Positions 1 to 64,000 of a stretch of 64,000 nucleotides of DNA are shown here, one piece after another (positions within the stretch are counted from its first letter, which is position 1; every line of letters begins with the position of its first letter). The DNA is taken from the NCBI GenBank assembly GCA_019828595.1, contig JAHQRK010000012.1:2459915-2523914 (forward strand). The letters run 5' to 3'. Both the position numbers and the translations under genes were made by a program. Source of the stretch: Aphanomyces cochlioides. Taxonomy: Eukaryota > Oomycota > Saprolegniomycetes > Saprolegniales > Verrucalvaceae. The notes beneath the pieces were generated by a model that saw nothing but the letters and a program-made list of their open reading frames with translations, searched no databases and was not told the origin of the DNA.

Positions 1-111
1 AATCATTTGCAAGATCCTCCGACTGAAATATAACGAAGACAAGAATACAAATACACAAACACTACAAGTTTACCCCAAGAAAACACCACCGATGATGAAT
101 GATTTTGGTAT

Positions 112-1110
112 TTACACACTGAGCCAACAATTGATAGAATTGTTATTCAGAAAGTATGGCGTAAATTTTGGCAGTCGATTTCGCCAACATTGTTTCCATT
201 GAATGTGGTTTGTGCGGATGATATATGAGAGGTCAATTTTGGTATTCGAGCTCTTGTAGAACACCCATTCCTTGAAGTTTTTCACGATCCCATAGACAAC
301 ATCCAAACTTCCCAACTCAGCCGCAACTTCCCCCCCCAACCAATTCTTGCGCAGCACCTTGATCGAAATCCTCTTTCTTCGCTTCAACAATGAAAATGCT
401 CTTCAGTCCTCTCTTCAATACAAATTCAAAACGACCATTTGCCTTCACATATTTTCCTCCTTTCAGAGTTTCTCCTGCAAAGATTTTGATGTCACCGTTA
501 AATAATGCACATACTTGGACCAGCACTGGGGCAATAAAGATGTTGAGAGTGGCCTCCGAACAACTGGACAGCTCGAAACATGTGAACGCACGGGCAGAGT
601 AATCCTGGAGTTCTTGCAGAATTTCACGCGGAATGGCTCTTTCTTGTTGTTCATATGCCGACATAACGCTGCTAACTGTCAATTTATCAAATCGTCTCTT
701 CCTTTCAGCACTGGGATGCACTGGCACTGTAGGTTCTAGAGCGGTCACCTCCGACAAAGGAACCAAAACCACCACACGAATATTTTCGTCGTTGCAATAT
801 GCGGGGTAATCTCCACCAGAAAAGAACTTGGAAAGCTTCTTGGTTTCTTTCATCTTTCTTTCAGCATTGACATACGACGGCGTTACTGTTTTTCCTTCAG
901 CGAGTTGGGAAAGGCCTCCCAAATCAGGGTCGTCGTCAGGCAGCCACGCACCATCCTTTAAACCACCCTTCAACGTCAGGTAAAGCTGCAACTTATCGGC
1001 GGGAAACTTATACTCCTTCTCTTCCTTGATCTTCTTGAGATGATCAACGGTCTTTCCAGCATCAATGTCGATGGAGAAAGGTCTTCCCTCACCAACGACC
1101 ACGCAGAACA
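112..1110 (-). pseudogene. Crinkler (CRN) effector-like gene, frameshifted and without a start codon
   Basis: Crinklers are modular oomycete proteins: a ubiquitin-like header used for secretion or translocation, then a variable C-terminal domain, often acting in host nuclei. Read leftwards from about 1108, the protein begins FCVVVGEGRPFSIDI, the usual crinkler opening. A header motif LQLYLTLK stands where LFLAK or LYLAK is expected, and a valine-rich segment (VVVLVPLSE) closes the header. Further on, GRFEFVLKRG followed by IFIVEAKKEDFDQG fits the PD-(D/E)XK nuclease-type C-terminus seen in many CRNs. The frame ends near 317, but the next frame continues sensibly (GSLDVVYGIVKNFKEWVFYK) to about 112. 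The break coincides with a run of eight G (eight C on the plus strand, about 327-334). No in-frame ATG precedes the conserved opening; a TGA stop lies seven codons upstream. This is either a decayed copy or a gene with a missed 5' exon plus a homopolymer error. Confidence 0.72.
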
Positions 1111-1256
1111 AAGTCCGACAGATTATTCATTCCATAAGATAATATCTTTTCATGGATCGGAAAATAAATTCTAACGGACACCCAAATATCCCCTAATAAT
1201 CCATAAAACCTCATCACACACATAAAATATACATTTACAGAGGTATTGTGAAAGAA

Positions 1257-1289
1257 AGAGAACGTTTGTATTAAATACAAACGTTCTCT
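1257..1289. repeat. Perfect 33-nt palindrome with TTAA at its centre
   Basis: Two 15-nt arms (AGAGAACGTTTGTAT and its exact reverse complement) are separated by TAA, so the centre reads GTATTAAATAC. It lies between the crinkler remnant and the piggyBac-type transposase remnant. TTAA is the target site of piggyBac elements. Confidence 0.8.
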
Positions 1290-1302
1290 CTATACTGGAT
1301 TT

Positions 1303-1338
1303 GTACTACATGTGGTATCTTGATACTACTTGTAGTAC
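1303..1338. repeat. Imperfect inverted repeat beside the piggyBac remnant
   Basis: GTACTACATGTGGTAT is followed after four bases by ATACTACTTGTAGTAC, a 14 of 16 match to its reverse complement. The left half recurs in direct orientation near 3399 (GTACTACATGTGGCAT), beyond the transposase remnant, so both could belong to decayed element ends. I could not define true terminal repeats or a TTAA duplication. Confidence 0.5.
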
Positions 1339-1454
1339 ACTTTCAAAGCCGTTTGGGAAAGTCTGTGGAAATGAATTGCTGTTGTGCTATTTATAGTTGA
1401 ATCATCCGTTTTATGGCTTTTCGGCGATATCTTTAGTTTCCGAAACACCCCACA

Positions 1455-3184
1455 ATGAAGAGAGAACCATTATGTGTCGGAGCAGCGGTCCGAGGAGTCA
1501 CAAAAGCTTGCTTTGGAAGGATTGGTGTTGTGTTGTCAGTAGTGTCCACGGGCCGACAACGATCGTACAACGTTCGATGGAATAACGGCGATGTTGTTCA
1601 AGTTGCTTCGAGATCCATCGAACAGCTCCCACTCACCAATGAAGCAAACTCAGCGTCGATTCATGATTCATCTACCTCGTTTCGTGGCTTGATTGCATCT
1701 GAACTAAATGACGACCAACCTTGGATTGAGAGCGAGCAATCTGATGACGAGAGTGACATTGATGACAGCTCGAGGGCCAACGTCAATCAATTGAATGATG
1801 TTGTTGAGGCACATGGTCAGGTGTGGACTCGTTGCTTGAAAATTGATATAGATACTGTATCCTCTCGACGACAGATGACTTAGTTTGGCCACAATCTCTA
1901 CAACTTGGTCCTGACACACGATCAAAGCACTTTTACCTTTGTTATCCTATGCAAATGCTTCAGCAAACTCTAGACTTTACTAACAGCAACCTTACAGCCA
2001 AGAAAATGGGTAAATTGACAATTGGAGAGTATATTCGGTGGATTGATTTACGACTTGCAATGGCTTACGACCCCTGCCGTGGTGGATTGAAAGCATACTG
2101 GGCCCAGCATGGTGATAGCCAAGACATTTTGATTCACGTTTTGGTATGACATGCAATCGTTTTTAAAACATTATGTATGCATTATCATTTGTCGATACCT
2201 CTGTAGAACCGGACGATCCATGGTTTCCAATACGATGCTTTGTGAATGAATTCAACCAACGTCGAAACCAAGTTATATCACCTGAAAACACATTAGTAGT
2301 TGGTGAAAGTATGGTGCAATGGAGTGTAGTCGATGCTAAGTATCACGACAAGGGCTTGCCACACAAAACGAAAATATTTTGAAAACCTGTTGGTGTTGGC
2401 GCTGAACTAAAAGTTGTTGCCGATGGTGAGAGTGGAATGTTCATTGGCATTGAGGTAATGGAAGGAAAAGAACGTCAGTCGGCTAAACCATACTCAGCTA
2501 TTGGTGAAGGTACAGCTTTGATCTTGAGATTGACTGAGCCATTTCGTGGCTCTGGGCGCACTGTAATTGCAGATAGTGCATTCAGTTCTGTCAAAACATT
2601 GGTGCAATTGGATTCCTTGTATGGTTTGAAGTTTATGGGAATTGTAAAGACAGCAACACGACAATTCCCTATGACAACATTGAAAGAATGGTCAAATACA
2701 ACTCCACCTCGAGGCAGTTTTAACGTTTATTCTAGCACCACACCTCAAAATTCCCCTATGTATGCCTTGTGTTGGACGAACTCAAATGATTCAATTACTC
2801 TACGAGCATTTTTCGGTCATTGACGTTCACAACCATCTGCGTCAAGGCTCATTATCATTTGAAACAGAGTGGGCAACACGGAAATGGTGGTATAGAATGT
2901 TCTCATCGCTGTTGGGAATAATTGTGACGGACTCGTACTTGGCATACAAACATACACGCAAGGACCTTGGTCTAGAAGTGGAAGATTTTTCAACCTTCAT
3001 ATCTGCTCTTGCATATGAACTAATCTTCAACGACTACATTGTAGAGTCATGTTCACAAAAACGCGCGCGTGGACATGAGGAGCCTCTGCGTATGGACGAT
3101 GAAAAGCATAATTTGCCTTTGCTGCGTGATCTTGGTTGCTACAAGAAACAGAAATCCAAGAAGCAAAGAGTTCAGAGACGATGA
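1455..3184 (+). pseudogene. PiggyBac-type (DDE_Tnp_1_7) transposase remnant
   Basis: This is a decayed cut-and-paste DNA transposase. The first part (from MKREPLCVGAAVRGV) has a small beta-rich segment resembling a chromo- or Tudor-like reader (VVSTGRQRSYNVRWNNGDVV). The core is recognisable at 2216-3040: a PWFPIRCFVNEFNQRR segment, then VGESMVQWSVVDAKYHDKG, then VGVGAELKVVADGESGMFIG, TVIADSAFSSVKTLVQL, and the late segment DVHNHLRQGSLSFETEW followed by ATRKWWYRMFSSLLGIIVTD, which is typical of piggyBac-like proteins in oomycetes. The frame is broken at least three times: a stop at about 1881, a TGA at 2380-2382 between KTKIF and KPVGVG, and a shift near 2760-2820. A basic tail ends at 3184. 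It cannot make an intact protein as it stands. Confidence 0.7.
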
Positions 3185-3570
3185 TGCATTTGCAAACAAC
3201 GGGCTGTTTACTACTGCAGCAAATGCTCAAATGTTGCGAGCAACGAGTTTTATGCAGTGTGCGGTCCGAAAAGCGGTCGGAATTGTTTGGTTCAGCATAT
3301 TGAAAAGTGATCCACGCCAAAGTAGATGTCTTCCTTGCTGCATAATATATGAATCATATTGAAAGCATTCGATAGCACGGGGTACCACGAGTAGCATTTG
3401 ATTGTACTACATGTGGCATGTGTTACATGGAGAATAGAGATTAAGCTAGCAGATATGAAAACGAGTAGCGTATACTTAAGCAAGTACCGATGGCTTCAAT
3501 TCGTACAGCTAAGGATTTTTTGGCAACTCATAATATGAGTCGCCAAATACAACCGCAAAGAGCCAATTTT
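3185..3570. other. Intergenic, no gene seen
   Basis: This AT-rich stretch lies between the piggyBac remnant and the Copia element. I see no convincing coding frame or RNA gene. It ends in ATTTT (3566-3570), the left copy of the Copia target-site duplication. Confidence 0.5.
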
Positions 3571-3727
3571 TTACAGAAAGCTTTAAACACAGGAGAGTAA
3601 ATTCAAGTGTATTCTCGTTAATCTGCGGTCCTGAACATTGCCTCCAGAGCCAGTCGATTCAGAGTATGGGCAAGAAAATCGTGTAGGCATCTGATTGATC
3701 AAAATTAGATATTGCCCACCATTGTAA
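3571..3727 (-). repeat. 3' LTR of the Copia element
   Basis: It starts TTACAGAAAGC and ends CCATTGTAA on the plus strand. It matches 8316-8470 except for a 2-nt difference (GTGTATT against GTATT), a C/A change and an A/G change. Confidence 0.92.
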
Positions 3728-4561
3728 CTTCCCCTGAGTGGCAGTTTGGAGGTGAGTTCAGCGCCCCAGCGTCCGCCGTTGATCTCATGCGAGAATTGTA
3801 GATGAATGTGTCAGTCAAGGCCAAGAGGACATGAACGACTTATCAGTGTCGGTGATCTGAAGGGAGATGAGCACCCTCAGGAACGTCCCAGCTACCGTTT
3901 TTGCATGCTGTCGGGAGATGAACACCCACAGTCGCCACCTTTTCGGCGTTTTTTCCAACAGCAGCTTCGTTTGTAAACTGTCGGGAGATGAACACCTGCG
4001 GTCACCTTTTCAGTCAGCGATTCTCTGACCAGCTACAGCATCGACACGCAGTTTGATCGGGGTCCCAGGGATGTGATTGCCCTGTGGCCCATGGATTTGC
4101 CGTGAAGGGGTGGACCATGGGTCCACTTTGCCTCGCCTGCTTGTGGTTGTCCGTGAGCTGATGGGGACGCGCCCCTGTGGTTGGGGGATCGCGTAGGCTG
4201 CGTGATGCGCCCGCTGAAATCGCGAAGGTTGTGGCGACTGTCAGCTTTGCTGGTCACATCACCGGTGTCGAGCCTCGACAGCCATGGGCTGCGCGTCTCC
4301 TGTTGCAATGATCGAAGAGCCATCACAGGTATGTGTGGTATTTGCGGAGCGGCCTCCAGGTTCACCTCTTTTTCTTGTTTTCTCTCTCTCTCTCTTGGAA
4401 CTCCTCCTTTGTCGCCGTTTGGCATTTTGATTCAGCACCATTTTGGCTGTCATTTCGCTTTCGATTTATCTTGCGCCCACATAAGGTACACGCTTGTTTG
4501 ACGGATGATATTCATTACTTTGCTTAGTGAACTTTCGTTGCTTCTAAGCATGTTCCGTGGT
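3728..4561 (-). other. Copia 3' region between RNase H and the 3' LTR, with three spaced copies of a 20-nt motif
   Basis: The motif CTGTCGGGAGATGAACACC, or a close variant, occurs at about 3857, 3908 and 3978. A 130-codon frame on the element's strand (4033-4425) has no recognisable domain. The stretch could be a long 3' untranslated region, a captured sequence or an extra frame; the sequence does not decide between these. Confidence 0.5.
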
Positions 4562-7500
4562 TTAGCGCATGCCGAGACGTTGTCGATGCATTTCAAAGAC
4601 TTCATGGGTTTGAACTTTCGTGAAGATGTCAGCGATCTGATCTTTCGTGCCTATGTATTGTAGGTTCACCATGTTTTCTTCCACAAGATCCCTCAAGAAG
4701 TGGAAACGCAGTCGAATATGTTTCGTGCGGCTGTGAGTCGCTGTTGCTTTTGCGACTTGCATGGCGCTTTGGTTGTCAACAAACATGTCGATCGATAAGT
4801 TGATCTTGACTTTCATTTCTTGAAGGAGCTCGTGCAACCAGATCAGGTTCTTTGCGCTTTCGGCCGCGGCAATGAACTCTACTTCGGTGGTGCTTTGGCC
4901 GACGAGACTCTGCTTTCTTGACATGTACGTGATTGCACCTTCAGCCATGATAATGGTTGACCCAGTGATAGACTTGCTGTCATGTTTGTCATTCGCAAAA
5001 TCGGCGTCGCTGTACACTTTGGGTTTCGCGCTTGCTCGCCCATTGTACATGATACCCAGCTCTCTGGTTCCTTTGAGGTATTTCAAGACGCGCTTTGCCA
5101 TTTTCCAATGACTTGCATTGTAGTCATGGTTGTGAGACGACAGGAAACGCACGGCGAAGGCTATGTCTGGCCTGGTGGCGCTGACAAGATACTGCAGTGC
5201 CCCCGTCAGGCTCCGGTATGGCAGATTGTCGTGCTTGTCGCTCACTTCCGTGTCTGCTGGTAGACCTTGTACTTGTGGCGTCGGCACAGTATCGCAGTCT
5301 TGCATGTGGAACTTCACGAGCAGCTCGTCGACGAACGTGCTTTGTGATATCTCACCGTACGTGCGCCGCGGTCTCTTTGGATTCTCATCCCAAGTAGGAA
5401 CTCGAGCTCGCCTTTGTCGGTCATCTCAAACGTGTGCGTCAGGGGTTGCCGAATGGCATGCAGAGTCTTCTTGCAACTTGTCGCGATGACAATGTCGTCG
5501 ACGTACACAGCAAGGTAAGTGATCTTCCTGCTTTCTGAGTTCACCATTACGTAGATGCATTGTTCTTTGTGGCATCGCTTGAAGCCCATTGCCTAAAGGC
5601 AGTTATTGAGTTTCTTGTTCCACTGACGCGGCGCTTGTTTAAGCCCGTATATGGACTTGTTGAGCTTGCACACCAGGTTGGTCTTCCCCTCGACTTGATA
5701 TCTCTCAGGCTGGTCCGTGTAGATGTCTTCGTCAAGATCGCCGTTCAGAAACGCTGTTTTGACGTCAAGCTGCGCTGTCTCTAAGTCGAGAGTAGCGACC
5801 AGCGCACACAACAGTCGGAGAGAGTCAAGGCGAAGTACAGGTGTGTACGTGTCCGTAAAGTCAACCCCGGCAATTTGAAGATACCCCTTTAGGCAGAGAC
5901 GTGCTTTGAAGCGCTCAAGAGATCCGTCGGCGTGGTACTTCGCTTTCCAAACCCACTTGCACTTCAGCGCTTTGCGGCCCGCCGGGAGAGGTACGAGTTC
6001 CCACACGTTGTTGGCTAGCATGGCTTGATATTCAGCGTTAGTTGCTTCGATCCATTCGCTGCGATAGGCGCTTTTGTCGACATCCTTGAAGGTTTGTGGT
6101 TCGACAGGCTTGGTGGTCACGTTGTTGACTTCATAGATCTTTGGCTTTTTGATCGTGCGGGTAGACTTCCGAGTCGCTACTCGCTTTCTGTCCTCGAGAC
6201 TGGTTTCGGCAGCTTCGGCTGCAGTCCTTGGGTGTTGGTTCCTCGGGTATTTGTTCCTCGGGTATTTGTTCCTCGGGTATTTGTTCCTCGGGTATTTGTT
6301 CCTCGTCTTCGTTGATGTTGAATCTAGCATTGTAGAGCTCGTCGTCCATGGCGAGTCTGCCCGTGGAGTCATGAGATGTAGCCGATGAACACGCATGGTA
6401 CCGCTGGGTTGGCCAAATTGGACGCGCGCTCGGCCTTTGGCACATACTAGTACATGTAAGCAAGGCACCCGAATGTTTTCAGCATGTGCAGTCTGCTAGG
6501 CTTTGCAAACAAGACTTTGTATGGTGTCCTTTGGTTCAAGAACTCTTGCGGCGTGTTGTTGTACACATGCACAACGTGATCAAGTGCATACCTCCACAGT
6601 TGTGCTGGTAGCCCACTCATTGTCATGTATACTCCGACTTTGTTGAATAGGTATTCGTTGGTCTTCTCAGCCAAGTGGTTTTCTTCGGGTATGTGTGCAT
6701 TTGTGAACTTCCTCTGGCTGTGCATGCCGCTCGAAAGCTGGCGCTTGTGTACTCGCCACCGCCGTCTGAGTATATATTGCTGATACGTGAGTCGCGTCGT
6801 CGATTGTCCAGTTCTGACGTCAGTTCGTCTAGGTGGAGAATGGCCTCATCCATGGACTTGAGCAGACGAGCGAAGATGAACCTCGACGTATGGTCAGTGA
6901 AAACGCTCGTGTATCGTTGCCCATGAATTGTCTTAGGTGTGATGGGTCCGCACAATTCTGCGCTCAAACTTTCGAGAGGCAGGGGAGCGACGAAGTGGTT
7001 TTGGTTTCTGTACGACATTCGTTTCGCTTGGCCTTGCAGGCAACCATCACACTTGCGTTCAGAGGTAGTCAAGTCTTCTTCCTTGTCGATAATGGGTTTG
7101 ATGTTCTTAGCGACTTGATCATAACTTGCATGATTGAGCTTGTTGTGCCAGCGAATCAACTTGTCGTCCGTCTTGACTGCATTGACTTGTAGTTTGGTTC
7201 ATCGTCGTCAGATCCCGATGGCGCTTTCTTGGGGAAGGCTTTCTTAAAGGCGACCTTGGAGGTACCAACTTTCTTTGGTCTCGCCCCCTTACCCCTCTTC
7301 TCGTGGTAGTTTGGATCGAAGTCGGCATGGTCTTGTGCAACGTGATCACCCTTCTTCCGGCAGATGAAGCACCATTTTCCTTCAGTGTGGTCGACGTTGC
7401 TCATGGTATTCAATCTGGTCTTCAACGCATTAATCTCATGAGTGATGTTAGCCAAGTTGCTAGTCGCTTTTGGCTTCTTGAAGTCGCGGTCCCGGTTTTG

Positions 7501-8290
7501 ATGGTACGGTCGAGTGCGCTTACGCTCCTTGCGCTTCTCTTCTTCATTCAGGAGGGCACTGATGAGTGTATTTAGGCTGATTTCTTGCGCTGGTGTCGGC
7601 TTCAGATGATTGATGAAGGCGTTGAAGTTGTCAGGACCATCGTTTGGAAGGGTAACCAGGATCCATTCAACCGTCTCGCTTTCGCTGATCTTCTTTCCCA
7701 TGTCGTTTAGGTCTCGGATGATCGCGCGGGTCTTCGTAATGTGCTTCAACATATCCATCTTGGGATCGTATTTCAGTTCACACAAGCGACGAAGCACATA
7801 AATGGTATTTGACCATTCTTTCTTCTCATAATTGTCGATTAGAGTTTGCCACATTTCTGCAGGAGTCTTGTCTTCGCGGATATATCATATCGAAGACTTC
7901 GTCCGAGAGGGAGGTTTGGTGGTAGGATCTCGCGAGATTCGCCTTGTCTGAGAACTCAGCCACTTGTTGTTGCGTAGCATTCTCATCCAAGGTGTCGCTT
8001 CCACAGATTATCCCCCAGATGTGTCGAAGCTGGCAGACGCCTTGGAACTTGGCTTTGAAGGTAGAGAAGTTCTTTCCATCGAATCTGACTTTGCGCAACA
8101 GATCCTTCGCTTCAGCTTCCGTTGTTGTTGAGGCGGATTTCGCTGCGCCCGATTGGGCTCGCATCAGTTCAATGTCTTTCTTCTGTTGATCCAGGAGCCT
8201 CTTGAGTTCTCCAAGTTCAGTTGACATTATTTCCATGGCTCCGGCTTGTTCAAGTTCGGACATGGCGGGGGAGGACGGTAGTAGTGACAT
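4562..8290 (-). pseudogene. Copia gag-pol polyprotein, multiple frame disruptions
   Basis: This encodes capsid, integrase, reverse transcriptase and RNase H for LTR retrotransposition. From the ATG at 8290, 26 bp inside the 5' LTR, gag has a coiled-coil segment (STELGELKRLLDQQKK), then the UBN2-like capsid (MWQTLIDNYEKKEWSN) and a zinc knuckle (WCFICRKKGDHVAQDH). The integrase has a pre-integrase HHCC segment (MIRWHNKLNHASYDQV, CDGCLQGQ) and a catalytic core (LCGPITPKTIHGQRY, YSDGGGEY). Reverse transcriptase shows KCKWVWKAKYHADGS, TAQLDVKTAFLNGDLDE and YVDDIVIA. RNase H contains YSDADFANDKHDSKS and ends near HEVFEMHRQRLGMR. Adjacent domains lie in different frames at about 7850, 7157, 6700, 6460, 5590 and 5315, so no single uninterrupted polyprotein exists. 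An in-frame expansion of a 15-bp unit sits between integrase and RT. Confidence 0.9.
6241..6300. repeat. 15-bp tandem repeat inside Copia pol, four units
   Basis: CCTCGGGTATTTGTT is repeated exactly four times, with partial units on either side. In the pol frame it encodes a repeating Asn-Lys-Tyr-Pro-Arg pentapeptide in the linker between integrase and reverse transcriptase. The unit length keeps the frame, so the expansion looks tolerated. Confidence 0.9.
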
Positions 8291-8315
8291 GCTTCAGGGC
8301 GTACGGCTGTTAACC

Positions 8316-8470
8316 TTACAGAAAGCTTTAAACACAGGAGAGTAAATTCAAGTATTCTCGTTAATCTGAGGTCCTGAACATTGCCTCCAGAGCCAGTCGA
8401 TTCAGAGTATGGGCAAGAAAATCGTGTAGGCATCTGATTGGTCAAAATTAGATATTGCCCACCATTGTAA
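8316..8470 (-). repeat. 5' LTR of the Copia element
   Basis: It is near-identical to 3571-3727 and is followed on the right by the ATTTT target duplication at 8471-8475. It should carry the element's promoter. Confidence 0.92.
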
Positions 8471-8939
8471 ATTTTTAGATGCAGCGCACGCCAAGCAATA
8501 GTTGAATAGTCACTATGAACCATTACGTAGAACATCATGATGATTATGTCGTTCATGGATGTATCAATGGTGCTGCCGTGTGAAATCTAAGCTTCGGGAG
8601 CTTTACAGGTGATATTCTTAAAGGGATTACTCAAAGCTCACTCGAATGGCATAAATATTAGCTAAGGTCGTAGCTTTGTTACTGCTGTGCACACAAGAAC
8701 AGCGTTTCTCCGTAGTTTTGTCGTCTATTTGGCACTTAAGCCAGGAAAAAACCTCGAATGTCAAAATCCTATAAATTGATTGTGTGGGGCTCTGCCCTAC
8801 AAAATCCACAGAAATTGGAAATTGTATATGCTCTTGAAAATGTATGAAAAGACTGACACAATTTTTTTGATTTTCTTGAAAATATGGGACAATTTGTCCC
8901 ACAAATGCTCTAAAACTCGATAAAATTGCTCACAATTCC

Positions 8940-9192
8940 GGAGAATGACTATTTCCCCCATTTTGGCTATCCCCCCCCAAAAATTTATTTTTGATACATT
9001 TTTTGCCCTGGCTTCCCAACAATCAACTGCCATTTATGAGCCCTTAACTACTGCAAACACTTAAAATGTGCCAAAGTTATGGGCGTCATCGCGGGAGCTC
9101 ACGGCCATGCCCCTAAGTGTCGGAAATGCTGGGCAAAAATGTATCAAAAATTAATTTGGGGGGTAGCCAAAATGGGGGGAATAGTCATTTCC
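8940..9192. mobile_element. Fold-back (MITE-like) element of about 250 bp
   Basis: The left arm (from GGAGAATGACTATTTCCCCC to ATACATTTTTTGCCC, about 8940-9007) and the right arm (about 9131-9192) are inverted copies with a few mismatches. The arms are about 62 nt, with a loop of about 125 nt that codes for nothing. The surrounding 8476-9200 is otherwise AT-rich and without a gene. No target duplication could be defined by eye. Confidence 0.65.
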
Positions 9193-9222
9193 TAGTTTTA
9201 TTCAATACGAATGCTGCGGGTG

Positions 9223-9525
9223 TTAAAATTTGACAGTGAAGTTGAGGAGCTCGATGTCGCAAACTGATTTTCTGCCGCTTTGCAAGTAACAACAAGAATT
9301 AGAGCGCCCGTCGAAGGGCACACAACAACTTCCTTTGTCACCAGGTCGACAAGCAGACTGAACTTGCACAGGAAATTCGACTCGAAATGTTGTCTGAGAA
9401 ACTTCGTTGATGACTGAGGCAACTCGTTGAAGTTGTTCCTTCAAAGCCATCACTTTTGGATGATAGTGCGTGATGGTCTTCGATTTAATTTTATTGGCAA
9501 ATATATGTTCAACACTAGACATCAT
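9223..9525 (-). CDS. Short hypothetical reading frame, possibly a gene fragment
   Basis: This is a 100-codon minus-strand frame with no recognised domain. It has a helical start (MALKEQLQRVASVINEV) and a cysteine-containing segment (RPGDKGSCCVPFDGRSN). Sequence upstream on the same strand is interrupted by stops, and no partner exon is clear. It may be part of a decayed gene or repeat. Its only support is length and plausible composition. Confidence 0.2.
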   Translation of the reverse strand: MMSSVEHIFANKIKSKTITHYHPKVMALKEQLQRVASVINEVSQTTFRVEFPVQVQSACRPGDKGSCCVPFDGRSNSCCYLQSGRKSVCDIELLNFTVKF

Positions 9526-9935
9526 GATTGGTCAATCCATTTTCACCAATTCAAATAAACCACTTTGGTCAACGACAAAATCAAGTTGCTGCCCGATGGA
9601 AGGCACGCAGATAACGACGGAAAAGTTCGTCACAGTAGTACCTCAGGTTATATGGGAATTTGTATATGAACCCATTTTGTATTTTAATAAAATTAGAGTT
9701 TGTCTCTCTCTTGAGCAGCAAACACCTAAGGTCCATTGGTCGTTAATTAGCACCTTTTAGCCAATCAAGCTGTATTGGGAAATATCGATTTTGCACGTGG
9801 GTGTCGATACGTGGTTAACCAGCGTTGGTCATGCTCAGGATCATTTCTAATGGCCCATAGATTGCAGAAGTATGTGTCTTCTTGTAATAGAGCACTATCT
9901 TTAAACTAAGTGTTTGCTGTTTCTCAGGAGTACCT

Positions 9936-11341
9936 GGGGGTGTGGTCAAGTAGTTCGGGTATTCGCTGACTTCGATTAGTTTGGCACGCGGGAAACATCA
10001 TCATGGGTCCATGTCCTCTAAGGCTAATACAGTCCAACTGCGCCTAAGGTGAGAATTATCTCACCCGATCATTACCAAGCTTTAATAAAAACGTTCAGAA
10101 TGTGCTCTATTACTAAAGTTCATATGCTTGAGGAATAGCTTTAAAAAACGACTTAACTATGGTGTCTTCGGTCAAAGAATTCCATTCTTTAATTGTTCGC
10201 TTGATCATCGCGATACGCTTTTCCGCAGATGTCTTGACTGGTGCCTCCCTCAACCAAAGTGAGCGCATTTTGGCTTTCAGTGGGCCCATGACCCCAACAT
10301 CCAAGGGTTGACATACGCTGGTGGAGTTGGGAGGCAATGCTTCGAGGCTGGCACACAGGTCTAGGCAGATAGTTTCAACAGAAGCATGACTCACATGACA
10401 TGCAAGATTGTCAGCCAGAATCACAGACGGTGTCTCAGCAACCAGCTCATTCTTCAAAAGATACTGAAGGTAGATCTGCCTGACTCTTTCGTCCATCCAC
10501 GCCTCCTCCTGAACGGCGTACATATGACCGTCAGGATAGGAGGGGACTTCATCAGCTTCGATCTTGCCGCCAGGTTTACCGTGGACAATGAACAAAATCG
10601 GCAGCCTATACATAACATAAGAGACATTATATCTCTTTCTTACCATCAGCGCGTATGGTCAAAACAGCGGTCAGTCGGTCAGAATGTTTCTCTGACTTAT
10701 CAACTATTGACGACCCCCCACTTCAGCCCAGATCCGTCGGGGGGGTATATCATAGTAGTTGCCAGTTTCATCCACGTTCAGGATTTCACATGCCTTGTAG
10801 TCAGAGTATTTTGATTGACGAGCAAACGACCGATGCGTCTCGTCGAGCTCCTGCTGGCGAGCACGAGATACACAAGCAACACGTTGGGAGAAGCCGTGTC
10901 GATGGGTACATCGTTGACATAAGCGCATAAGCGTGTTATAGCCACTAACGTCGTCTTTCTTCATGGCTATGTATCGGTCAAGCCAGCTGCCATGGTGGGT
11001 CTTAATCCACGTTATCATGTGAGCCGTGGTGAGAATATGCTCTTCACGTAGAACATCTTTCATGAATGTGACAAGCTCGTTGCCAAAAGGTATGGACTCG
11101 ACTTCTCCTTGTCCACCAAGCGACTTTTACTTAGCCGTTGCATGACAGTTCATATAAGTTGAGGCCTTTGTAAGCCAGCCAGAGAAAGTCTATCGTGGTA
11201 TATCTTGCTCGCGACAGAACTGTTTGATGTTGGGAATGGAAAAAGTTCAAGCAGTCGGATACGATCGCGAACGAAATAACGCCGATTTTGTCGAGATAAA
11301 AGTCTTGTTGCACGTTTAACGATACTCTTTTCTTCAGACAT
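9936..11341 (-). pseudogene. Pogo/Tigger-like DDE transposase remnant
   Basis: This is a transposase of the pogo branch of Tc1-mariner, with CENP-B-type HTH and DDE_1 domains. Reading leftwards from about 11341, the N-terminal part has helix-turn-helix features (IKQFCREQDIPRSTFSGW in another frame). The catalytic domain begins with ILNVDETGNYYDIPP followed by WAEVGG (near 10740) and continues with SVILADNLACHVSHASVE, LPPNSTSVCQPLDVGVMG and a terminal AMIKRTIKEWNSLTED, then SFFKAIPQAYEL (stop about 10113). Frames change near 11100 and 10700 and there is a stop near 11130, so the gene is broken. From 9936 to 10112, sequence beyond the stop matches the far side of a second remnant (14706-14800 plus 16302-16381) in inverse orientation. 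That suggests 9936 is close to the element's true end. Confidence 0.72.
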
Positions 11342-11481
11342 GATGACTGCATCATGGAGGGTCTCTTCGACAATGTATTGGTCGGCGCAAGACTTGGAGC
11401 AGCAGGCAGCGTCATATGGAGGCTAGACAAGAACAGACGCAAAGTATTCATTCGAGCATTGATGGTGGGCTGAGCCCCCAC

Positions 11482-12867
11482 ACATCAGGCACGGCCACAG
11501 CAAAAGGACAGCCAGGAAGCTCGCAAAGCATGGTGCAAGTTGTGAAGTGTCATGGCGAGAGTTCTGTGGTAAGAAAAGTGTATATCGCTGAATAGCCAAT
11601 GAAATGGCACAGTTTGTCACTTCGAGAGCCAATCACAGAGTATTGCCCAGTTTTACTCTTTTATGATTGGCGGGATTTCTCTCTACAATGATTGGATAAT
11701 ATGGTCACCAAATTTAAGTTTACCCCGGAAAATGAATATTATTAAAAAATAGGTAGTACTACTGTGACGAACTTTTCCGTCGTTATCTGTATTGTGGCGA
11801 TGACCATTTATTGCATAGTGGTAGGATCGCGATACGTCGCAAAATTGAAGGCATAATGAGCGCAACTAAATACATCCGACGTTGTCTCCTCCGTCTACTC
11901 TGCAAGTTCCGCCTAGTGCAGCCGTTTTCCTGACGTCAGCTCCAAAAGTTCGTCAGAATTGTCATTGTCGCGTTTAGTTTCTCTACCTACTATTGTGAAA
12001 CATGATAACTTGAATGAATACGGAAACTTACACGGAATGCCGAGTCGCGATCGAGTTTTATTGAAATGCGCGCGGAAAACGGTCAAGACAAACGGTTGAA
12101 AAGCTTCGTATTGTTCAAAAACCGACTTGGATGTGTCTGTCGGCTTAATCAAGCCGTCCTTGAACAGCTTTTCCAACAACAATCGTTCATCACAGCCCTT
12201 TCGTCACACGTTCGTACTTGTCATTGTCAAAAAGTTGGAAAATGAGACTTCCTTTCAAAATGAAACCTTATGTCCAATTTTTACATTTCATGATACTAAA
12301 AGAAAATCTAGTACTGTAGAGAAAAAAGGCGCACCGTGTCCAGAAAAACATCTTATGTATCCGGAATATCATCCTGTTTTGAAACAAAATCCGATTTGTT
12401 TCGAAAGAAAATCAAGTTCTTAATTTATGTATAAATCGTTTTTGAACCATTTCAGAAAAATTACCCATGTTTAAAGAAAAATTTCTCGAAAAGTTTTGGA
12501 CGAAACTAGAAAAAGAAAACGAAACAAACAAAACAAAGACCTTCTGTTCCCAGGCCAACTTGAAGATTTAGGTTAGAATCAAGGACTCGCGCAATTTCGC
12601 TCGTCGAAAATATCGGGTTTCACGCAGTTTCGCCCCATGAGTATCCTTAACTTAACTTATGATCTCCAAAAAGAATCAATTTTTCAAATGCATTCACAAT
12701 CGATACAAAATGATACTGCTGGCTCTATTCTGACGCCAGTCAAGTACTGTACATTAGTTTACGACAACAATTAAAATAAATATCACTATTATACGTCAAA
12801 TTGTATACTTATTAATATCTAAATACAACCAAGTCTTGAGAAGTCTGCACACATCGCATTTTCAAAA
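11482..12867. other. Long non-coding stretch, no gene recognised
   Basis: AT-rich sequence with only short, unconvincing frames (for example 11913-12182 on the minus strand and 12127-12423 on the plus strand). I saw no RNA gene, terminal repeat or clear promoter. It may contain the far end of the pogo element, but I could not locate a partner for the end at 9936. Confidence 0.4.
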
Positions 12868-13143
12868 ATGACATCGGATGCGTTGTATTGGCATGGATGC
12901 CAATTGACGCAGTGTCGCCTTGAGGGGAGTTTCAATGTAGGCCTACGCCGCTTCCGTGAAATGTTTGGGACGTCCCCAGCCTGTTGCGGTCAGGTGTGGG
13001 AGATGTCCCGCAGTGTGCGACCACCCAACACGATCCCTACACATCTGCTATGGGCCTTGATGTTTCTTAAGACCTATGCTACCTACGGCGAATATCATGC
13101 GCTTACGGGCGCCGACGAGAAAACTTTCCGCAAATGGTGCTAA
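12868..13143 (+). pseudogene. Harbinger-type (DDE_Tnp_4) transposase, N-terminal fragment
   Basis: The 91-codon frame has the opening typical of oomycete DDE_Tnp_4 proteins: FREMFGTSPACCGQVWEM, then PTHLLWALMFLKTYATYG, then GADEKTFRKWC. After the stop, another frame continues briefly with EHVHVEIETFIASKQMK, matching the next part of such proteins. The catalytic domain is missing, so this is a 3'-truncated remnant. Confidence 0.55.
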
Positions 13144-13391
13144 ATCTGAGTGAACATGTCCACGTCGAGATCGAAACATTTATTGCCAGCAAGCAGATGA
13201 AAGTGAAGTCGAAACCAACCGCACCCTACGGAAAATATCTATCATGAAACGAAATAGATTAGCTAGACTTATTGACTAAGGTCGGTTATTGACTAAGCTC
13301 GCTCTATTCTACTCGTGTTGTTTGTTTTGATTTTGCGTTGTGAGATAGTTGACTAGCTTTGTCAGAGTTTCGTTTTGGGATTTGATGGCTG

Positions 13392-14264
13392 TCATAAGAT
13401 CATCCATTGTGGCAACGCTTTGTGACGCATTGGGCACCTGATGTTTGGTGGTACAGCAGCCATTGATTGTCCCAGAAATACAAAGCCTTCTTTGATAGCC
13501 ATCAAACCAGCCTCGAGTGCTTCCCCTTGCCCTCTTGGTCTTGCTTGTTTCAATTCCTTCTTGGCCCTCTTTGAGCTTGATCGATGCTGAATAGTTTCGC
13601 CTTGATCTTGATTATCAACAGTAGTTGATGAGTCTAGCACACGGTATACAATTTCTCTGCACTTGTTAATCTATAGATATTACCTTGGTTATATTCTTGT
13701 TCATGTTGCGAATCAAAGTCCTCCTCACTAAGGTCGTCCGTAGTCATTAATGGTTCGCGCTGGTATCCTCGCTTTGACCCCCAATATTCTTGCATGATGC
13801 CAAAATGTAGAGGTGGCGTCTCTTTTACTAAATTTCCAGTCGGACTTGGATTTGCTGGATTGTACAATGACCATGACGCTTTCATTTTTGCAAACTATGC
13901 CACGTTGAGTGATCTTTCTGAGACATAGAATGTATAATGCACCTTATCTTGGATCTGCCCGACGGTGAAGGTACGTTCCATAGCCACGCCGAGCTCGGCT
14001 GCCAACATGACGTATGCTACTTGCTTTTCGGCGTTCGTCTTACAGTCAACCGCTCGGTGATATGCGAGTCGTATCGTAGGGAGAACAACTTTGCCACACT
14101 ATTGTCGCACCACAAACTTGGAGTCGCCTTCCTTTGGCGCTTGGTCTTGGGTTTGACCGTTGTGTCCAAATCTACTACAGACGATATTACGATAGAATTT
14201 GATATCCTCTACCTCCTGGCTGGCCGAAAGGCACGTCGTCGTCATCGTCTTGGTGCTGACTCAT
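13392..14264 (-). pseudogene. SANT/Myb-like DNA-binding protein, probably transposon-derived, frame broken
   Basis: From an ATG at 14264 the protein starts MSQHQDDDDVPFGQPG. A 37-nt GT-AG intron (GTAGAGG...TGTAG) would then join it to VDLDTTVKPKTKRQRKATP. A SANT-like domain follows: SLWCDNSVAKLFSLRYDS, then a short disrupted region, then EKQVAYVMLAAELGV and RTFTVGQIQDKVHYTF. Next comes a KASWSLYNPANPSPTGN segment and an acidic stretch with DLSEEDFD. The C-terminal part (13392-13640) is rich in Lys and Gln (SSKRAKKELKQARPRGQG) and then helical. The one-base frame change after SHITERL could be a further intron or a mutation. Such proteins commonly accompany Harbinger transposases, and one fragment lies just upstream at 12868. 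No ligand or target is known. Confidence 0.45.
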
Positions 14265-14438
14265 GGTCTGCTACTCTCAAACTGACTTGCGAAGCAGAGA
14301 TGCTTGTTTCAAAGCAGAGATGAGCCGTGTCTGCCTGAAACGTGAAACCAGGCAAGGATGGCAACCGGACTACGGATCATTTTGTTCAATTAAAATCATT
14401 TCATCCATGCCTGATATTTAAAAGCAGAGACGAAATTC

Positions 14439-14705
14439 TTGCGCGACCAGACCCTTAATCGCCGAGAGGGGAAAAATTCCGCCAATGTGTATGCAAAGAA
14501 AATTGGGGATAACATTTTGATTGGAAGAACAAATGACACAAATCTAAGCAATCTTATTGGTTATTGGGTAATACAGTTTTCCACGCAAATTCATCGCACC
14601 ATCAAGGCGTGGGATGTATTGCCCAAAGATGTTGTCATGATGTCATTTTTTAAAGCTACTGTATTCCTCAAGTATTTGAGTTTTAGTAATGATATGGAAT
14701 TCTGA
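14439..14705 (+). pseudogene. Pogo-like transposase C-terminal remnant (second copy)
   Basis: The segment IHRTIKAWDVLPKDVVMMSF and the following FFKAT align with the end of the pogo transposase at 10113. The downstream sequence is an inverted copy of 9936-10112. The copy continues on the far side of the Merlin insertion (16302-16381), so the transposon inserted into this older remnant. Confidence 0.6.
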
Positions 14706-14800
14706 ACTTTTATTACAGCTTGGTAATGGTCGAGTGAGATAATTCTTACCTTAGTTCGAATTAGACACAGTTGGACTGTATTAGCCTTAGAGGACAGGGG

Positions 14801-16301
14801 GCACTCATTTAATTCAACCCCCGATACAGTTTTCTATACCAAAAAAACATCCAGATAATTATCCGGAGATTCTGGGTGATAGAACAGGAAATCCGGATAG
14901 TTGAATTGGTCATCCGGATGACTTTCGAAACAACGTTGGGTTCTAGTTTAACCCCCGATTTTGGTGGCATTTCAAGATGGCAATTCATTTTTGACGGCAG
15001 TTTTGTATAAGCATCTAATCGAACCCCCGCTTTTCTTTGCCATTCAATGTGAAGTCATTTTTTCATTTGCCATGGACAGTCTATACGACCTGTCTGACTT
15101 GACCGATTACACCTTCAAAGTTGTCATGGAGGCAACAAATACCGAAGAAACCGCCGTAGAAATGTGTATGAAAGTAAGTTCCATCTCACGAAAACCCTCA
15201 TACTAACTCATTTCTAGGTAGGATTACTACGAGATAACATGACCTGTTCGATGTGTATGTGTCCTACGTCTTTGCAAAAAGACAAGTTGCGTTGGAGATG
15301 CCGCCGAGAAGGCTGCCATGACAGCGAAATTGGCCTGCGCAGTGGCTCTCCCTTCAAGAAAACGACCCTACCCATCGCTCAGCTTGTCCGGGTCCTCTTC
15401 TACTGGGCGACTACGAAGTCGTGCCGTTCAGTAGTTGAGGACCTTGAAATATCGAACGCCACAGCGATCAAGTGGTTCAAGTACTGCCGTCAAAAGTGTT
15501 CGGAGGAAATGCGGTCATGTACTGTTAAGGTAACTGCAACAACAAATATATTTTGTATTAATTCTTGCGAGTTATTAGATTGGAGGATATGGATCAGTTG
15601 TTGAGATCGACGAAACGTCTTTGAAAAAGAAATCCAAGTACGGTCGCGGAACTCAACATGAAGATCGATGGTTGTTTGGCGGAGTTGATCGATCCACGAA
15701 AAAGTGGTTTGGTGTTCTTACGGGCACTGATCGAACGAAAGAGACCCTTTCAAGACATATTGCCAATCATATTGCAGAAGGTATGTTTATTGAAGTCATT
15801 TTGGCCAATGAAATCAATGTTAGGGTCTCTCATTGTATCGGACAAATTTGCCTCCTACGTCTCTACGAACGAGCGCCACACGATTGCCAACAACCCAAGA
15901 CTAACCCACATGCGCTATTCGCACATGTAGGTGAATCATTCGACGATCTTTGTCAACCCTGAAAATGGAGCCCACACCCAGTCCATTGAAGGGGTGTGGG
16001 AAGTCAGGGTGAAACAGTACCTCAAGGCAATGCGAGGAGCTGAAAGCAAGCAACTGCAATCTTACTTGGATCAATTCATGTGGCGAAGTTGGTATTTCCC
16101 CTCCAACGCGACAGGTTTAATGTACTTCAAAGGCTTAGTGATTGCTATTCGTAAGCACAGTTAATACAGTCTATGTTGTATTTTCAATTGAGTCTTGGTC
16201 ATCACCATTTATCCGGATAAATATCCGGAAATATACCGGATAATTATCCGGATGTCTATTTGTATAGAAAACTGTATCGGGGGTTGAATTAAATGAGTGC
16301 C
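14801..16301 (+). mobile_element. Merlin DNA transposon, 1501 bp, with terminal inverted repeats and 8-bp target duplication
   Basis: The ends are near-perfect inverted repeats beginning GGCACTCATTTAATTCAACC and ending with its complement ...GAGTGCC, about 40 nt each. GGACAGGG flanks both sides (14793-14800 and 16302-16309). An 8-bp duplication and an IS1595/IS1016-type transposase are hallmarks of Merlin. Subterminal regions carry several copies of TCCGGAT or TATCCGGA. The element lies within a pogo remnant. Confidence 0.92.
15072..16164 (+). pseudogene. Merlin (ISXO2-like, DDE) transposase with a nonsense codon
   Basis: Starting MDSLYDLSDLTDYTFKVV, the gene has exons split by about 45-nt introns (near 15174-15220, 15530-15585 and 15781-15823). 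A zinc ribbon is formed by CSMCMCP...WRCRREGC. A helix-turn-helix-like segment (SCRSVVEDLEISNATAIK) follows. The catalytic core shows SVVEIDETSLKKKSKYGR (first Asp), LIVSDKFASYVS (second Asp) and HTQSIEGVWEVRVKQY (Glu). The protein ends with FMWRSWYFPSNATGLMYF and IAIRKHS. A TAG at about 15928, between the second and third catalytic residues, stands where the second copy at 52.6 kb has TGG (Trp). The protein is therefore truncated before the catalytic Glu unless the stop is read through. Confidence 0.85.
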
Positions 16302-16381
16302 GGACAGGGACCCAAAAGGATGTTTCCCGCGTGCCAAACTGATCGAAGTCAGCGAATGACAAACTATCTGACCAGACCCCC

Positions 16382-17988
16382 TTCTCAAGTAACGGCGAAC
16401 AAGTAGTTTGAAGAAAGTGCATATATTACTACACCTTTTCCCGATCGAATTGATCTTTTCTTCCGATCACTTTGGAATAAAACAATATAAAACGTTCGAA
16501 ACAATCTGGTCTGTGACAAAGAAACGCAATTTTCCAGTACAATTTGATTTCATTCCAATCAAAGTGATTTTTATGACATGATTGATTTTTCGAATATTGT
16601 CTTGAATCGCGTGGTGTGTCAGGAAGGAGTGGCAGAGCCCTTCACTACGATTAGAGGACCATTCGATGTTATCCCTTAACATATAACCAACAGATTCACT
16701 AAGTAGGATTTGTAGTGTGTGAGATAAGGGTGGATTTGTACTTGAGCGTGCGGATGGCTCCAGTGTGAGCATCGTTCTTCACTGGGCATGGCACAATGAT
16801 CATTTTGATCGAAACGAACATCGAAGTTTCCTTGTGGTACAACTTGTCAAATTTTATATTTTTTATTGAGTCAAGGTTGATCTGAAAAAAAGTATCAGTT
16901 TGATCGGGAAAAGGTGTAGAAGTCAAATACCTCTTGAATCCTATCGGTAAGTAGAAATGACCCGACAACAATTCGATGCTGTATTGACGAGTGTGGAAAT
17001 GGGTCATTTTTCTGTACCCCTTTTGCTCACTTTGTTCCATCTGTGGTCGCCAGATGTCAAACGACATAACTGTACAGTGTAGAACTGGCTCAATCGAAAC
17101 AACAAAATTTGCAAGATGGACACAATGCAGATTATGGACATCGTGAGAGATGAGTACAGCGACTTTGAAACAACAGCATGATTGAATATTCTTGGCCACA
17201 ACAAAGAGCTGGCATGAACTAATCAAGACTACTACAACTCGATTCTTCCGCCTGTGGTGGAACTTTCAATATTACAGTACGTTGAGCAATGTAGAAACAC
17301 AAAAGATGAAATGCAAGATATATTGAAAGCGTTAAAGGAATGACAGGGACGAGCTAGCAAGAGCAGAAAAGGCAAAGATGGCCGTCATTGCACGGGACTT
17401 CATCCCATAGGCCTTGTTGCATTTGACTGATTAGATGATTTACAGCAACCCAGTCACTGTGTCTTTTCCCATATCGTTTGCAGTCTTCAATGACATAAGC
17501 GACACGTCTGGAGTTTATGTCGGACATGTAGTGCTTCAGGAAAAAATTGACTCTGGTCATATTGTCGATTTGGTACAAATTTCCACTTCCTGCGCAATCG
17601 AATCACGCCAGTCGAATCGCGCCGCCAATCGATCACGCATATGATTGGATAAAAAGACATTATGAATTGATTTGATTGGTCAATTATAAAGAACAATGTC
17701 CTGAACATCGATCATGCTCCTTTGTCCACGCTCGTCCGTTCATGCAGACAGACGAGATGATTCAAATTACTCTTAAGGAAGCCGCGTGGAGCGTGTGACG
17801 CAAGATACGGCTGTTTCGACTGAGCAAAATGCTCACTAACTTCTCAACATGTACGATTTCACAAATCCTGGATGAAATAGTGGGTTAAAAGAGACAACGC
17901 ATTGGATTTTGCTCGTCACAACGATGAATAATGCTTAAAATTGATGATAAGTAATAGTAGAGCTTGGACGGACCCGCTTTAAAGAAGC
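16382..17988. other. No recognised gene; decayed minus-strand frames
   Basis: A 175-codon minus-strand frame (16699-17226) and shorter ones (17354-17708) have no domain I recognise and low-complexity joins between them. They could be leftovers of the neighbouring transposons. No terminal repeats were found. Confidence 0.35.
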
Positions 17989-20498
17989 TTATCGCCATAT
18001 TCTCCCTCTGGCGCGGTTGAAGGCTTCATTGTGCTGAAATTGAGAAATCACGCAAAGAATAGAAATTTACAGCAAAAGCACAATATAACCAGCACTACTT
18101 ACGATGGGTTTAAGCGATTTATTGTACACTTCACATAAAACTGTGGTGAGAAGCGCGTATTGAGGAGAATTGTCTACTCGACTATTCGATAGCCACTATT
18201 CTTTGAGTTAGTCAGTGTACATAATCGCGACGACCTAGAGCAATTGACATGGTAGTGGTAGTGAAATCTGTCGATGAAAAAATGCAAATTTCGAAAGAGA
18301 TATGGCTCTCTCTTCTGGCAGTTGTATGGATATTACAAGCGTTGTCGAATATTACAATTCGTTTTCCTTTTGTATTTTTCCACCGCGTGCCTAAAACCTT
18401 AAAGGGATGTAGAGGTGATTCATGGTCAAACAGCAGCATAAAACCAAGACAGACACCATGAGGACAGACTAAATGAAGAATATCAGATAATATTGAGCAT
18501 GTTTGGTACAAATTTTGTCCTCATTAGTGTCGGACATATATCTTCTTCATGGACGAATACAAAGCGCCTCTGGAAACCACGAGGATAATTTTTCGTCATG
18601 TATCAACTCATTGAGAGGCTCGTGAGCTGATCGAATTTCACATTGAGACAGTCGCTCAAGGTATGTTGTAAAGTAAATTAGAGTTGTAGGATCGGGGTAA
18701 TTGGAATCCACAAAGTATGAGTGACATCGGATAACAAATTGGTCTTCAGGAGGGTCTTGGCCATTACAGGCATGCATGAAAACAATGTACTGGTATCATT
18801 GGGATTAAGCTTTCTATTTTCAATGAGATTCATGATTGTCGAATGCATCAATTCAGGGTACATGTCGAATTAACCCATTTTGTACACAAGAGGCTGAGGA
18901 TAAATCATATAGAAAATCAGACCAAACACAATGACAATGCTCAATTGAGCCACCATTTGAGATTGTATCGATGAAAAGCCTCATGAATGGTGCGTGTTGA
19001 CTGAGGGAGTCGAGCAATTGTGAAATATCAAAAGGGGTGATAGCATGAACCAATTCGACTGAGCTACGTTTTTGAAGGCGTGCGTATGATCTCAGTAGTT
19101 TTCTCGTCCGATGGCAACGAATAAAAATGTTATCCAAAATTTCTACACCACCTGCAAGCGTGTCAACGCAAGGTATTGCGTTTTCTTCACCAGAAAGTCC
19201 TGCTCTGCATGCAACCTTTGTACCATCACCTATCAATATTGGTGCAGTGTCGAGATTGCCACAATGCGGACAAGCAAATGATTGAACAAAGTTGATTCTA
19301 GCACTTCATCATGGTCAAATACACTAGAAATTTTCTGTTTCAATACCTGTCTAAAATTTTCCAGCATGCTTTTCTAAAGAGGGGCCATGAGCAGAAATGG
19401 ATTGAAAGCATGCTAAATTGTTGCCTGAAAATGCGCCACGAGCCACGGAGAGTAGTTGGACCAACAATTAGATTAAGTCGAATGATGTTGCATAGTAAAA
19501 AGGCAAAGTAATGGTTTGGTGCTACTAGAAGAAGACTATGCTTTTCACCACTGGCAGCCAAACTTTTTGTACAATTTGGATTCAAGCATCGGTAAAATTT
19601 AGTTTGGACTTGAATACACGATGTCATATCATATATGTGGGCTTTCGCCGTGCTACCACTTTCAATGTCGAAATCATTGCCACACTCACATGGAACTGGG
19701 CCAAGTTCCTCAATAGTAAATTCTTGAGATGTCAGATCTGAAATACATTTAAACCCTCTAGCTTTAATTGCGTTTATCATCTCCAATGCAGTTGTGGGCA
19801 AACTGACTGGGCTTGTGACACAATTTTCTTCATTGCTATCTCCAGCTTCCGACGCTTTACAAAAGTCAGGATCCCCAAAAAATATCTCCTTGACTAGCAT
19901 ACCAGTTTGCCGAATGTTTGCACAATTTTGAAGCATGACAAAAAAGACATTTGACTTCCTTCTTGCTGACCGCAACAAGCACTGATCTGTCGAACGGATC
20001 AGCGGCAGAGCAAGCACTTAAATAGACAGTAGATTTATCTTGTTCTTGAATGATAAACTGAATTCCAGGGGCAATGCCATCGAATGTGGCCTCCAACGGT
20101 CTCTCTTGATTTATCAAGAGTGATTTCAATGCAGCTACATGTGTACATTCAAACTTATCTTGGTTGCAGTCTACAAATATTGAAGCAGCACGTAAATGTG
20201 ACACCTCGTACGATTTATCGAGAATGAGGCGTGACCTGGAATTTTTTCCTGATGAGCAATGGGAACACCAGTAAATCTCAACGGGAATGTCATAACTTTG
20301 AACCAGTCCACGATATACGTGCACTTGTCGACTGTAATATACACGACTAAATGCATCATTGCAATTTGGTAGGATATACAATTTTCCTAAGCAACTAGTT
20401 AGAATGAGTTGAAACATACAAGTAAACCAGGAAACAAATTGACATGTGACTTTGTTGCTGATAATAGTAGTAAGTATCGTGAATCCGTTGTGAACCAT
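17989..20498 (-). CDS. KDZ-superfamily (Kyakuja-Dileera-Zisupton) transposase with SWIM-like zinc motif, possibly decayed
   Basis: KDZ transposases are large, intron-containing eukaryotic DNA transposases. Reading leftwards, the N-terminal part (20400-19870) ends in a SWIM-like zinc motif (VKCLFCHASKLCKH). Next is a cysteine-rich segment (GPVPCECGNDFDIES, FYRCLNPNCTKSL), then YFAFLLCNIIRLNLIVG. An exon near 19236 starts MIGDGTKVACRAG, the usual first catalytic Asp region. Near 18480 comes the diagnostic CPHGVCLGFMLL and ESPLHPFKVLGTRW, followed by IVIFDNACNIHTTARRES. The following frame has DRFHYHYHVNCSRSSRL and ends GRIWR at a TAA (17989-17991). Frame changes can be partly explained by short introns, but I could not trace every junction, so integrity is uncertain. 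A 5' exon may lie upstream (20710-20960). Confidence 0.68.
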
Positions 20499-20709
20499 GA
20501 ATCGTTATTGGTATCTGTATGGCACGATATATATTCGTACGCAGAGTCAGAGCTGAAAAAATAGTCATCACTCTCATTGCTTCTCTGCCTGACGAATTAT
20601 ATCTCGAGCCAACAGCGAACGTCTGGTCTGCCTCTGACCCTGTATGCATGGAATTATCTCTACCCATATCAAGTCCTACAGAGATACTAGTATGTGAGAA
20701 TATTTAAGT

Positions 20710-20960
20710 TGTTGATTCTGCACGTGTATCTGCCTCCAAACGTTTATGAGTGGAAAACATCTGTCGTTGTGCCTTGTATTGGGTGGCCAGACTATCCCTA
20801 AAGAGTTTTCTCGCTCTCGAGTAAATAGTATCCGAGTGACTGTGGGCACTACAAGAACAAGAGCATTGGGAACAACGATTCCATGGGCACGCATGTATGG
20901 GTTGTCTTGTCCTACATCCTGTATAACTAGTTTAAAGTGTAATAGTGACTTAGATTTCAC
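20710..20960 (-). CDS. Cysteine/serine-rich reading frame, possible 5' exon of the KDZ gene
   Basis: In one minus-strand frame the segment CPWNRCSQCSCSCSAHSHSD is followed by a charged helical stretch (YSRARKLFRDSLATQYKAQ). Cysteine-rich N-termini are common in KDZ proteins, and the direction fits. There is no clear splice link to the exon starting near 20498, so this is a weak call. Confidence 0.25.
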
Positions 20961-21707
20961 AATGTACAGTGTAGTGAAAGGAGATTCTCGGCTTGAAATT
21001 CATTTGCCGACCCACAAGGAGATCTGGAGGATCCTTCTCTCGTCGTTTGATCGTTCGAGCTTCTAAACATTATGTGTCCTGTGCAGCAAAGCAAGCGCAC
21101 CAGTCAACCTTAGCTTTTAGATAGTTCTTTCTTGACGATGCCCACAGAGCAATCAAATTCGCAGCAAGGGAAAATACGACTTTTCACGCCAGCGGCTTCA
21201 GTTATATTCTAGTGTTTGGCACCTCCACTGTAATAAATTACACTGTACTTCCTCTATTCGTCACATTGAATCGCTACTTAGGTTTGCCCGATTTATTTGT
21301 TTTGCTGCATATGTGTTTTCTCGAACACAGCTCAATATCCATTTCACTTACTTTCATCCTTAGGCCGAGCTGTTAGAGTCGTCGACTTAAAACATCTCGT
21401 TAATGGCTGCTCGACAAACTTGGACACATTCTTCTTTTTGCCAAGTTTTTGGGTCAGTCCACTGCACGAAATTATAGCCATTTTATGATCAGCAGTTGTT
21501 GGTCCCGAGATGGCTCAGCCAATAAGAACTCTCTCGACTGATGGAAGTCACTATACAAACTCTCATATAGTTCAGAGTACTACTGTGCCGAATTTTTACG
21601 GAAAGGCCGCCTTGAAACACCAAGTCGAATGTATCGTCCAAGAAATGCTCCTGCCTGGACTGAACAACCTCGAGCTCCCGTAATAATGATCTTGTCTTTT
21701 AATAAGC
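20961..21707. other. Intergenic, boundary between the repeat-rich zone and the gene island
   Basis: Only short frames are present, and I saw no repeats or RNA genes. The importin gene ends at 21708. Confidence 0.4.
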
Positions 21708-24700
21708 CTACAATGCCTGGATCTTACTCAAAACGTCAGCTTCGACCAGAGTCATGCTTTGGTTGAATGCATCACTGCCGACCATCTGCGCGCATTTGTT
21801 CAGTTGTGCGCAGACATATTGCTTGATGTAGGGAATGGTTGGCGGAAGGAACTTTGACTTTTGAGCGACGAGGAGGCTGCGGCGGGCTCCAGTCGGTGTT
21901 TCTTCATCATTGACTTCGAGAGGATCGACCTCACCTAGCACATCAACAACTGCCTCAAGGATAAGACCCATGCGCTCCAAGACGGCGTTGGAGAGGGTGA
22001 GGAATGTGCACATGGAGCAAACCCAAATTCGCCGTTTCGCAGGACCAACTGCTGAGAAAGCCATCGAGAAGAAGAGCTGCAAGAGTGTATCTAGATACAC
22101 CGCAGCTTGGTTAACAGGGATGACAGCAAAAAAGAGCGGTGGGGCATGCAAAGATGCTGATGCAAGTGTGGTGAGGTACGATATCACAACGAGTTCCCTT
22201 TCTTGTCGAGGTTGTTCTTGCGTCGTAGCCCACAAAGCTTGAAGGGACTCTAATGAAGTCACAAGTATTTAAAGACATCAATGGTTTGAATACCTTGGAG
22301 GGAACCAAGTGATTCAGCTGGAATCATTTGCAAGATCCTATCCAGCAGGCGGCAGATCTAATATGCAATTAGAACAATGGACAGTGCAAGAATTACGTTG
22401 TGGCTGATTTCAGGCTTGACTTCACCGATAAAGCTGCGAAGGAGGCGAGAGACGTCCAGTCCATAGGTGGTCCAGAACGAGGTTGTGCCGAGGATTACGT
22501 AGTTTTCAAAGAGCGAAAGACCAGATTGGATGTGCTCCGTGTCTCGAGACAATGCTTGAACAATGTTGGCAAAGATTTCATGGAGGGCTGGCGTGTAGAC
22601 TTCGACCACCTGTGCAAAAAAGCTAAGCCAAAGTGAGAAAGGAAAGCCGACCTCAGTAAGACGGATCCACAGAGCAAGACCTTGGTCCATGAGGTAAATC
22701 GAGTCGGGTTGATTTGGATTAGTAGCATACGAGACGACAGAGAGGACCATGTTTTGGAGCTCAACGTCTATAGAATTTTGTTGAGCTAAGCCGATTATCA
22801 TTGTCTTACCAGAGGTGCCAGACCACTCGATTTCCATGATGCGAGTGAGCAATGACAGGATTTTGCCGCGGAGGAGATTGGCCTCAGACGATCCGGCAGC
22901 TTCCCAGATGGATGGAAGTGGGTTCACCACTTGCACAATGCATGGCGCAATCTCACTGCCACACACATGAACAATGGCTTCTACACATCTACAGCCATTA
23001 CGTCAATGATAGCTCAATGTGATGAGAATCATACCCCAAGATCTTGAGGCGTGTTTCAGTCGTGGTGACGTTGGCGTCTGCGAAGAAGGCATAGAGGCAA
23101 GAAATTGCCGACGGCATGAACGGAACAAAGGTGGCTTGGTCAAAGCCCCAGTCATTCACGAGAGATTCCAGAGTTTGGACGGCCTGCAATTTGACACAAG
23201 TGTCAGATTTACCAGCGGAAAGCAGCTGCAGGAGAGCTTCGTACAGCGGAATGCGGACCTAGTGGCTGTAAATACATTACAATTGAAAGCATGGTTACTT
23301 GGTTCGAAAGCTGAGCAAGCCAGCAGCCAATTAGCCAAACGATGCGACGTGGGAGCACTGGGACGCCTGACACTGTTTGGCTGATGGGTGATTGCAAATA
23401 AGGCACAAGAGTCTGGAGGAACCATGGCTCAAAGTCAAAGCTTTCGTGCAGGTCGTAGGACGACAATCCTGCCGCAAGAAGCACTGCATCAGCGCGTAAG
23501 ATGTCTTCAGTGACAGGCGTTGGAGTTGCCATCCAAGCCGAAGTGGACTGAATCATGTGAAGCACACATGGCGTGAGCATATCGCGGTGCGTTTGAAGCA
23601 GCGAGAGGTACAGAATCTCAGCGCATGCTCGCACTGAGTCTTCGGCAGAAAGGGACTCTTGGATCGTCGAGTAACCTTCAGGGTCTTCCACCCATTGCAA
23701 AATGTCCTCGTTCGTCAGACGCATATACCGCACCACGACAAGCTCAAGGAGACTAGACAGGAGCTGGACATCATTTCCAAACGCTCCGATCTGTGCCTTG
23801 CATTCGTCCACAATAGCATCTGTGAGCTCGACATCTCCAGTCGCCGTAATAAGCACGCGAGTCGTGCTCAATGTCGATGGGCTTTGCTGGTAGAGAATAC
23901 ATCCAACGACATTCGTGATGTACGTGAGCATGTGGATTACCAGAGGTTCTGGAGAGTCCGATGGATCATTGAGAGCCCCGTGGAACATTTGAAGAAATGG
24001 CCCTAAATACGCATGGATTACAAGTAACTTCAGGCAAGATCATACCCAAATACGCTCGGAATTCAATCGGATGCGCCTTTTGGACGGCAACGACTAAACC
24101 TGCACACGAAATGCGAATCTTGTTTAGGACTTCCAAGTGCTCTGCGTCTGGAGCCAAGCTAAGAGCGCAGTTAAAAATCGACAGCAACAAGGTAATTTAC
24201 CTCTTGATGTATGTCGTGAGCGCTCGAAAAGTCTCGTAGTAATTTGTGAAGATGAATGGAATGACATCCAACGGCATGAGTGCCTTGAAGCCATGAAGGA
24301 CAAGATGATGGAGAACTTTGGTGCAAAGAAGCAAATTTGGAACTACGGTTTGGGTTCCTGCAGAAAGTTCTGTGACGAGAGACTTCCAAACGGACGCGAG
24401 GAATGGAGTCACAGCAACGCTGAGATCGTTAAAGATCACACGATGCGCCATGAGGCGACGTGACGCCAATTCTTTCACAACGGATTTGAGAACACGAAGA
24501 GCTCGCATCTAAAACATGTTTGGACTCTCAAACAGATCCGAGGTGGCGTACCTGTCGATGGAGCGTTCCTTGTTGAATATGGTCGCGTAGAACGGCAAAG
24601 AGATCGGGCCATTCAGTGGGGAAATCTGACCGGGAAATTCGTGCAGTAGTGACCTTAAGGCAACGTAATGACTTGAACAATATGATTGATACGTACCGCC

Positions 24701-25065
24701 AACTGTGTAGCGACTGCATTGTTGCTCTCGTCCATGTGGGCAAGCAATCGAGCCCGAATTTGGACTTTTTCTTCAGCAGCAATGGTGTACTGGCGAGATC
24801 CTCGAGTAATCCATGAGTTTGAGACAGCGTTCTTCAGCGAAAGCGCAGCCATAAGTCGTATAGCCGGTAGCAATGGATACTGGGCTTCGTCAAGGATTTG
24901 CAAGCACACCAAGGAAAATCCAGGGAGCTTCATACACTGCTGCAGAGTCGCTTCTCCCGCAACTCGCGTTTCATAATGGGTATTCATTGCTTGCTCCATC
25001 GTTGACACAATATCAGGAGCATGCGATGGTCCTAACGCCGTGGGAAGAGCTGCCGCCGTCGCCAT
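21708..25065 (-). CDS. IPO11: Importin-11-like karyopherin beta (Kap120 family)
   Basis: This is a nuclear transport receptor of the importin-beta superfamily. Importin-11 carries ubiquitin-conjugating enzymes and ribosomal proteins in animals, and Kap120 is its yeast relative. The start is ATG at 25065 (MATAAALPTALG). The importin N-terminal repeat shows HYETRVAGEATLQQC, GFSLVCLQIL and SLKNAVSNSWITRG. The next exon gives ARISRSDFPTEWPDLF, the classic karyopherin segment. Further on are LQWVEDPEGY and PRRIVWLIGCWLAQLS, which are characteristic of the importin-11 group. The last exon ends VEADVLSKIQAL (stop at 21708). At least seven introns of about 40-45 nt interrupt it, for example 24654-24696 and 24509-24551, all GT-AG. 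Total length is near 950-1000 residues, right for the family. It is divergent from the ureohydrolase gene (298 bp apart) and looks intact. Confidence 0.88.
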
Positions 25066-25362
25066 CTTCACTTCCCGAGTTCTGCACCAAGGATTATCTT
25101 TGCGTCTTTCAACTTTGCGACTGTACTTGTATAAGACAAATATTTGCAGAAAGTCGTGCTACCACCCGGATAATAACCGGATACCCAGAAAATGACACTC
25201 TTCCTCTCTTAATTAAGGAAATTTTAGACGTCTGTGTAAAGTGTTCTTCTTTACGTAAGGTATTGTTTCAGACATCACTTTACGTAAAGTGCTGTGATTT
25301 ATTTCGCAGTGTAAAGTGTAAAGCGCGCACCCAAGTTTATCCGATGCAGATCTTGAACAGAG
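25066..25362. promoter_or_regulatory. Divergent promoter region between importin-11 and ureohydrolase
   Basis: It separates two start codons by 297 bp. It contains repeated TTTACGTAA-type palindromes (about 25252-25292) and two CCGGATA motifs near 25165-25185. No TATA box or oomycete initiator could be assigned with confidence. Confidence 0.4.
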
Positions 25363-26421
25363 ATGAGCAACTTCACGATCAAGACGTACGAAGCGGCAGA
25401 TCTTCAGCGCCTGCAAAGCCAGCGCGCCGGCGAGACCCGTCTTGGACAAACTCTTCGATTCATCAATCCTGATCTTCACCTTCCACAGGGCTTGCTGGAT
25501 GCCAAGAACAATGGGGTCAAGTATGTCGTGCTTGGCGTCCCTGAAGATGTCGGACCACGCGCCAATTTCGGCAATGGTGGAGCTGACTTGGGTTTCCAAG
25601 CCTTTTTAGGACGATTTCTCAATGTCCAAGCGAATGCTTTCGTCAAAGGCGAAGAAATTTTGCTCCTCGGTGAAGTGAATCTCTCTGATATCCAGAATAA
25701 AGCAGTAGCACTGAGCGCGAGCGACAAAGATCAGCTTGAAGAACTCCGAGCATGTGTGGCAACCATCGATCAGCGTGTAAGCAGCGTGCTCAAGCACATC
25801 TTTGATGCCAAACTTATTCCAATCGTCATTGGAGGCGGCCATAACAATTCGTTTCCATTGCTCCAAGCTCTTGCCCAGTCCTCAGGAGTTGCTGCAGACT
25901 GTATCAACCTTGACCCTCACTGCGACTTCCGTCTGCTTGAAGGGCGCCACAGCGGCAATGGTTTTAGCTATGCCCACGCTGGACACAACCTCAGCAAGTA
26001 CTTCGTTCTTGGTCTGCACGAACTCAAGAATGCCCAGAGTGCACTTGACCAAATGTCTGCTGCTGGCGCTGGATTTTGCTCCTACCAAGAGATCTTTACC
26101 CGCCGCGAGTCTACTTTCACACAGGCAGTGGACAAAGCGATCACATACGTCGGTGGTGATGCCTCTGAAGCCCCTCTGGGCATTGAAGTCGACACTGACA
26201 GCATCAGCGGCATGCCAGTGAGCGCTATGACCAACTGCGGCATTTCCGTCGCCGATGCCGAGCATTATGTTTTCAAGTTGGCTCGACTCAAGCGCGTGCG
26301 CTATTTGCATTTGGCCGAAGCAGCTCCAATCCAGCACCCAGCTGGAATCAAGGCTGGCATGAGCGAAGCGGGACAGATCCTCACTGCGCTCGTGCTAGCT
26401 TTCGTGCAGAATCACCATTAA
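25363..26421 (+). CDS. Ureohydrolase (arginase/formimidoylglutamase family)
   Basis: This single-exon gene of 352 codons encodes a binuclear manganese hydrolase that releases urea or a related amide from a guanidino or formimino substrate. The fold's metal ligands are visible: GGGHNNS (His, about residue 159), the DPHCDF motif (about residues 183-188; replacing DAHxD), and EVDTDSISG near residue 273 (replacing DxDxxDP). The opening PEDVGPRANFGNGGAD segment fits formimidoylglutamases (HutG-like) better than classical arginases, so the substrate may be N-formimino-glutamate; this is inference. No signal peptide. The ATG at 25363 is preceded by a purine-rich context. The stop lies 10 bp from the end of the convergent BCAS3 gene. 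Confidence 0.85.
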   Translation: MSNFTIKTYEAADLQRLQSQRAGETRLGQTLRFINPDLHLPQGLLDAKNNGVKYVVLGVPEDVGPRANFGNGGADLGFQAFLGRFLNVQANAFVKGEEILLLGEVNLSDIQNKAVALSASDKDQLEELRACVATIDQRVSSVLKHIFDAKLIPIVIGGGHNNSFPLLQALAQSSGVAADCINLDPHCDFRLLEGRHSGNGFSYAHAGHNLSKYFVLGLHELKNAQSALDQMSAAGAGFCSYQEIFTRRESTFTQAVDKAITYVGGDASEAPLGIEVDTDSISGMPVSAMTNCGISVADAEHYVFKLARLKRVRYLHLAEAAPIQHPAGIKAGMSEAGQILTALVLAFVQNHH

Positions 26422-26431
26422 AGAGTTCATT

Positions 26432-28426
26432 CTATTGCTCAAAGTACGCGTCTTGGATCACTGGAGGCGGTTGACCGTTCATTACTTGACGCTTCTGGAA
26501 CGGTTCAATCTCCAAAGTTGTTGCGACGGCGTGGGATATAGAGGCTAGGCAAGCAATCAGATTAAAAAAGTTGATCGGGCAACGAACCAGAGAGATCGAG
26601 GAGGGGAACGAGAGGCTCGTCGTCCGAGAAGCAGCCGTTGAAGACAGGCGACGCACCTTGAGTCCTCGAGTCCGTTGTGTTTGTGTCTGCAGTCGAGAGC
26701 GGGACGGGGCCAAGGCGCTTGACGGTCAGAACGCGACCATCCGCTCGAAAAGTCACTTTCGGATGCAGCCACAGTGGAAGAGAAGACGCGTGATGGGTTG
26801 ACGTCTCGACTGCACTCAACTTCAGTGGCACTGACACTGGCAAGAAGGTCGTGGGTGCCGCCGTCGTGTCGAGCGGTGTGTTCTGCGCGACTTCAACGTC
26901 CAGGCGAAGTCCCAGCGCTTCCTTGTCTGGCAGGATGAAAGCCTCAGGTTGTAGCGCAATCTCCTGTAATTCTCCGCCGGTAGCTACCAGCAAACTTTGC
27001 CCTTCCCAGTGGCATGCCAAGACCACCGCCTCCTCGTGACGCAGCCGAGCGAGTGCGTTGACTGTTTCTGGCGGTGGAGTCTGACGGCCAAAGGCGCGAG
27101 TCTGCTGCTCATGGGCCATAGCGGCCTGTGCTGCTTGCAATTGCACTGGGTCATTTAGGTTGAGGGGAGCATGCGTATGGCCACCAACGGCACCGCCTTG
27201 AGGTCGCAGAGCATATCTACATGACAAGGATAAGAAATTTCGCCGCCGTGGAGAGCTACATGTGAGTTGTTCCGCGGAATGTCGAGACGGCAGCCCAATG
27301 GACGTCCGTAGAAAGTACAATGCGACGGATACGGGCATGCGTAATGCCGCGCTGTAGACGGTAGAGCAGTACTTGGTCGTGTACGCGGTGGACATGGAGT
27401 GTCTGGCCCTTGGCAGACGCTGTGACTAGAAGTTGGCCGCTGGGATCAAATGCCAGATACGTTATCGGTGACGAATGTGACGCCAACTCGGCAATCTTGG
27501 ACTGATTGACGCAATCGATGACAATCGCTGTGCCATTTGTAGTATCGACGGAGGAAGAGCCTTTGCGTGCAACCTCAAGCGACGTGATTCATGGATCGAC
27601 GGCGAAGTTCATACCTTGGACAAGTAGTACAGGCCCGATGCAAATCCTTGAGCAACGTCAGTGAGTGATAATTCGTCTACAGAAGGCTTCGGCGGAGTCG
27701 ACGCTGCTGCGCTGGGAAATGCAAGCCATCTAGACCCAAGTGCAACTGCGTCAGACGTGGTCGCGATGGTGTCTAGGAACAAGCATGAAGGATTCTATCA
27801 GGAAGACAAAAAAGAAAGTACGCGTGACAATGAAGTCTCGAGCAGGATCGAGCAAGCGAATCGTATGATGTGTGAGCACGGCAACGGCATGGGCGTTCGT
27901 TTGGATATCCAGGATCTCTTTGATAGGCACTGGGAATGTAATGTCTAGAACGTAGCTACAACGTCGATGAGGGAAACCCTCGTGATCTTCCTTACCCCTC
28001 TTCTTCCAATGAGTAGACGCTCAACTTGGTCGTAAGTAGGAGGACGTTCGGTAGTTTCTGTTCTATCACAGACATGAGTTCATGGACCTTCCAAGGCGAT
28101 GTATACTGTATGTCGAAGGGAGGAACCGAGCAAGGCGGACATAGTCGCCTTCTGTAGGATGCTTCCGTCCAATCTAGATGGCAAATTGTCATAAGCATCA
28201 CCGCCGCAGGAGTCATACGTACAGGTTGCTTGGTGTGAGCGTCAAAGACAGAGAACGTCCCTGGTGTGGCTTGGAGCACGAGCGTCGCGTTGCACTTCGG
28301 CACTCTGTAAAACTCGACGCAAGTGACTTGAGTGGGGGAAGCAGGTGTCGCCTTGGACGGCGGTGGAAAGAGGTACGACGTCCAGTCGTCCAGTATACCA
28401 GGTTTCGTGTTGATTGTAGGTTTCAT
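26432..28426 (-). CDS. BCAS3: BCAS3-like WD40 protein (autophagy/cytoskeleton factor)
   Basis: BCAS3 is a WD40 beta-propeller related to the PROPPINs. In animals it works with PHAF1 at the phagophore and with cytoskeletal filaments. Start ATG at 28426 (MKPTINTKPGILDDW). Blades are visible as CVEFYRVPKCNATLVL, then TNAHAVAVLTHHTIRLLD, then SRWLAFPSAAAS. The diagnostic stretch is ASHSSPITYLAFDPSGQLL followed by YRLQRGITHARIRRIVL and AVSTFRGTTHM, the segment best conserved with BCAS3. The C-terminal domain contains PLWLHPKVTFRADGRVLTV. A final intron joins to ISHAVATTLEIEPFQKRQ, stop at 26432. Several short introns are required (near 27950, 27600, 27500, 27245 and 26545). It shares a 46-bp divergent start region with the kinase on the right. 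Confidence 0.8.
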
Positions 28427-28472
28427 GGAAAGATCGCCGCCGCGCCGCAAAGAGCTTGCTTCTTGGCAGTTG
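28427..28472. promoter_or_regulatory. 46-bp divergent intergenic region (BCAS3 and pseudokinase)
   Basis: Two start codons, at 28426 (minus) and 28473 (plus), are only 46 bp apart. The interval is G+C-rich and has no visible TATA element. Either both genes share a very compact promoter with overlapping 5' ends, or one start codon lies further in. Confidence 0.5.
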
Positions 28473-30114
28473 ATGGCGGACTTAGTCGAATCTTTTCTCA
28501 CTTCTGGCCTTGACCATCACTCGCCTTGTAACTGCAGCCGTTACTCTTGGGATGGGCACGGCCGAGTCGGTTCCATCGCGGCCCAAGCTCCGCGATCTCA
28601 TCTTGCTTCGTCTCCATCTCGCCCTTGCACAGCGCCAGGAATGCCTAGAGACGTGGCTTCTCCATGAGTTTCAGAAGCATGATCCGGTCCGTCGTCGGTG
28701 TGTGTGCAACGGCGTCGTAATCTCCTCCTAGAGCAACACAGGAACGATCCCGCGCGAGTCGCTCTGGCTCATTGCAGAGACAAACGCCAAGGGAAAGCTC
28801 CGACAGGAGGACTGCCGCCGCGTCGCCGATGTCTTTGACCTCCACGCGTACGAACGTCTTTATAATCACAGTTGGACACTTCGCTGGTCGTGTAGGAATG
28901 GACGCTTCCACTACATTCAGTTCATTTGGTTTGTCCTGCCGCCTGGACGCATGTTCACGAAGGAGGACAAGACGATCGGCACGATTGGCGTATACACAGT
29001 AGACCTTCCCTCTGCTGGCGCTGCTTACTCTGCGTGGAGGTGTCGAAAGGTACTTGGGACGTCGGAGTGCTTCCCATCACAATCAAACGTCTCGACGTGC
29101 CGCCGCCGGCCATGGCGCTGGTACTTTTCATCTTCCCAAGACAAGACTGATGCGCATGTTTAGGTAGAAGATACACGGAACCACATCGCGCTCCTGGCGT
29201 CGTTGGCACATCCAAACTTGCTGCGGTACATCGGCAGCTCCTTGACAGATTCAACTCTGCGGGTGTGCCAAGAATGGAGTGAAGCCACTGCGATCCGAGT
29301 ACGTCCAACGGCGCTTCCGTCATTGTTGTGGATCCAAAGTAGACAATTCTTGCAAACTTTGGCCGCATGAGCGAGCCGACGATCCGCCGCTACGTGAGTC
29401 AAGTCGTTGAAGGCGTTCTCTACCTCCATGAGCGAGACATTCTCCACCGCGACATCCACGGTATTCCACCTCCTTCCGCCGATCTGGGTATCATGACGTA
29501 CAGGCGAGTCCGTCTACATTGATGTCGCCGGTGTCGCCAAACTTGGCGTGAGTGCAATGCTCCCCATGCCTCCCTCAAACTCTGCTAGGAGTTTGGAGTC
29601 GGTCCAATCCTCCGCGCCATGACAACTAACAAGCCCACAAACACCATCTACACCAAGTTTCAGGTCAGCCTGCTCTTCTCTGCGCTCGTGAATGTTGATG
29701 CAGCCCCCTGAAGCAAGGCGGGATGGAGCGTGGGGAAAGAAAGCCGACGTCTGGACCATTGGACTGCTTGCTCTCGAGGCAGAGCTTTCTCAAACTGTCC
29801 ATCTTGACGACCTCTGTAGATGCTCAATGGCACTGCCGTCCTTAACACGCCTGCAGTCGTGCCACCGATCCCAGACTCGATCTCGCCAGCATTTCGAGCT
29901 TTCTTCCTCCACTGCTTTGAGGTTCTTTTCATCTTTCTCCCAGTCCTCGTCATGCAAGTCGTAGACAAACCCTCGGAATCGCGCGACGGCGGAAGAATTA
30001 TCGCTCCATCCATTCTTTCAAATGGTCCACGACACAAACTCCATGCTCTCGGAGGTGTGCAGCTCGCTCGACGTGACCATGAGGCGCCTCAAGGAATCCA
30101 TACCCGGAGGTTAA
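28473..30114 (+). CDS. STE-like protein pseudokinase
   Basis: This multi-exon gene has a protein kinase fold. An N-terminal part of about 190 codons has no recognised domain (LILLRLHLALAQRQE, PRESLWLIAETNAKGK). The kinase region begins with KGTWDVGVLPITIKRLDV, which keeps the Lys of the VAIK motif. HPNLLRYIGSSL marks subdomain IV. YVSQVVEGVLYLHERD and ILHRDIHG form the catalytic loop. A 44-nt intron follows, then ESVYIDVAGVAKLGVSAM. Here the catalytic Asn is replaced by Ser and the DFG motif is absent. MQPPEARRDGAWGKKADVW and TIGLLALE mark subdomains VIII-IX. The final exon reads NPRNRATAEELSLHPFF and ends at 30114. Loss of Asn and DFG with an otherwise conserved fold points to a scaffold or regulatory role. 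It is convergent with the receptor kinase, 34 bp away. Confidence 0.7.
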
Positions 30115-30148
30115 TGTATTAAATAAAGTCAGGTTAGACCTCGTCGCG

Positions 30149-32729
30149 TCACCGTCGTAGTTGCTCCAGCCAAGCGAGGACTTGCGCGGCGGTTGGTCGG
30201 TCGTCAGGGTTGTACGCCAGACACCTCTCAGCGAGCGCCTTGATGCACGGAGGACAAGTGGGAGACAGCTCAGGACGCAACTCGCCTGCGACGACGAGCA
30301 TGGCCAGGCGTGTCTTGGCAATGTTCGCTTCTTGGCCGCCGTTGGGCAACTGCCGAAGGTGCATCTTCGAGTACGGCACTTCCATCGTGTCGAGCTCAGA
30401 GAGGAGGACGCCGAAGGAGTACATGTCTGCCTTGGTCGAATATCGCACGCCTTTTAGTACTTCAGGGGCAATCCATGCAACAGTTCCAATCTCAGCAGTC
30501 ATGGTCTCGTCGTCGCTGCCGCAGTTACGCGATGTGCCGAAGTCCGTGAGTTTCGCAACGGAATCGGCGCTCAGCATGACGTTCTTGGCCTTGAGATCTC
30601 GGTGGATAATGTCCATGCTTTGCAAGTACACCAGTGCCGAGACGACGTCATGCACGATAGTTTCTTTCGAGAATGGGCAGTCGGCGTCGATCAAACCACG
30701 ACCACTGGCAAATGCAGCTTTCTTGTCATCAAACTGCATGATAAAGTCGGTCGAGATGTTCCAGGACAACTGCCGACGAATTCTGTCGTTGTCGAGAAGA
30801 GTCCAAACGTCGCCTTGGCTCATATACTCGCTCAACATGGAGAGACTGGCGAGAGTTGTCCAAGTGTAGCCGTGGAATGTGACGATATTGACGTGATTGA
30901 GACTGCTGCAGAGGCGGATTTCATCCATAAAGTACTCGATGTACGTTGTGTTCTCAACACGATCTGGTAGCATGCGCTTGAGAGCCACCGGGACGACCAG
31001 TCCCTTATCTGACGTCCACATGGCCAAGTACACGACGCCGTAGCCTCCTCGCGCTAGCAATCGCTCTCGGGTCACTCGCTCTGGTGGTATGAACAGTGCT
31101 ACAAAAGTCTCCATGAGAACGATGGAGATGGTCGATCGTCTTACCTTTGTAGAGCGGATCAAAGCGGATATCGTTATGGAGCTCGATGCTGTCGTCAATG
31201 GAACGATGCCTTGGCGTATTATCACTGAAGGAGCCATACTCAGGGCGCTGACACCGACGCTTCAACTCGAGGAACACAGAGACAGATATGATGACGGCAG
31301 AGAAGCACAGAATAAATATTGACACATGGAGCGACGTCGTTCCATTCGAGTCGCCGCCGCCGTGGGAGTAGAGCTCCGAGTCAGCGACGGCGTCGTTCTC
31401 GATCGTAATTGCATACGACCCGATGGTGGCGCAGTTGCGGGTGGTACATGCAAGCTCTGAATAGTTCCGTGCTTGGGGACCACAAACGGAAACATTGTTG
31501 AGCTGGACATGCACATTCAAGTTGTCGAGCATCTTTCGTGTTGCTCTGAGTCTCTTGAGGGGGTTGTTGCCCAAACATCTACAAGAATACTATGAGACTG
31601 CCAGATCAAGGCCGATGCCTACATGTGGCGGATGGCAGGACTAAACCGAAGGTAGATCTCGTCAATGTTGTTGTTGTCGAGATATCTATCGACGACAGTA
31701 AGAGATTAAACGCCGCCAAAAGAAGTACGTACAGTTTAGTCAGGTTTGATGGCCACGTGATGTTAGTGAGCTTGGTCAACTTGTTCTTCGAGAGATCTCT
31801 GCTAAAGTTAGGCTTGCTCATGGCGGGGACGACTTACAAGTAGAAGATCGAGGAGGGAAGTGGCGTGACGGATGTGAGCCCGTTGGAGGAGACGTTTCTA
31901 CCATGGACCCGATTAGGAGTGACATATTGACAAGGGTGTACAAGTAACTGAGAGAAGGAGGGAACGACACGTTGGCGAGAGTGGTCATGTTGTTCTGAGT
32001 GAGTTTCAAAGTTGTCAAGTCGGAAACTTTGCAGAGCTGCACGGCGTTGTTGCGGATCGAATTGAACGAGAGGTCCCTTCATCACTGATGAGAATGAGCA
32101 ATCCGTCGTGAACGTACAAATATTTCAAAGAACTGGGGAACGTGATGTTGACGATGGACGTGATATTGTTGTGACTCAGAGACCTACATGGATTGAGTCA
32201 GAGAGATCGGACCACGGAGTGGGCGTACAGGTTAGTCACTTGAAGAGGCATGTCGGGGTCGGCGCCATAAGGATCCACAGAAAGGGATGGATTGATTCGC
32301 TTGATTCCGAGGTATGTGAGTCTATAGATCGCTGTCAAGAGAAAATGGGTCAATGCAAACTCACGAGATTAACGTCTCCTGGGGAAGACTCTCTAGATAG
32401 TCTGCTGTAATGTTGGCATATACTCCATCTAACGATGCCTTGGGCGAAGCACTGTTCGGGGCTCGATATGTCTTGTTATAGTAAGCATAAGTGGCCGCAT
32501 AGCACAAGCCGTTCGGCGTCCAAATGCACAATTCCGGGCTGTTGGTTGTGTTCCTGTCTGGGAAATCCACATCGGCGCAGTCTGTTGTGATCGTCGACTC
32601 AGCCACTTTACGAGCCTGGCGTCTCAAATCACCGGCCACAGCAGACTCAGGGCTGTAGCCGCCATGCACGCAGCGTGCAGCAGTCCACAGGAGCGCCGCC
32701 ACCGCCTGCAGCACTGATCGCCTTAGCAT
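30149..32729 (-). CDS. LRR receptor-like protein kinase (TKL group)
   Basis: This is a cell-surface receptor kinase of the type expanded in oomycetes. Start ATG at 32729 with a signal peptide (MLRRSVLQAVAALLWTAARC). A cysteine-containing extracellular segment with N-glycosylation sites follows (TTDCADVDFPDRNTTNSPE). Several leucine-rich repeats are each encoded in short exons between 32400 and 31600 (SDLTTLKLTQNNMTTLAN and DLSKNKLTKLTNITWPSN). The transmembrane helix lies near 31300 (LHVSIFILCFSAVIISVSVF) and a basic stop-transfer follows. The kinase domain has ARGGYGVVYLAMW, VPVALKRML, IIHRDLKAKNVML, KLTDFGTSRN, GTVAWIAPEVLKG and DMYSFGVLLSEL. All key catalytic residues are present, so it should be active. 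The last residues are AQVLAWLEQLRR. Introns are about 40-60 nt. Confidence 0.85.
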
Positions 32730-33880
32730 GGTATGCGATGTGCCAGTTGGCCCAGAACGGATCCACCATCCTCATGTCCAAGTCTCCACTATAGTATCCA
32801 TGGATACAACACTTTTGGCAAGTTTTATCTTGGATTTTGTATTTCATCCGAACCCAGATACATTTCCATCCGACGTCAGAGGGGCACCAAATCGCTTTCT
32901 TGTCTCAAAGTCCGGCCAATATGCCATCTTCCTAACCTCTCAATCCAATGCCTCACATTGTTCCTACTCGAACGTGCTTAATTCGACCTCCTCTGTCGCA
33001 TTTTCAATGAAATGACTGCAATCGTCCCAAATGCATCCATGGCATTCTTCAGACTTGTACCATGGGACACTTATGAGACACCGTTGGCGATTCCGTTTCT
33101 GTCTGGGGCCGCATGTTTCAGGACTGGAAAGAAGCAATTTGATTGGTTGAAATTCTATCAATGGGCCACCGAAACGCATGAATAAGGCGACGATGTCGCT
33201 CTTCCCCTTCACTCCTGCGATGGACAATCAAAGCGTCTGGACTGAATTAAAGCTGAGGAAACGACGTGAGAGTGCGCAGTGGACGCCGTTGCTGCAAAGT
33301 TTCGCCGGTTGTCACATCCTCCTCCATGGCATTTGCTTCCTCCTGCGACACCTGAAGACTGATGTCACTCCCGCCTTCATGTCTTTTCTTTGAATCCACT
33401 TGGAGTCGTCTGTATAAAAGTCACGTCTTGGATTCATATTCAACTTATAGCCAATCACAACAGTAAAAGTTAGCCTTGACTATACGAGCATATCAACTAT
33501 TTTAGCCAATCAGAATGAGTTTGTTATTTTTTCTACCAATCAAAATTATATCCAAAATTACGATTCTCAGAACATCTCCTTGACTGGGTTTCTGTAGGGG
33601 GGAAGTCGGTCCCTTGTTCCTTCCCTGCGACAAACAGCTTGAAGCTGCGAGCCCCCCGGAGGCAGATTTGCTCCTTTGTTTCCAGTAACATTGAGAGTTG
33701 TGCTCGATAGGAAGGGCAAACTCCCCCTGAGAGAGCGAAAGGATTCCCCGGGACTTCGTACCAGGGGCGATTTTAAGAGTTTCTCATAGCAAGACAAGAG
33801 GGAAAAGAGGGGGAAGTTGGTTTTCTAAGCATTCACAATGGGATCTCGAGACATGAGCAAATCAGTGTATCCACAATCGC
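32730..33880. other. Intergenic with unassigned frames
   Basis: On the plus strand, frames at 32728-33015 and about 33004-33180 could be joined by a short intron. The second contains FFRLVPWDTYETPLAIPF and KKQFDWLKFYQWATETHE and looks protein-like, but I recognise no family. Opposite minus-strand frames are also open. 33400-33880 holds short AT-rich and C-rich tracts with no gene. I cannot decide whether a real gene is here. Confidence 0.3.
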
Positions 33881-36528
33881 CTATGGATCCAACTCCCCCT
33901 TGGCCGTCGCTAGTCGCAAAGTTACGGACGCATTGGCACTTGCCCGAGGTTGCGTCTGCGAAATGATGAGCGGAAGTCTCGATGGAGCAACATACTGCAT
34001 GAACCGCGATTGTTGCACGCGACGTCTTCGGTTGTTCCTTGGATCTTTTCTGCCACCACAGCGCTGACTGAGCCAGTCGATGAAGTCAGACTCGTCGAGT
34101 CCACGACTAGAAGGGGAAGATCTCCTGAATTGCTCTGGAATGTGATCAACGTCACTAGCAGCAGCAATCAATTGATTAGTGGAGGTTGCAATCGACTCAC
34201 GTGAGGAAGCTGCAGTGCAAAGTTGACCACTTGGCATATCAATACCGACATATCCAATTCTGTCCATGGGAATTAGATGATCGACGACAACTCCTAACTT
34301 ACGAGGCGAGAGATTGTAGAGCATTTTGAAGCTGTTGCTTGTTACTGCTGAAAAGAAGTGGAGGCGTCGTGTAGCCACGGAAGGCAAAGGTCAGCGTGCC
34401 GCCATCAGCCGTACAGCTAAGTGATTGGACTTCCTGCGCTTGGTTTTGAGTCCAAGGGTCATCCCCACTGGGGCATGGGTCTGCACGTATCATATCAAGA
34501 GAGGAAGACGGGATTGACGCACTGTCAGAGCAGTCAAAGGCACTGTAGCGAGGGGCATTGCCAAAGACATAGGTCGTCTAAGATAAGTTAAACGCCAACG
34601 ATGGAATATTGGGCAGTACCTTGGCGCAAAGGCAGCCAAATATCGAATCAGCGTCCCAAGTGGCGACAGCATTTGGGTTCGAGCCATACACCACAGCTGG
34701 GACTGGGGCGCCATTGATTTCTTGAGCTGCTGCGAGTTGGCGAAGTGATTTGCATGCACCACGTTGAGAGCACAAGTTCGGACACCTCACTGTCAAAATT
34801 AGGAGACGACGATATCAATGGACATACAGCGTTCGCAGGCCGATCCCTCGAAGTTTGGATTGCACGTGCACTTGCCGATTCTGTAGTCGCAGTTACCCTG
34901 CAAGGACATGAAGACCAGACCGCGCACCATAGGCTTACCACGTTCGAGCATTCAACTCGAGACAAATGCGCGACATTGTCCGCTTGGGGTGAATCGAACC
35001 ATGCACGTCCTGTTGGGCAAAGCCGCTTGGAGCAATCGTAGCCACCCCACCCACTGTTGCAATTGCAGATGAATGATGGCGCTCCCGAGCAGGAGCCATG
35101 GCCACTGCAAGTGGCAGTACTGCCGTCTGCCACAACATCCGAGTCATATATCCCAGCTAAGAAAGCAATCACTCACAAACTACCTCAATTGTGTACCTGG
35201 ACACGACAAGGGTTTCGTCGTGTTGCGATATCCACAATCGGCATTGGTACCAATGTTCCCCAGCCCTGCAGGCAACATTCATCTCGGCCTCAAAAGACAA
35301 CTACCATCGCTCGTTGTGTAGTAAAGCCCACATGAACATTGCCCCGTCTTACGGTCGCATATTCCTCGACCTGAGCACTCGATTGTCTACGCAAGTCCTG
35401 CTGAGAAGAGTTAAGGAATATCAAGAACCTGTTTGTATGCAGCCACAGTCGCTGCAGTAGAGCCAAATGCAGCGGCAGTACCACCTACAGTTTAAGCTGT
35501 TCGTGAATTCCTTGAAGCGTTGTTCTGCACCATTTTGAACTGTGACGGTGAGAGAGCTTCCCGAAGTGACGGTGAAGGCCTGTACTGACCCAAAATATTG
35601 GGTGAAGGTGACGCGTGCAGAGACGCCGGCAAGGGAGCATGCTGTGGAGCCTCCATCAAGCGTCACTTTCACTCCAGTCGTAATGACATTCAATGCATTT
35701 TGGATGTCCGTTGAAGTGGCCGCATTAGAGATTGCTGCTGATGTTTGACCTAGTGAAAACTTCAGCTAGTAGACTTAGCTCTGTTAACCTCCGAAGGAAA
35801 TTGTGAAGCTGTCTGAACAGGAACCGATGCACTGACATGAGATAGCTTGGACCTCCAACTTGGTTGTCAATGGATCCCCACCCATTGGGCATGTTCTCTG
35901 AGAGCAGTCGTAGCCTGTATACCCAGCATCGCAGACGCAACCTTTGTCCAAAAAGTTAGTCAGGCAACAGATGAAAGAAACCTGCGATGCGGTTCGCGTC
36001 CCAGAGAGTGTATGAATATCCATTTGACACGGCAACTGATCCAATGGACTGGCATGTTCCATGACCACTGCAACCTTTAACGCATTGCTGCCGGTCGCAG
36101 GCACGGCCCTCAAAGCCAGGCTGGCACTGGCATTGGCCTGTCGTTCGATCACATTTGCCCTGAGAGAAGTCATAGGTCGAGAAATGTTCTTGCTTTACCA
36201 TGTTGCTGCATTCTCGCGGTGTAGTGCGCACAGTGTCCTTTGCAGAGGGAATGTCCACCCAAGGGATTGCCGATGGACAAGTTCGCAGGGAGCAGTCGGC
36301 TCCCGTCCACCCTGTTGAGCATAGACACCTGGTATCAAGAGTGAGTTCAATTCTACTTGACGGGAGACCTTACTGATTCAAAACATTACACGTTCCATGT
36401 CCATTGCAATTTGTCTCTAGATGAACAACACGTTATTAGGAATTGAGTTATGCCGTACTGTTGTAGCCTGGACAGGCTGCTGATGCCCACAAAGTCAAGA
36501 GAGGGACGAGAACCCATCGAAGTTGCAT
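33881..36528 (-). CDS. Secreted EGF-like multi-repeat protein
   Basis: This is a large secreted or cell-surface protein of the cysteine-rich EGF/tenascin type common in Saprolegniales. Start ATG at 36528 with a signal peptide (MQLRWVLVPLLTLWASAACP). An intron then joins to TNCNGHGTCNVLN. EGF modules follow: CQCQPGFEGRACDRQQC, GCSGHGTCQS, CVCDAGYTGYDCSQRTCP, CSGHGSCSGAPSFICNC, NSGWGGYDCSKRLCP and CPNLCSQRGACKS. Between modules, repeated segments contain Cys-rich beta-type stretches with a FTISFGG-like end, suggesting repeated EGF-plus-beta-domain units. The C-terminal 168 codons (33881-34387) include QLIAAASDVDHIPEQFR and a basic region, with no transmembrane helix seen. Roughly ten introns of 40-50 nt interrupt the gene. 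Function is probably adhesion or wall-matrix interaction; this is inference. Confidence 0.72.
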
Positions 36529-36570
36529 CGAGACAAAGTGCAAGTAACTGTCGTGTTAAAACTGCCAAAA

Positions 36571-37814
36571 CTACAAAACTGGAATTTCCTTCACGCCGAC
36601 ACTTTCATCCGATTCAACGCCGCACAATTCCTACCACAACAACGTAAGAGACAGAAGTCCAAAACTGGCTGCACCATGACATCTTTTCGCTTCTTCTCCA
36701 TGCCTTCGGCAATTTGGTCTACAGCGTCCATGACAATACGCTTGCGCTTCAACCACTCCGTCTGTAAGTATACATGAATGTGTTGAACAGGATGGAAGGG
36801 CACGCACCCGGTACTTTTGGAAGGATTTAGTGAGATGGGCTTTGGCACCTGGATCAACTGGCGCTGTATTACGCTCGTTTGCTTGCTGAAGTTTTGCAGA
36901 CAACGAAGAGGCCTGCAGGAAAGTGGAGCTGAAAACTACTTAAAGCATGAGGACATACTTCATTTTCCAGGTCAGCCAAAGCTGCAGTCAACTCTGCATC
37001 TGACATCTGGCTCGTGAGGCCATTCAGAACAGCCTCTTTCTCTTTCAATGTCTTCTCGAGAGCCGATACTTCTTCAAACACTGTCTACAACCAAGTTAAG
37101 TTTTCTTCTCCGGAAAAGCCAATACCTGAATTGAGTCTTCCGTCTTTGCCAAGAGCTCGGCAGATGGAGCTGGGAGTTTTCTCTGCATCGAACTCTCACT
37201 TGATCCGTCACATGCAGGAAATACCTGGTTGTAGTAATATATTTGGCTCTTGCCGTACGTCTTCACGTTGATTTCCCCTCTAAACGAGATCAACACTGAT
37301 GGGAGACGTCCAAGCGTACTGTTCGACCAGGAAGTCCAGGATCTTTTGTAGCATAGTCTTCCCAATGCGTCGATGCAGATTCTCAAACACGTTCAGTACG
37401 CTGTATGGTCGATTTGTCTACGTATGCGATGAATATCTCGAGTACACCGCGTGGAGTCACCTGACGGAGGTATTTCGCGACTTCTTCACTTGCTTGGGAC
37501 TGATTTAGAATCTCCTTGGGCTTTTCCTCCTTGGCTGGTTTTGACTCCTTCACCTTCGAATCCTTGGGTTTTTCTTCCTTCTTCTTGGATTTGTCCTCCT
37601 TGGGCTTCTTTGTACTTGGCGTTGACTTTGGGGTCTTCTTCACAGGCTCCAATTCGCTCTCAAAGTCATCCGAGTCGTCACTTTCGTCCTTCTTCGATCG
37701 TTTCTTCGACGATGTTGATGGCGACTTGGCTTTCTTTGGTGGCGGTGAAGCTGGCTCAAAGTCGTCGTCGCTCTCAAAGGCGATGTCATCCTCGGAGAAA
37801 TCATCATCCGACAT
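36571..37814 (-). CDS. HOP2: HOP2/PSMC3IP-like meiotic recombination protein with a charged N-terminal extension
   Basis: HOP2 with MND1 helps DMC1 and RAD51 pair homologous DNA in meiosis. Start ATG at 37814. The first 110 or so residues are an extension of acidic (DDDFSEDDIAFESDDDFE) and Lys/Pro/Ser-rich sequence. The winged-helix domain follows: SEEVAKYLRQ, a 40-nt intron, then TNRPYSVLNVFENLHRR and IGKTMLQKILDFLVEQ. A further intron leads to GEINVKTYGKSQIYYYNQ, corresponding to the GKQKIYF region of animal HOP2. A coiled coil comes next (VSALEKTLKEKEAVLNGL). The C-terminal part has WLKRKRIVMDAVDQIAEG and KKRKD. The last exon ends LCGVESDESVGVKEI, matching the GIETDEDY motif; stop at 36571. 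Introns are about 35-45 nt. The gene is 42 bp from the EGF-protein start, on the same strand. Confidence 0.85.
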
Positions 37815-38002
37815 GGCGGGAGAATTTCAGATCTGATGGAGAGGTGACTTAAGTTCGAGATGGACGCGGACTTTGTCGGGAAAGGTTGCATGGCCCTTGA
37901 GATACTCAGAGCTTGGAAATGTATGATGCATTCAAAGTCCAAGACTATTGTATCCACAGCCATGACAAACGCGATGAGGGATCACTCTAGGATTTCCTGT
38001 CC

Positions 38003-39313
38003 ATGAAGATCTACACGGCAACTGCCATTGCCTTGGCGCTGTTGGACAGCGCGGCAGCGTCAAATTCGTTCCGCGAATCTCGCTCGCTTCTTGCTGCCGA
38101 TTGCGGCAAGGACTGCTCGAAAGAAACTGGTTTGTCATGGACACTCTGCACAATGAGCCAAGCTGGGTCGTGCACTTGGCAGGGCATCTCCTCTGCCGGT
38201 GCGTATGTCTACAACGGCGCTGCAGGTCTTGTCGGTGCCGGTTCACCTCCACCACCCCCACCTGCCAATTCAACAGACTCCACAGGTGACGACCACCCCC
38301 CACCTCCTCCCCAGGGCAACAACACTAACTCCTCGGACATCCAACGCCCCCCATTCCCCCCCCCAGGCAACAATACCAACTCCACGGACGACAAACGCCC
38401 CCCATTCCCTCCTCCAGGAAACTCAACGAATGGAACCAACCCTGGTAATCCTCAGGGCGGCCCACCTCAAGGTCAAGGTCCACCAGGGGGACAACAAGGA
38501 AATCAAACACAAGGCCCACCGCAGGGTCAACAAGGACAAGGCCAGCAAGGACAAGGTCAACAAGGACAAGGCCAACAACGAGGTCAACAGGGACAAGGCC
38601 AGCAACAAGGACAACAGGGACAAGGTCAACAGGGACAAGGTCAACAGGGACAAGGCCAGGGTCAACAAGGCCAGGGTCAACAAGGCCAGGGTCAACAAGG
38701 ACAAGGTCAACAGGGACAAGGCCAACAACAAGGCCAACAACAAGGCCAGGGTCAGCAAGGCCAGCAACAAGGCCAGGGTCAACAAGGCCAACAACAAGGC
38801 CAGGGACAACAAGGCCAGGGTCAACAAGGACAAGGTCAACAGGGGCAAGGTCAACAGGGACAAGGCCAACAACAAGGCCAACAACAAGGCCAACAACAAG
38901 GCCAACAAGGCCAACAACAAGGCCAGGGTCAACAAGGACAAGGTCAACAGGGACAAGGTCAACAGGGACAAGGCCAACAACAAGGCCAGCAACAAGGCCA
39001 GGGTCAACAAGGCCAGGGTCAACAAGGACAAGGTCAACAAGGACAAGGTCAACAGGGACAAGGCCAACAACAAGGCCAGGGTCAACAAGGCCAGGGTCAA
39101 CAAGGCCAGGGTCAACAAGGACAAGGTCAACAGGGACAAGGCCAACAACAAGGCCAGCAACAAGGCCAACAACAAGGCCAACAACAAGGCCAGCAACAAG
39201 GCCAACAACAAGGCCAACAACAAGGCCAGCAACAAGGCCAACAACAAGGCCAACAACAAGGCCAGGGTCAACAAGGAGGCAAGCCTGGAGGCCAGCCAAA
39301 TGGTCCACGTTAA
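38003..39313 (+). CDS. Secreted Pro-rich and Gln/Gly-repeat protein
   Basis: A 436-codon single exon. The signal peptide is MKIYTATAIALALLDSAAA. A short cysteine-containing segment follows (CGKDCSKETGLSWTLC and QAGSCTWQGISSAGAYVY). A Pro-rich region comes next (PPPPPPANSTDSTGDDHP) with two repeats containing N-x-T/S glycosylation sites. The remainder (from about residue 155) is almost entirely Gly-Gln and Gln-Gly-Gln repeats to near the end, which reads GGKPGGQPNGPR. It resembles cell-wall or surface proteins with low-complexity tails. Function is unknown. The gene lies 188 bp from the HOP2 start (divergent). The repeat tract also has no stops in two other frames, so length and codon usage alone are poor evidence there. 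The signal peptide and Cys segment support this frame. Confidence 0.75.
   Translation: MKIYTATAIALALLDSAAASNSFRESRSLLAADCGKDCSKETGLSWTLCTMSQAGSCTWQGISSAGAYVYNGAAGLVGAGSPPPPPPANSTDSTGDDHPPPPPQGNNTNSSDIQRPPFPPPGNNTNSTDDKRPPFPPPGNSTNGTNPGNPQGGPPQGQGPPGGQQGNQTQGPPQGQQGQGQQGQGQQGQGQQRGQQGQGQQQGQQGQGQQGQGQQGQGQGQQGQGQQGQGQQGQGQQGQGQQQGQQQGQGQQGQQQGQGQQGQQQGQGQQGQGQQGQGQQGQGQQGQGQQQGQQQGQQQGQQGQQQGQGQQGQGQQGQGQQGQGQQQGQQQGQGQQGQGQQGQGQQGQGQQGQGQQQGQGQQGQGQQGQGQQGQGQQGQGQQQGQQQGQQQGQQQGQQQGQQQGQQQGQQQGQQQGQQQGQGQQGGKPGGQPNGPR
38470..39285. repeat. GGTCAACAAGGACAAGGCCA-type tandem repeat of the Gln/Gly tract
   Basis: Short units (GGTCAACAA, GGACAA, GGCCAACAA, GGCCAG) are arranged in an irregular array of about 800 bp. 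Larger blocks repeat as well, such as runs of GGCCAACAACAA in the final 150 bp. Such arrays expand and contract readily and are likely to differ between strains. Confidence 0.9.
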
Positions 39314-39478
39314 GCTGTTGGTTGTGTCATTTGATCTTGTGAGTAAACTCGTAAATGCAATCTGATTCCATTCGCTGATTGGTTAAAAACATTTCGAAGT
39401 TTGGAAACGACGACTTTATGTCTTGAAATTTGTATACCCGCCGACATATCCAGTATTGGATTCAATATTCAGCTTGTC

Positions 39479-40297
39479 ATGGAGAGAGTTCGGTTCCAAC
39501 TCCAGTCCCTCGCGAAAGGCAGCGCATCTGCCTCTGAGCCTCACGCCGTCAAGACAGTCGGCACTATCTATGGCATTGATCTCAGAACCAAATTTACCAT
39601 CGCCGTGCTCGGTCCAAGCGGGGTCGGCAAGAGCGCGGTGATCAATAAGATCACCAACGCGTTGCGCGGTGATTCTTTCTTCGCGCCACTCAACAGTCGA
39701 GAACGGGAGTACTATCCTCGCGTGTACACGTGGCATGCGCTATGTCTGATTGACATTCCCGAAGTTCCGCCGCGTGCTGAAGTCTCAGAGTACTTCCAGG
39801 CGTACCACTTGTCAACGTTTGACTTGCTTGTCTTCGTCGGCCAGGATGGAAGACTCACGACCGTCGATTTGGACTTGATTGACATCTCGATTCAGCAGCA
39901 ATGTCCAGCAGTGTTCGTCAATACCAAGATTGACATTTCATGTGCCAACTTTCGAAACGACGAAGACGTTGACGGAAATGTACCAGAGGCCGCACTGTTC
40001 GAAGAAATCAAGGCGCTACTGGTGTCCACTCCGCCATTGACGCAGCTGAGGCTGCCTATCTTCTTTGTCAACGCATCCAGCCGACAGAGAACTGGATTCG
40101 ATTACGAGAACGAGCGCTTTCTAGAGCACGTCCTGGGCCAGCTCAAATCGATCGCTGATGAGAAGAGCGACGTCATACCTTCTCTCATGGCATTGCGTTC
40201 TTACGTTGGCCCAAGTAGTCAAACGCCTTCACTACCCAATCTGCCATCTATCAAGGTTTGTTTCATGTCGTTACGAGGTCTAAGATATCCCAGATGA
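39479..40297 (+). CDS. IRG/AIG-like GTPase, probably first exon of a GTPase-Myb gene
   Basis: This is a P-loop GTPase with the pattern of immunity-related (IRG-like) or septin/AIG-like families. ATG at 39479 (MERVRFQLQSLAKGS). G1 is VLGPSGVGKSAVINKI (about residues 43-58), G3-like is CLIDIPEVPP, where the usual DxxG is replaced by DIPE, and G4 is VNTKIDIS. A helical region ends at LPSIK. The open frame runs to 40297, but the better reading is that the exon ends at 40255. There GTTTGT begins a 38-nt segment ending in CCCAG at 40293, directly followed in phase by the Myb ATG at 40294. In that reading the exon encodes about 259 residues. No signal peptide or membrane segment. The GTPase is likely cytosolic or nuclear. 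Confidence 0.75.
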   Translation: MERVRFQLQSLAKGSASASEPHAVKTVGTIYGIDLRTKFTIAVLGPSGVGKSAVINKITNALRGDSFFAPLNSREREYYPRVYTWHALCLIDIPEVPPRAEVSEYFQAYHLSTFDLLVFVGQDGRLTTVDLDLIDISIQQQCPAVFVNTKIDISCANFRNDEDVDGNVPEAALFEEIKALLVSTPPLTQLRLPIFFVNASSRQRTGFDYENERFLEHVLGQLKSIADEKSDVIPSLMALRSYVGPSSQTPSLPNLPSIKVCFMSLRGLRYPR

Positions 40298-41140
40298 TGT
40301 TGCTTCCTCCTCTCCGACAACACGATAGTAACCCTGCCGAATCAGTACCGCTTGCACCGAAGGGTCAAGTCCCGCAAGTCACAAATGGAAGCGAGGAAGT
40401 CAAAGCGAACCCTGGCAAGTGGACAGCGGAAGAGGTACAGCGACTCTATCGTGTCTTCTCAAAGTTGTCTGTAGGACGAGAGATTGCGTGCTGCTGTTGA
40501 GAGGCATGGTCCTCGAAACTGGAAGGTACAATGCTTTGGTTGTCATAGTCTTGATCGCTTTAGGCCATTGCAAAAATGGTCCAGAATCGAAATCATGCGC
40601 AATGTCTCCAGCGGTGGCGAAAAGTGCTGCTCCCTGGACTTCGTCGGGGAAACTGGTCGCACGAAGAAGATGTCTTGCTCCAGTCTCAGATCCAACTCCA
40701 CGGCGGTGAAGCCAAACTCAATTGGGCTGCTGTGGCAGCGGGAGTACCTGGCCGAACGTACGTCGAACCAGTTTGTTCACACTATCCATTTATTTTGGAT
40801 TCTAGAGCAAAGCACTGTCAAGAGCGATGGCGAAACTACTTGAATCCCAACATCAAACGAGGGTAGGACATTCCAATGATGGTCTAGTCAGTAGTTGCAT
40901 TTGCTAGACCGTTCGATCAAGAAGAAAGAGATCTGCTCACGCAACTGTACGCTCAGTGGGGCAATCAGTGGACTCGCATATCCGAATCAATCCCAGTAGA
41001 CGGCGATGTGAATGGCTTGGGTGCTAACTCTACGATAGGGTCGATGTCCAGTAGACTGCAAGACGAATTGGTTCATCATGCACCCCGAGCATAAGCTGAA
41101 CCAGAGGCCAGGGCCAGGTCGTCCTAAGCTTTACGGCTAG
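40294..41140 (+). CDS. Three-repeat Myb DNA-binding protein (module downstream of the GTPase)
   Basis: Splicing at four or five 38-48 nt introns gives three Myb repeats. Repeat 1: KWTAEEDERLRAAVERHG followed by PRNWKAIAKMV and HAQCLQRWRKVL. Repeat 2: GNWSHEEDVLLQSQIQLHGG followed by LNWAAVAAGVPGRTAKHC and QERWRNYL. Repeat 3: PFDQEERDLLTQLYAQWG then WTRISESIPGRCP and VDCKTNWF. Each repeat has regularly spaced Trp or substitutes. The C-terminus (PGPGRPKLYG) resembles an AT-hook. Stop TAG at 41138-41140. The ATG at 40294 overlaps the last codon and stop of the unspliced GTPase frame. This may be an independent start, but the 38-nt intron would fuse the two in frame. It is probably a transcription or chromatin factor. 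Confidence 0.75.
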
Positions 41141-41195
41141 CGAGCTTTTAAGATTATTATTTGTGTCCGGTTAAGTTTTCAATTGAACCATTGTG

Positions 41196-42072
41196 ATGGA
41201 GGAAGGAACAGATCCAGCCTGGACGACTCAAGACTCTCCACCTGATGCCAATGCTTCAGCAACACCCAAAGCCGATCTCCAGAACATCGATCAGAAGAAG
41301 CAAGCGAAAGGTATGCGGAGTGCCCACAATGTCAGCTCACGACGTAACATGGAGACTCCTTCCGCAAATTTTGGCATGACATGCTGACTCAAAAATATCT
41401 CGATCAAGACAATCAACCCGTAGACTCGACTGCAACACTGCCTCGCTCTAACTCTTTGCTAGGCTCAAGTATTGCCAAACCTGTTTGTCGGATCTGTTGG
41501 GGCTGCGTCGAATTGGGAATCGCTGTGCAGTCTCGTACTAGCAAATGTTGTGGGTCAAGATGATGAGATTGATAGGACATCACGCACATTCTCGTGGCTG
41601 GTGAGACGCTCGCATTGACATTTGAGGACTCCGGGCGTTTCGAATACCTGCGCATATGCGTTGGTGACATCCCCTCAGCTCGCATCTGCGATCATTTCGA
41701 GAAGTCAAATGCATTTATCGATCGGTGTGTTGTCTTACCCCAGTTACTGAAGCTCACGTTACTTAGTGGCCTCGAGAAAGGAAGAGTTTTAGTGCATTGC
41801 TTCGCCGGCAAGTCACGATCAGTTTCTCTTGTCATCGGTATTGTCTGTCGACTGATTTGAGCTGATGACGTCGCCAGCTTACCTGATTGCAACAAATGGC
41901 CACACTTACGAGTCGGCGCTTGCCTTTCTTCGAAAGGTTCGCCCCCATGCCCGACCAAACAACGGGTAACTGCTTGCTTCACGTTGTGAATTGATTGTCA
42001 ACATTGTGCAGGTTTGCAATGCAGCTCAAAGCTTATGCCAAACAAATAGGACGAGATGAACAAGCAGTCTAG
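41196..42072 (+). CDS. Dual-specificity protein phosphatase
   Basis: A cysteine-dependent phosphatase of the DUSP family, acting on phospho-Ser/Thr and phospho-Tyr. Start ATG at 41196 (MEEGTDPAWTTQDSPP). A linker of about 45 residues precedes the catalytic fold, where LPNLFVGSVGAASNWESL, ITHILVAGETLAL, and FEYLRICVGDIPSARICDHF are recognisable. The P-loop is VLVHCFAGKSRSVSLV, giving the HCxxGxSRS signature with the catalytic Cys. An intron of about 45 nt follows, then AYLIATNGHTYESALAFL and VRPHARPNNGFAMQLKAY; stop at 42072. Total length after splicing is about 220 residues, normal for a small DUSP. It lies 55 bp after the Myb gene, on the same strand. Confidence 0.8.
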
Positions 42073-42319
42073 AATCTAAAGACAACCTTGAGATGAATCA
42101 TGTTGGATCGCACACCCTTGTATGAGCTGTGCAATTGTTTGGTAGGGTAAATCTCACGATCGTGCCACCGCACCCATACTTTATCAAGATTGTGCCATTC
42201 CTGATCCGACCTCGTGCCACTAGATACAATTGGTCACACGCATGCATCATACGAAACACCGCTGTTGTTTGCTATCATAATGGTGTTGAGACCAAGCGAA
42301 ACAGACCTGACTCTCGTAA

Positions 42320-44370
42320 GGTCATTGTTCCCATTGTCGACTAAACCCCACACGAACGGGTTAATGAAAAATCATTGTATAAATTTTCAGAGTCAATTTA
42401 CCCATTGTACACTTTCAAGAATTTCCGATGCCCACGTTGTGTTGTCTTGTTGTCGGCGAAGGACGACCTTTCCCCGTCAGCTTCGAAGATGATGACATGG
42501 TGGGAACTCTCAAGCAAAAGATCAAGGAAGTGAATGACTATCCATTCCTTGCGAGGGACTTGGATCTGTACAGTGTCAACGGCCTGCTGCAGACTGGGGA
42601 GGAACAGTTTCAATTCAATCAAGAACGAATCGACATGACAAAGTGCTCATTGGAGGTCTTCGTTGGTTCAACAACGAAATTGGTTGCGGCAGATCGAATG
42701 GTTGAATACCCCGAACTGAAAGACTTGTCCAAAGGGAAAATCCACGTTTTGGTAGTTGTCCCGTCTGGCGCTGTGCTTCAATCGAATTCTGAAGGTAGCG
42801 ATAGTCCGCTGGTTCAGCAATCTTCCGGTGTGCCTATGCACAAGAAACCAAGAATTGACAGTCCATTGACAGTCATTGGTACCACTACATCTTGTTTCAG
42901 CCCTTGCGATATTGCTTTCTACAACAATATTCTTGGTGCGAAGAACCAGAATGGATGGTTGCACTTTTCTGACAGTATTCCTGCATCCAAAGCAACAGCA
43001 AACAAAATACTCATTCGGAGTAGTTTTGAAACAATCGCATCAAAAATCCGCGACTTGGGCAACGAAAAGTACTTCAAGGCAATTGTCACAGGAACACCGG
43101 GTATTGGCAAGTCTTATTTTCTTATCTACCTATTGTGGACCTTGCTCATTGAAGGAAAAAAAGTGATTTTCCTGTATCATCCAGACGTTGTCTACTTTGA
43201 TGGTTGCGGGGGCGTTACTATGTCAAACCTACGTGATATGCCTCAGTCTAATGAGCGGTTTTGGCGCGATGAAAATTTATGGTGTCTGTTTGATGCCAAA
43301 GCAAAAACCCAAGAAAATCTCAATCTTCTTCCTTACTCCAGAATCAAAATTGTCTTATCAACGTCTCCTCGTCGAGACATCATCAATGATTTCCAGAAAC
43401 CTCCCGAACCTTACACTTATTTCATGTCGTTGTGGACAGAAGCAGAACTGCAACTGATTGCACCATCATTTCCCGATGTTTGTGAATGGAAAACTCGATT
43501 CGTTCTCCTTGGTGGTATCCCCCGAAGTGTTTTGGAAAAGACATCTCGAAAAGCATCAAAAATGCTCGATGCAGCATGCGTTGAGTGTGATCTCAATGAC
43601 TGTATGAAGGTTGTTGGTTGCGATTCAACAATCGCACCAGCCTCCAAGATAATGCATACTTTGATTCATATCAATTCCATTGAACCTTACACTTCATCGG
43701 AAGTGCAGTTCGCTTCTCAAGCTGCTTTAGACAAAATTGTCCGTCACAATATGATCATCGCCAAGAGATTTATGCAGGAACTTTTAAGTTCATGCGATAG
43801 GCACCCTTTTACAGCAGCTCTGTGTGGACATATTTTTGAAGTATATGCCATCGAATTGTTGGAAAAAGGAGGCACGTTTGAGTGTCGTCAACTTCTGCAC
43901 AAAAACAACCAAAAACAACCAACGCAAATACAGCTTCACATTCCAAGCTCTACGAAAATCGTGGCTGACCAAGTTTTAATTACTCAACTGCCCAACCAAC
44001 TTTATGTTCCAAAATCGAAGAATTTTACAGCCATCGATGCTTGGATTCCTCAAATGGGAGGGTTTCAAATGACTGTTAGCTTGAATCCTGTCATACGAGG
44101 TGATGACAACAGCATGTTTGGCATGCTTGGCAATAGAATGTATTGGCTCCTTCCACCTTCAATTTATGGATCGTTTACCAAGAAATATCCTTTCTCCCTC
44201 GATCAGTATGCGGTACTAGTTACATATCATGAAGCTCTAATTTGATTAATCATACTAACTTCATCAAGATTTACATTGACACTTATCAGTCCCAGTCTTT
44301 GTACCTTCGACCGATCCCACGACTTTGTGTTTGGTCTTGTTAACTCATCGACTGGGTCAAACTCAACCTT
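42320..44370. repeat. Left arm of a 2-kb inverted repeat carrying a CRN gene
   Basis: It matches 49480-51532 in inverse orientation almost without change across the gene and its flanks. The outer edge is sharp at about 42320, at the shared GGTCATTGTTCCC. The inner edge fades, with divergent similarity past 44340. Confidence 0.9.
42428..44245 (+). CDS. Crinkler (CRN) protein with P-loop ATPase and nuclease-like C-terminus, copy 1
   Basis: A 605-residue single-exon protein with the crinkler layout. Residues 1-110 form the ubiquitin-like header, opening MPTLCCLVVGEGRPFPVS and containing LARDLDLYSV where LFLAK is expected; it closes with IHVLVVVP (the HVLVxxP motif). Residues 210-300 form a STAND-like P-loop ATPase: Walker A GTPGIGKS (222-229), Walker B-like LWCLFDA, sensor-like IVLSTSP, then WTEAELQLI and LLGGIPRSVL. 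The C-terminal 150 residues match the REase-like module of CRN and RHS proteins (FEVYAIELLEKGGTFECR, AIDAWIP, FQMTVSLNPVI). No classical signal peptide is obvious, as is common in saprolegnialean CRNs. Copy 2 (49606) differs by one residue (Ile/Val after VADQVL). No ATG/stop damage is visible, so both copies look functional. Role: likely a secreted or conflict-system effector; host target unknown. Confidence 0.85.
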   Translation: MPTLCCLVVGEGRPFPVSFEDDDMVGTLKQKIKEVNDYPFLARDLDLYSVNGLLQTGEEQFQFNQERIDMTKCSLEVFVGSTTKLVAADRMVEYPELKDLSKGKIHVLVVVPSGAVLQSNSEGSDSPLVQQSSGVPMHKKPRIDSPLTVIGTTTSCFSPCDIAFYNNILGAKNQNGWLHFSDSIPASKATANKILIRSSFETIASKIRDLGNEKYFKAIVTGTPGIGKSYFLIYLLWTLLIEGKKVIFLYHPDVVYFDGCGGVTMSNLRDMPQSNERFWRDENLWCLFDAKAKTQENLNLLPYSRIKIVLSTSPRRDIINDFQKPPEPYTYFMSLWTEAELQLIAPSFPDVCEWKTRFVLLGGIPRSVLEKTSRKASKMLDAACVECDLNDCMKVVGCDSTIAPASKIMHTLIHINSIEPYTSSEVQFASQAALDKIVRHNMIIAKRFMQELLSSCDRHPFTAALCGHIFEVYAIELLEKGGTFECRQLLHKNNQKQPTQIQLHIPSSTKIVADQVLITQLPNQLYVPKSKNFTAIDAWIPQMGGFQMTVSLNPVIRGDDNSMFGMLGNRMYWLLPPSIYGSFTKKYPFSLDQYAVLVTYHEALI

Positions 44371-44723
44371 TACACATGAGCATCTTAAGAGCTAGGAGCT
44401 ACATTACTGCTGTAGATACCACATTTTAGAATAATCTCACACCGTGCTAGCGTGATGACAGACTTCCATATCGACACGGTCCCTCGGAAGAATTGTGCAC
44501 GCAATCAAGGCATTGGCCTTCCTTATTACCTTGATTCAAGTACAGTATTCTGGCGCTCAAGAAACGGCTGATTCATCAATGGAGGGTCCAGTCCAAACAG
44601 TTCTCATTTCAAAAACGCACATCTACGAACGTCTACGGTGAAATTTCAAGCTGCAGCTAACAGAGGAAATAGAAACGGAGACGCGGAAACGCTTGCTTTC
44701 TAATTCAAACTGACTGGGGTTAA

Positions 44724-44827
44724 ATTGACTGGTTTTTGTTGCGCGAAGTCACTGCAAAAAATTCGTGGCGATCAACTGTTTGGTTTTCGTAGTGTGAAGT
44801 CATGCAAAAATGCGTGGTGATTTACTG
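44724..44827. repeat. Two imperfect tandem copies of an about 50-bp unit
   Basis: Each unit contains ACTGGTTTT/TTTGGTTTT followed by GTGAAGTCA...GCAAAAA...CGTGG. They lie in the non-coding stretch 44371-45067 after CRN copy 1, in which no gene was seen. Confidence 0.55.
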
Positions 44828-45067
44828 TACCAACTCGTTCTTTACAGTTCACGTTGAAATTTGCATAGGCCAAGAAAATGTTGTCGGCTGAATCTTTGGT
44901 GTTAACTAACCGCACTCTCCCCCACACAAAAGTGTTCTGAAAGGCATATGTGCTTCACAGAACAATCACACTATGGTACAAAATTTGGGTCCAAGGTTTC
45001 GAATCAATTGATAGAAGCTATCATTTATATTAGCACATTATTTGCAACAAGATCAGCAAGACAGTGT

Positions 45068-45450
45068 AGGCTAAGAAAAATGAAAAGTGTCAGCTATACA
45101 GTTTTTGGAAAGGGTACACCAAAATGAAGGACCTTAATGCTGATGGGAAAGCTGGGTTGGGTGGAGATAATATTTGTCCCCAGAACAAGATTTGACAGAA
45201 CGTTGGGCATCTCTTTCACCTCTAGAAGAGAAGTCTTGACAGTTTCAAGGGTCGTAAAGCAAATGTTAACCTTTTGTAATAAGCTAATGAGCTCATTCCA
45301 ACACCAAGAGTTCATAATGTGTGAACAATGACAAACTAGGCAAAAAATAGCTGTCGCAAGATTTAGCATTTCTTGATACTTCAAAAGTTAGCACTTCAGT
45401 TGCCATGTAGGGTAATACTACAAACATCCAAAGCACAAAGTTCTTTGTGA
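45068..45450 (-). repeat. Dispersed repeat R1, copy a
   Basis: This 383-bp unit is almost identical, in inverse orientation, to 52993-53375. A more diverged copy lies at 47895-48245. Its longest frame (96 codons, 45094-45384; MKYQEMLNLATAIFCLVC) is identical in copies a and c. All three copies end at a CTTAG. No domain recognised. Confidence 0.75.
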
Positions 45451-45639
45451 AAGTCGAGTGGTCCACCAACTGATGTGTCTACGGTAGTTCACACAAGACG
45501 ATACACCATACATCCTGAAAAAAAATGAGAACGTGGTTTTACACTATGTCTTACCTAGTACGATTCAGCAAGTAGGGTCAGGTCAATAAGGCAGTCTATA
45601 TTCCCCCACATACGTTGTGAGAAATGAAAGCCAGTGAAA

Positions 45640-45965
45640 CAATTCTGTCAAGGAATAAATATCACTCTTCTTATAGCATTGGGCGGAGACTTGCAAAAAG
45701 AGAAAGCCGTTGCTGGTGCTTCGCCTAGGGTTACTGGAGGAAATGCAAGCAAACGGTACTCAAACAATGCGGGATCTTAGTCCCTGCTTGAAGCAATTGA
45801 TTTCAAGGGACTCCTAGAAGAATGTGGGTTGTATTGGGGGAAACAAACATACATCTAAAGGAGCTGCCTTGCGACGAGAAAGTATTCCAAAGCGCAGACT
45901 TGGTAGAAAAATGGTCAATTGATTCAAGTCTACTGGAAGCGGGTATGCGTCTTGGTGGTCCAAAG
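45640..45965. repeat. Dispersed repeat R2, copy a (inverted relative to 46735-47035)
   Basis: Shared segments include ATAAATATCA...CTTATAGCATTGGGCG, AAAAAGAGAAAGCC and CGGTACTCAAACAATGC. Also shared is a stretch through AAAGCGCAGACTTGGTAG and AAAAATGGTCAATTGATT. Similarity looks like roughly 75-80 per cent. No intact coding frame. Confidence 0.6.
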
Positions 45966-46734
45966 AAATTATCCTACGATGTTGTTTGATCTTGCCACAT
46001 CATATGCTATGTAGTTAATAAGGGCTAGAGCAGAGCCTTGGTAACCCCAGTGCTCGACACTATTCACCTTAGAACATGACGCTTTCGAGAATGAAAGAGA
46101 GATCTTACCTACGTTGTTTTGTCGTTAACTGTCCTTGGCTGCCCAAACCGACAGAGCCGGAAAAGTCAGCCAAGTGTGACCATATCGGAATACCATGGTT
46201 ACTTCCTAATCGAATCGACTTGATAGTTGCTCGTCGTGTCCAACATGATAAAATGTCAACTGTGTTCAAGTATTCCAGAGGAGGGTCGGGGTGGCCCTAG
46301 GATCCTGCTTTCAGTATTTCTCTACAAGCTCTGTGTGTGTGGAGAGCATGCTGAGATCCCTACCTCTGATGCTGGTATTGTCGTTTGACCCATGCAGTCG
46401 TTTCTTTCGATTTGCTTCATTCACAAAACTGTCAGTTTTTGTGTTATCACAAAATACAGGTTTCGTTGCCAAGTGGCTGATGGCACACTCTACGCAGACT
46501 AAACAAGCCCATGGTGGCAGTGTTTATCCAGTGTTCCTCTTGGTTTATGAGGTACTCTCAGTTTCATTGTAACGATTACGTGGTGGGGGTTCTTCATCAA
46601 TTGATGACTGGATTGAAATCCCTTCATGTGCCTGCTTCCAGTATTCACCAATGATTCCGTCTTGCTTACTTTTGGCTTGACCACCTCTTTGACAAGAAAT
46701 TCGCGAAATGATGGATTATTCGTTTGTTCTAATG

Positions 46735-47035
46735 CTTGTGACCACCAAGACGCATACCCGCTTTCAGTAGAATTCAATCAATTGACCATTTTTCTACCAA
46801 GTCTGCGCTTTGGGAACCTTTCTCGACCGCTCCTTCAAATGAATGCCCCCATACAACCCACAAGCTTCTTGGACTGTCTTGGAATCAATTGCTTCCAGCA
46901 GGGACTATTATCCAGCATTGTTTGAGTACCGTTTGGTTGCGTGTCCCCCAGTAGCCCTTGGCGTCGTACCAGTAATGGCTTTCTCTTTTTGTGAGAGTTC
47001 GCCCAATGCTATAAGAATGATATTTATTCCTTGAC
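46735..47035. repeat. Dispersed repeat R2, copy b
   Basis: It is the inverted partner of 45640-45965. The minus strand frames to its sides (46290-46780 and 47088-47333) are unrecognised; the region may be a decayed gene or transposon. No start-to-stop protein could be assigned. Confidence 0.6.
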
Positions 47036-47639
47036 AGAAATTTTCCACTGGCTTTTCTATTCTCCCCTTTGCACCAACATTATGTACTTACCTGATGTTT
47101 TCAGACAACAGAATGGCTTTATATGCAGAATTCCACGCACCAGTCTGAATAAGTGTAATGTTTCTAGCCAAAACTTTGCTCAACAATTCGTCCTCAAGAA
47201 GCTTGAAAATGATGACATGCCTGAAGTCAAATGCCGTTGTACGAATAGCATCATCAAGACGATAACTTGTTCTTGACTTTGTTCTTTGACGCGATTCCAC
47301 TTCAATCTGTGACAAATCTTTTTCACATTCCACCAGCGTGCAAATGCCACAATTCTCGTTATCTATTCAAGTGCTATGATGGTCGGAGAACCTAAGGGTT
47401 GCTTTCAAGGATCGGAGTATGTCGATATTGCTGATTGGATTTGCCTGGTTTAGATGGTTTGAGTCCACAACATTGAAATTATTCGGCTGCCGAGCCATTA
47501 AAATCTTTATTTCTTCTAAACGCTTGTACGCTAGTCAGACCTTGCTCAATCGAGCTCGGTCCGTTTTTACCTAATATCAAGAACACTTGCTTCAGCACAA
47601 TGCCTGTGACATTTGCCATTGTTTTACTCATTGTACACA

Positions 47640-47900
47640 ATGGAATCCACATCGTAATTAAGTACGACCTCCTCACAACCTATGAGTGGGGAATTTTTCA
47701 CTGCCTTATTGGCCGAGCTTGCTGAAATTGTTGGATCAACACAGTCTTACTTGGTAAGACAGAGTGTAAAATCGTATACTCGTACATACTTCGATGAAAA
47801 GTGTTGTATGAACTACCGAGTATTTCGGACGAGATGGCATGTGCAAGCAATCAAGGAACACGAAGAGTGATTATTATTACTGCCCCAGGCACAGCACTTG
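47640..47900. repeat. Direct repeat R3, copy a
   Basis: Matches 49137-49410 in the same orientation. Shared segments include CGACCTCCTCACAACCTATG, AGTGGGGA.TTTTT and GAAAAGTGTTGTATGAACTA. About 85 per cent similar by eye. Confidence 0.65.
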
Positions 47901-48245
47901 GTGGAGCACTCGACTTTCATAATTAACTCAGTGCTTTGCATTGTCTAAATCTTGCGATAGCTTGGTGTCGTTGTCTAGTTTGTCATGTCAACTGTACGAA
48001 CCCACCAGCTTACTAAACTATGTTTTGGTGGATTTGTATTTCCTTTACGACCCTTGAAAGTGTGGAGAATTCTTTTCTGGACATGAAAAAGATGTCATGC
48101 CTAACTATAACTTTCTGTCAACTCTTGTACGGGACAAACATTGAATTTTTTCTTCTTTCCCTATCATCATCAAACACCTTCATTTTCTAGTTTTGATAGA
48201 CCCTTTCCAGAAAATGTATTCATGATACTTTTTCATTCTCCTTAG
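47895..48245 (+). repeat. Dispersed repeat R1, copy b (diverged)
   Basis: Shares CTAAATCTTGCGA, CTAGTTTGTCAT, CTTTACGACCCTTGAAA and TACCC/GACCCTTTCC with copies a and c, and likewise ends in a CTTAG. The 48250-49130 stretch that follows has no recognised gene. Confidence 0.55.
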
Positions 48246-49136
48246 CTAGTTGGTCTGTTGCGCCTCGATTGCAAATAACGTGCTCATACAACACTAGCTT
48301 TTTCCAATCGATTTGGAGTCTTGTACCAAAAGTTTGCGCCATATTGTGATAGTTCTGTGAAGCTCAGAAGCCTTTTGAGGAAACTTTGTGTGGAGAAGAG
48401 TGCTCTTAGACACTTAAGTTTACACCAACGATTCAGCCGACTACATTTTCTTGGCCATACATTGCCATACTCGGGACCTTTTCAACTGGCTTCGTTAAGT
48501 ATAAATTCGACCGATTGAATACCCAAGGACTTAGCTCCTTCTCACTCCCATAACAACAACTTCCTAGAATCTCTAGAGAAGCTGAAATGTATGTTGTCAG
48601 TACTTGATCTAGAGAAGGGATTGATGAATCAAGTTCCGGAACGTTAACTTGGTCTTCGAAGTCAACTCTATGACCGAACTTGCTTTTATGAAAATCCGTC
48701 CTTTTCGTCAAGAAAATAGTTCTTAGAGTCTGTTGAATTTGACTGATCATCTCACGTTGAGCGAAATTTGCAAATTCCCGATGGTGCCAATTTGACTCAT
48801 CATTTCATTGCGTTGAATGACATTTAATCACATGAAATGACAAAGATATATGTAATTCGTACAACGTGAATTAAAAAGAATGACATATGCGCAACATCAT
48901 TCTAGGACGTCAATCATGTCTAGGAGTCTCCGCTTATGCAGTGTCTGAGTACAGAGTCCATTGGCAAATCCTTTTAAATTCCACCGATCCTATATAGCGA
49001 GATTGGTTAGACCCACGACAAAATTCACTTTGCTCTCCTTTTTTGTTACTAAAGCAGATACCAACTCTGAAAAGGCACCCAGTGAAGTCTCCACCTTCAC
49101 CACGTATTTCTTAAATCCAACCAATTACAAAGCTTA

Positions 49137-49410
49137 AAAATTCGTAGATTGAATTCACATCGTAATGAGCTACGACCTCCTCACAACCTATGAGTGGGGA
49201 CTTTTTGACTGCCTTATTGACCTTGCTTGCTGAAATCGTTGGAACAATCACAGTTTTACTTGGTAAGACAGAGTGTAAAATCGCATACCCACTTATTTCT
49301 GGATTTATGATGAAAAGTGTTGTATGAACTACCGCGTACTTCGGACGAGATGGCATGTGCAAGCTTTCAACGTACACGAAGAGTGATTATCCCCAGACAC
49401 AGCACGCGCA
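49137..49410. repeat. Direct repeat R3, copy b
   Basis: Partner of 47640-47900. It lies directly beside the inner edge of the right CRN inverted-repeat arm. Confidence 0.65.
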
Positions 49411-49479
49411 CAATTCTTTTGTGGTAGCATCCAAAATCCGTGTCGATAGGGACCCAACTCTAAAATCGTAACATGTGGT

Positions 49480-51532
49480 AGCTTTAAGTTTGACCTTTGT
49501 CGACGAGTTAACAAGACCAAACACAAAGTCGTGGGATCGGTCGAAGGTACAAAGACTGGGACTGATAAGTGTCAATGTAAATCTTGATGAAGTTAGTATG
49601 ATTAATCAAATTAGAGCTTCATGATATGTAACTAGTACCGCATACTGATCGAGGGAGAAAGGATATTTCTTGGTAAACGATCCATAAATTGAAGGTGGAA
49701 GGAGCCAATACATTCTATTGCCAAGCATGCCAAACATGCTGTTGTCATCACCTCGTATGACAGGATTCAAGCTAACAGTCATTTGAAACCCTCCCATTTG
49801 AGGAATCCAAGCATCGATGGCTGTAAAATTCTTCGATTTTGGAACATAAAGTTGGTTGGGCAGTTGAGTAACTAAAACTTGGTCAGCCACGATTTTCGTA
49901 GAGCTTGGAATGTGAAGCTGTATTTGCGTTGGTTGTTTTTGGTTGTTTTTGTGCAGAAGTTGACGACACTCAAACGTGCCTCCTTTTTCCAACAATTCGA
50001 TGGCATATACTTCAAAAATATGTCCACACAGAGCTGCTGTAAAAGGGTGCCTATCGCATGAACTTAAAAGTTCCTGCATAAATCTCTTGGCGATGATCAT
50101 ATTGTGACGGACAATTTTGTCTAAAGCAGCTTGAGAAGCGAACTGCACTTCCGATGAAGTGTAAGGTTCAATGGAATTGATATGAATCAAAGTATGCATT
50201 ATCTTGGAGGCTGGTGCGATTGTTGAATCGCAACCAACAACCTTCATACAGTCATTGAGATCACACTCAACGCATGCTGCATCGAGCATTTTTGATGCTT
50301 TTCGAGATGTCTTTTCCAAAACACTTCGGGGGATACCACCAAGGAGAACGAATCGAGTTTTCCATTCACAAACATCGGGAAATGATGGTGCAATCAGTTG
50401 CAGTTCTGCTTCTGTCCACAACGACATGAAATAAGTGTAAGGTTCGGGAGGTTTCTGGAAATCATTGATGATGTCTCGACGAGGAGACGTTGATAAGACA
50501 ATTTTGATTCTGGAGTAAGGAAGAAGATTGAGATTTTCTTGGGTTTTTGCTTTGGCATCAAACAGACACCATAAATTTTCATCGCGCCAAAACCGCTCAT
50601 TAGACTGAGGCATATCACGTAGGTTTGACATAGTAACGCCCCCGCAACCATCAAAGTAGACAACGTCTGGATGATACAGGAAAATCACTTTTTTTCCTTC
50701 AATGAGCAAGGTCCACAATAGGTAGATAAGAAAATAAGACTTGCCAATACCCGGTGTTCCTGTGACAATTGCCTTGAAGTACTTTTCGTTGCCCAAGTCG
50801 CGGATTTTTGATGCGATTGTTTCAAAACTACTCCGAATGAGTATTTTGTTTGCTGTTGCTTTGGATGCAGGAATACTGTCAGAAAAGTGCAACCATCCAT
50901 TCTGGTTCTTCGCACCAAGAATATTGTTGTAGAAAGCAATATCGCAAGGGCTGAAACAAGATGTAGTGGTACCAATGACTGTCAATGGACTGTCAATTCT
51001 TGGTTTCTTGTGCATAGGCACACCGGAAGATTGCTGAACCAGCGGACTATCGCTACCTTCAGAATTCGATTGAAGCACAGCGCCAGACGGGACAACTACC
51101 AAAACGTGGATTTTCCCTTTGGACAAGTCTTTCAGTTCGGGGTATTCAACCATTCGATCTGCCGCAACCAATTTCGTTGTTGAACCAACGAAGACCTCCA
51201 ATGAGCACTTTGTCATGTCGATTCGTTCTTGATTGAATTGAAACTGTTCCTCCCCAGTCTGCAGCAGGCCGTTGACACTGTACAGATCCAAGTCCCTCGC
51301 AAGGAATGGATAGTCATTCACTTCCTTGATCTTTTGCTTGAGAGTTCCCACCATGTCATCATCTTCGAAGCTGACGGGGAAAGGTCGTCCTTCGCCGACA
51401 ACAAGACAACACAACGTGGGCATCGGAAATTCTTGAAAGTGTACAATGGGTAAATTGACTCTGAAAATTTATACAATGATTTTTCATTAACCCGTTCGTG
51501 TGGGGTTTAGTCGACAATGGGAACAATGACCC
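49480..51532. repeat. Right arm of the 2-kb inverted repeat carrying a CRN gene
   Basis: It is the inverse of 42320-44370, with the same sharp outer edge (51532, near GGGAACAATGACC). The centre of symmetry is near 46925. Confidence 0.9.
49606..51423 (-). CDS. Crinkler (CRN) protein with P-loop ATPase and nuclease-like C-terminus, copy 2
   Basis: The second copy of the 605-residue protein. Header, ATPase and C-terminal modules are the same as in the copy at 42428-44245. The only residue change I saw is Ile to Val in the segment VADQVLVTQLPN. The ATG at 51423 and the stop at 49606 are intact. The near-identity of coding and flanking DNA, in opposite orientation, indicates a recent duplication or ongoing gene conversion. 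If both are expressed, transcripts will be hard to tell apart. Confidence 0.85.
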   Translation of the reverse strand: MPTLCCLVVGEGRPFPVSFEDDDMVGTLKQKIKEVNDYPFLARDLDLYSVNGLLQTGEEQFQFNQERIDMTKCSLEVFVGSTTKLVAADRMVEYPELKDLSKGKIHVLVVVPSGAVLQSNSEGSDSPLVQQSSGVPMHKKPRIDSPLTVIGTTTSCFSPCDIAFYNNILGAKNQNGWLHFSDSIPASKATANKILIRSSFETIASKIRDLGNEKYFKAIVTGTPGIGKSYFLIYLLWTLLIEGKKVIFLYHPDVVYFDGCGGVTMSNLRDMPQSNERFWRDENLWCLFDAKAKTQENLNLLPYSRIKIVLSTSPRRDIINDFQKPPEPYTYFMSLWTEAELQLIAPSFPDVCEWKTRFVLLGGIPRSVLEKTSRKASKMLDAACVECDLNDCMKVVGCDSTIAPASKIMHTLIHINSIEPYTSSEVQFASQAALDKIVRHNMIIAKRFMQELLSSCDRHPFTAALCGHIFEVYAIELLEKGGTFECRQLLHKNNQKQPTQIQLHIPSSTKIVADQVLVTQLPNQLYVPKSKNFTAIDAWIPQMGGFQMTVSLNPVIRGDDNSMFGMLGNRMYWLLPPSIYGSFTKKYPFSLDQYAVLVTYHEALI

Positions 51533-51876
51533 TTTAATGAGCTGCCTTGTGAGACTCTTTCGAAAAACTTCATATCACTGCAAAAAGTTATGGAGATGTC
51601 GATTGAAGTCAATGGTGGCAACGATTACAAGATCCCCATTTGAGAAAAGATGCCATCGAGGATTTGACGACGTTCAATGTCAAGTGTGATCAATCAATCT
51701 TCAATCGCGGACTTGAACACTTGAATTCCCTTTCCCAGTAAAAGAATAATATTGCATTATATTTTCGTGTTGATATATTTGTTTTGAAGGTTGCATACAA
51801 ACATTAAGTTACTTTTTAGACACAAGTATACTTTAATCAAGTCAAAATATGGGACTTTCTTTATGGATCAGAGTAG

Positions 51877-52992
51877 TATATGTTAAAAACATCCGGATAA
51901 TGATCCGTATAATCACTGCAATGTAACCGGATATCCGCATAATGAATTGAACATCCGGATGCTATCTGAGTGATCTGTTCTTCCCCCGATTTTGGCGGCT
52001 TTCACACAGAGCCATCCATTTTTTTGACTTCATTTGACTACACCAATCTAATCGAACCCCCGTTGATCACTGCAAGATAATTTGAAGTCATTTTGCATTT
52101 CGCCATGGACTATCACTACGATACGTCAGATTTGTCTGACTACAGCTTCCAGACAGTTATGAAGGCTACTACCTCGGAGTTGGGTGCTATTGAATGGTGT
52201 ATGAAAGTAAGTGCAAATGATATATTACGCTAATTCTAACTCTTCTCTAGGTAGGATTATTGCGTAATAACATGAATTGTTCGTCTTGCTCGAACCTAAT
52301 GACATTGGCTAGAGATAGATTGCGGTGGAGATGTCGGCGAGAGGGCTGCAACGACCTTGAGATCGGTCTTCGTTGCGGCTCACATTTTCGTGCCACTTGC
52401 CTCCCAATTGCGCAGTTGATACGCTCACAGGCAATGATCGAACCAAGGAAACTCTCTCGCGAATTATAGCCAATCATATTGCAGAAGGTATGAATTTGTT
52501 CTTATATTTGTCAAATTACATGATTTTGTAGGAACTCTCATAGTTTCCGACAAGTTCAGCTCTTACGTGTCGGCAAATGAACGCCACACGCTGGCCAACA
52601 ACCCGCGGCTCACCCACATGAACTACTCGCACATGTGGGTGAACCATTCAACCAATTTTGTCAATCCCGTCAACGGAGCCCACCAGGAAATTGAGGGTGT
52701 GTGGGAAGTCCGTGTCAAACAGTACGTGAAAACAATGCATGGTGTGCAGGGTGATCAACTCGAATCATACCTCAACCAATTTATGTGGCGAAGTTGGTAT
52801 TTTCCCTCAAACGCTACAGGTATTATGTACTTTAAGGGTCTAGTTATAGCTATTCGTAAGCATGGTTAATACATGGTCTTGTTCTGGATGAGTCATTGTT
52901 ATCATCATATATCCGTAGTGATTATACGGATAATTATCCGGATGTTTTTAACATATAAAATACTGTATCGGGGGTTCCTTAAAAAGAGTGCC
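51877..52992 (+). mobile_element. Merlin transposon copy 2, 5'-end truncated and internally deleted
   Basis: The right end (GTATCGGGGGTTCCTTAAAA...GTGCC) matches the Merlin terminus at 16301, with TATCCGGATG-type subterminal motifs. The left end begins at TATATGTTAAAAACATCCGG without the outer 35 or so nt, so the left TIR is lost. Flanks give no duplication. Repeat R1 copy c begins directly after the right end. Confidence 0.8.
52105..52869 (+). pseudogene. Merlin transposase, internally deleted copy
   Basis: Starts MDYHYDTSDLSDYSFQTV, with an intron near 52207-52251 as in copy 1. The zinc ribbon is CSSCSNLMT...WRCRREGC. After PIAQLIR the frame jumps to TGNDRTKETLSR, so the first catalytic Asp region is missing. 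The third exon keeps FVNPVNGAHQEIEGVW and the end FMWRSWYFPSNATGIMYF. The Trp that is a stop codon in copy 1 (MWVNHS here) is intact. This is a non-autonomous element. Confidence 0.8.
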
Positions 52993-53375
52993 ACTTTCAC
53001 AAAGAACTTTGTGCTTTGGATGTTTGTAGTATTATCCTACATGGCAACTGAAGTGCTAACTTTTGAAGTATCAAGAAATGCTAAATCTTGCGACAGCTAT
53101 TTTTTGCCTAGTTTGTCATTGTTCACACATTATGAACTCTTGGTGTTGGAATGAGCTCATTAGCTTATTACAAAAGGTTAACATTTGCTTTACGACCCTT
53201 GAAACTGTCAAGACTTCTCTTCTAGAGGTGAAAGAGATGCCCAACGTTCTGTCAAATCTTGTTCTGGGGACAAATATTATCTCCACCCAACCCAGCTTTC
53301 CCATCAGCATTAAGGTCCTTCATTTTGGTGTACCCTTTCCAAAAACTGTATAGCTGACACTTTTCATTTTTCTTA
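52993..53375 (+). repeat. Dispersed repeat R1, copy c
   Basis: Almost identical to 45068-45450 (inverse) and more distantly to 47895-48245. It sits exactly between the right end of Merlin copy 2 and the start of the Harbinger element. The CTTAG at its end looks like a 3' splice site or an element terminus. Confidence 0.7.
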
Positions 53376-53381
53376 GGCATC

Positions 53382-54547
53382 ATGATTTTCCTCGATCCTC
53401 ACTTTCATGAGTTTTTCTCAACTATTTTCGGCTCGTCATGTACACAACTTGGGCTAAAGTTGAAAGATTTGCTGATTGTATATGGCGCAATTGTATCTGA
53501 ACGCTATCTATCCCGACGACTGCCTGTTCCAAAGCGAGAATACCGTATAACTTTCTTCTGCTATCGCTTTAGACAAGAAGCTCGCATGGATCAAAGGAGC
53601 TTCCTTCAAATAGTTGATCTCATACGCAGTCACACAATTTTACCAATTTCTCAACCCTACAACAAGCCCCCGTGCAAGAGCAACTTCTTGTCTTTTTGGC
53701 AAAACTGGGTCGTTATGGCAATGGAAGCTCAGTTGGAATTTTGTCTCGTCATTTTGGTATCAGTGAAGGCTCAGTCCTTTTGTATTGTCAAAGATGCCTT
53801 ACAGCCATCATGGATTTAGAGCCTCGGGTCGTATTTTGGCCTGGTGTGGACGAGATGTTCTTGATTTCAAGTTGAAATGAAAAAGAACATGGTTTCGAAG
53901 GCTGTGTTGGATATGTAGATGGAACGCTATTTCCAGTGTATACCCGACCATCTCTTCATGGAGAAGATTATTACAGCCGCAAAGGATAGTATGGTATGGC
54001 TGGTATGGTTATTTGGGATGACTTGAAGCGCATTCGCTACCTGGATCTTGGTTGGCCTGTTCATGACATGCGCGTTTGGTCCAACAGTAAGATCGCAACC
54101 ATGCCTTGGCTCTACTTTAGTCACCTGCAGTTTTTACTAGCTGACTCTGGCTACATGCTTTGTGATTATTTATTGCCATCATACAAACGCACACGAGGCT
54201 CACAGCTGTCTCAAGAGCAATTAAACTTCAATACACGACTTGCCCAATGCCGCAGTGTGAACGAGCATTTCATTGGTCTCCTCAAGGGTCGCTTTCAGTC
54301 GCTTCGTGGGATGCGAATGGATATTTCAAAGAAATCCGCTGCAAAAACGATGATTATGTACATCAGATGTGCTTCGATTCTTCACAACTTGCTCCTTGAT
54401 ATGATCGACCCGAGTGACGATTGGGATTTTGAAATCCAAGATTACGATGAAACTAATGATCGCGTTGAAAACGAGGAGTCATCAAATCCCGGCTACAGCT
54501 GCACAATAGACCGCCGTGAGTACCATACAAATAAGTTCTCGATCTAA
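53382..54547 (+). pseudogene. PIF/Harbinger transposase (HARBI1-like, DDE_Tnp_4), frameshifted
   Basis: A cut-and-paste transposase. The N-terminal part has ITFFCYRFRQEARMDQRS and LIRSHTILPISQPYNK. In another frame follow LGRYGNGSSVGILSRHFG and ISEGSVLLYCQRCLTAI, the usual helix-turn-helix region. The catalytic core has GCVGYVDGTLFPVYTRPS (first Asp), then a broken KG..YGMAGMVIWDDL region. LADSGYMLCDYLLPSYK (second Asp) and RSVNEHFIGLLKGRFQSL (catalytic Glu) follow. The C-terminal part is ASILHNLLLDMIDPSDD. Shifts near 53670 and a stop at about 53873 and 53986 break the gene. It is convergent with a SANT-like partner. Confidence 0.8.
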
Positions 54548-54561
54548 GATCTCTTTGATAA

Positions 54562-55689
54562 TTAGAGCCCTAGTCTAGCTTTTTCTTTACGAGCGTGCCT
54601 GAGAATATCTTCCCCTGCCATTCCCATTTCAAACATGAGCTTACATTCGTCCATGATGGCATTATGCATCTCCTTTCTTCGTAGTATCTCCATTTCTCTG
54701 TTCTTTATGGCAACTTCTTTTTCTCGTTGATTTACTTCGCATTCTCTCGATTGCAAATACGCTTTGGCAATTTGTAGCTGCACTTGCCCTTGTCCTTCAA
54801 GCGCAGTTGCAATCGTCTCTCCAAATGATTTTTGTTGGTTGTCATTCGAGAGCTTTATTTTCTTTTTCAAAGGTTTGCCATCGTTGTCACGTTCTTGTCG
54901 AGGGGGGATCCATGATGACGATACAATTCAGCTTCGTAGTCTGTGCTTTGAGTGTTATTGATTGGGTTTTCCATTGATTCATCACTTTCATAGTCTACGG
55001 CATCACCAGTGCTCGAGTGATAAACTGGTTTAGCCAACGGTTTGTCTTCAAGCACGATGGCTAGCTCATTGTAGTATTTGCAGAGTTTCAGTCTCGCATC
55101 TTGAATTGTTTTCTATTTAGACCATGAACTATATGTTGCATTGCACCGATACCTCGTTTTGAGATATTAGTTCGAGATGCTCGGGGTTGTCCTCGTCTAC
55201 ACCATCTTCTCCTAGTCCTTTTTGGGTCAAACCATGACCGGTGTTTCGTTCCCAGTCCTTTGCTCTGTTAAACAACGCCACAATTCGTGAGATCTTGTCA
55301 ATAACAGCAACCCCATGACGATGAAAACCATGCTGACGAAGAAGCATCGAGATTTCGTCGGCAATTATGCGCTTGTTGACTCCAGTTTTTGTCTTAGTCG
55401 CTCCCTTGTAGCGCATCCAGTTGGAGTAGTTGCCATTCCTATCCCGCTGTGTGATCCAGGCAATAAGAACATCTGCTGAGCGCGCCCAAGGGTTGACGCA
55501 TTTGTGCATGGCTCGCACTTGCAGTTGTCGCCGTCCCACGTGACCACCATGGTCACTTTGAAATGTGATGAAGCGAAAAACTTCTGTGCGTACAAAGCTC
55601 TGAGGCTTTTCTGCCTCAGAACACAGAGCAGAAAACAGAACAGGACGATATATTATCAGCCAGTCAAAATGATTTGTGACTTGAGACAT
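54562..55689 (-). CDS. SANT/Myb-like protein paired with the Harbinger transposase
   Basis: Harbinger elements carry a second gene for a DNA-binding protein that moves the transposase to the nucleus and transposon ends. The N-terminal part (55689-55129) contains RSADVLIAWITQRDRNGNY, then KGATKTKTGVNKRIIADE and ISMLLRQHGFHRHGVAVI, then RIVALFNRAKDWERNTG, a trihelix/SANT-like fold. An intron near 55130-55055 leads to an acidic segment and to the C-terminal coiled coil (YLQSRECEVNQREKEVAI, KNREMEILRRKEMHNAI) that ends at 54562. The protein ends only 14 bp from the transposase gene. The first 60 codons may not be coding. No damage was noticed, but splice sites were not all confirmed. Confidence 0.55.
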
Positions 55690-56399
55690 TGTTCTTTTCT
55701 GATTTCGTCGTCAGCTTTGAAACCCCCTATTGATTGCTGGATTTGTGGATAAATTATCACCATGGATTTATCCTGAATATCTTGAAAAAGCGTGATCGAG
55801 TGAAAAATATCAAGATTGTGATCATCAGGTCAAATTTTACCTACCATCCACACGCACTGTATGCTACTAATGTGACATTTCAGCAGACAAATCGACCAAC
55901 TGGCAACATCGTCTCATCGAAAAGAATTTGCATCTTGCATATAATTTCTTACATACAAAAAACAGATGTATTTTTTTAATTCGTGTAATCTATTATATCG
56001 AAGTATTTGAATAAAGAGTGGAAGAATATTCCATGTGATCGAGAATTGATCAAAGCCCTGGTCACCAAGTGAATAGGTAATTGTGAGGCACTACTTTACT
56101 TTAACCCCCGTACTGTTTAAAACCTTCATACAAATTAATCGTGTAGATAACCGTAGCGCTCGCGATGGCCATACATGAGTGATTGCGGCGAACACCAGAC
56201 CGCCGCGAGGAAATGGTAGTTATCAAGGTCCGGATATTTCATTCGGATGTTATGTTATTGTATTGGACACATGGCATCGTACACGAGAGTTTCATTTAGT
56301 GTTGCTTTTTAACATGTTATTTAACAGGTAAAAACGTTTTTACCATTTTTCACACTTTTCACAATACTTTTTAACAAACGTTAAAAACTCTTATCCGGA
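55690..56399. other. Non-coding stretch, no gene seen
   Basis: AT-rich with CCGGATA-like motifs (56230, 56390). No frame or repeat of note beyond the AACGTTTTTACC/GTTAAAAAC fragments around 56330-56390. Confidence 0.4.
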
Positions 56400-56808
56400 A
56401 AGACTCACAGGTACCTCGAACAGCAGAGTCTCACCGACCCCAACGACATCAAAACCATCGTCCCAGACACATTCAAAGTGCATCAGAGAGAAAGCAAGAC
56501 ACTCCAAGATATGTCTTCTGTCGTCGACAAAGGTTAAACCTCTTGGACAGTTTCCATTGAAACCATGAATAGATATACTCCCAGTTCCAATTCGCCTCTT
56601 GGGATCGAGTCACTGTTGCAGAGGAAATTTTGACTGCAAACACCACCAATGATGAGTCGAGAGAGGTCTTTCGCCCTGCTCTAGTGATGCTGAGTAGACT
56701 TAGCGAGGTTGTAGAGGGACAGAGGACTCTGAAATTGCGTTGGTTTCATCACCGAAAGGTGCACAGGGAAAGAGAAGCCAAAAAGAAAAAGGGTTTAAAT
56801 GATTAAGC
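56400..56808 (+). pseudogene. Two-exon gene fragment, unidentified
   Basis: Exon 1 reads YLEQQSLTDPNDIKTIVPDT followed by FKVHQRESKTLQDMSSVVDK. A 41-nt GT-AG intron (ending CATGAATAG) joins it to IYSQFQFASWDRVTVAEEIL. The second exon continues with EVFRPALVMLSRLSEVVEGQ and ends KLRWFHHRKVHREREAKK to a stop at 56808. The two exons join in a single frame. There is no start codon: it is preceded by CACAG, which looks like another acceptor. No upstream exon was found within the window. I do not recognise the family. Confidence 0.35.
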
Positions 56809-57437
56809 TAGTCATATTCATTGCACAGTCATGGTGTAGAATTGATGGTTTGGATGCCTCAAAACGTTTGCAAGTCTCTTCATTATGGATGTACTGTCAG
56901 TGTCCATTCCACACTTTACTAATTGCCGCACGTCTTCATATCCTAGCTAGCACACGTTAGATCCTTGCATATTTCATCTGAATGGAGTGTCTTATCGCTT
57001 GCTCTAACTGGAGGTCATAATTTGGTCAGATCATTGGTACCGCATCTATGAAGATGATAACAAATTTGCTGTTTGGATCCGTCCATCCGTCAGAGGCAAG
57101 GATCGTTGTTTCTGGAGCCTGTCAAGTATGTCTTTTCACTCAAGCATACAGGTATTGCTGAAAAGAGCAAAACAAACACGCTCTCGCGAAGGAAGTTAAT
57201 ATTGGGTGAAAAGTCGCTTCATGAATAGTAAGAAGTCGTGATATTTCACCGTGCGAATGGATAAACACGTGATGTCTAGGCAGATATTTGTCGATCGAAT
57301 GAGTTTCCCCTGCTATCGTTGTTGTTATTGAAGCAGATACAGAGGAGTCTGGTGCTGTTACTTCTGTTGCAGAGAAAATAAATAAAAAAATTGTAATCGA
57401 ATCGAACACGCAATGCTGAATATCACGAATCATTCTG

Positions 57438-58936
57438 GTGATGGTGAGGAAAGAACATGTTAATCCAGATCTTTCATTTCACATTGGTAGTGTAGTCTCC
57501 ATGCCCAAAAAGACATCTAGCAAGTTATATGACTGTTATTGGACAGCAGGAGTCACATCTTGGATCATTTCGCTCTGTGTCCGACGCGCTTGGAGTTTCA
57601 CTCTAGGACCAAAAATTTCATTTAGACTTTCAAAGCGAGAACATTGCTACACTGCTTTCATCAAATGAAAGACTGTAGCCTGTAGGAAGACGAAATGATG
57701 GAGAGGGGGCCAGCTAACGTTTCACAACAACAGGAGCAGCAGAGCAACATTCGATCGACAAATAATTGCACAAGCAATACGTGTTTATCGATTCGTACAT
57801 TGAATTACTGAAACTTCAAACTATTCATGAAGGGATCCTTGCTTTCATTGCAAGACCACGTTTGTTGTGCTCCGTTCACCAAAATGCCTGAGCAAAACGG
57901 CATGCTTGACAAGCACCAAAATCAGAGATTTTTGTCCCTCGTTACTGATGGATGGACGGACCCAAACAAAAATCATGCGATTGAGTTTTTGATTGTGGCA
58001 CCAAGGATCCGACCAATTTTCTGGTCATCAGTTAGAATAAATGATGAAGCTTACGATTCAATCGAAATGTCAAAGCATCTAAATAATGTTGAAGACGTGT
58101 CTGGCGAGGGAAAAATCTGTGGGATTGTCACCGACAATGCCTCCGTGACGATATGAGCTTGTCGATTTCTTCAGGAATCCAAGTCATCGATTTTGCATCA
58201 TGGCTGTACAGCCCATGCGACAAACTTGATCATCGGAGCTCTTTTTGAAACAAGCTCCAGCAAGTTCGAGAAATACTGCGTGATCCAGTGTTTTCGGATC
58301 AATTAGCACAAGTTTTGCACCTCGTCGATCCCATCACTAAGTTCATGGCCAAGTTGGAGGGAGATGGCAGCTATGGATCCGTGGAGTACTAGGAGTTTAA
58401 GTCTATGTTAGAGCACGTCGTGTATGTCTCCGATGGCAATAAGAGCAGCATTCAAGAGATAGTTTTGAATGTTATTCAGAGTCGCGTGAGCATTTTCAAC
58501 TCAACAGTTTGCTTATGTTCTTCCCTCTCGATTCTGAAAAATCACTCAACGGTTTTTGCTTAATAACAAGCGTCACGACATTGATGCTGCGCAAAGAAAT
58601 TGCAGTGTCAGTTGGTTTCTTAGGCCTCATGTTGATAACCTTGAGCAAAGAGCTTGACACATTCATATCCGAAAAAGATCCATGGTCCACGGCTAAATTA
58701 ATGAAGAATGCAAAACGAAGTTCAACTAATTGTTGGATCTCAAGGGACTACGCACAGTTTTCACTCTTGTCTCAAAGAATGTTATGCATCTCGACATCTT
58801 CTGCATCGAATTACGATCGTTGAGTATTCGTGGGTTCCTTCATTGCAAGCGCGACAACAGACTTGGTCCTTCAAAAAAATTGAAATATATCTACTACAAT
58901 AAAGGTGACAAGAATCCTGGAAAGAAAGATCTTTAA
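57438..58936 (+). pseudogene. Decayed hAT-type transposase
   Basis: A hAT (DUF659-type) core is visible at 57827-58260: RFLSLVTDGWTDPNKNHAI, VRINDEAYDSIEMSKHLN, GKICGIVTDNASVTI (containing the catalytic-Asp-type TDNA), then after a TGA SKSSILHHGCTAHATNL and IIGALFETSSS. Further fragments (58509-58823) continue in other frames. Stops occur at 58156 and 58390, and frames change often. It cannot encode an active transposase. Termini were not found. Confidence 0.55.
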
Positions 58937-59488
58937 AAAATCGTAATTTTGTCGAGAGAAAGGGTGCACCACCAAGGGGAAACGACGTTGATTGCGGCGA
59001 TGTTTAAATCAGCTGGGATTCAGATAATAAATCTGAGGTAGAAGACGAACCTGAGCTTGAAAACGAGTGCACAACTGTGAACATGGCAGCAGCTCGTGTG
59101 TTCGATTTCGCGGGAGAAGGGCAACTTGATCCAAAACGCCATGAACCCGCCAAGCTCATCAAACACTTGACGCCGAACTGTGGTATTAAGCATATTGACA
59201 AACGACCGTCATGCCTCTCGTCGTTTTTCCATAAGTTCAGAAAGAAAAAAATGCATAGGACTATATTTAGCCCTTGTTGATATCACCAATTCTATGATCC
59301 TTCTTACAAAGCGCCAATGTCTTCACCCCACCTCTATCGAGACTGAGAATCTACATTTTCAACATTGTGGAATAGTGTCTTCTTGTCGAGTGGCTAGAAT
59401 TGGACTTTGCTAGATCCACCACATGCGTAGGGCAGCAAATTATCAACCCTTTTTAAGCTGTACAGTATATTGTAGAAAATGACTTTGG

Positions 59489-59744
59489 TTTGGGGGTAAT
59501 CAGGGAGAGGCGACGGGACCACGCGAGCGAAGCGAGCTTTGTCACAAAGGGGTGAATTAAAAATTAACGCTACAACTACGGAGCGAAGCGACCACGCGCT
59601 TTAGCGCGTCACGCCCGAAGGGCGTCCGGAGGGTCTGGGAGGCGGAGCCTCCCAGGGCTCGTTTTAATTGGTTGTAGGCACTTGTAATCTAATTTCATTG
59701 GTCCTTTCGTTTGCCTTCTTCAGTGTGAGTTATGTCGCTGATTG
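59489..59744 (-). repeat. Penelope-element pseudo-LTR copy 1 (truncated)
   Basis: Starts TTTGGGGGTAATCAGGGAGA and ends GTTATGTCGCTGATTG on the plus strand. It is nearly identical to the first 256 nt of copies at 59745 and 63212. It carries the same set of hairpins. It stops exactly where copy 2 begins, so the two are in tandem. Confidence 0.88.
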
Positions 59745-60183
59745 GGGGTTTGGGGGTAAGCAGGGAGAGGCGACGGGACCACGCGAGCGAAGCGAGCTTT
59801 GTCACAAAGGGGTGAATTAAAAATTAACGCTACAACTACGGAGCGAAGCGACCACGCGCTTTAGCGCGTCACGCCCGAAGGGCGTCCGGAGGGTCTGGGA
59901 GGCGGAGCCTCCCAGGGCTCGTTTTAATTGGTTGTAGGCACTTGTAATCTAATTTCATTGGTCCTTTCGTTTGCCTTCTTCAGTGTGAGTTATGTCGCTG
60001 ATTGTGCAAGCATGAAGTGACTGAGGGGATCAGTTAGTCAGTTCAGAAGCTTGCCAGCTTTATCCGGATATCCGGATAAGGGGGATTTGGGGGCCCCGGG
60101 GGGATTTTCGGGGGCCCCTGGGGGGATTTCCATGGGGGAAGTTCCTTGGGGAGGAAGTTCCATGGAAGTTTGGGGTTTAGGGG
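59745..60183 (-). repeat. Penelope-element pseudo-LTR copy 2 (full)
   Basis: About 440 nt, shared with 63212-63645. It contains a series of hairpins: CTTTG-TCA-CAAAG, ACGCGC-TTTA-GCGCGT, ACGCCC-GAA-GGGCGT, and CTGGGAGGC-GGA-GCCTCCCAG. It also contains a 20-nt perfect palindrome at 60060-60079. A G-rich tail (TTTGGGGTTTAGGGG...) leads into the reverse transcriptase's 3' end. Confidence 0.88.
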
Positions 60184-60217
60184 TTTCGGGGTTGGGGGTT
60201 TCGGGGGTTGGTGGTTT

Positions 60218-60267
60218 CACCCCGACACCTGTACTAGTTGTCGAGTAGACTAGCAGGTGTCGGGGTG
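60218..60267. repeat. Hairpin at the reverse-transcriptase stop codon
   Basis: CACCCCGACACCTG (60218-60231) and CAGGTGTCGGGGTG (60254-60267) are perfect 14-nt complements. The loop holds the TAG/stop region of the reverse transcriptase frame (60234-60236). In the RNA this would be a stable stem at the end of the coding region, possibly recognised by the reverse transcriptase. Confidence 0.75.
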
Positions 60268-62210
60268 GTGTCTAGTTTGAGTCGAGATGGACTAAGTTTA
60301 GACTTTAAGGTTGGTGGTTTGAGATAGCATATTGCTATGCGATCTACCCCGATTTGTCGTAGACCTTCTTTATATGAATCAAAGTATAATAGTCTCTTCA
60401 ATTCGTGAGAAGAAGGCCCGTTTGGATCATACGGAACTTTATAGTATATGACTTTCTCATGTGCTTTTGGTTTCGTGACTGCGTCAAGTGCCTGACGAAA
60501 CAGTCGTAAGAGAAGTTCCTTTCGGTAGCCTCTATACATAAGGCGAGTCAAAAGCTTGTTAATAAAGTCTTTAAAGTCACTATCGCGAGGGTTTTGTTTG
60601 CGATATTTCTTTACAAGTCCGTATAGGAGTCCTTTGAGTACACCAGGAGGATGTGCACTTGTTGCAGGGATGTATAAATACAGGTTAAGAGCCTTTTGAT
60701 GGGTTCTATGTGTGTACTTTGATCCGTCTTTGATCACCCATAAATCCAGGAAGGGGATAGTGTTTGAATCCAGTGTATGGGTGAAACTTAGCTTCGATTC
60801 TCGTCGGAATAGTGCAAAGAGGTGATTTGCAAGAAACCGATTGGTCGAGAAATTACGAACGATGAAGAATCCATCGTCAATGTATCGAGTGTAGTACTTC
60901 AGTTGGGAAGTAAACATGGGAAGTAGTACTGTTTCCTCAAAATAAGCTAGATACAGTGAAGCGTACGTGGGTGCAACGGGAGTTCCCATGGCTGTACCAT
61001 TTATTTGAAGCCATGTTGTATCGCCGAATGTGAAATAGTTGGACGTGAGAAGTAACTGCAGTCCATTTACAATGGCGTCACACCATGGATCGTCTCTTAC
61101 AATGTACTGTATGATATGTATTGCTCGATCTGTAGGGATGTTTGTATACAGAGAGGTTACATCGTACGTGACAAGCATATCATCATCATCCGCATCCAAC
61201 GTCGAAATGACATCGATAAAGGAGTCGGAATCTCTGAGATATGATTGTGTTTGCAAGAGGTATGGTTTCAGTTTGAAGTCCAACCACTTAGACAAGCCTT
61301 CAAATATAGTGTATGTGTTGGACACTATAGGCCTTAGTTGAAGGGTAGGCTTGTGGACTTTAGCCAAAGCATAGAATTTATTGATATCCTTAAATTCCAG
61401 TTCATGTTGGATGATTTTTGTGTCTTTCCAATCATGTCGATGACTGTAGTCGTCGCGAATCGTTTGGTAGAAGCGTCTGACGCGCGTGCGTAACAAACGA
61501 ACGACTGCATTGAGTGGTGATAGGGATCTACTGTATGTTGTAGTGTCTCGTAAGTGTGTGAGACACCACTGGATGTATTGTTCTCTGGTCATAATAGCTG
61601 GACCAAGATTTTTATCCGTGGATAATACATGTAGATTGGACGTTCGAATTAGTCTAAGGAGAGCTTTGTGTTCACGGTTCAAGTTGGACTTATTTCGTGA
61701 AGGTAGCACGATAGATCTAAGAGCTAATCGAGTTGTGTCTAAAGCCTCTTCCAGTATGCGGGACGCTGGAGGTGGCTGAAAAGAAGCGTTCCGAACGTAG
61801 ACCGGAGATGGTTTCCATTCGCGTTTCCTCTTATTAGACGAATTGGCAAGAGTTTCTGTCGCATGCATATTTTTTGGACCGGTGTCGGTCACTCGCGGGA
61901 CAAGATGCATATTTTTTCTAGAGTTAGCATCTGACCTTTCGAAAAGATATTTTAGTCGAATGGTTCGTTCAAAGTAATCCATATGTTCCCCCACATCAAT
62001 GGGTGTGATGTGACGTGGGGTGGGACAGAATTTCAGGCCAAGGCCAAGTAAACGTTGTAAAGCAGCAGGGACCATCGTTTCCGATGGTGTCAGGTCATGG
62101 TAGGCAAGGTTGTAGGGTTCCAAGTCGACAGCACCGACATAGCGACACGCAAATATATTAACTGCATTACGTATCGTCGACGCTGAAGGGTCAATCGCAT
62201 TGTTGACCAA
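60234..62210 (-). CDS. Penelope-like reverse transcriptase, no GIY-YIG endonuclease
   Basis: The 658-codon frame encodes an RNA-directed DNA polymerase. The N-terminal region contains GLGLKFCPTPRHITPI, the usual Penelope opening, and STDKNLGPAIMTREQYIQW. Reverse transcriptase motifs are FYALAKVHKPTLQLRPIVS (about 279-297), LVTYDVTSLYTNIPTDRAI (motif A, Asp350), INGTAMGTPVAPTYASLYLA (motif B, 403-422), YTRYIDDGFFIV (motif C, 440-451) and FTHTLDSNTIPFLDLWVIK (motif D/E, 476-494). Then the Penelope-type SAHPPGVLKGLLYGLVKKY (518-536) and a basic helical tail. The protein ends TPASLLDN with no GIY-YIG domain. The first in-frame ATG lies about 45 codons in; the frame opens further upstream, overlapping the preceding frame at position -1, which suggests a frameshift fusion. 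Confidence 0.87.
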   Translation of the reverse strand: MVNNAIDPSASTIRNAVNIFACRYVGAVDLEPYNLAYHDLTPSETMVPAALQRLLGLGLKFCPTPRHITPIDVGEHMDYFERTIRLKYLFERSDANSRKNMHLVPRVTDTGPKNMHATETLANSSNKRKREWKPSPVYVRNASFQPPPASRILEEALDTTRLALRSIVLPSRNKSNLNREHKALLRLIRTSNLHVLSTDKNLGPAIMTREQYIQWCLTHLRDTTTYSRSLSPLNAVVRLLRTRVRRFYQTIRDDYSHRHDWKDTKIIQHELEFKDINKFYALAKVHKPTLQLRPIVSNTYTIFEGLSKWLDFKLKPYLLQTQSYLRDSDSFIDVISTLDADDDDMLVTYDVTSLYTNIPTDRAIHIIQYIVRDDPWCDAIVNGLQLLLTSNYFTFGDTTWLQINGTAMGTPVAPTYASLYLAYFEETVLLPMFTSQLKYYTRYIDDGFFIVRNFSTNRFLANHLFALFRRESKLSFTHTLDSNTIPFLDLWVIKDGSKYTHRTHQKALNLYLYIPATSAHPPGVLKGLLYGLVKKYRKQNPRDSDFKDFINKLLTRLMYRGYRKELLLRLFRQALDAVTKPKAHEKVIYYKVPYDPNGPSSHELKRLLYFDSYKEGLRQIGVDRIAICYLKPPTLKSKLSPSRLKLDTTPTPASLLDN

Positions 62211-62212
62211 GA

Positions 62213-63190
62213 CTAGTTGTCTTTCTTGGCGTGTTTCTTCTGGCTCGGTTGAGCCGGCTGTTTTTTCTTGGGTGCGCCGCCTGCTGCGCCTTTCGGCGTT
62301 TCGTTGCGTTTCTTTGGCTTGCCGTTGCTTCCGCCTTGCGGCGGACCTCGGGCTTTTCCTCCACCTTCGTTTCGGGGAGTTGGCGTCTTTCCATTCTTCC
62401 CAATCGGTTTGCCAGGCCGATTGGGCGGGTCGTTTAAAGAGCGTCGATCAACTTTGTCCTTTAACGCAGAACGTAACAAGTTTACTTCTTTACGTAAAGC
62501 GCTAACATTCTTGGAAATTTCGCGTTTGACTAGTTGTCCCACGAGGATGTCGTTGGGAGTGTCAACTTCCATGGCTTCGGCGGCGGCTCGGGCGGCGGCA
62601 ACTTCGGCTTTCTTCATTTCGCGAGCTTGGCTTTCGAGGACGTGCTTGTAGCAAGCGTTGTTGAGCGCATCATTTAAAAAGGACACAGAAAGGGAAAGAT
62701 CTTGTTGAAAATTTTGTTTTATTAAATTGATATCTAGCCCTCCAGCGGCCAGAACCCCAGGCCTCCCCGGGTTGGCGTTCGCGGCAGCGCTGTCGAGGGA
62801 TGAGCTACAAGATTCAAAATACCTTTTGAGTTGGTCCACATAGGACGCACGCATTTGTGGCAGGGTGGCTTCAAGGGCGGCGAGCTCGGCTCGAGCGGAT
62901 GCCTTGATTGTTGCGTGGAGGGCGGCTTCGTTGGCGGCGAGTTGGCTCGCAAACTGAGTCTTGAGTGCGGTGGCCTGGGCTGGGTTCACGGCTTCCAGCA
63001 TGGCAGATGTTTTCAGGTCCATCTTGGTGGCGATGGATCTTGGCGCACGGGCGTCGAGGCGGGCGATGGCGTTTCACTTGGCTTCGATTCGACGCAGGAG
63101 GGCAGAGAACTCTCGGACGCAGTTGGTCACGAGGTTGACGGCTTGGGGCGGCGGGCTGCGAGCCTGGGCGGTTGCTACAGGCGAGTCCAT
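62213..63190 (-). pseudogene. ORF1 (gag-like, coiled coil and basic tail) of the Penelope element, interrupted by one TGA
   Basis: It starts at an ATG at 63190 (MDSPVATAQARSPPPQAV), runs to RRIEAK, and meets a TGA at about 63074-63076. It then continues NAIARLDARAPRSIATK and MDLKTSAMLEAVNPAQAT without further breaks to the TAG at 62213. The middle part is Ala/Glu-rich helix likely to form a coiled coil (ANEAALHATIKASARAEL). It then has a QNFQQDLSLSVSFLNDAL and EVNLLRSALKDKVDRRSL region. The last 60 residues are Gly/Pro/Lys-rich (GKPKKRNETPKGAAGGAP), typical of a nucleic-acid-binding tail. This may be the RNA-binding companion of the reverse transcriptase. If the element is active, the TGA must be a mutation, an error or read through. 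An alternative start is 63022, after the stop. Confidence 0.6.
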
Positions 63191-63211
63191 CCTTAGGCGG
63201 GTCGGTCGGGA

Positions 63212-63645
63212 CGGGTTTGGGGGTAAGCAGGGAGAGGCGACGGGACCACGCGAGCGAAGCGAGCTTTGTCACAAAGGGGTGAATTAAAAATTAACGCTAC
63301 AACTACGGAGCGAAGCGACCACGCGCTTTAGCGCGTCACGCCCGAAGGGCGTACGGAGGGTCTGGGAGGCGGAGCCTCCCAGGGCTCGTTTTAATTGGTT
63401 GTAGGCACTTGTAATCTAATTTCATTGGTCCTTTCGTTTGCCTTCTTCAGTGTGAGTTATGTCGCTGATTGTGCAAGCATGAAGTGACTGAGGGGATCAG
63501 TTAGTCAGTTCAGAAGCTTGCCAGCTTTATCCGGATATCCGGATAAGGGGGATTTGGGGGCCCCGGGGGGATTTTCGGGGGCCCCTGGGGGGATTTCCAT
63601 GGGGGAAGTTCCTTGGGGAGGAAGTTCCATGGAAGTTTGGGGTTT
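63212..63645 (-). repeat. Penelope-element pseudo-LTR copy 3 (5' end side)
   Basis: Same content as 59745-60183, with one clear difference (GGGCGTACGG for GGGCGTCCGG). The right side runs into the terminal G-rich repeat through TTTGGGGTTTAGGGGTTTTG. It should contain the element's promoter because it lies upstream of ORF1. Confidence 0.88.
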
Positions 63646-64000
63646 AGGGGTTTTGGGGGTTGGGGGTTTGGGGGTTTGGGGGTTTGGGGGTTTGGGGGTT
63701 TGGGGGTTTGGGGGTTTGGGGGTTTGGGGGTTTGGGGGTTTGGGGGTTTGGGGGTTGGGGGGGGTTTGGGGGTTTGGGGGTTTGGGGGTTTGGGGGTTTG
63801 GGGGTTTGGGGGTTTGGGGGTTTGGGGGTTTGGGGGTTTGGGGGTTTGGGGTTTGGGGGTTTGGGGGTTTGGGGGTTTGGGGGTTTGGGGGTTTGGGGGT
63901 TTGGGGGTTTGGGGGTTTGGGGGTTTGGGGGTTTGGGGTTTGGGGTTTGGGGGTTTGGGGGTTTGGGGGTTTGGGGGTTTGGGGGTTTGGGGGTTTGGGG
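63636..64000 (+). repeat. Tandem (TTTGGGGG)n array, telomere-like, running off the window
   Basis: About 45 units of TTTGGGGG with occasional shorter ones (TTTGGGG). It is G-rich on the plus strand and the chromosome end would be to the right. It continues past the window end. The oomycete telomere described in Phytophthora is TTTAGGG, so this is either a lineage-specific telomeric or subtelomeric repeat, or a satellite derived from the element's own G-rich tail. Interleaved TTTAGGGG and TTTCGGGG units occur in the tail of the pseudo-LTRs. Confidence 0.85.

Follow-up and report, generated by a model that had tools for sequence, protein, structure and literature searches.

The right end of contig C4 of Aphanomyces cochlioides carries a Penelope-like element (PLE), judged from its sequence to be without a detectable endonuclease domain, and elements of the same family directly adjoin the terminal (TTTGGGGG)n array at 29 of 32 array-capped contig ends in this genome. 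We consider it very probable that the element is added at chromosome ends by reverse transcription primed on nearly telomere-less 3' ends, and that these ends are then re-capped by telomerase. The terminal location, the polarity, the lack of a detected endonuclease domain, the truncations with shared bases and the in-register telomeric stubs are direct observations. Priming from a chromosomal 3' end is likely, given this anatomy.

Insertions at the end of contig C4

The window analysed is a 64,000-nt stretch (C4:2459915-2523914), the last base of which, 64000, is also the last base of the contig (2,523,914 bases, 2.52 Mb). C4 terminates inside (TTTGGGGG)n, as the first-pass annotation of this DNA had anticipated; TRF places the array at 63635-64000, close to the limits given in Table 1.

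Table 1. Features of the terminal region of the window, listed from the inside outward
Feature	Position	Strand	Remarks
Telomere stub, TTTGG TTTGGGGG	59484-59496	+	Between chromosomal DNA and insertion 1; read directly
Insertion 1, 248-nt 3'-terminal pLTR fragment, 5'-truncated	59497-59744	-	BLAST to element, 99.6%; tandem repeat within window
Second telomere stub, GGGGTTTGGGGG, 12 nt	59745-59756	+	Read directly
3' pLTR of insertion 2	59757-60217	-	Element comparison; G-rich tandem repeats
RT ORF	60234-62210	-	658 aa, counted from first TTG
ORF1, 269 aa	62213-63022	-	Open reading frame
TTTGGGGG octamer built into element	63216-63223	+	Between body and 5' pLTR
5' pLTR of insertion 2	63224-63646	-	Element comparison
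Terminal telomere array, (TTTGGGGG)n	63647-64000	+	354 nt by script; reaches contig end

The order of events can be read from the inside outward. Insertion 1 was added on the inner stub and truncated, and it is followed by the 12-nt stub and then by insertion 2, which is full-length (59757-63646) and consists of the 3' pLTR, the reverse transcriptase (RT), ORF1, the octamer and the 5' pLTR, beyond which the array begins. The pLTRs (pseudo-LTRs) are 461-nt direct repeats that flank the ORFs on both sides, as is characteristic of PLEs. The first-pass annotation had taken the tandem pseudo-LTR copies as a sign of repeated additions to the same end. This is borne out for the innermost piece, which is an independent and older insertion, but the other two are the pLTRs of insertion 2 itself. 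Its description of the polarity was accurate, in that the 5' side of the element faces the array and the 3' side lies inward. Six copies, distributed over five contigs (C1, C3 twice, C4, C28 and C45), have exactly the same junction between the body and the 5' pLTR (GGGACGGGTTTGGGGGTAAGC), which is read as part of the element rather than as a further independent addition; because of this identity the pLTR-body-pLTR unit is probably mobile as one. Within the 3' pLTR, at about 60161-60236 (reference positions 405-480), there is a degenerate telomere-like stretch, perhaps the fossil of an older tandem insertion.

The open frame of the RT extends over 60237-62447 (737 codons) and is in the -1 frame relative to ORF1. 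Its sequence contains what we take to be RT motifs A (TYDVTSLYTNIP), B (GTAMGTPVAP) and C (RYIDD), all three of which, as the annotation had claimed, are retained and can be aligned over 38 proteins. The motifs DKNLG, SLYTNIP, MGTP and RYIDD, presumably typical of PLE-type RTs, are conserved across the 38 homologues. The claim that a GIY-YIG domain is missing likewise stood: neither the RT ORF nor ORF1 upstream of it gave a match at E<=1, and none was found among the 120 homologues listed of 657. Elsewhere in the genome there are 13 GIY-YIG matches, none of them at an element-bearing end; these lie in chromosome interiors, most within open frames of about 100-230 codons. The fold predicted for the RT appears closest to telomerase, which accounts for all of the best 13 structural matches, and in the model this likeness includes the stretch that precedes the RT core.

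ORF1 is predicted, with low confidence, to be helical with a basic tail, and a divergent relative is annotated in Aphanomyces cochlioides (AC1031_010053). ORF1 of the window differs from a protein of A. euteiches at one residue of 269. The arginase encoded in the window is 97% identical to that of A. euteiches, 84% to that of A. stellatus and 79% to that of A. astaci, identities that support an oomycete host of this genus. The near-identity of ORF1, set against 97% for arginase, could reflect either recent horizontal spread or strong constraint.

The remainder of the window contains several unrelated features. An inverted repeat (42320-44352 and 49499-51531) has arms of 2,033 nt that are 100% complementary, and each arm holds a 605-aa ORF with a Crinkler N-terminal domain; an additional Crinkler ORF lies at 317-1111 on the minus strand. 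A 436-aa ORF at 38003-39313, with a signal-peptide-like start and composed mostly of Gln/Gly repeats, had no match in Pfam. Transposon remnants at 4562-7854, 53996-54547 and 57827-58156 include a copia-type gag (7156-7854), pol-like ORFs, DDE_Tnp_4 and DUF659.

The telomere array and the distribution of the element

The genome surveyed comprises 76.2 Mb in 94 contigs, and 123 of its 188 contig ends were examined. At 32 of these (TTTGGGGG)n is outermost, with the 3' end of the G-strand pointing outward; for one of them, C14 right, reading stopped 334 bases short of the tip. Both ends are capped on three contigs (C4, C45 and C67). Of the 1425 T-run/G-run units in the arrays at the remaining 31 capped ends, 1195 are exact copies of TTTGGGGG. 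Many units in the arrays at C26 right and C18 right are variants, TTTGGGTG and TTTGGTGG among them. For 30 terminal arrays the full length could be measured; it ranges from 226 to 459 nt, with most between 290 and 390 nt. A search of the whole genome with a four-unit array gave 1053 matches, of which 989 fall inside the retrieved contig-end sequence and the other 64 outside it. The motif TTTAGGG has been proposed as the oomycete telomere unit (PMC11139960, in the portion accessible), and three tandem copies of it occur nowhere in the genome. Among the papers listed we found no report of TTTGGGGG or its complement CCCCCAAA as a telomere unit, as far as titles and the opening lines of abstracts reveal.

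If the array were an internal satellite or an artefact of assembly, the similar length of most terminal arrays might be explained, since an assembler could impose such uniformity. However, the arrays occupy contig ends and have their G-strand pointing outward, both ends are capped on three contigs, nearly all of the four-unit matches fall in the retrieved ends, and the arrays begin at many different truncation points in the element, with shared bases. A satellite or artefact is therefore extremely improbable, and we conclude that the (TTTGGGGG)n array is the telomere.

The direct contact between element and telomere was established from adjacency at 27 of the 29 ends and from pLTR coordinates at C78 left and C26 right. 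All 40 matches to the RT protein are within about 16 kb of an array-bearing contig end, and in 39 of them the 5' side is toward the tip. The 3'-terminal 24-mer, with up to 3 mismatches allowed, gave 47 matches, every one of them about 16 kb or less from a contig end and oriented with its 5' side toward the tip; a reversed-pattern control gave 0. These 47 are spread over 28 contigs, on 27 of which a telomeric end is seen, the exception being C86. The repeat counts (40 RT, 47 3'-end and 50 pLTR matches) are lower bounds, and single matches should not be counted as separate events, since their number is raised by tandem pieces and by recombination. Copies of the family are mostly near-identical. 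The first-pass annotation had asked whether other copies share this position and polarity beside the array, and with few exceptions they do.

A few copies depart from this pattern. The sole inverted RT piece among the 40 is C56:6040-7410. At C56 left this inverted piece and a neighbouring direct copy end at the same element position (2318), an arrangement that resembles a fold-back duplication. A single copy was seen that is not near an array-capped end: on C86, a 31-kb contig, a pLTR copy (1778-2180) lies 2 kb from a non-telomeric end.

Three capped ends have no adjacent element. At C8 left the element is about 4.9-5.3 kb inward of the array, and at C34 left and C6 right no element was found. 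At C8 left and C34 left the sequence adjoining the array is unique in the genome, and therefore capping does not need the element. At C6 right, the 225 bases inward of the telomere recur, with 99% identity, at C3:15653-15879, so that this healed end may also exist in an uncapped form. On C34, two stretches match the telomerase RNA-binding domain above the cut-off; one matched span is interrupted by a stop, and the gene probably has introns. Open pieces nearby show RVT_1 similarity and contain motifs A, B' and C, and for one such piece all 9 PDB matches at E<=0.001 are to telomerase chains. Going by these similarities, pieces of a telomerase gene are present.

The confinement of the copies to contig ends might have arisen if insertion took place at breaks anywhere and only terminal copies survived selection, and internal double-strand breaks have also been proposed as targets of endonuclease-deficient PLEs (PMC3846280, in the part available). 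However, none of the 40 RT, 47 3'-end and 50 pLTR matches, counts that are lower bounds, is at an interior site, while other transposon remnants do persist in the window away from the tip. Interior copies with normal target duplications were what the first-pass annotation had named as evidence against a telomeric element. In addition, the in-register TTTGGGGG at the 3' junctions, described below, points to telomeric primers. We regard insertion at breaks anywhere as quite improbable.

Junctions of the element with telomeric DNA

The 3' ends present in the retrieved sequence, 32 of the 47, could be read, and these have 27 distinct flanks. Of the 27 inner flanks, 25 end in an exact TTTGGGGG immediately before the element and the other 2 in TTTGGAGG. 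In those 25 flanks the exact telomere tract is 8-21 nt long, and longer degenerate runs of T and G only, of 44 and 45 nt, occur at 2 of the 27 junctions. These stubs, with at most 21 exact nucleotides, may be compared with the 226-459 nt of the terminal arrays. No 3' end was read on a full telomere, and therefore insertion seems to occur on very short or just-healed ends. The fixed register of the 3' junctions suggests that the RNA of the element itself ends in the telomere complement. Where the inner flank is itself element sequence, seven junctions have 2-6 nt in common with the repeat; an eighth, with 0 nt, is the fixed internal junction, where the reference has no further base.

At the outer side, the junction between element and cap could be placed at 21 of the 32 capped ends, representing 16 distinct element positions; among the remaining ends 2 lack a clear phase and 9 were not mappable. 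The 13 distinct junctions outside the telomere-like stretch have 2-6 nt common to element and repeat, with a mean of 4.1. Random junctions share a mean of 0.81 nt, and not one of 2000 simulated sets reached the observed mean. Shared bases are what template alignment by telomerase would leave, although end joining could leave them too.

We propose the following cycle. A presumed telomere-complementary CCCCCAAA tail of the RNA would pair either with a G-rich stub or, where an end has broken, with a few G/T bases there, and the RT would copy the RNA from this chromosome-end primer. The antisense cDNA would then extend the G-strand, so that the 5' end of the element comes outward. At the outer end, telomerase would align on the 2-6 bases that match and add an array. 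Subsequent loss of the cap and erosion would expose the element, and repetition of the cycle would give rise to tandem truncated copies.

Could the family have spread mainly by recombination between chromosome ends, through subtelomere exchange or break-induced replication, and only rarely by retrotransposition? Several observations fit this idea. Five cap points, of which three lie outside the telomere-like stretch and two within it, each occur at two ends, the bases at C6 right are also found on C3, and interstitial arrays are followed outward by element pieces that lack a 3' pLTR. The latter arrays measure about 350 nt at C3 left and about 330 nt at C24 right, and the pattern is as telomere-telomere recombination would leave it. 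The inverted C56 piece, the C86 copy, the interstitial arrays and the shared cap points indicate that recombination also acts. But recombination would carry flanks along, yet 27 distinct flanks, at 32 junctions, meet the same 3' end in the same register. It is thus unlikely that recombination is the main route, and exchange between ends probably adds to end-primed insertion without explaining the picture.

The in-register octamers at the 3' ends of the element, together with the predicted likeness of its RT to telomerase, raise the question of whether this enzyme makes the whole array, rendering telomerase unnecessary. In that case one would not expect telomerase-gene pieces with an RNA-binding domain and RT motifs, nor the capping of unique DNA at C8 and C34, and the terminal arrays exceed the stubs about tenfold in length. 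We consider this very improbable and retain re-capping by telomerase. A further idea, which we put forward tentatively and think doubtful, is that the element constitutes a second, telomerase-like healing system, in which a built-in CCCCCAAA tail would dock in register on ends that are broken or critically short, so that in this oomycete a mobile element rebuilds most ends and telomerase only finishes them.

Relation to other telomeric retroelements

The first-pass annotation had raised the prospect of a telomere-associated retroelement in an oomycete, and the location at array-bearing ends, the adjacency at 29 of 32, the polarity and the lack of a detected endonuclease domain all support this. 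Gladyshev and Arkhipova are said to have reported, in 2007, Coprina and other endonuclease-deficient PLEs from fungi and protists. In the available part of PMC3846280, telomeric elements of this kind are recorded from animals, fungi, protists and plants, and the end-priming mechanism is stated for them. The element described here shares with the Athena and Coprina types its telomeric location with the 5' end outward, the telomere repeats at its truncated 5' end and the short telomere stretch at its 3' end. Athena of bdelloid rotifers likewise has an RT without endonuclease and lies at chromosome ends (PMC3846280, PMC5537684, as excerpted); its short 3' telomere stretch and its 5' truncation followed by telomere repeats are also as found here. 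Insertion on very short or just-healed ends has been argued for Athena as well (PMC5537684, in the text accessible). The host kingdom and the telomere unit differ from those of Athena, and here one family adjoins 29 of 32 telomeres; the two are likened by their features. The likeness to Coprina and other endonuclease-deficient PLEs, with protist members mentioned, is one of description, the stated class and mechanism being the same (PMC3846280, in part).

In the accounts accessible to us, the HeT-A, TART and TAHRE elements of Drosophila are also added repeatedly at chromosome ends. Their polarity, with the 5' end outward, is like that of the present element. They are, in the same accounts, non-LTR elements in an organism that is an exception to telomerase, whereas here telomere repeats persist at 32 ends and telomerase-gene pieces remain. 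With the telomerase reverse transcriptase (TERT) the element shares a predicted fold, TERT providing the closest solved structures to the RT model, and possibly an RNA end complementary to the telomere. It differs in that it encodes its own mobile template, and the host has separate TERT pieces.

The kind of element is therefore already known. New, to our knowledge, are three points: the element occupies almost all of the telomeres seen, the telomere unit in this genus is TTTGGGGG, and the stubs and junction matches have been counted. In titles and the first lines of abstracts, a body of literature that largely excludes subscription papers, no Penelope-type case in an oomycete with nearly all the observed telomeres resolved was found.

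Endonuclease-lacking PLEs are a leading model for the way in which the RT of a retroelement could have become telomerase, according to the accessible parts of PMC7658794 and PMC5537684. With one family and 32 sequenced telomeres, what appears to be a full cycle of stub, insertion, erosion and re-capping can be followed in an oomycete, and end-priming becomes directly testable. The telomeres of the Aphanomyces cochlioides genome, their unit being different from the one proposed, would escape a search for tandem TTTAGGG.
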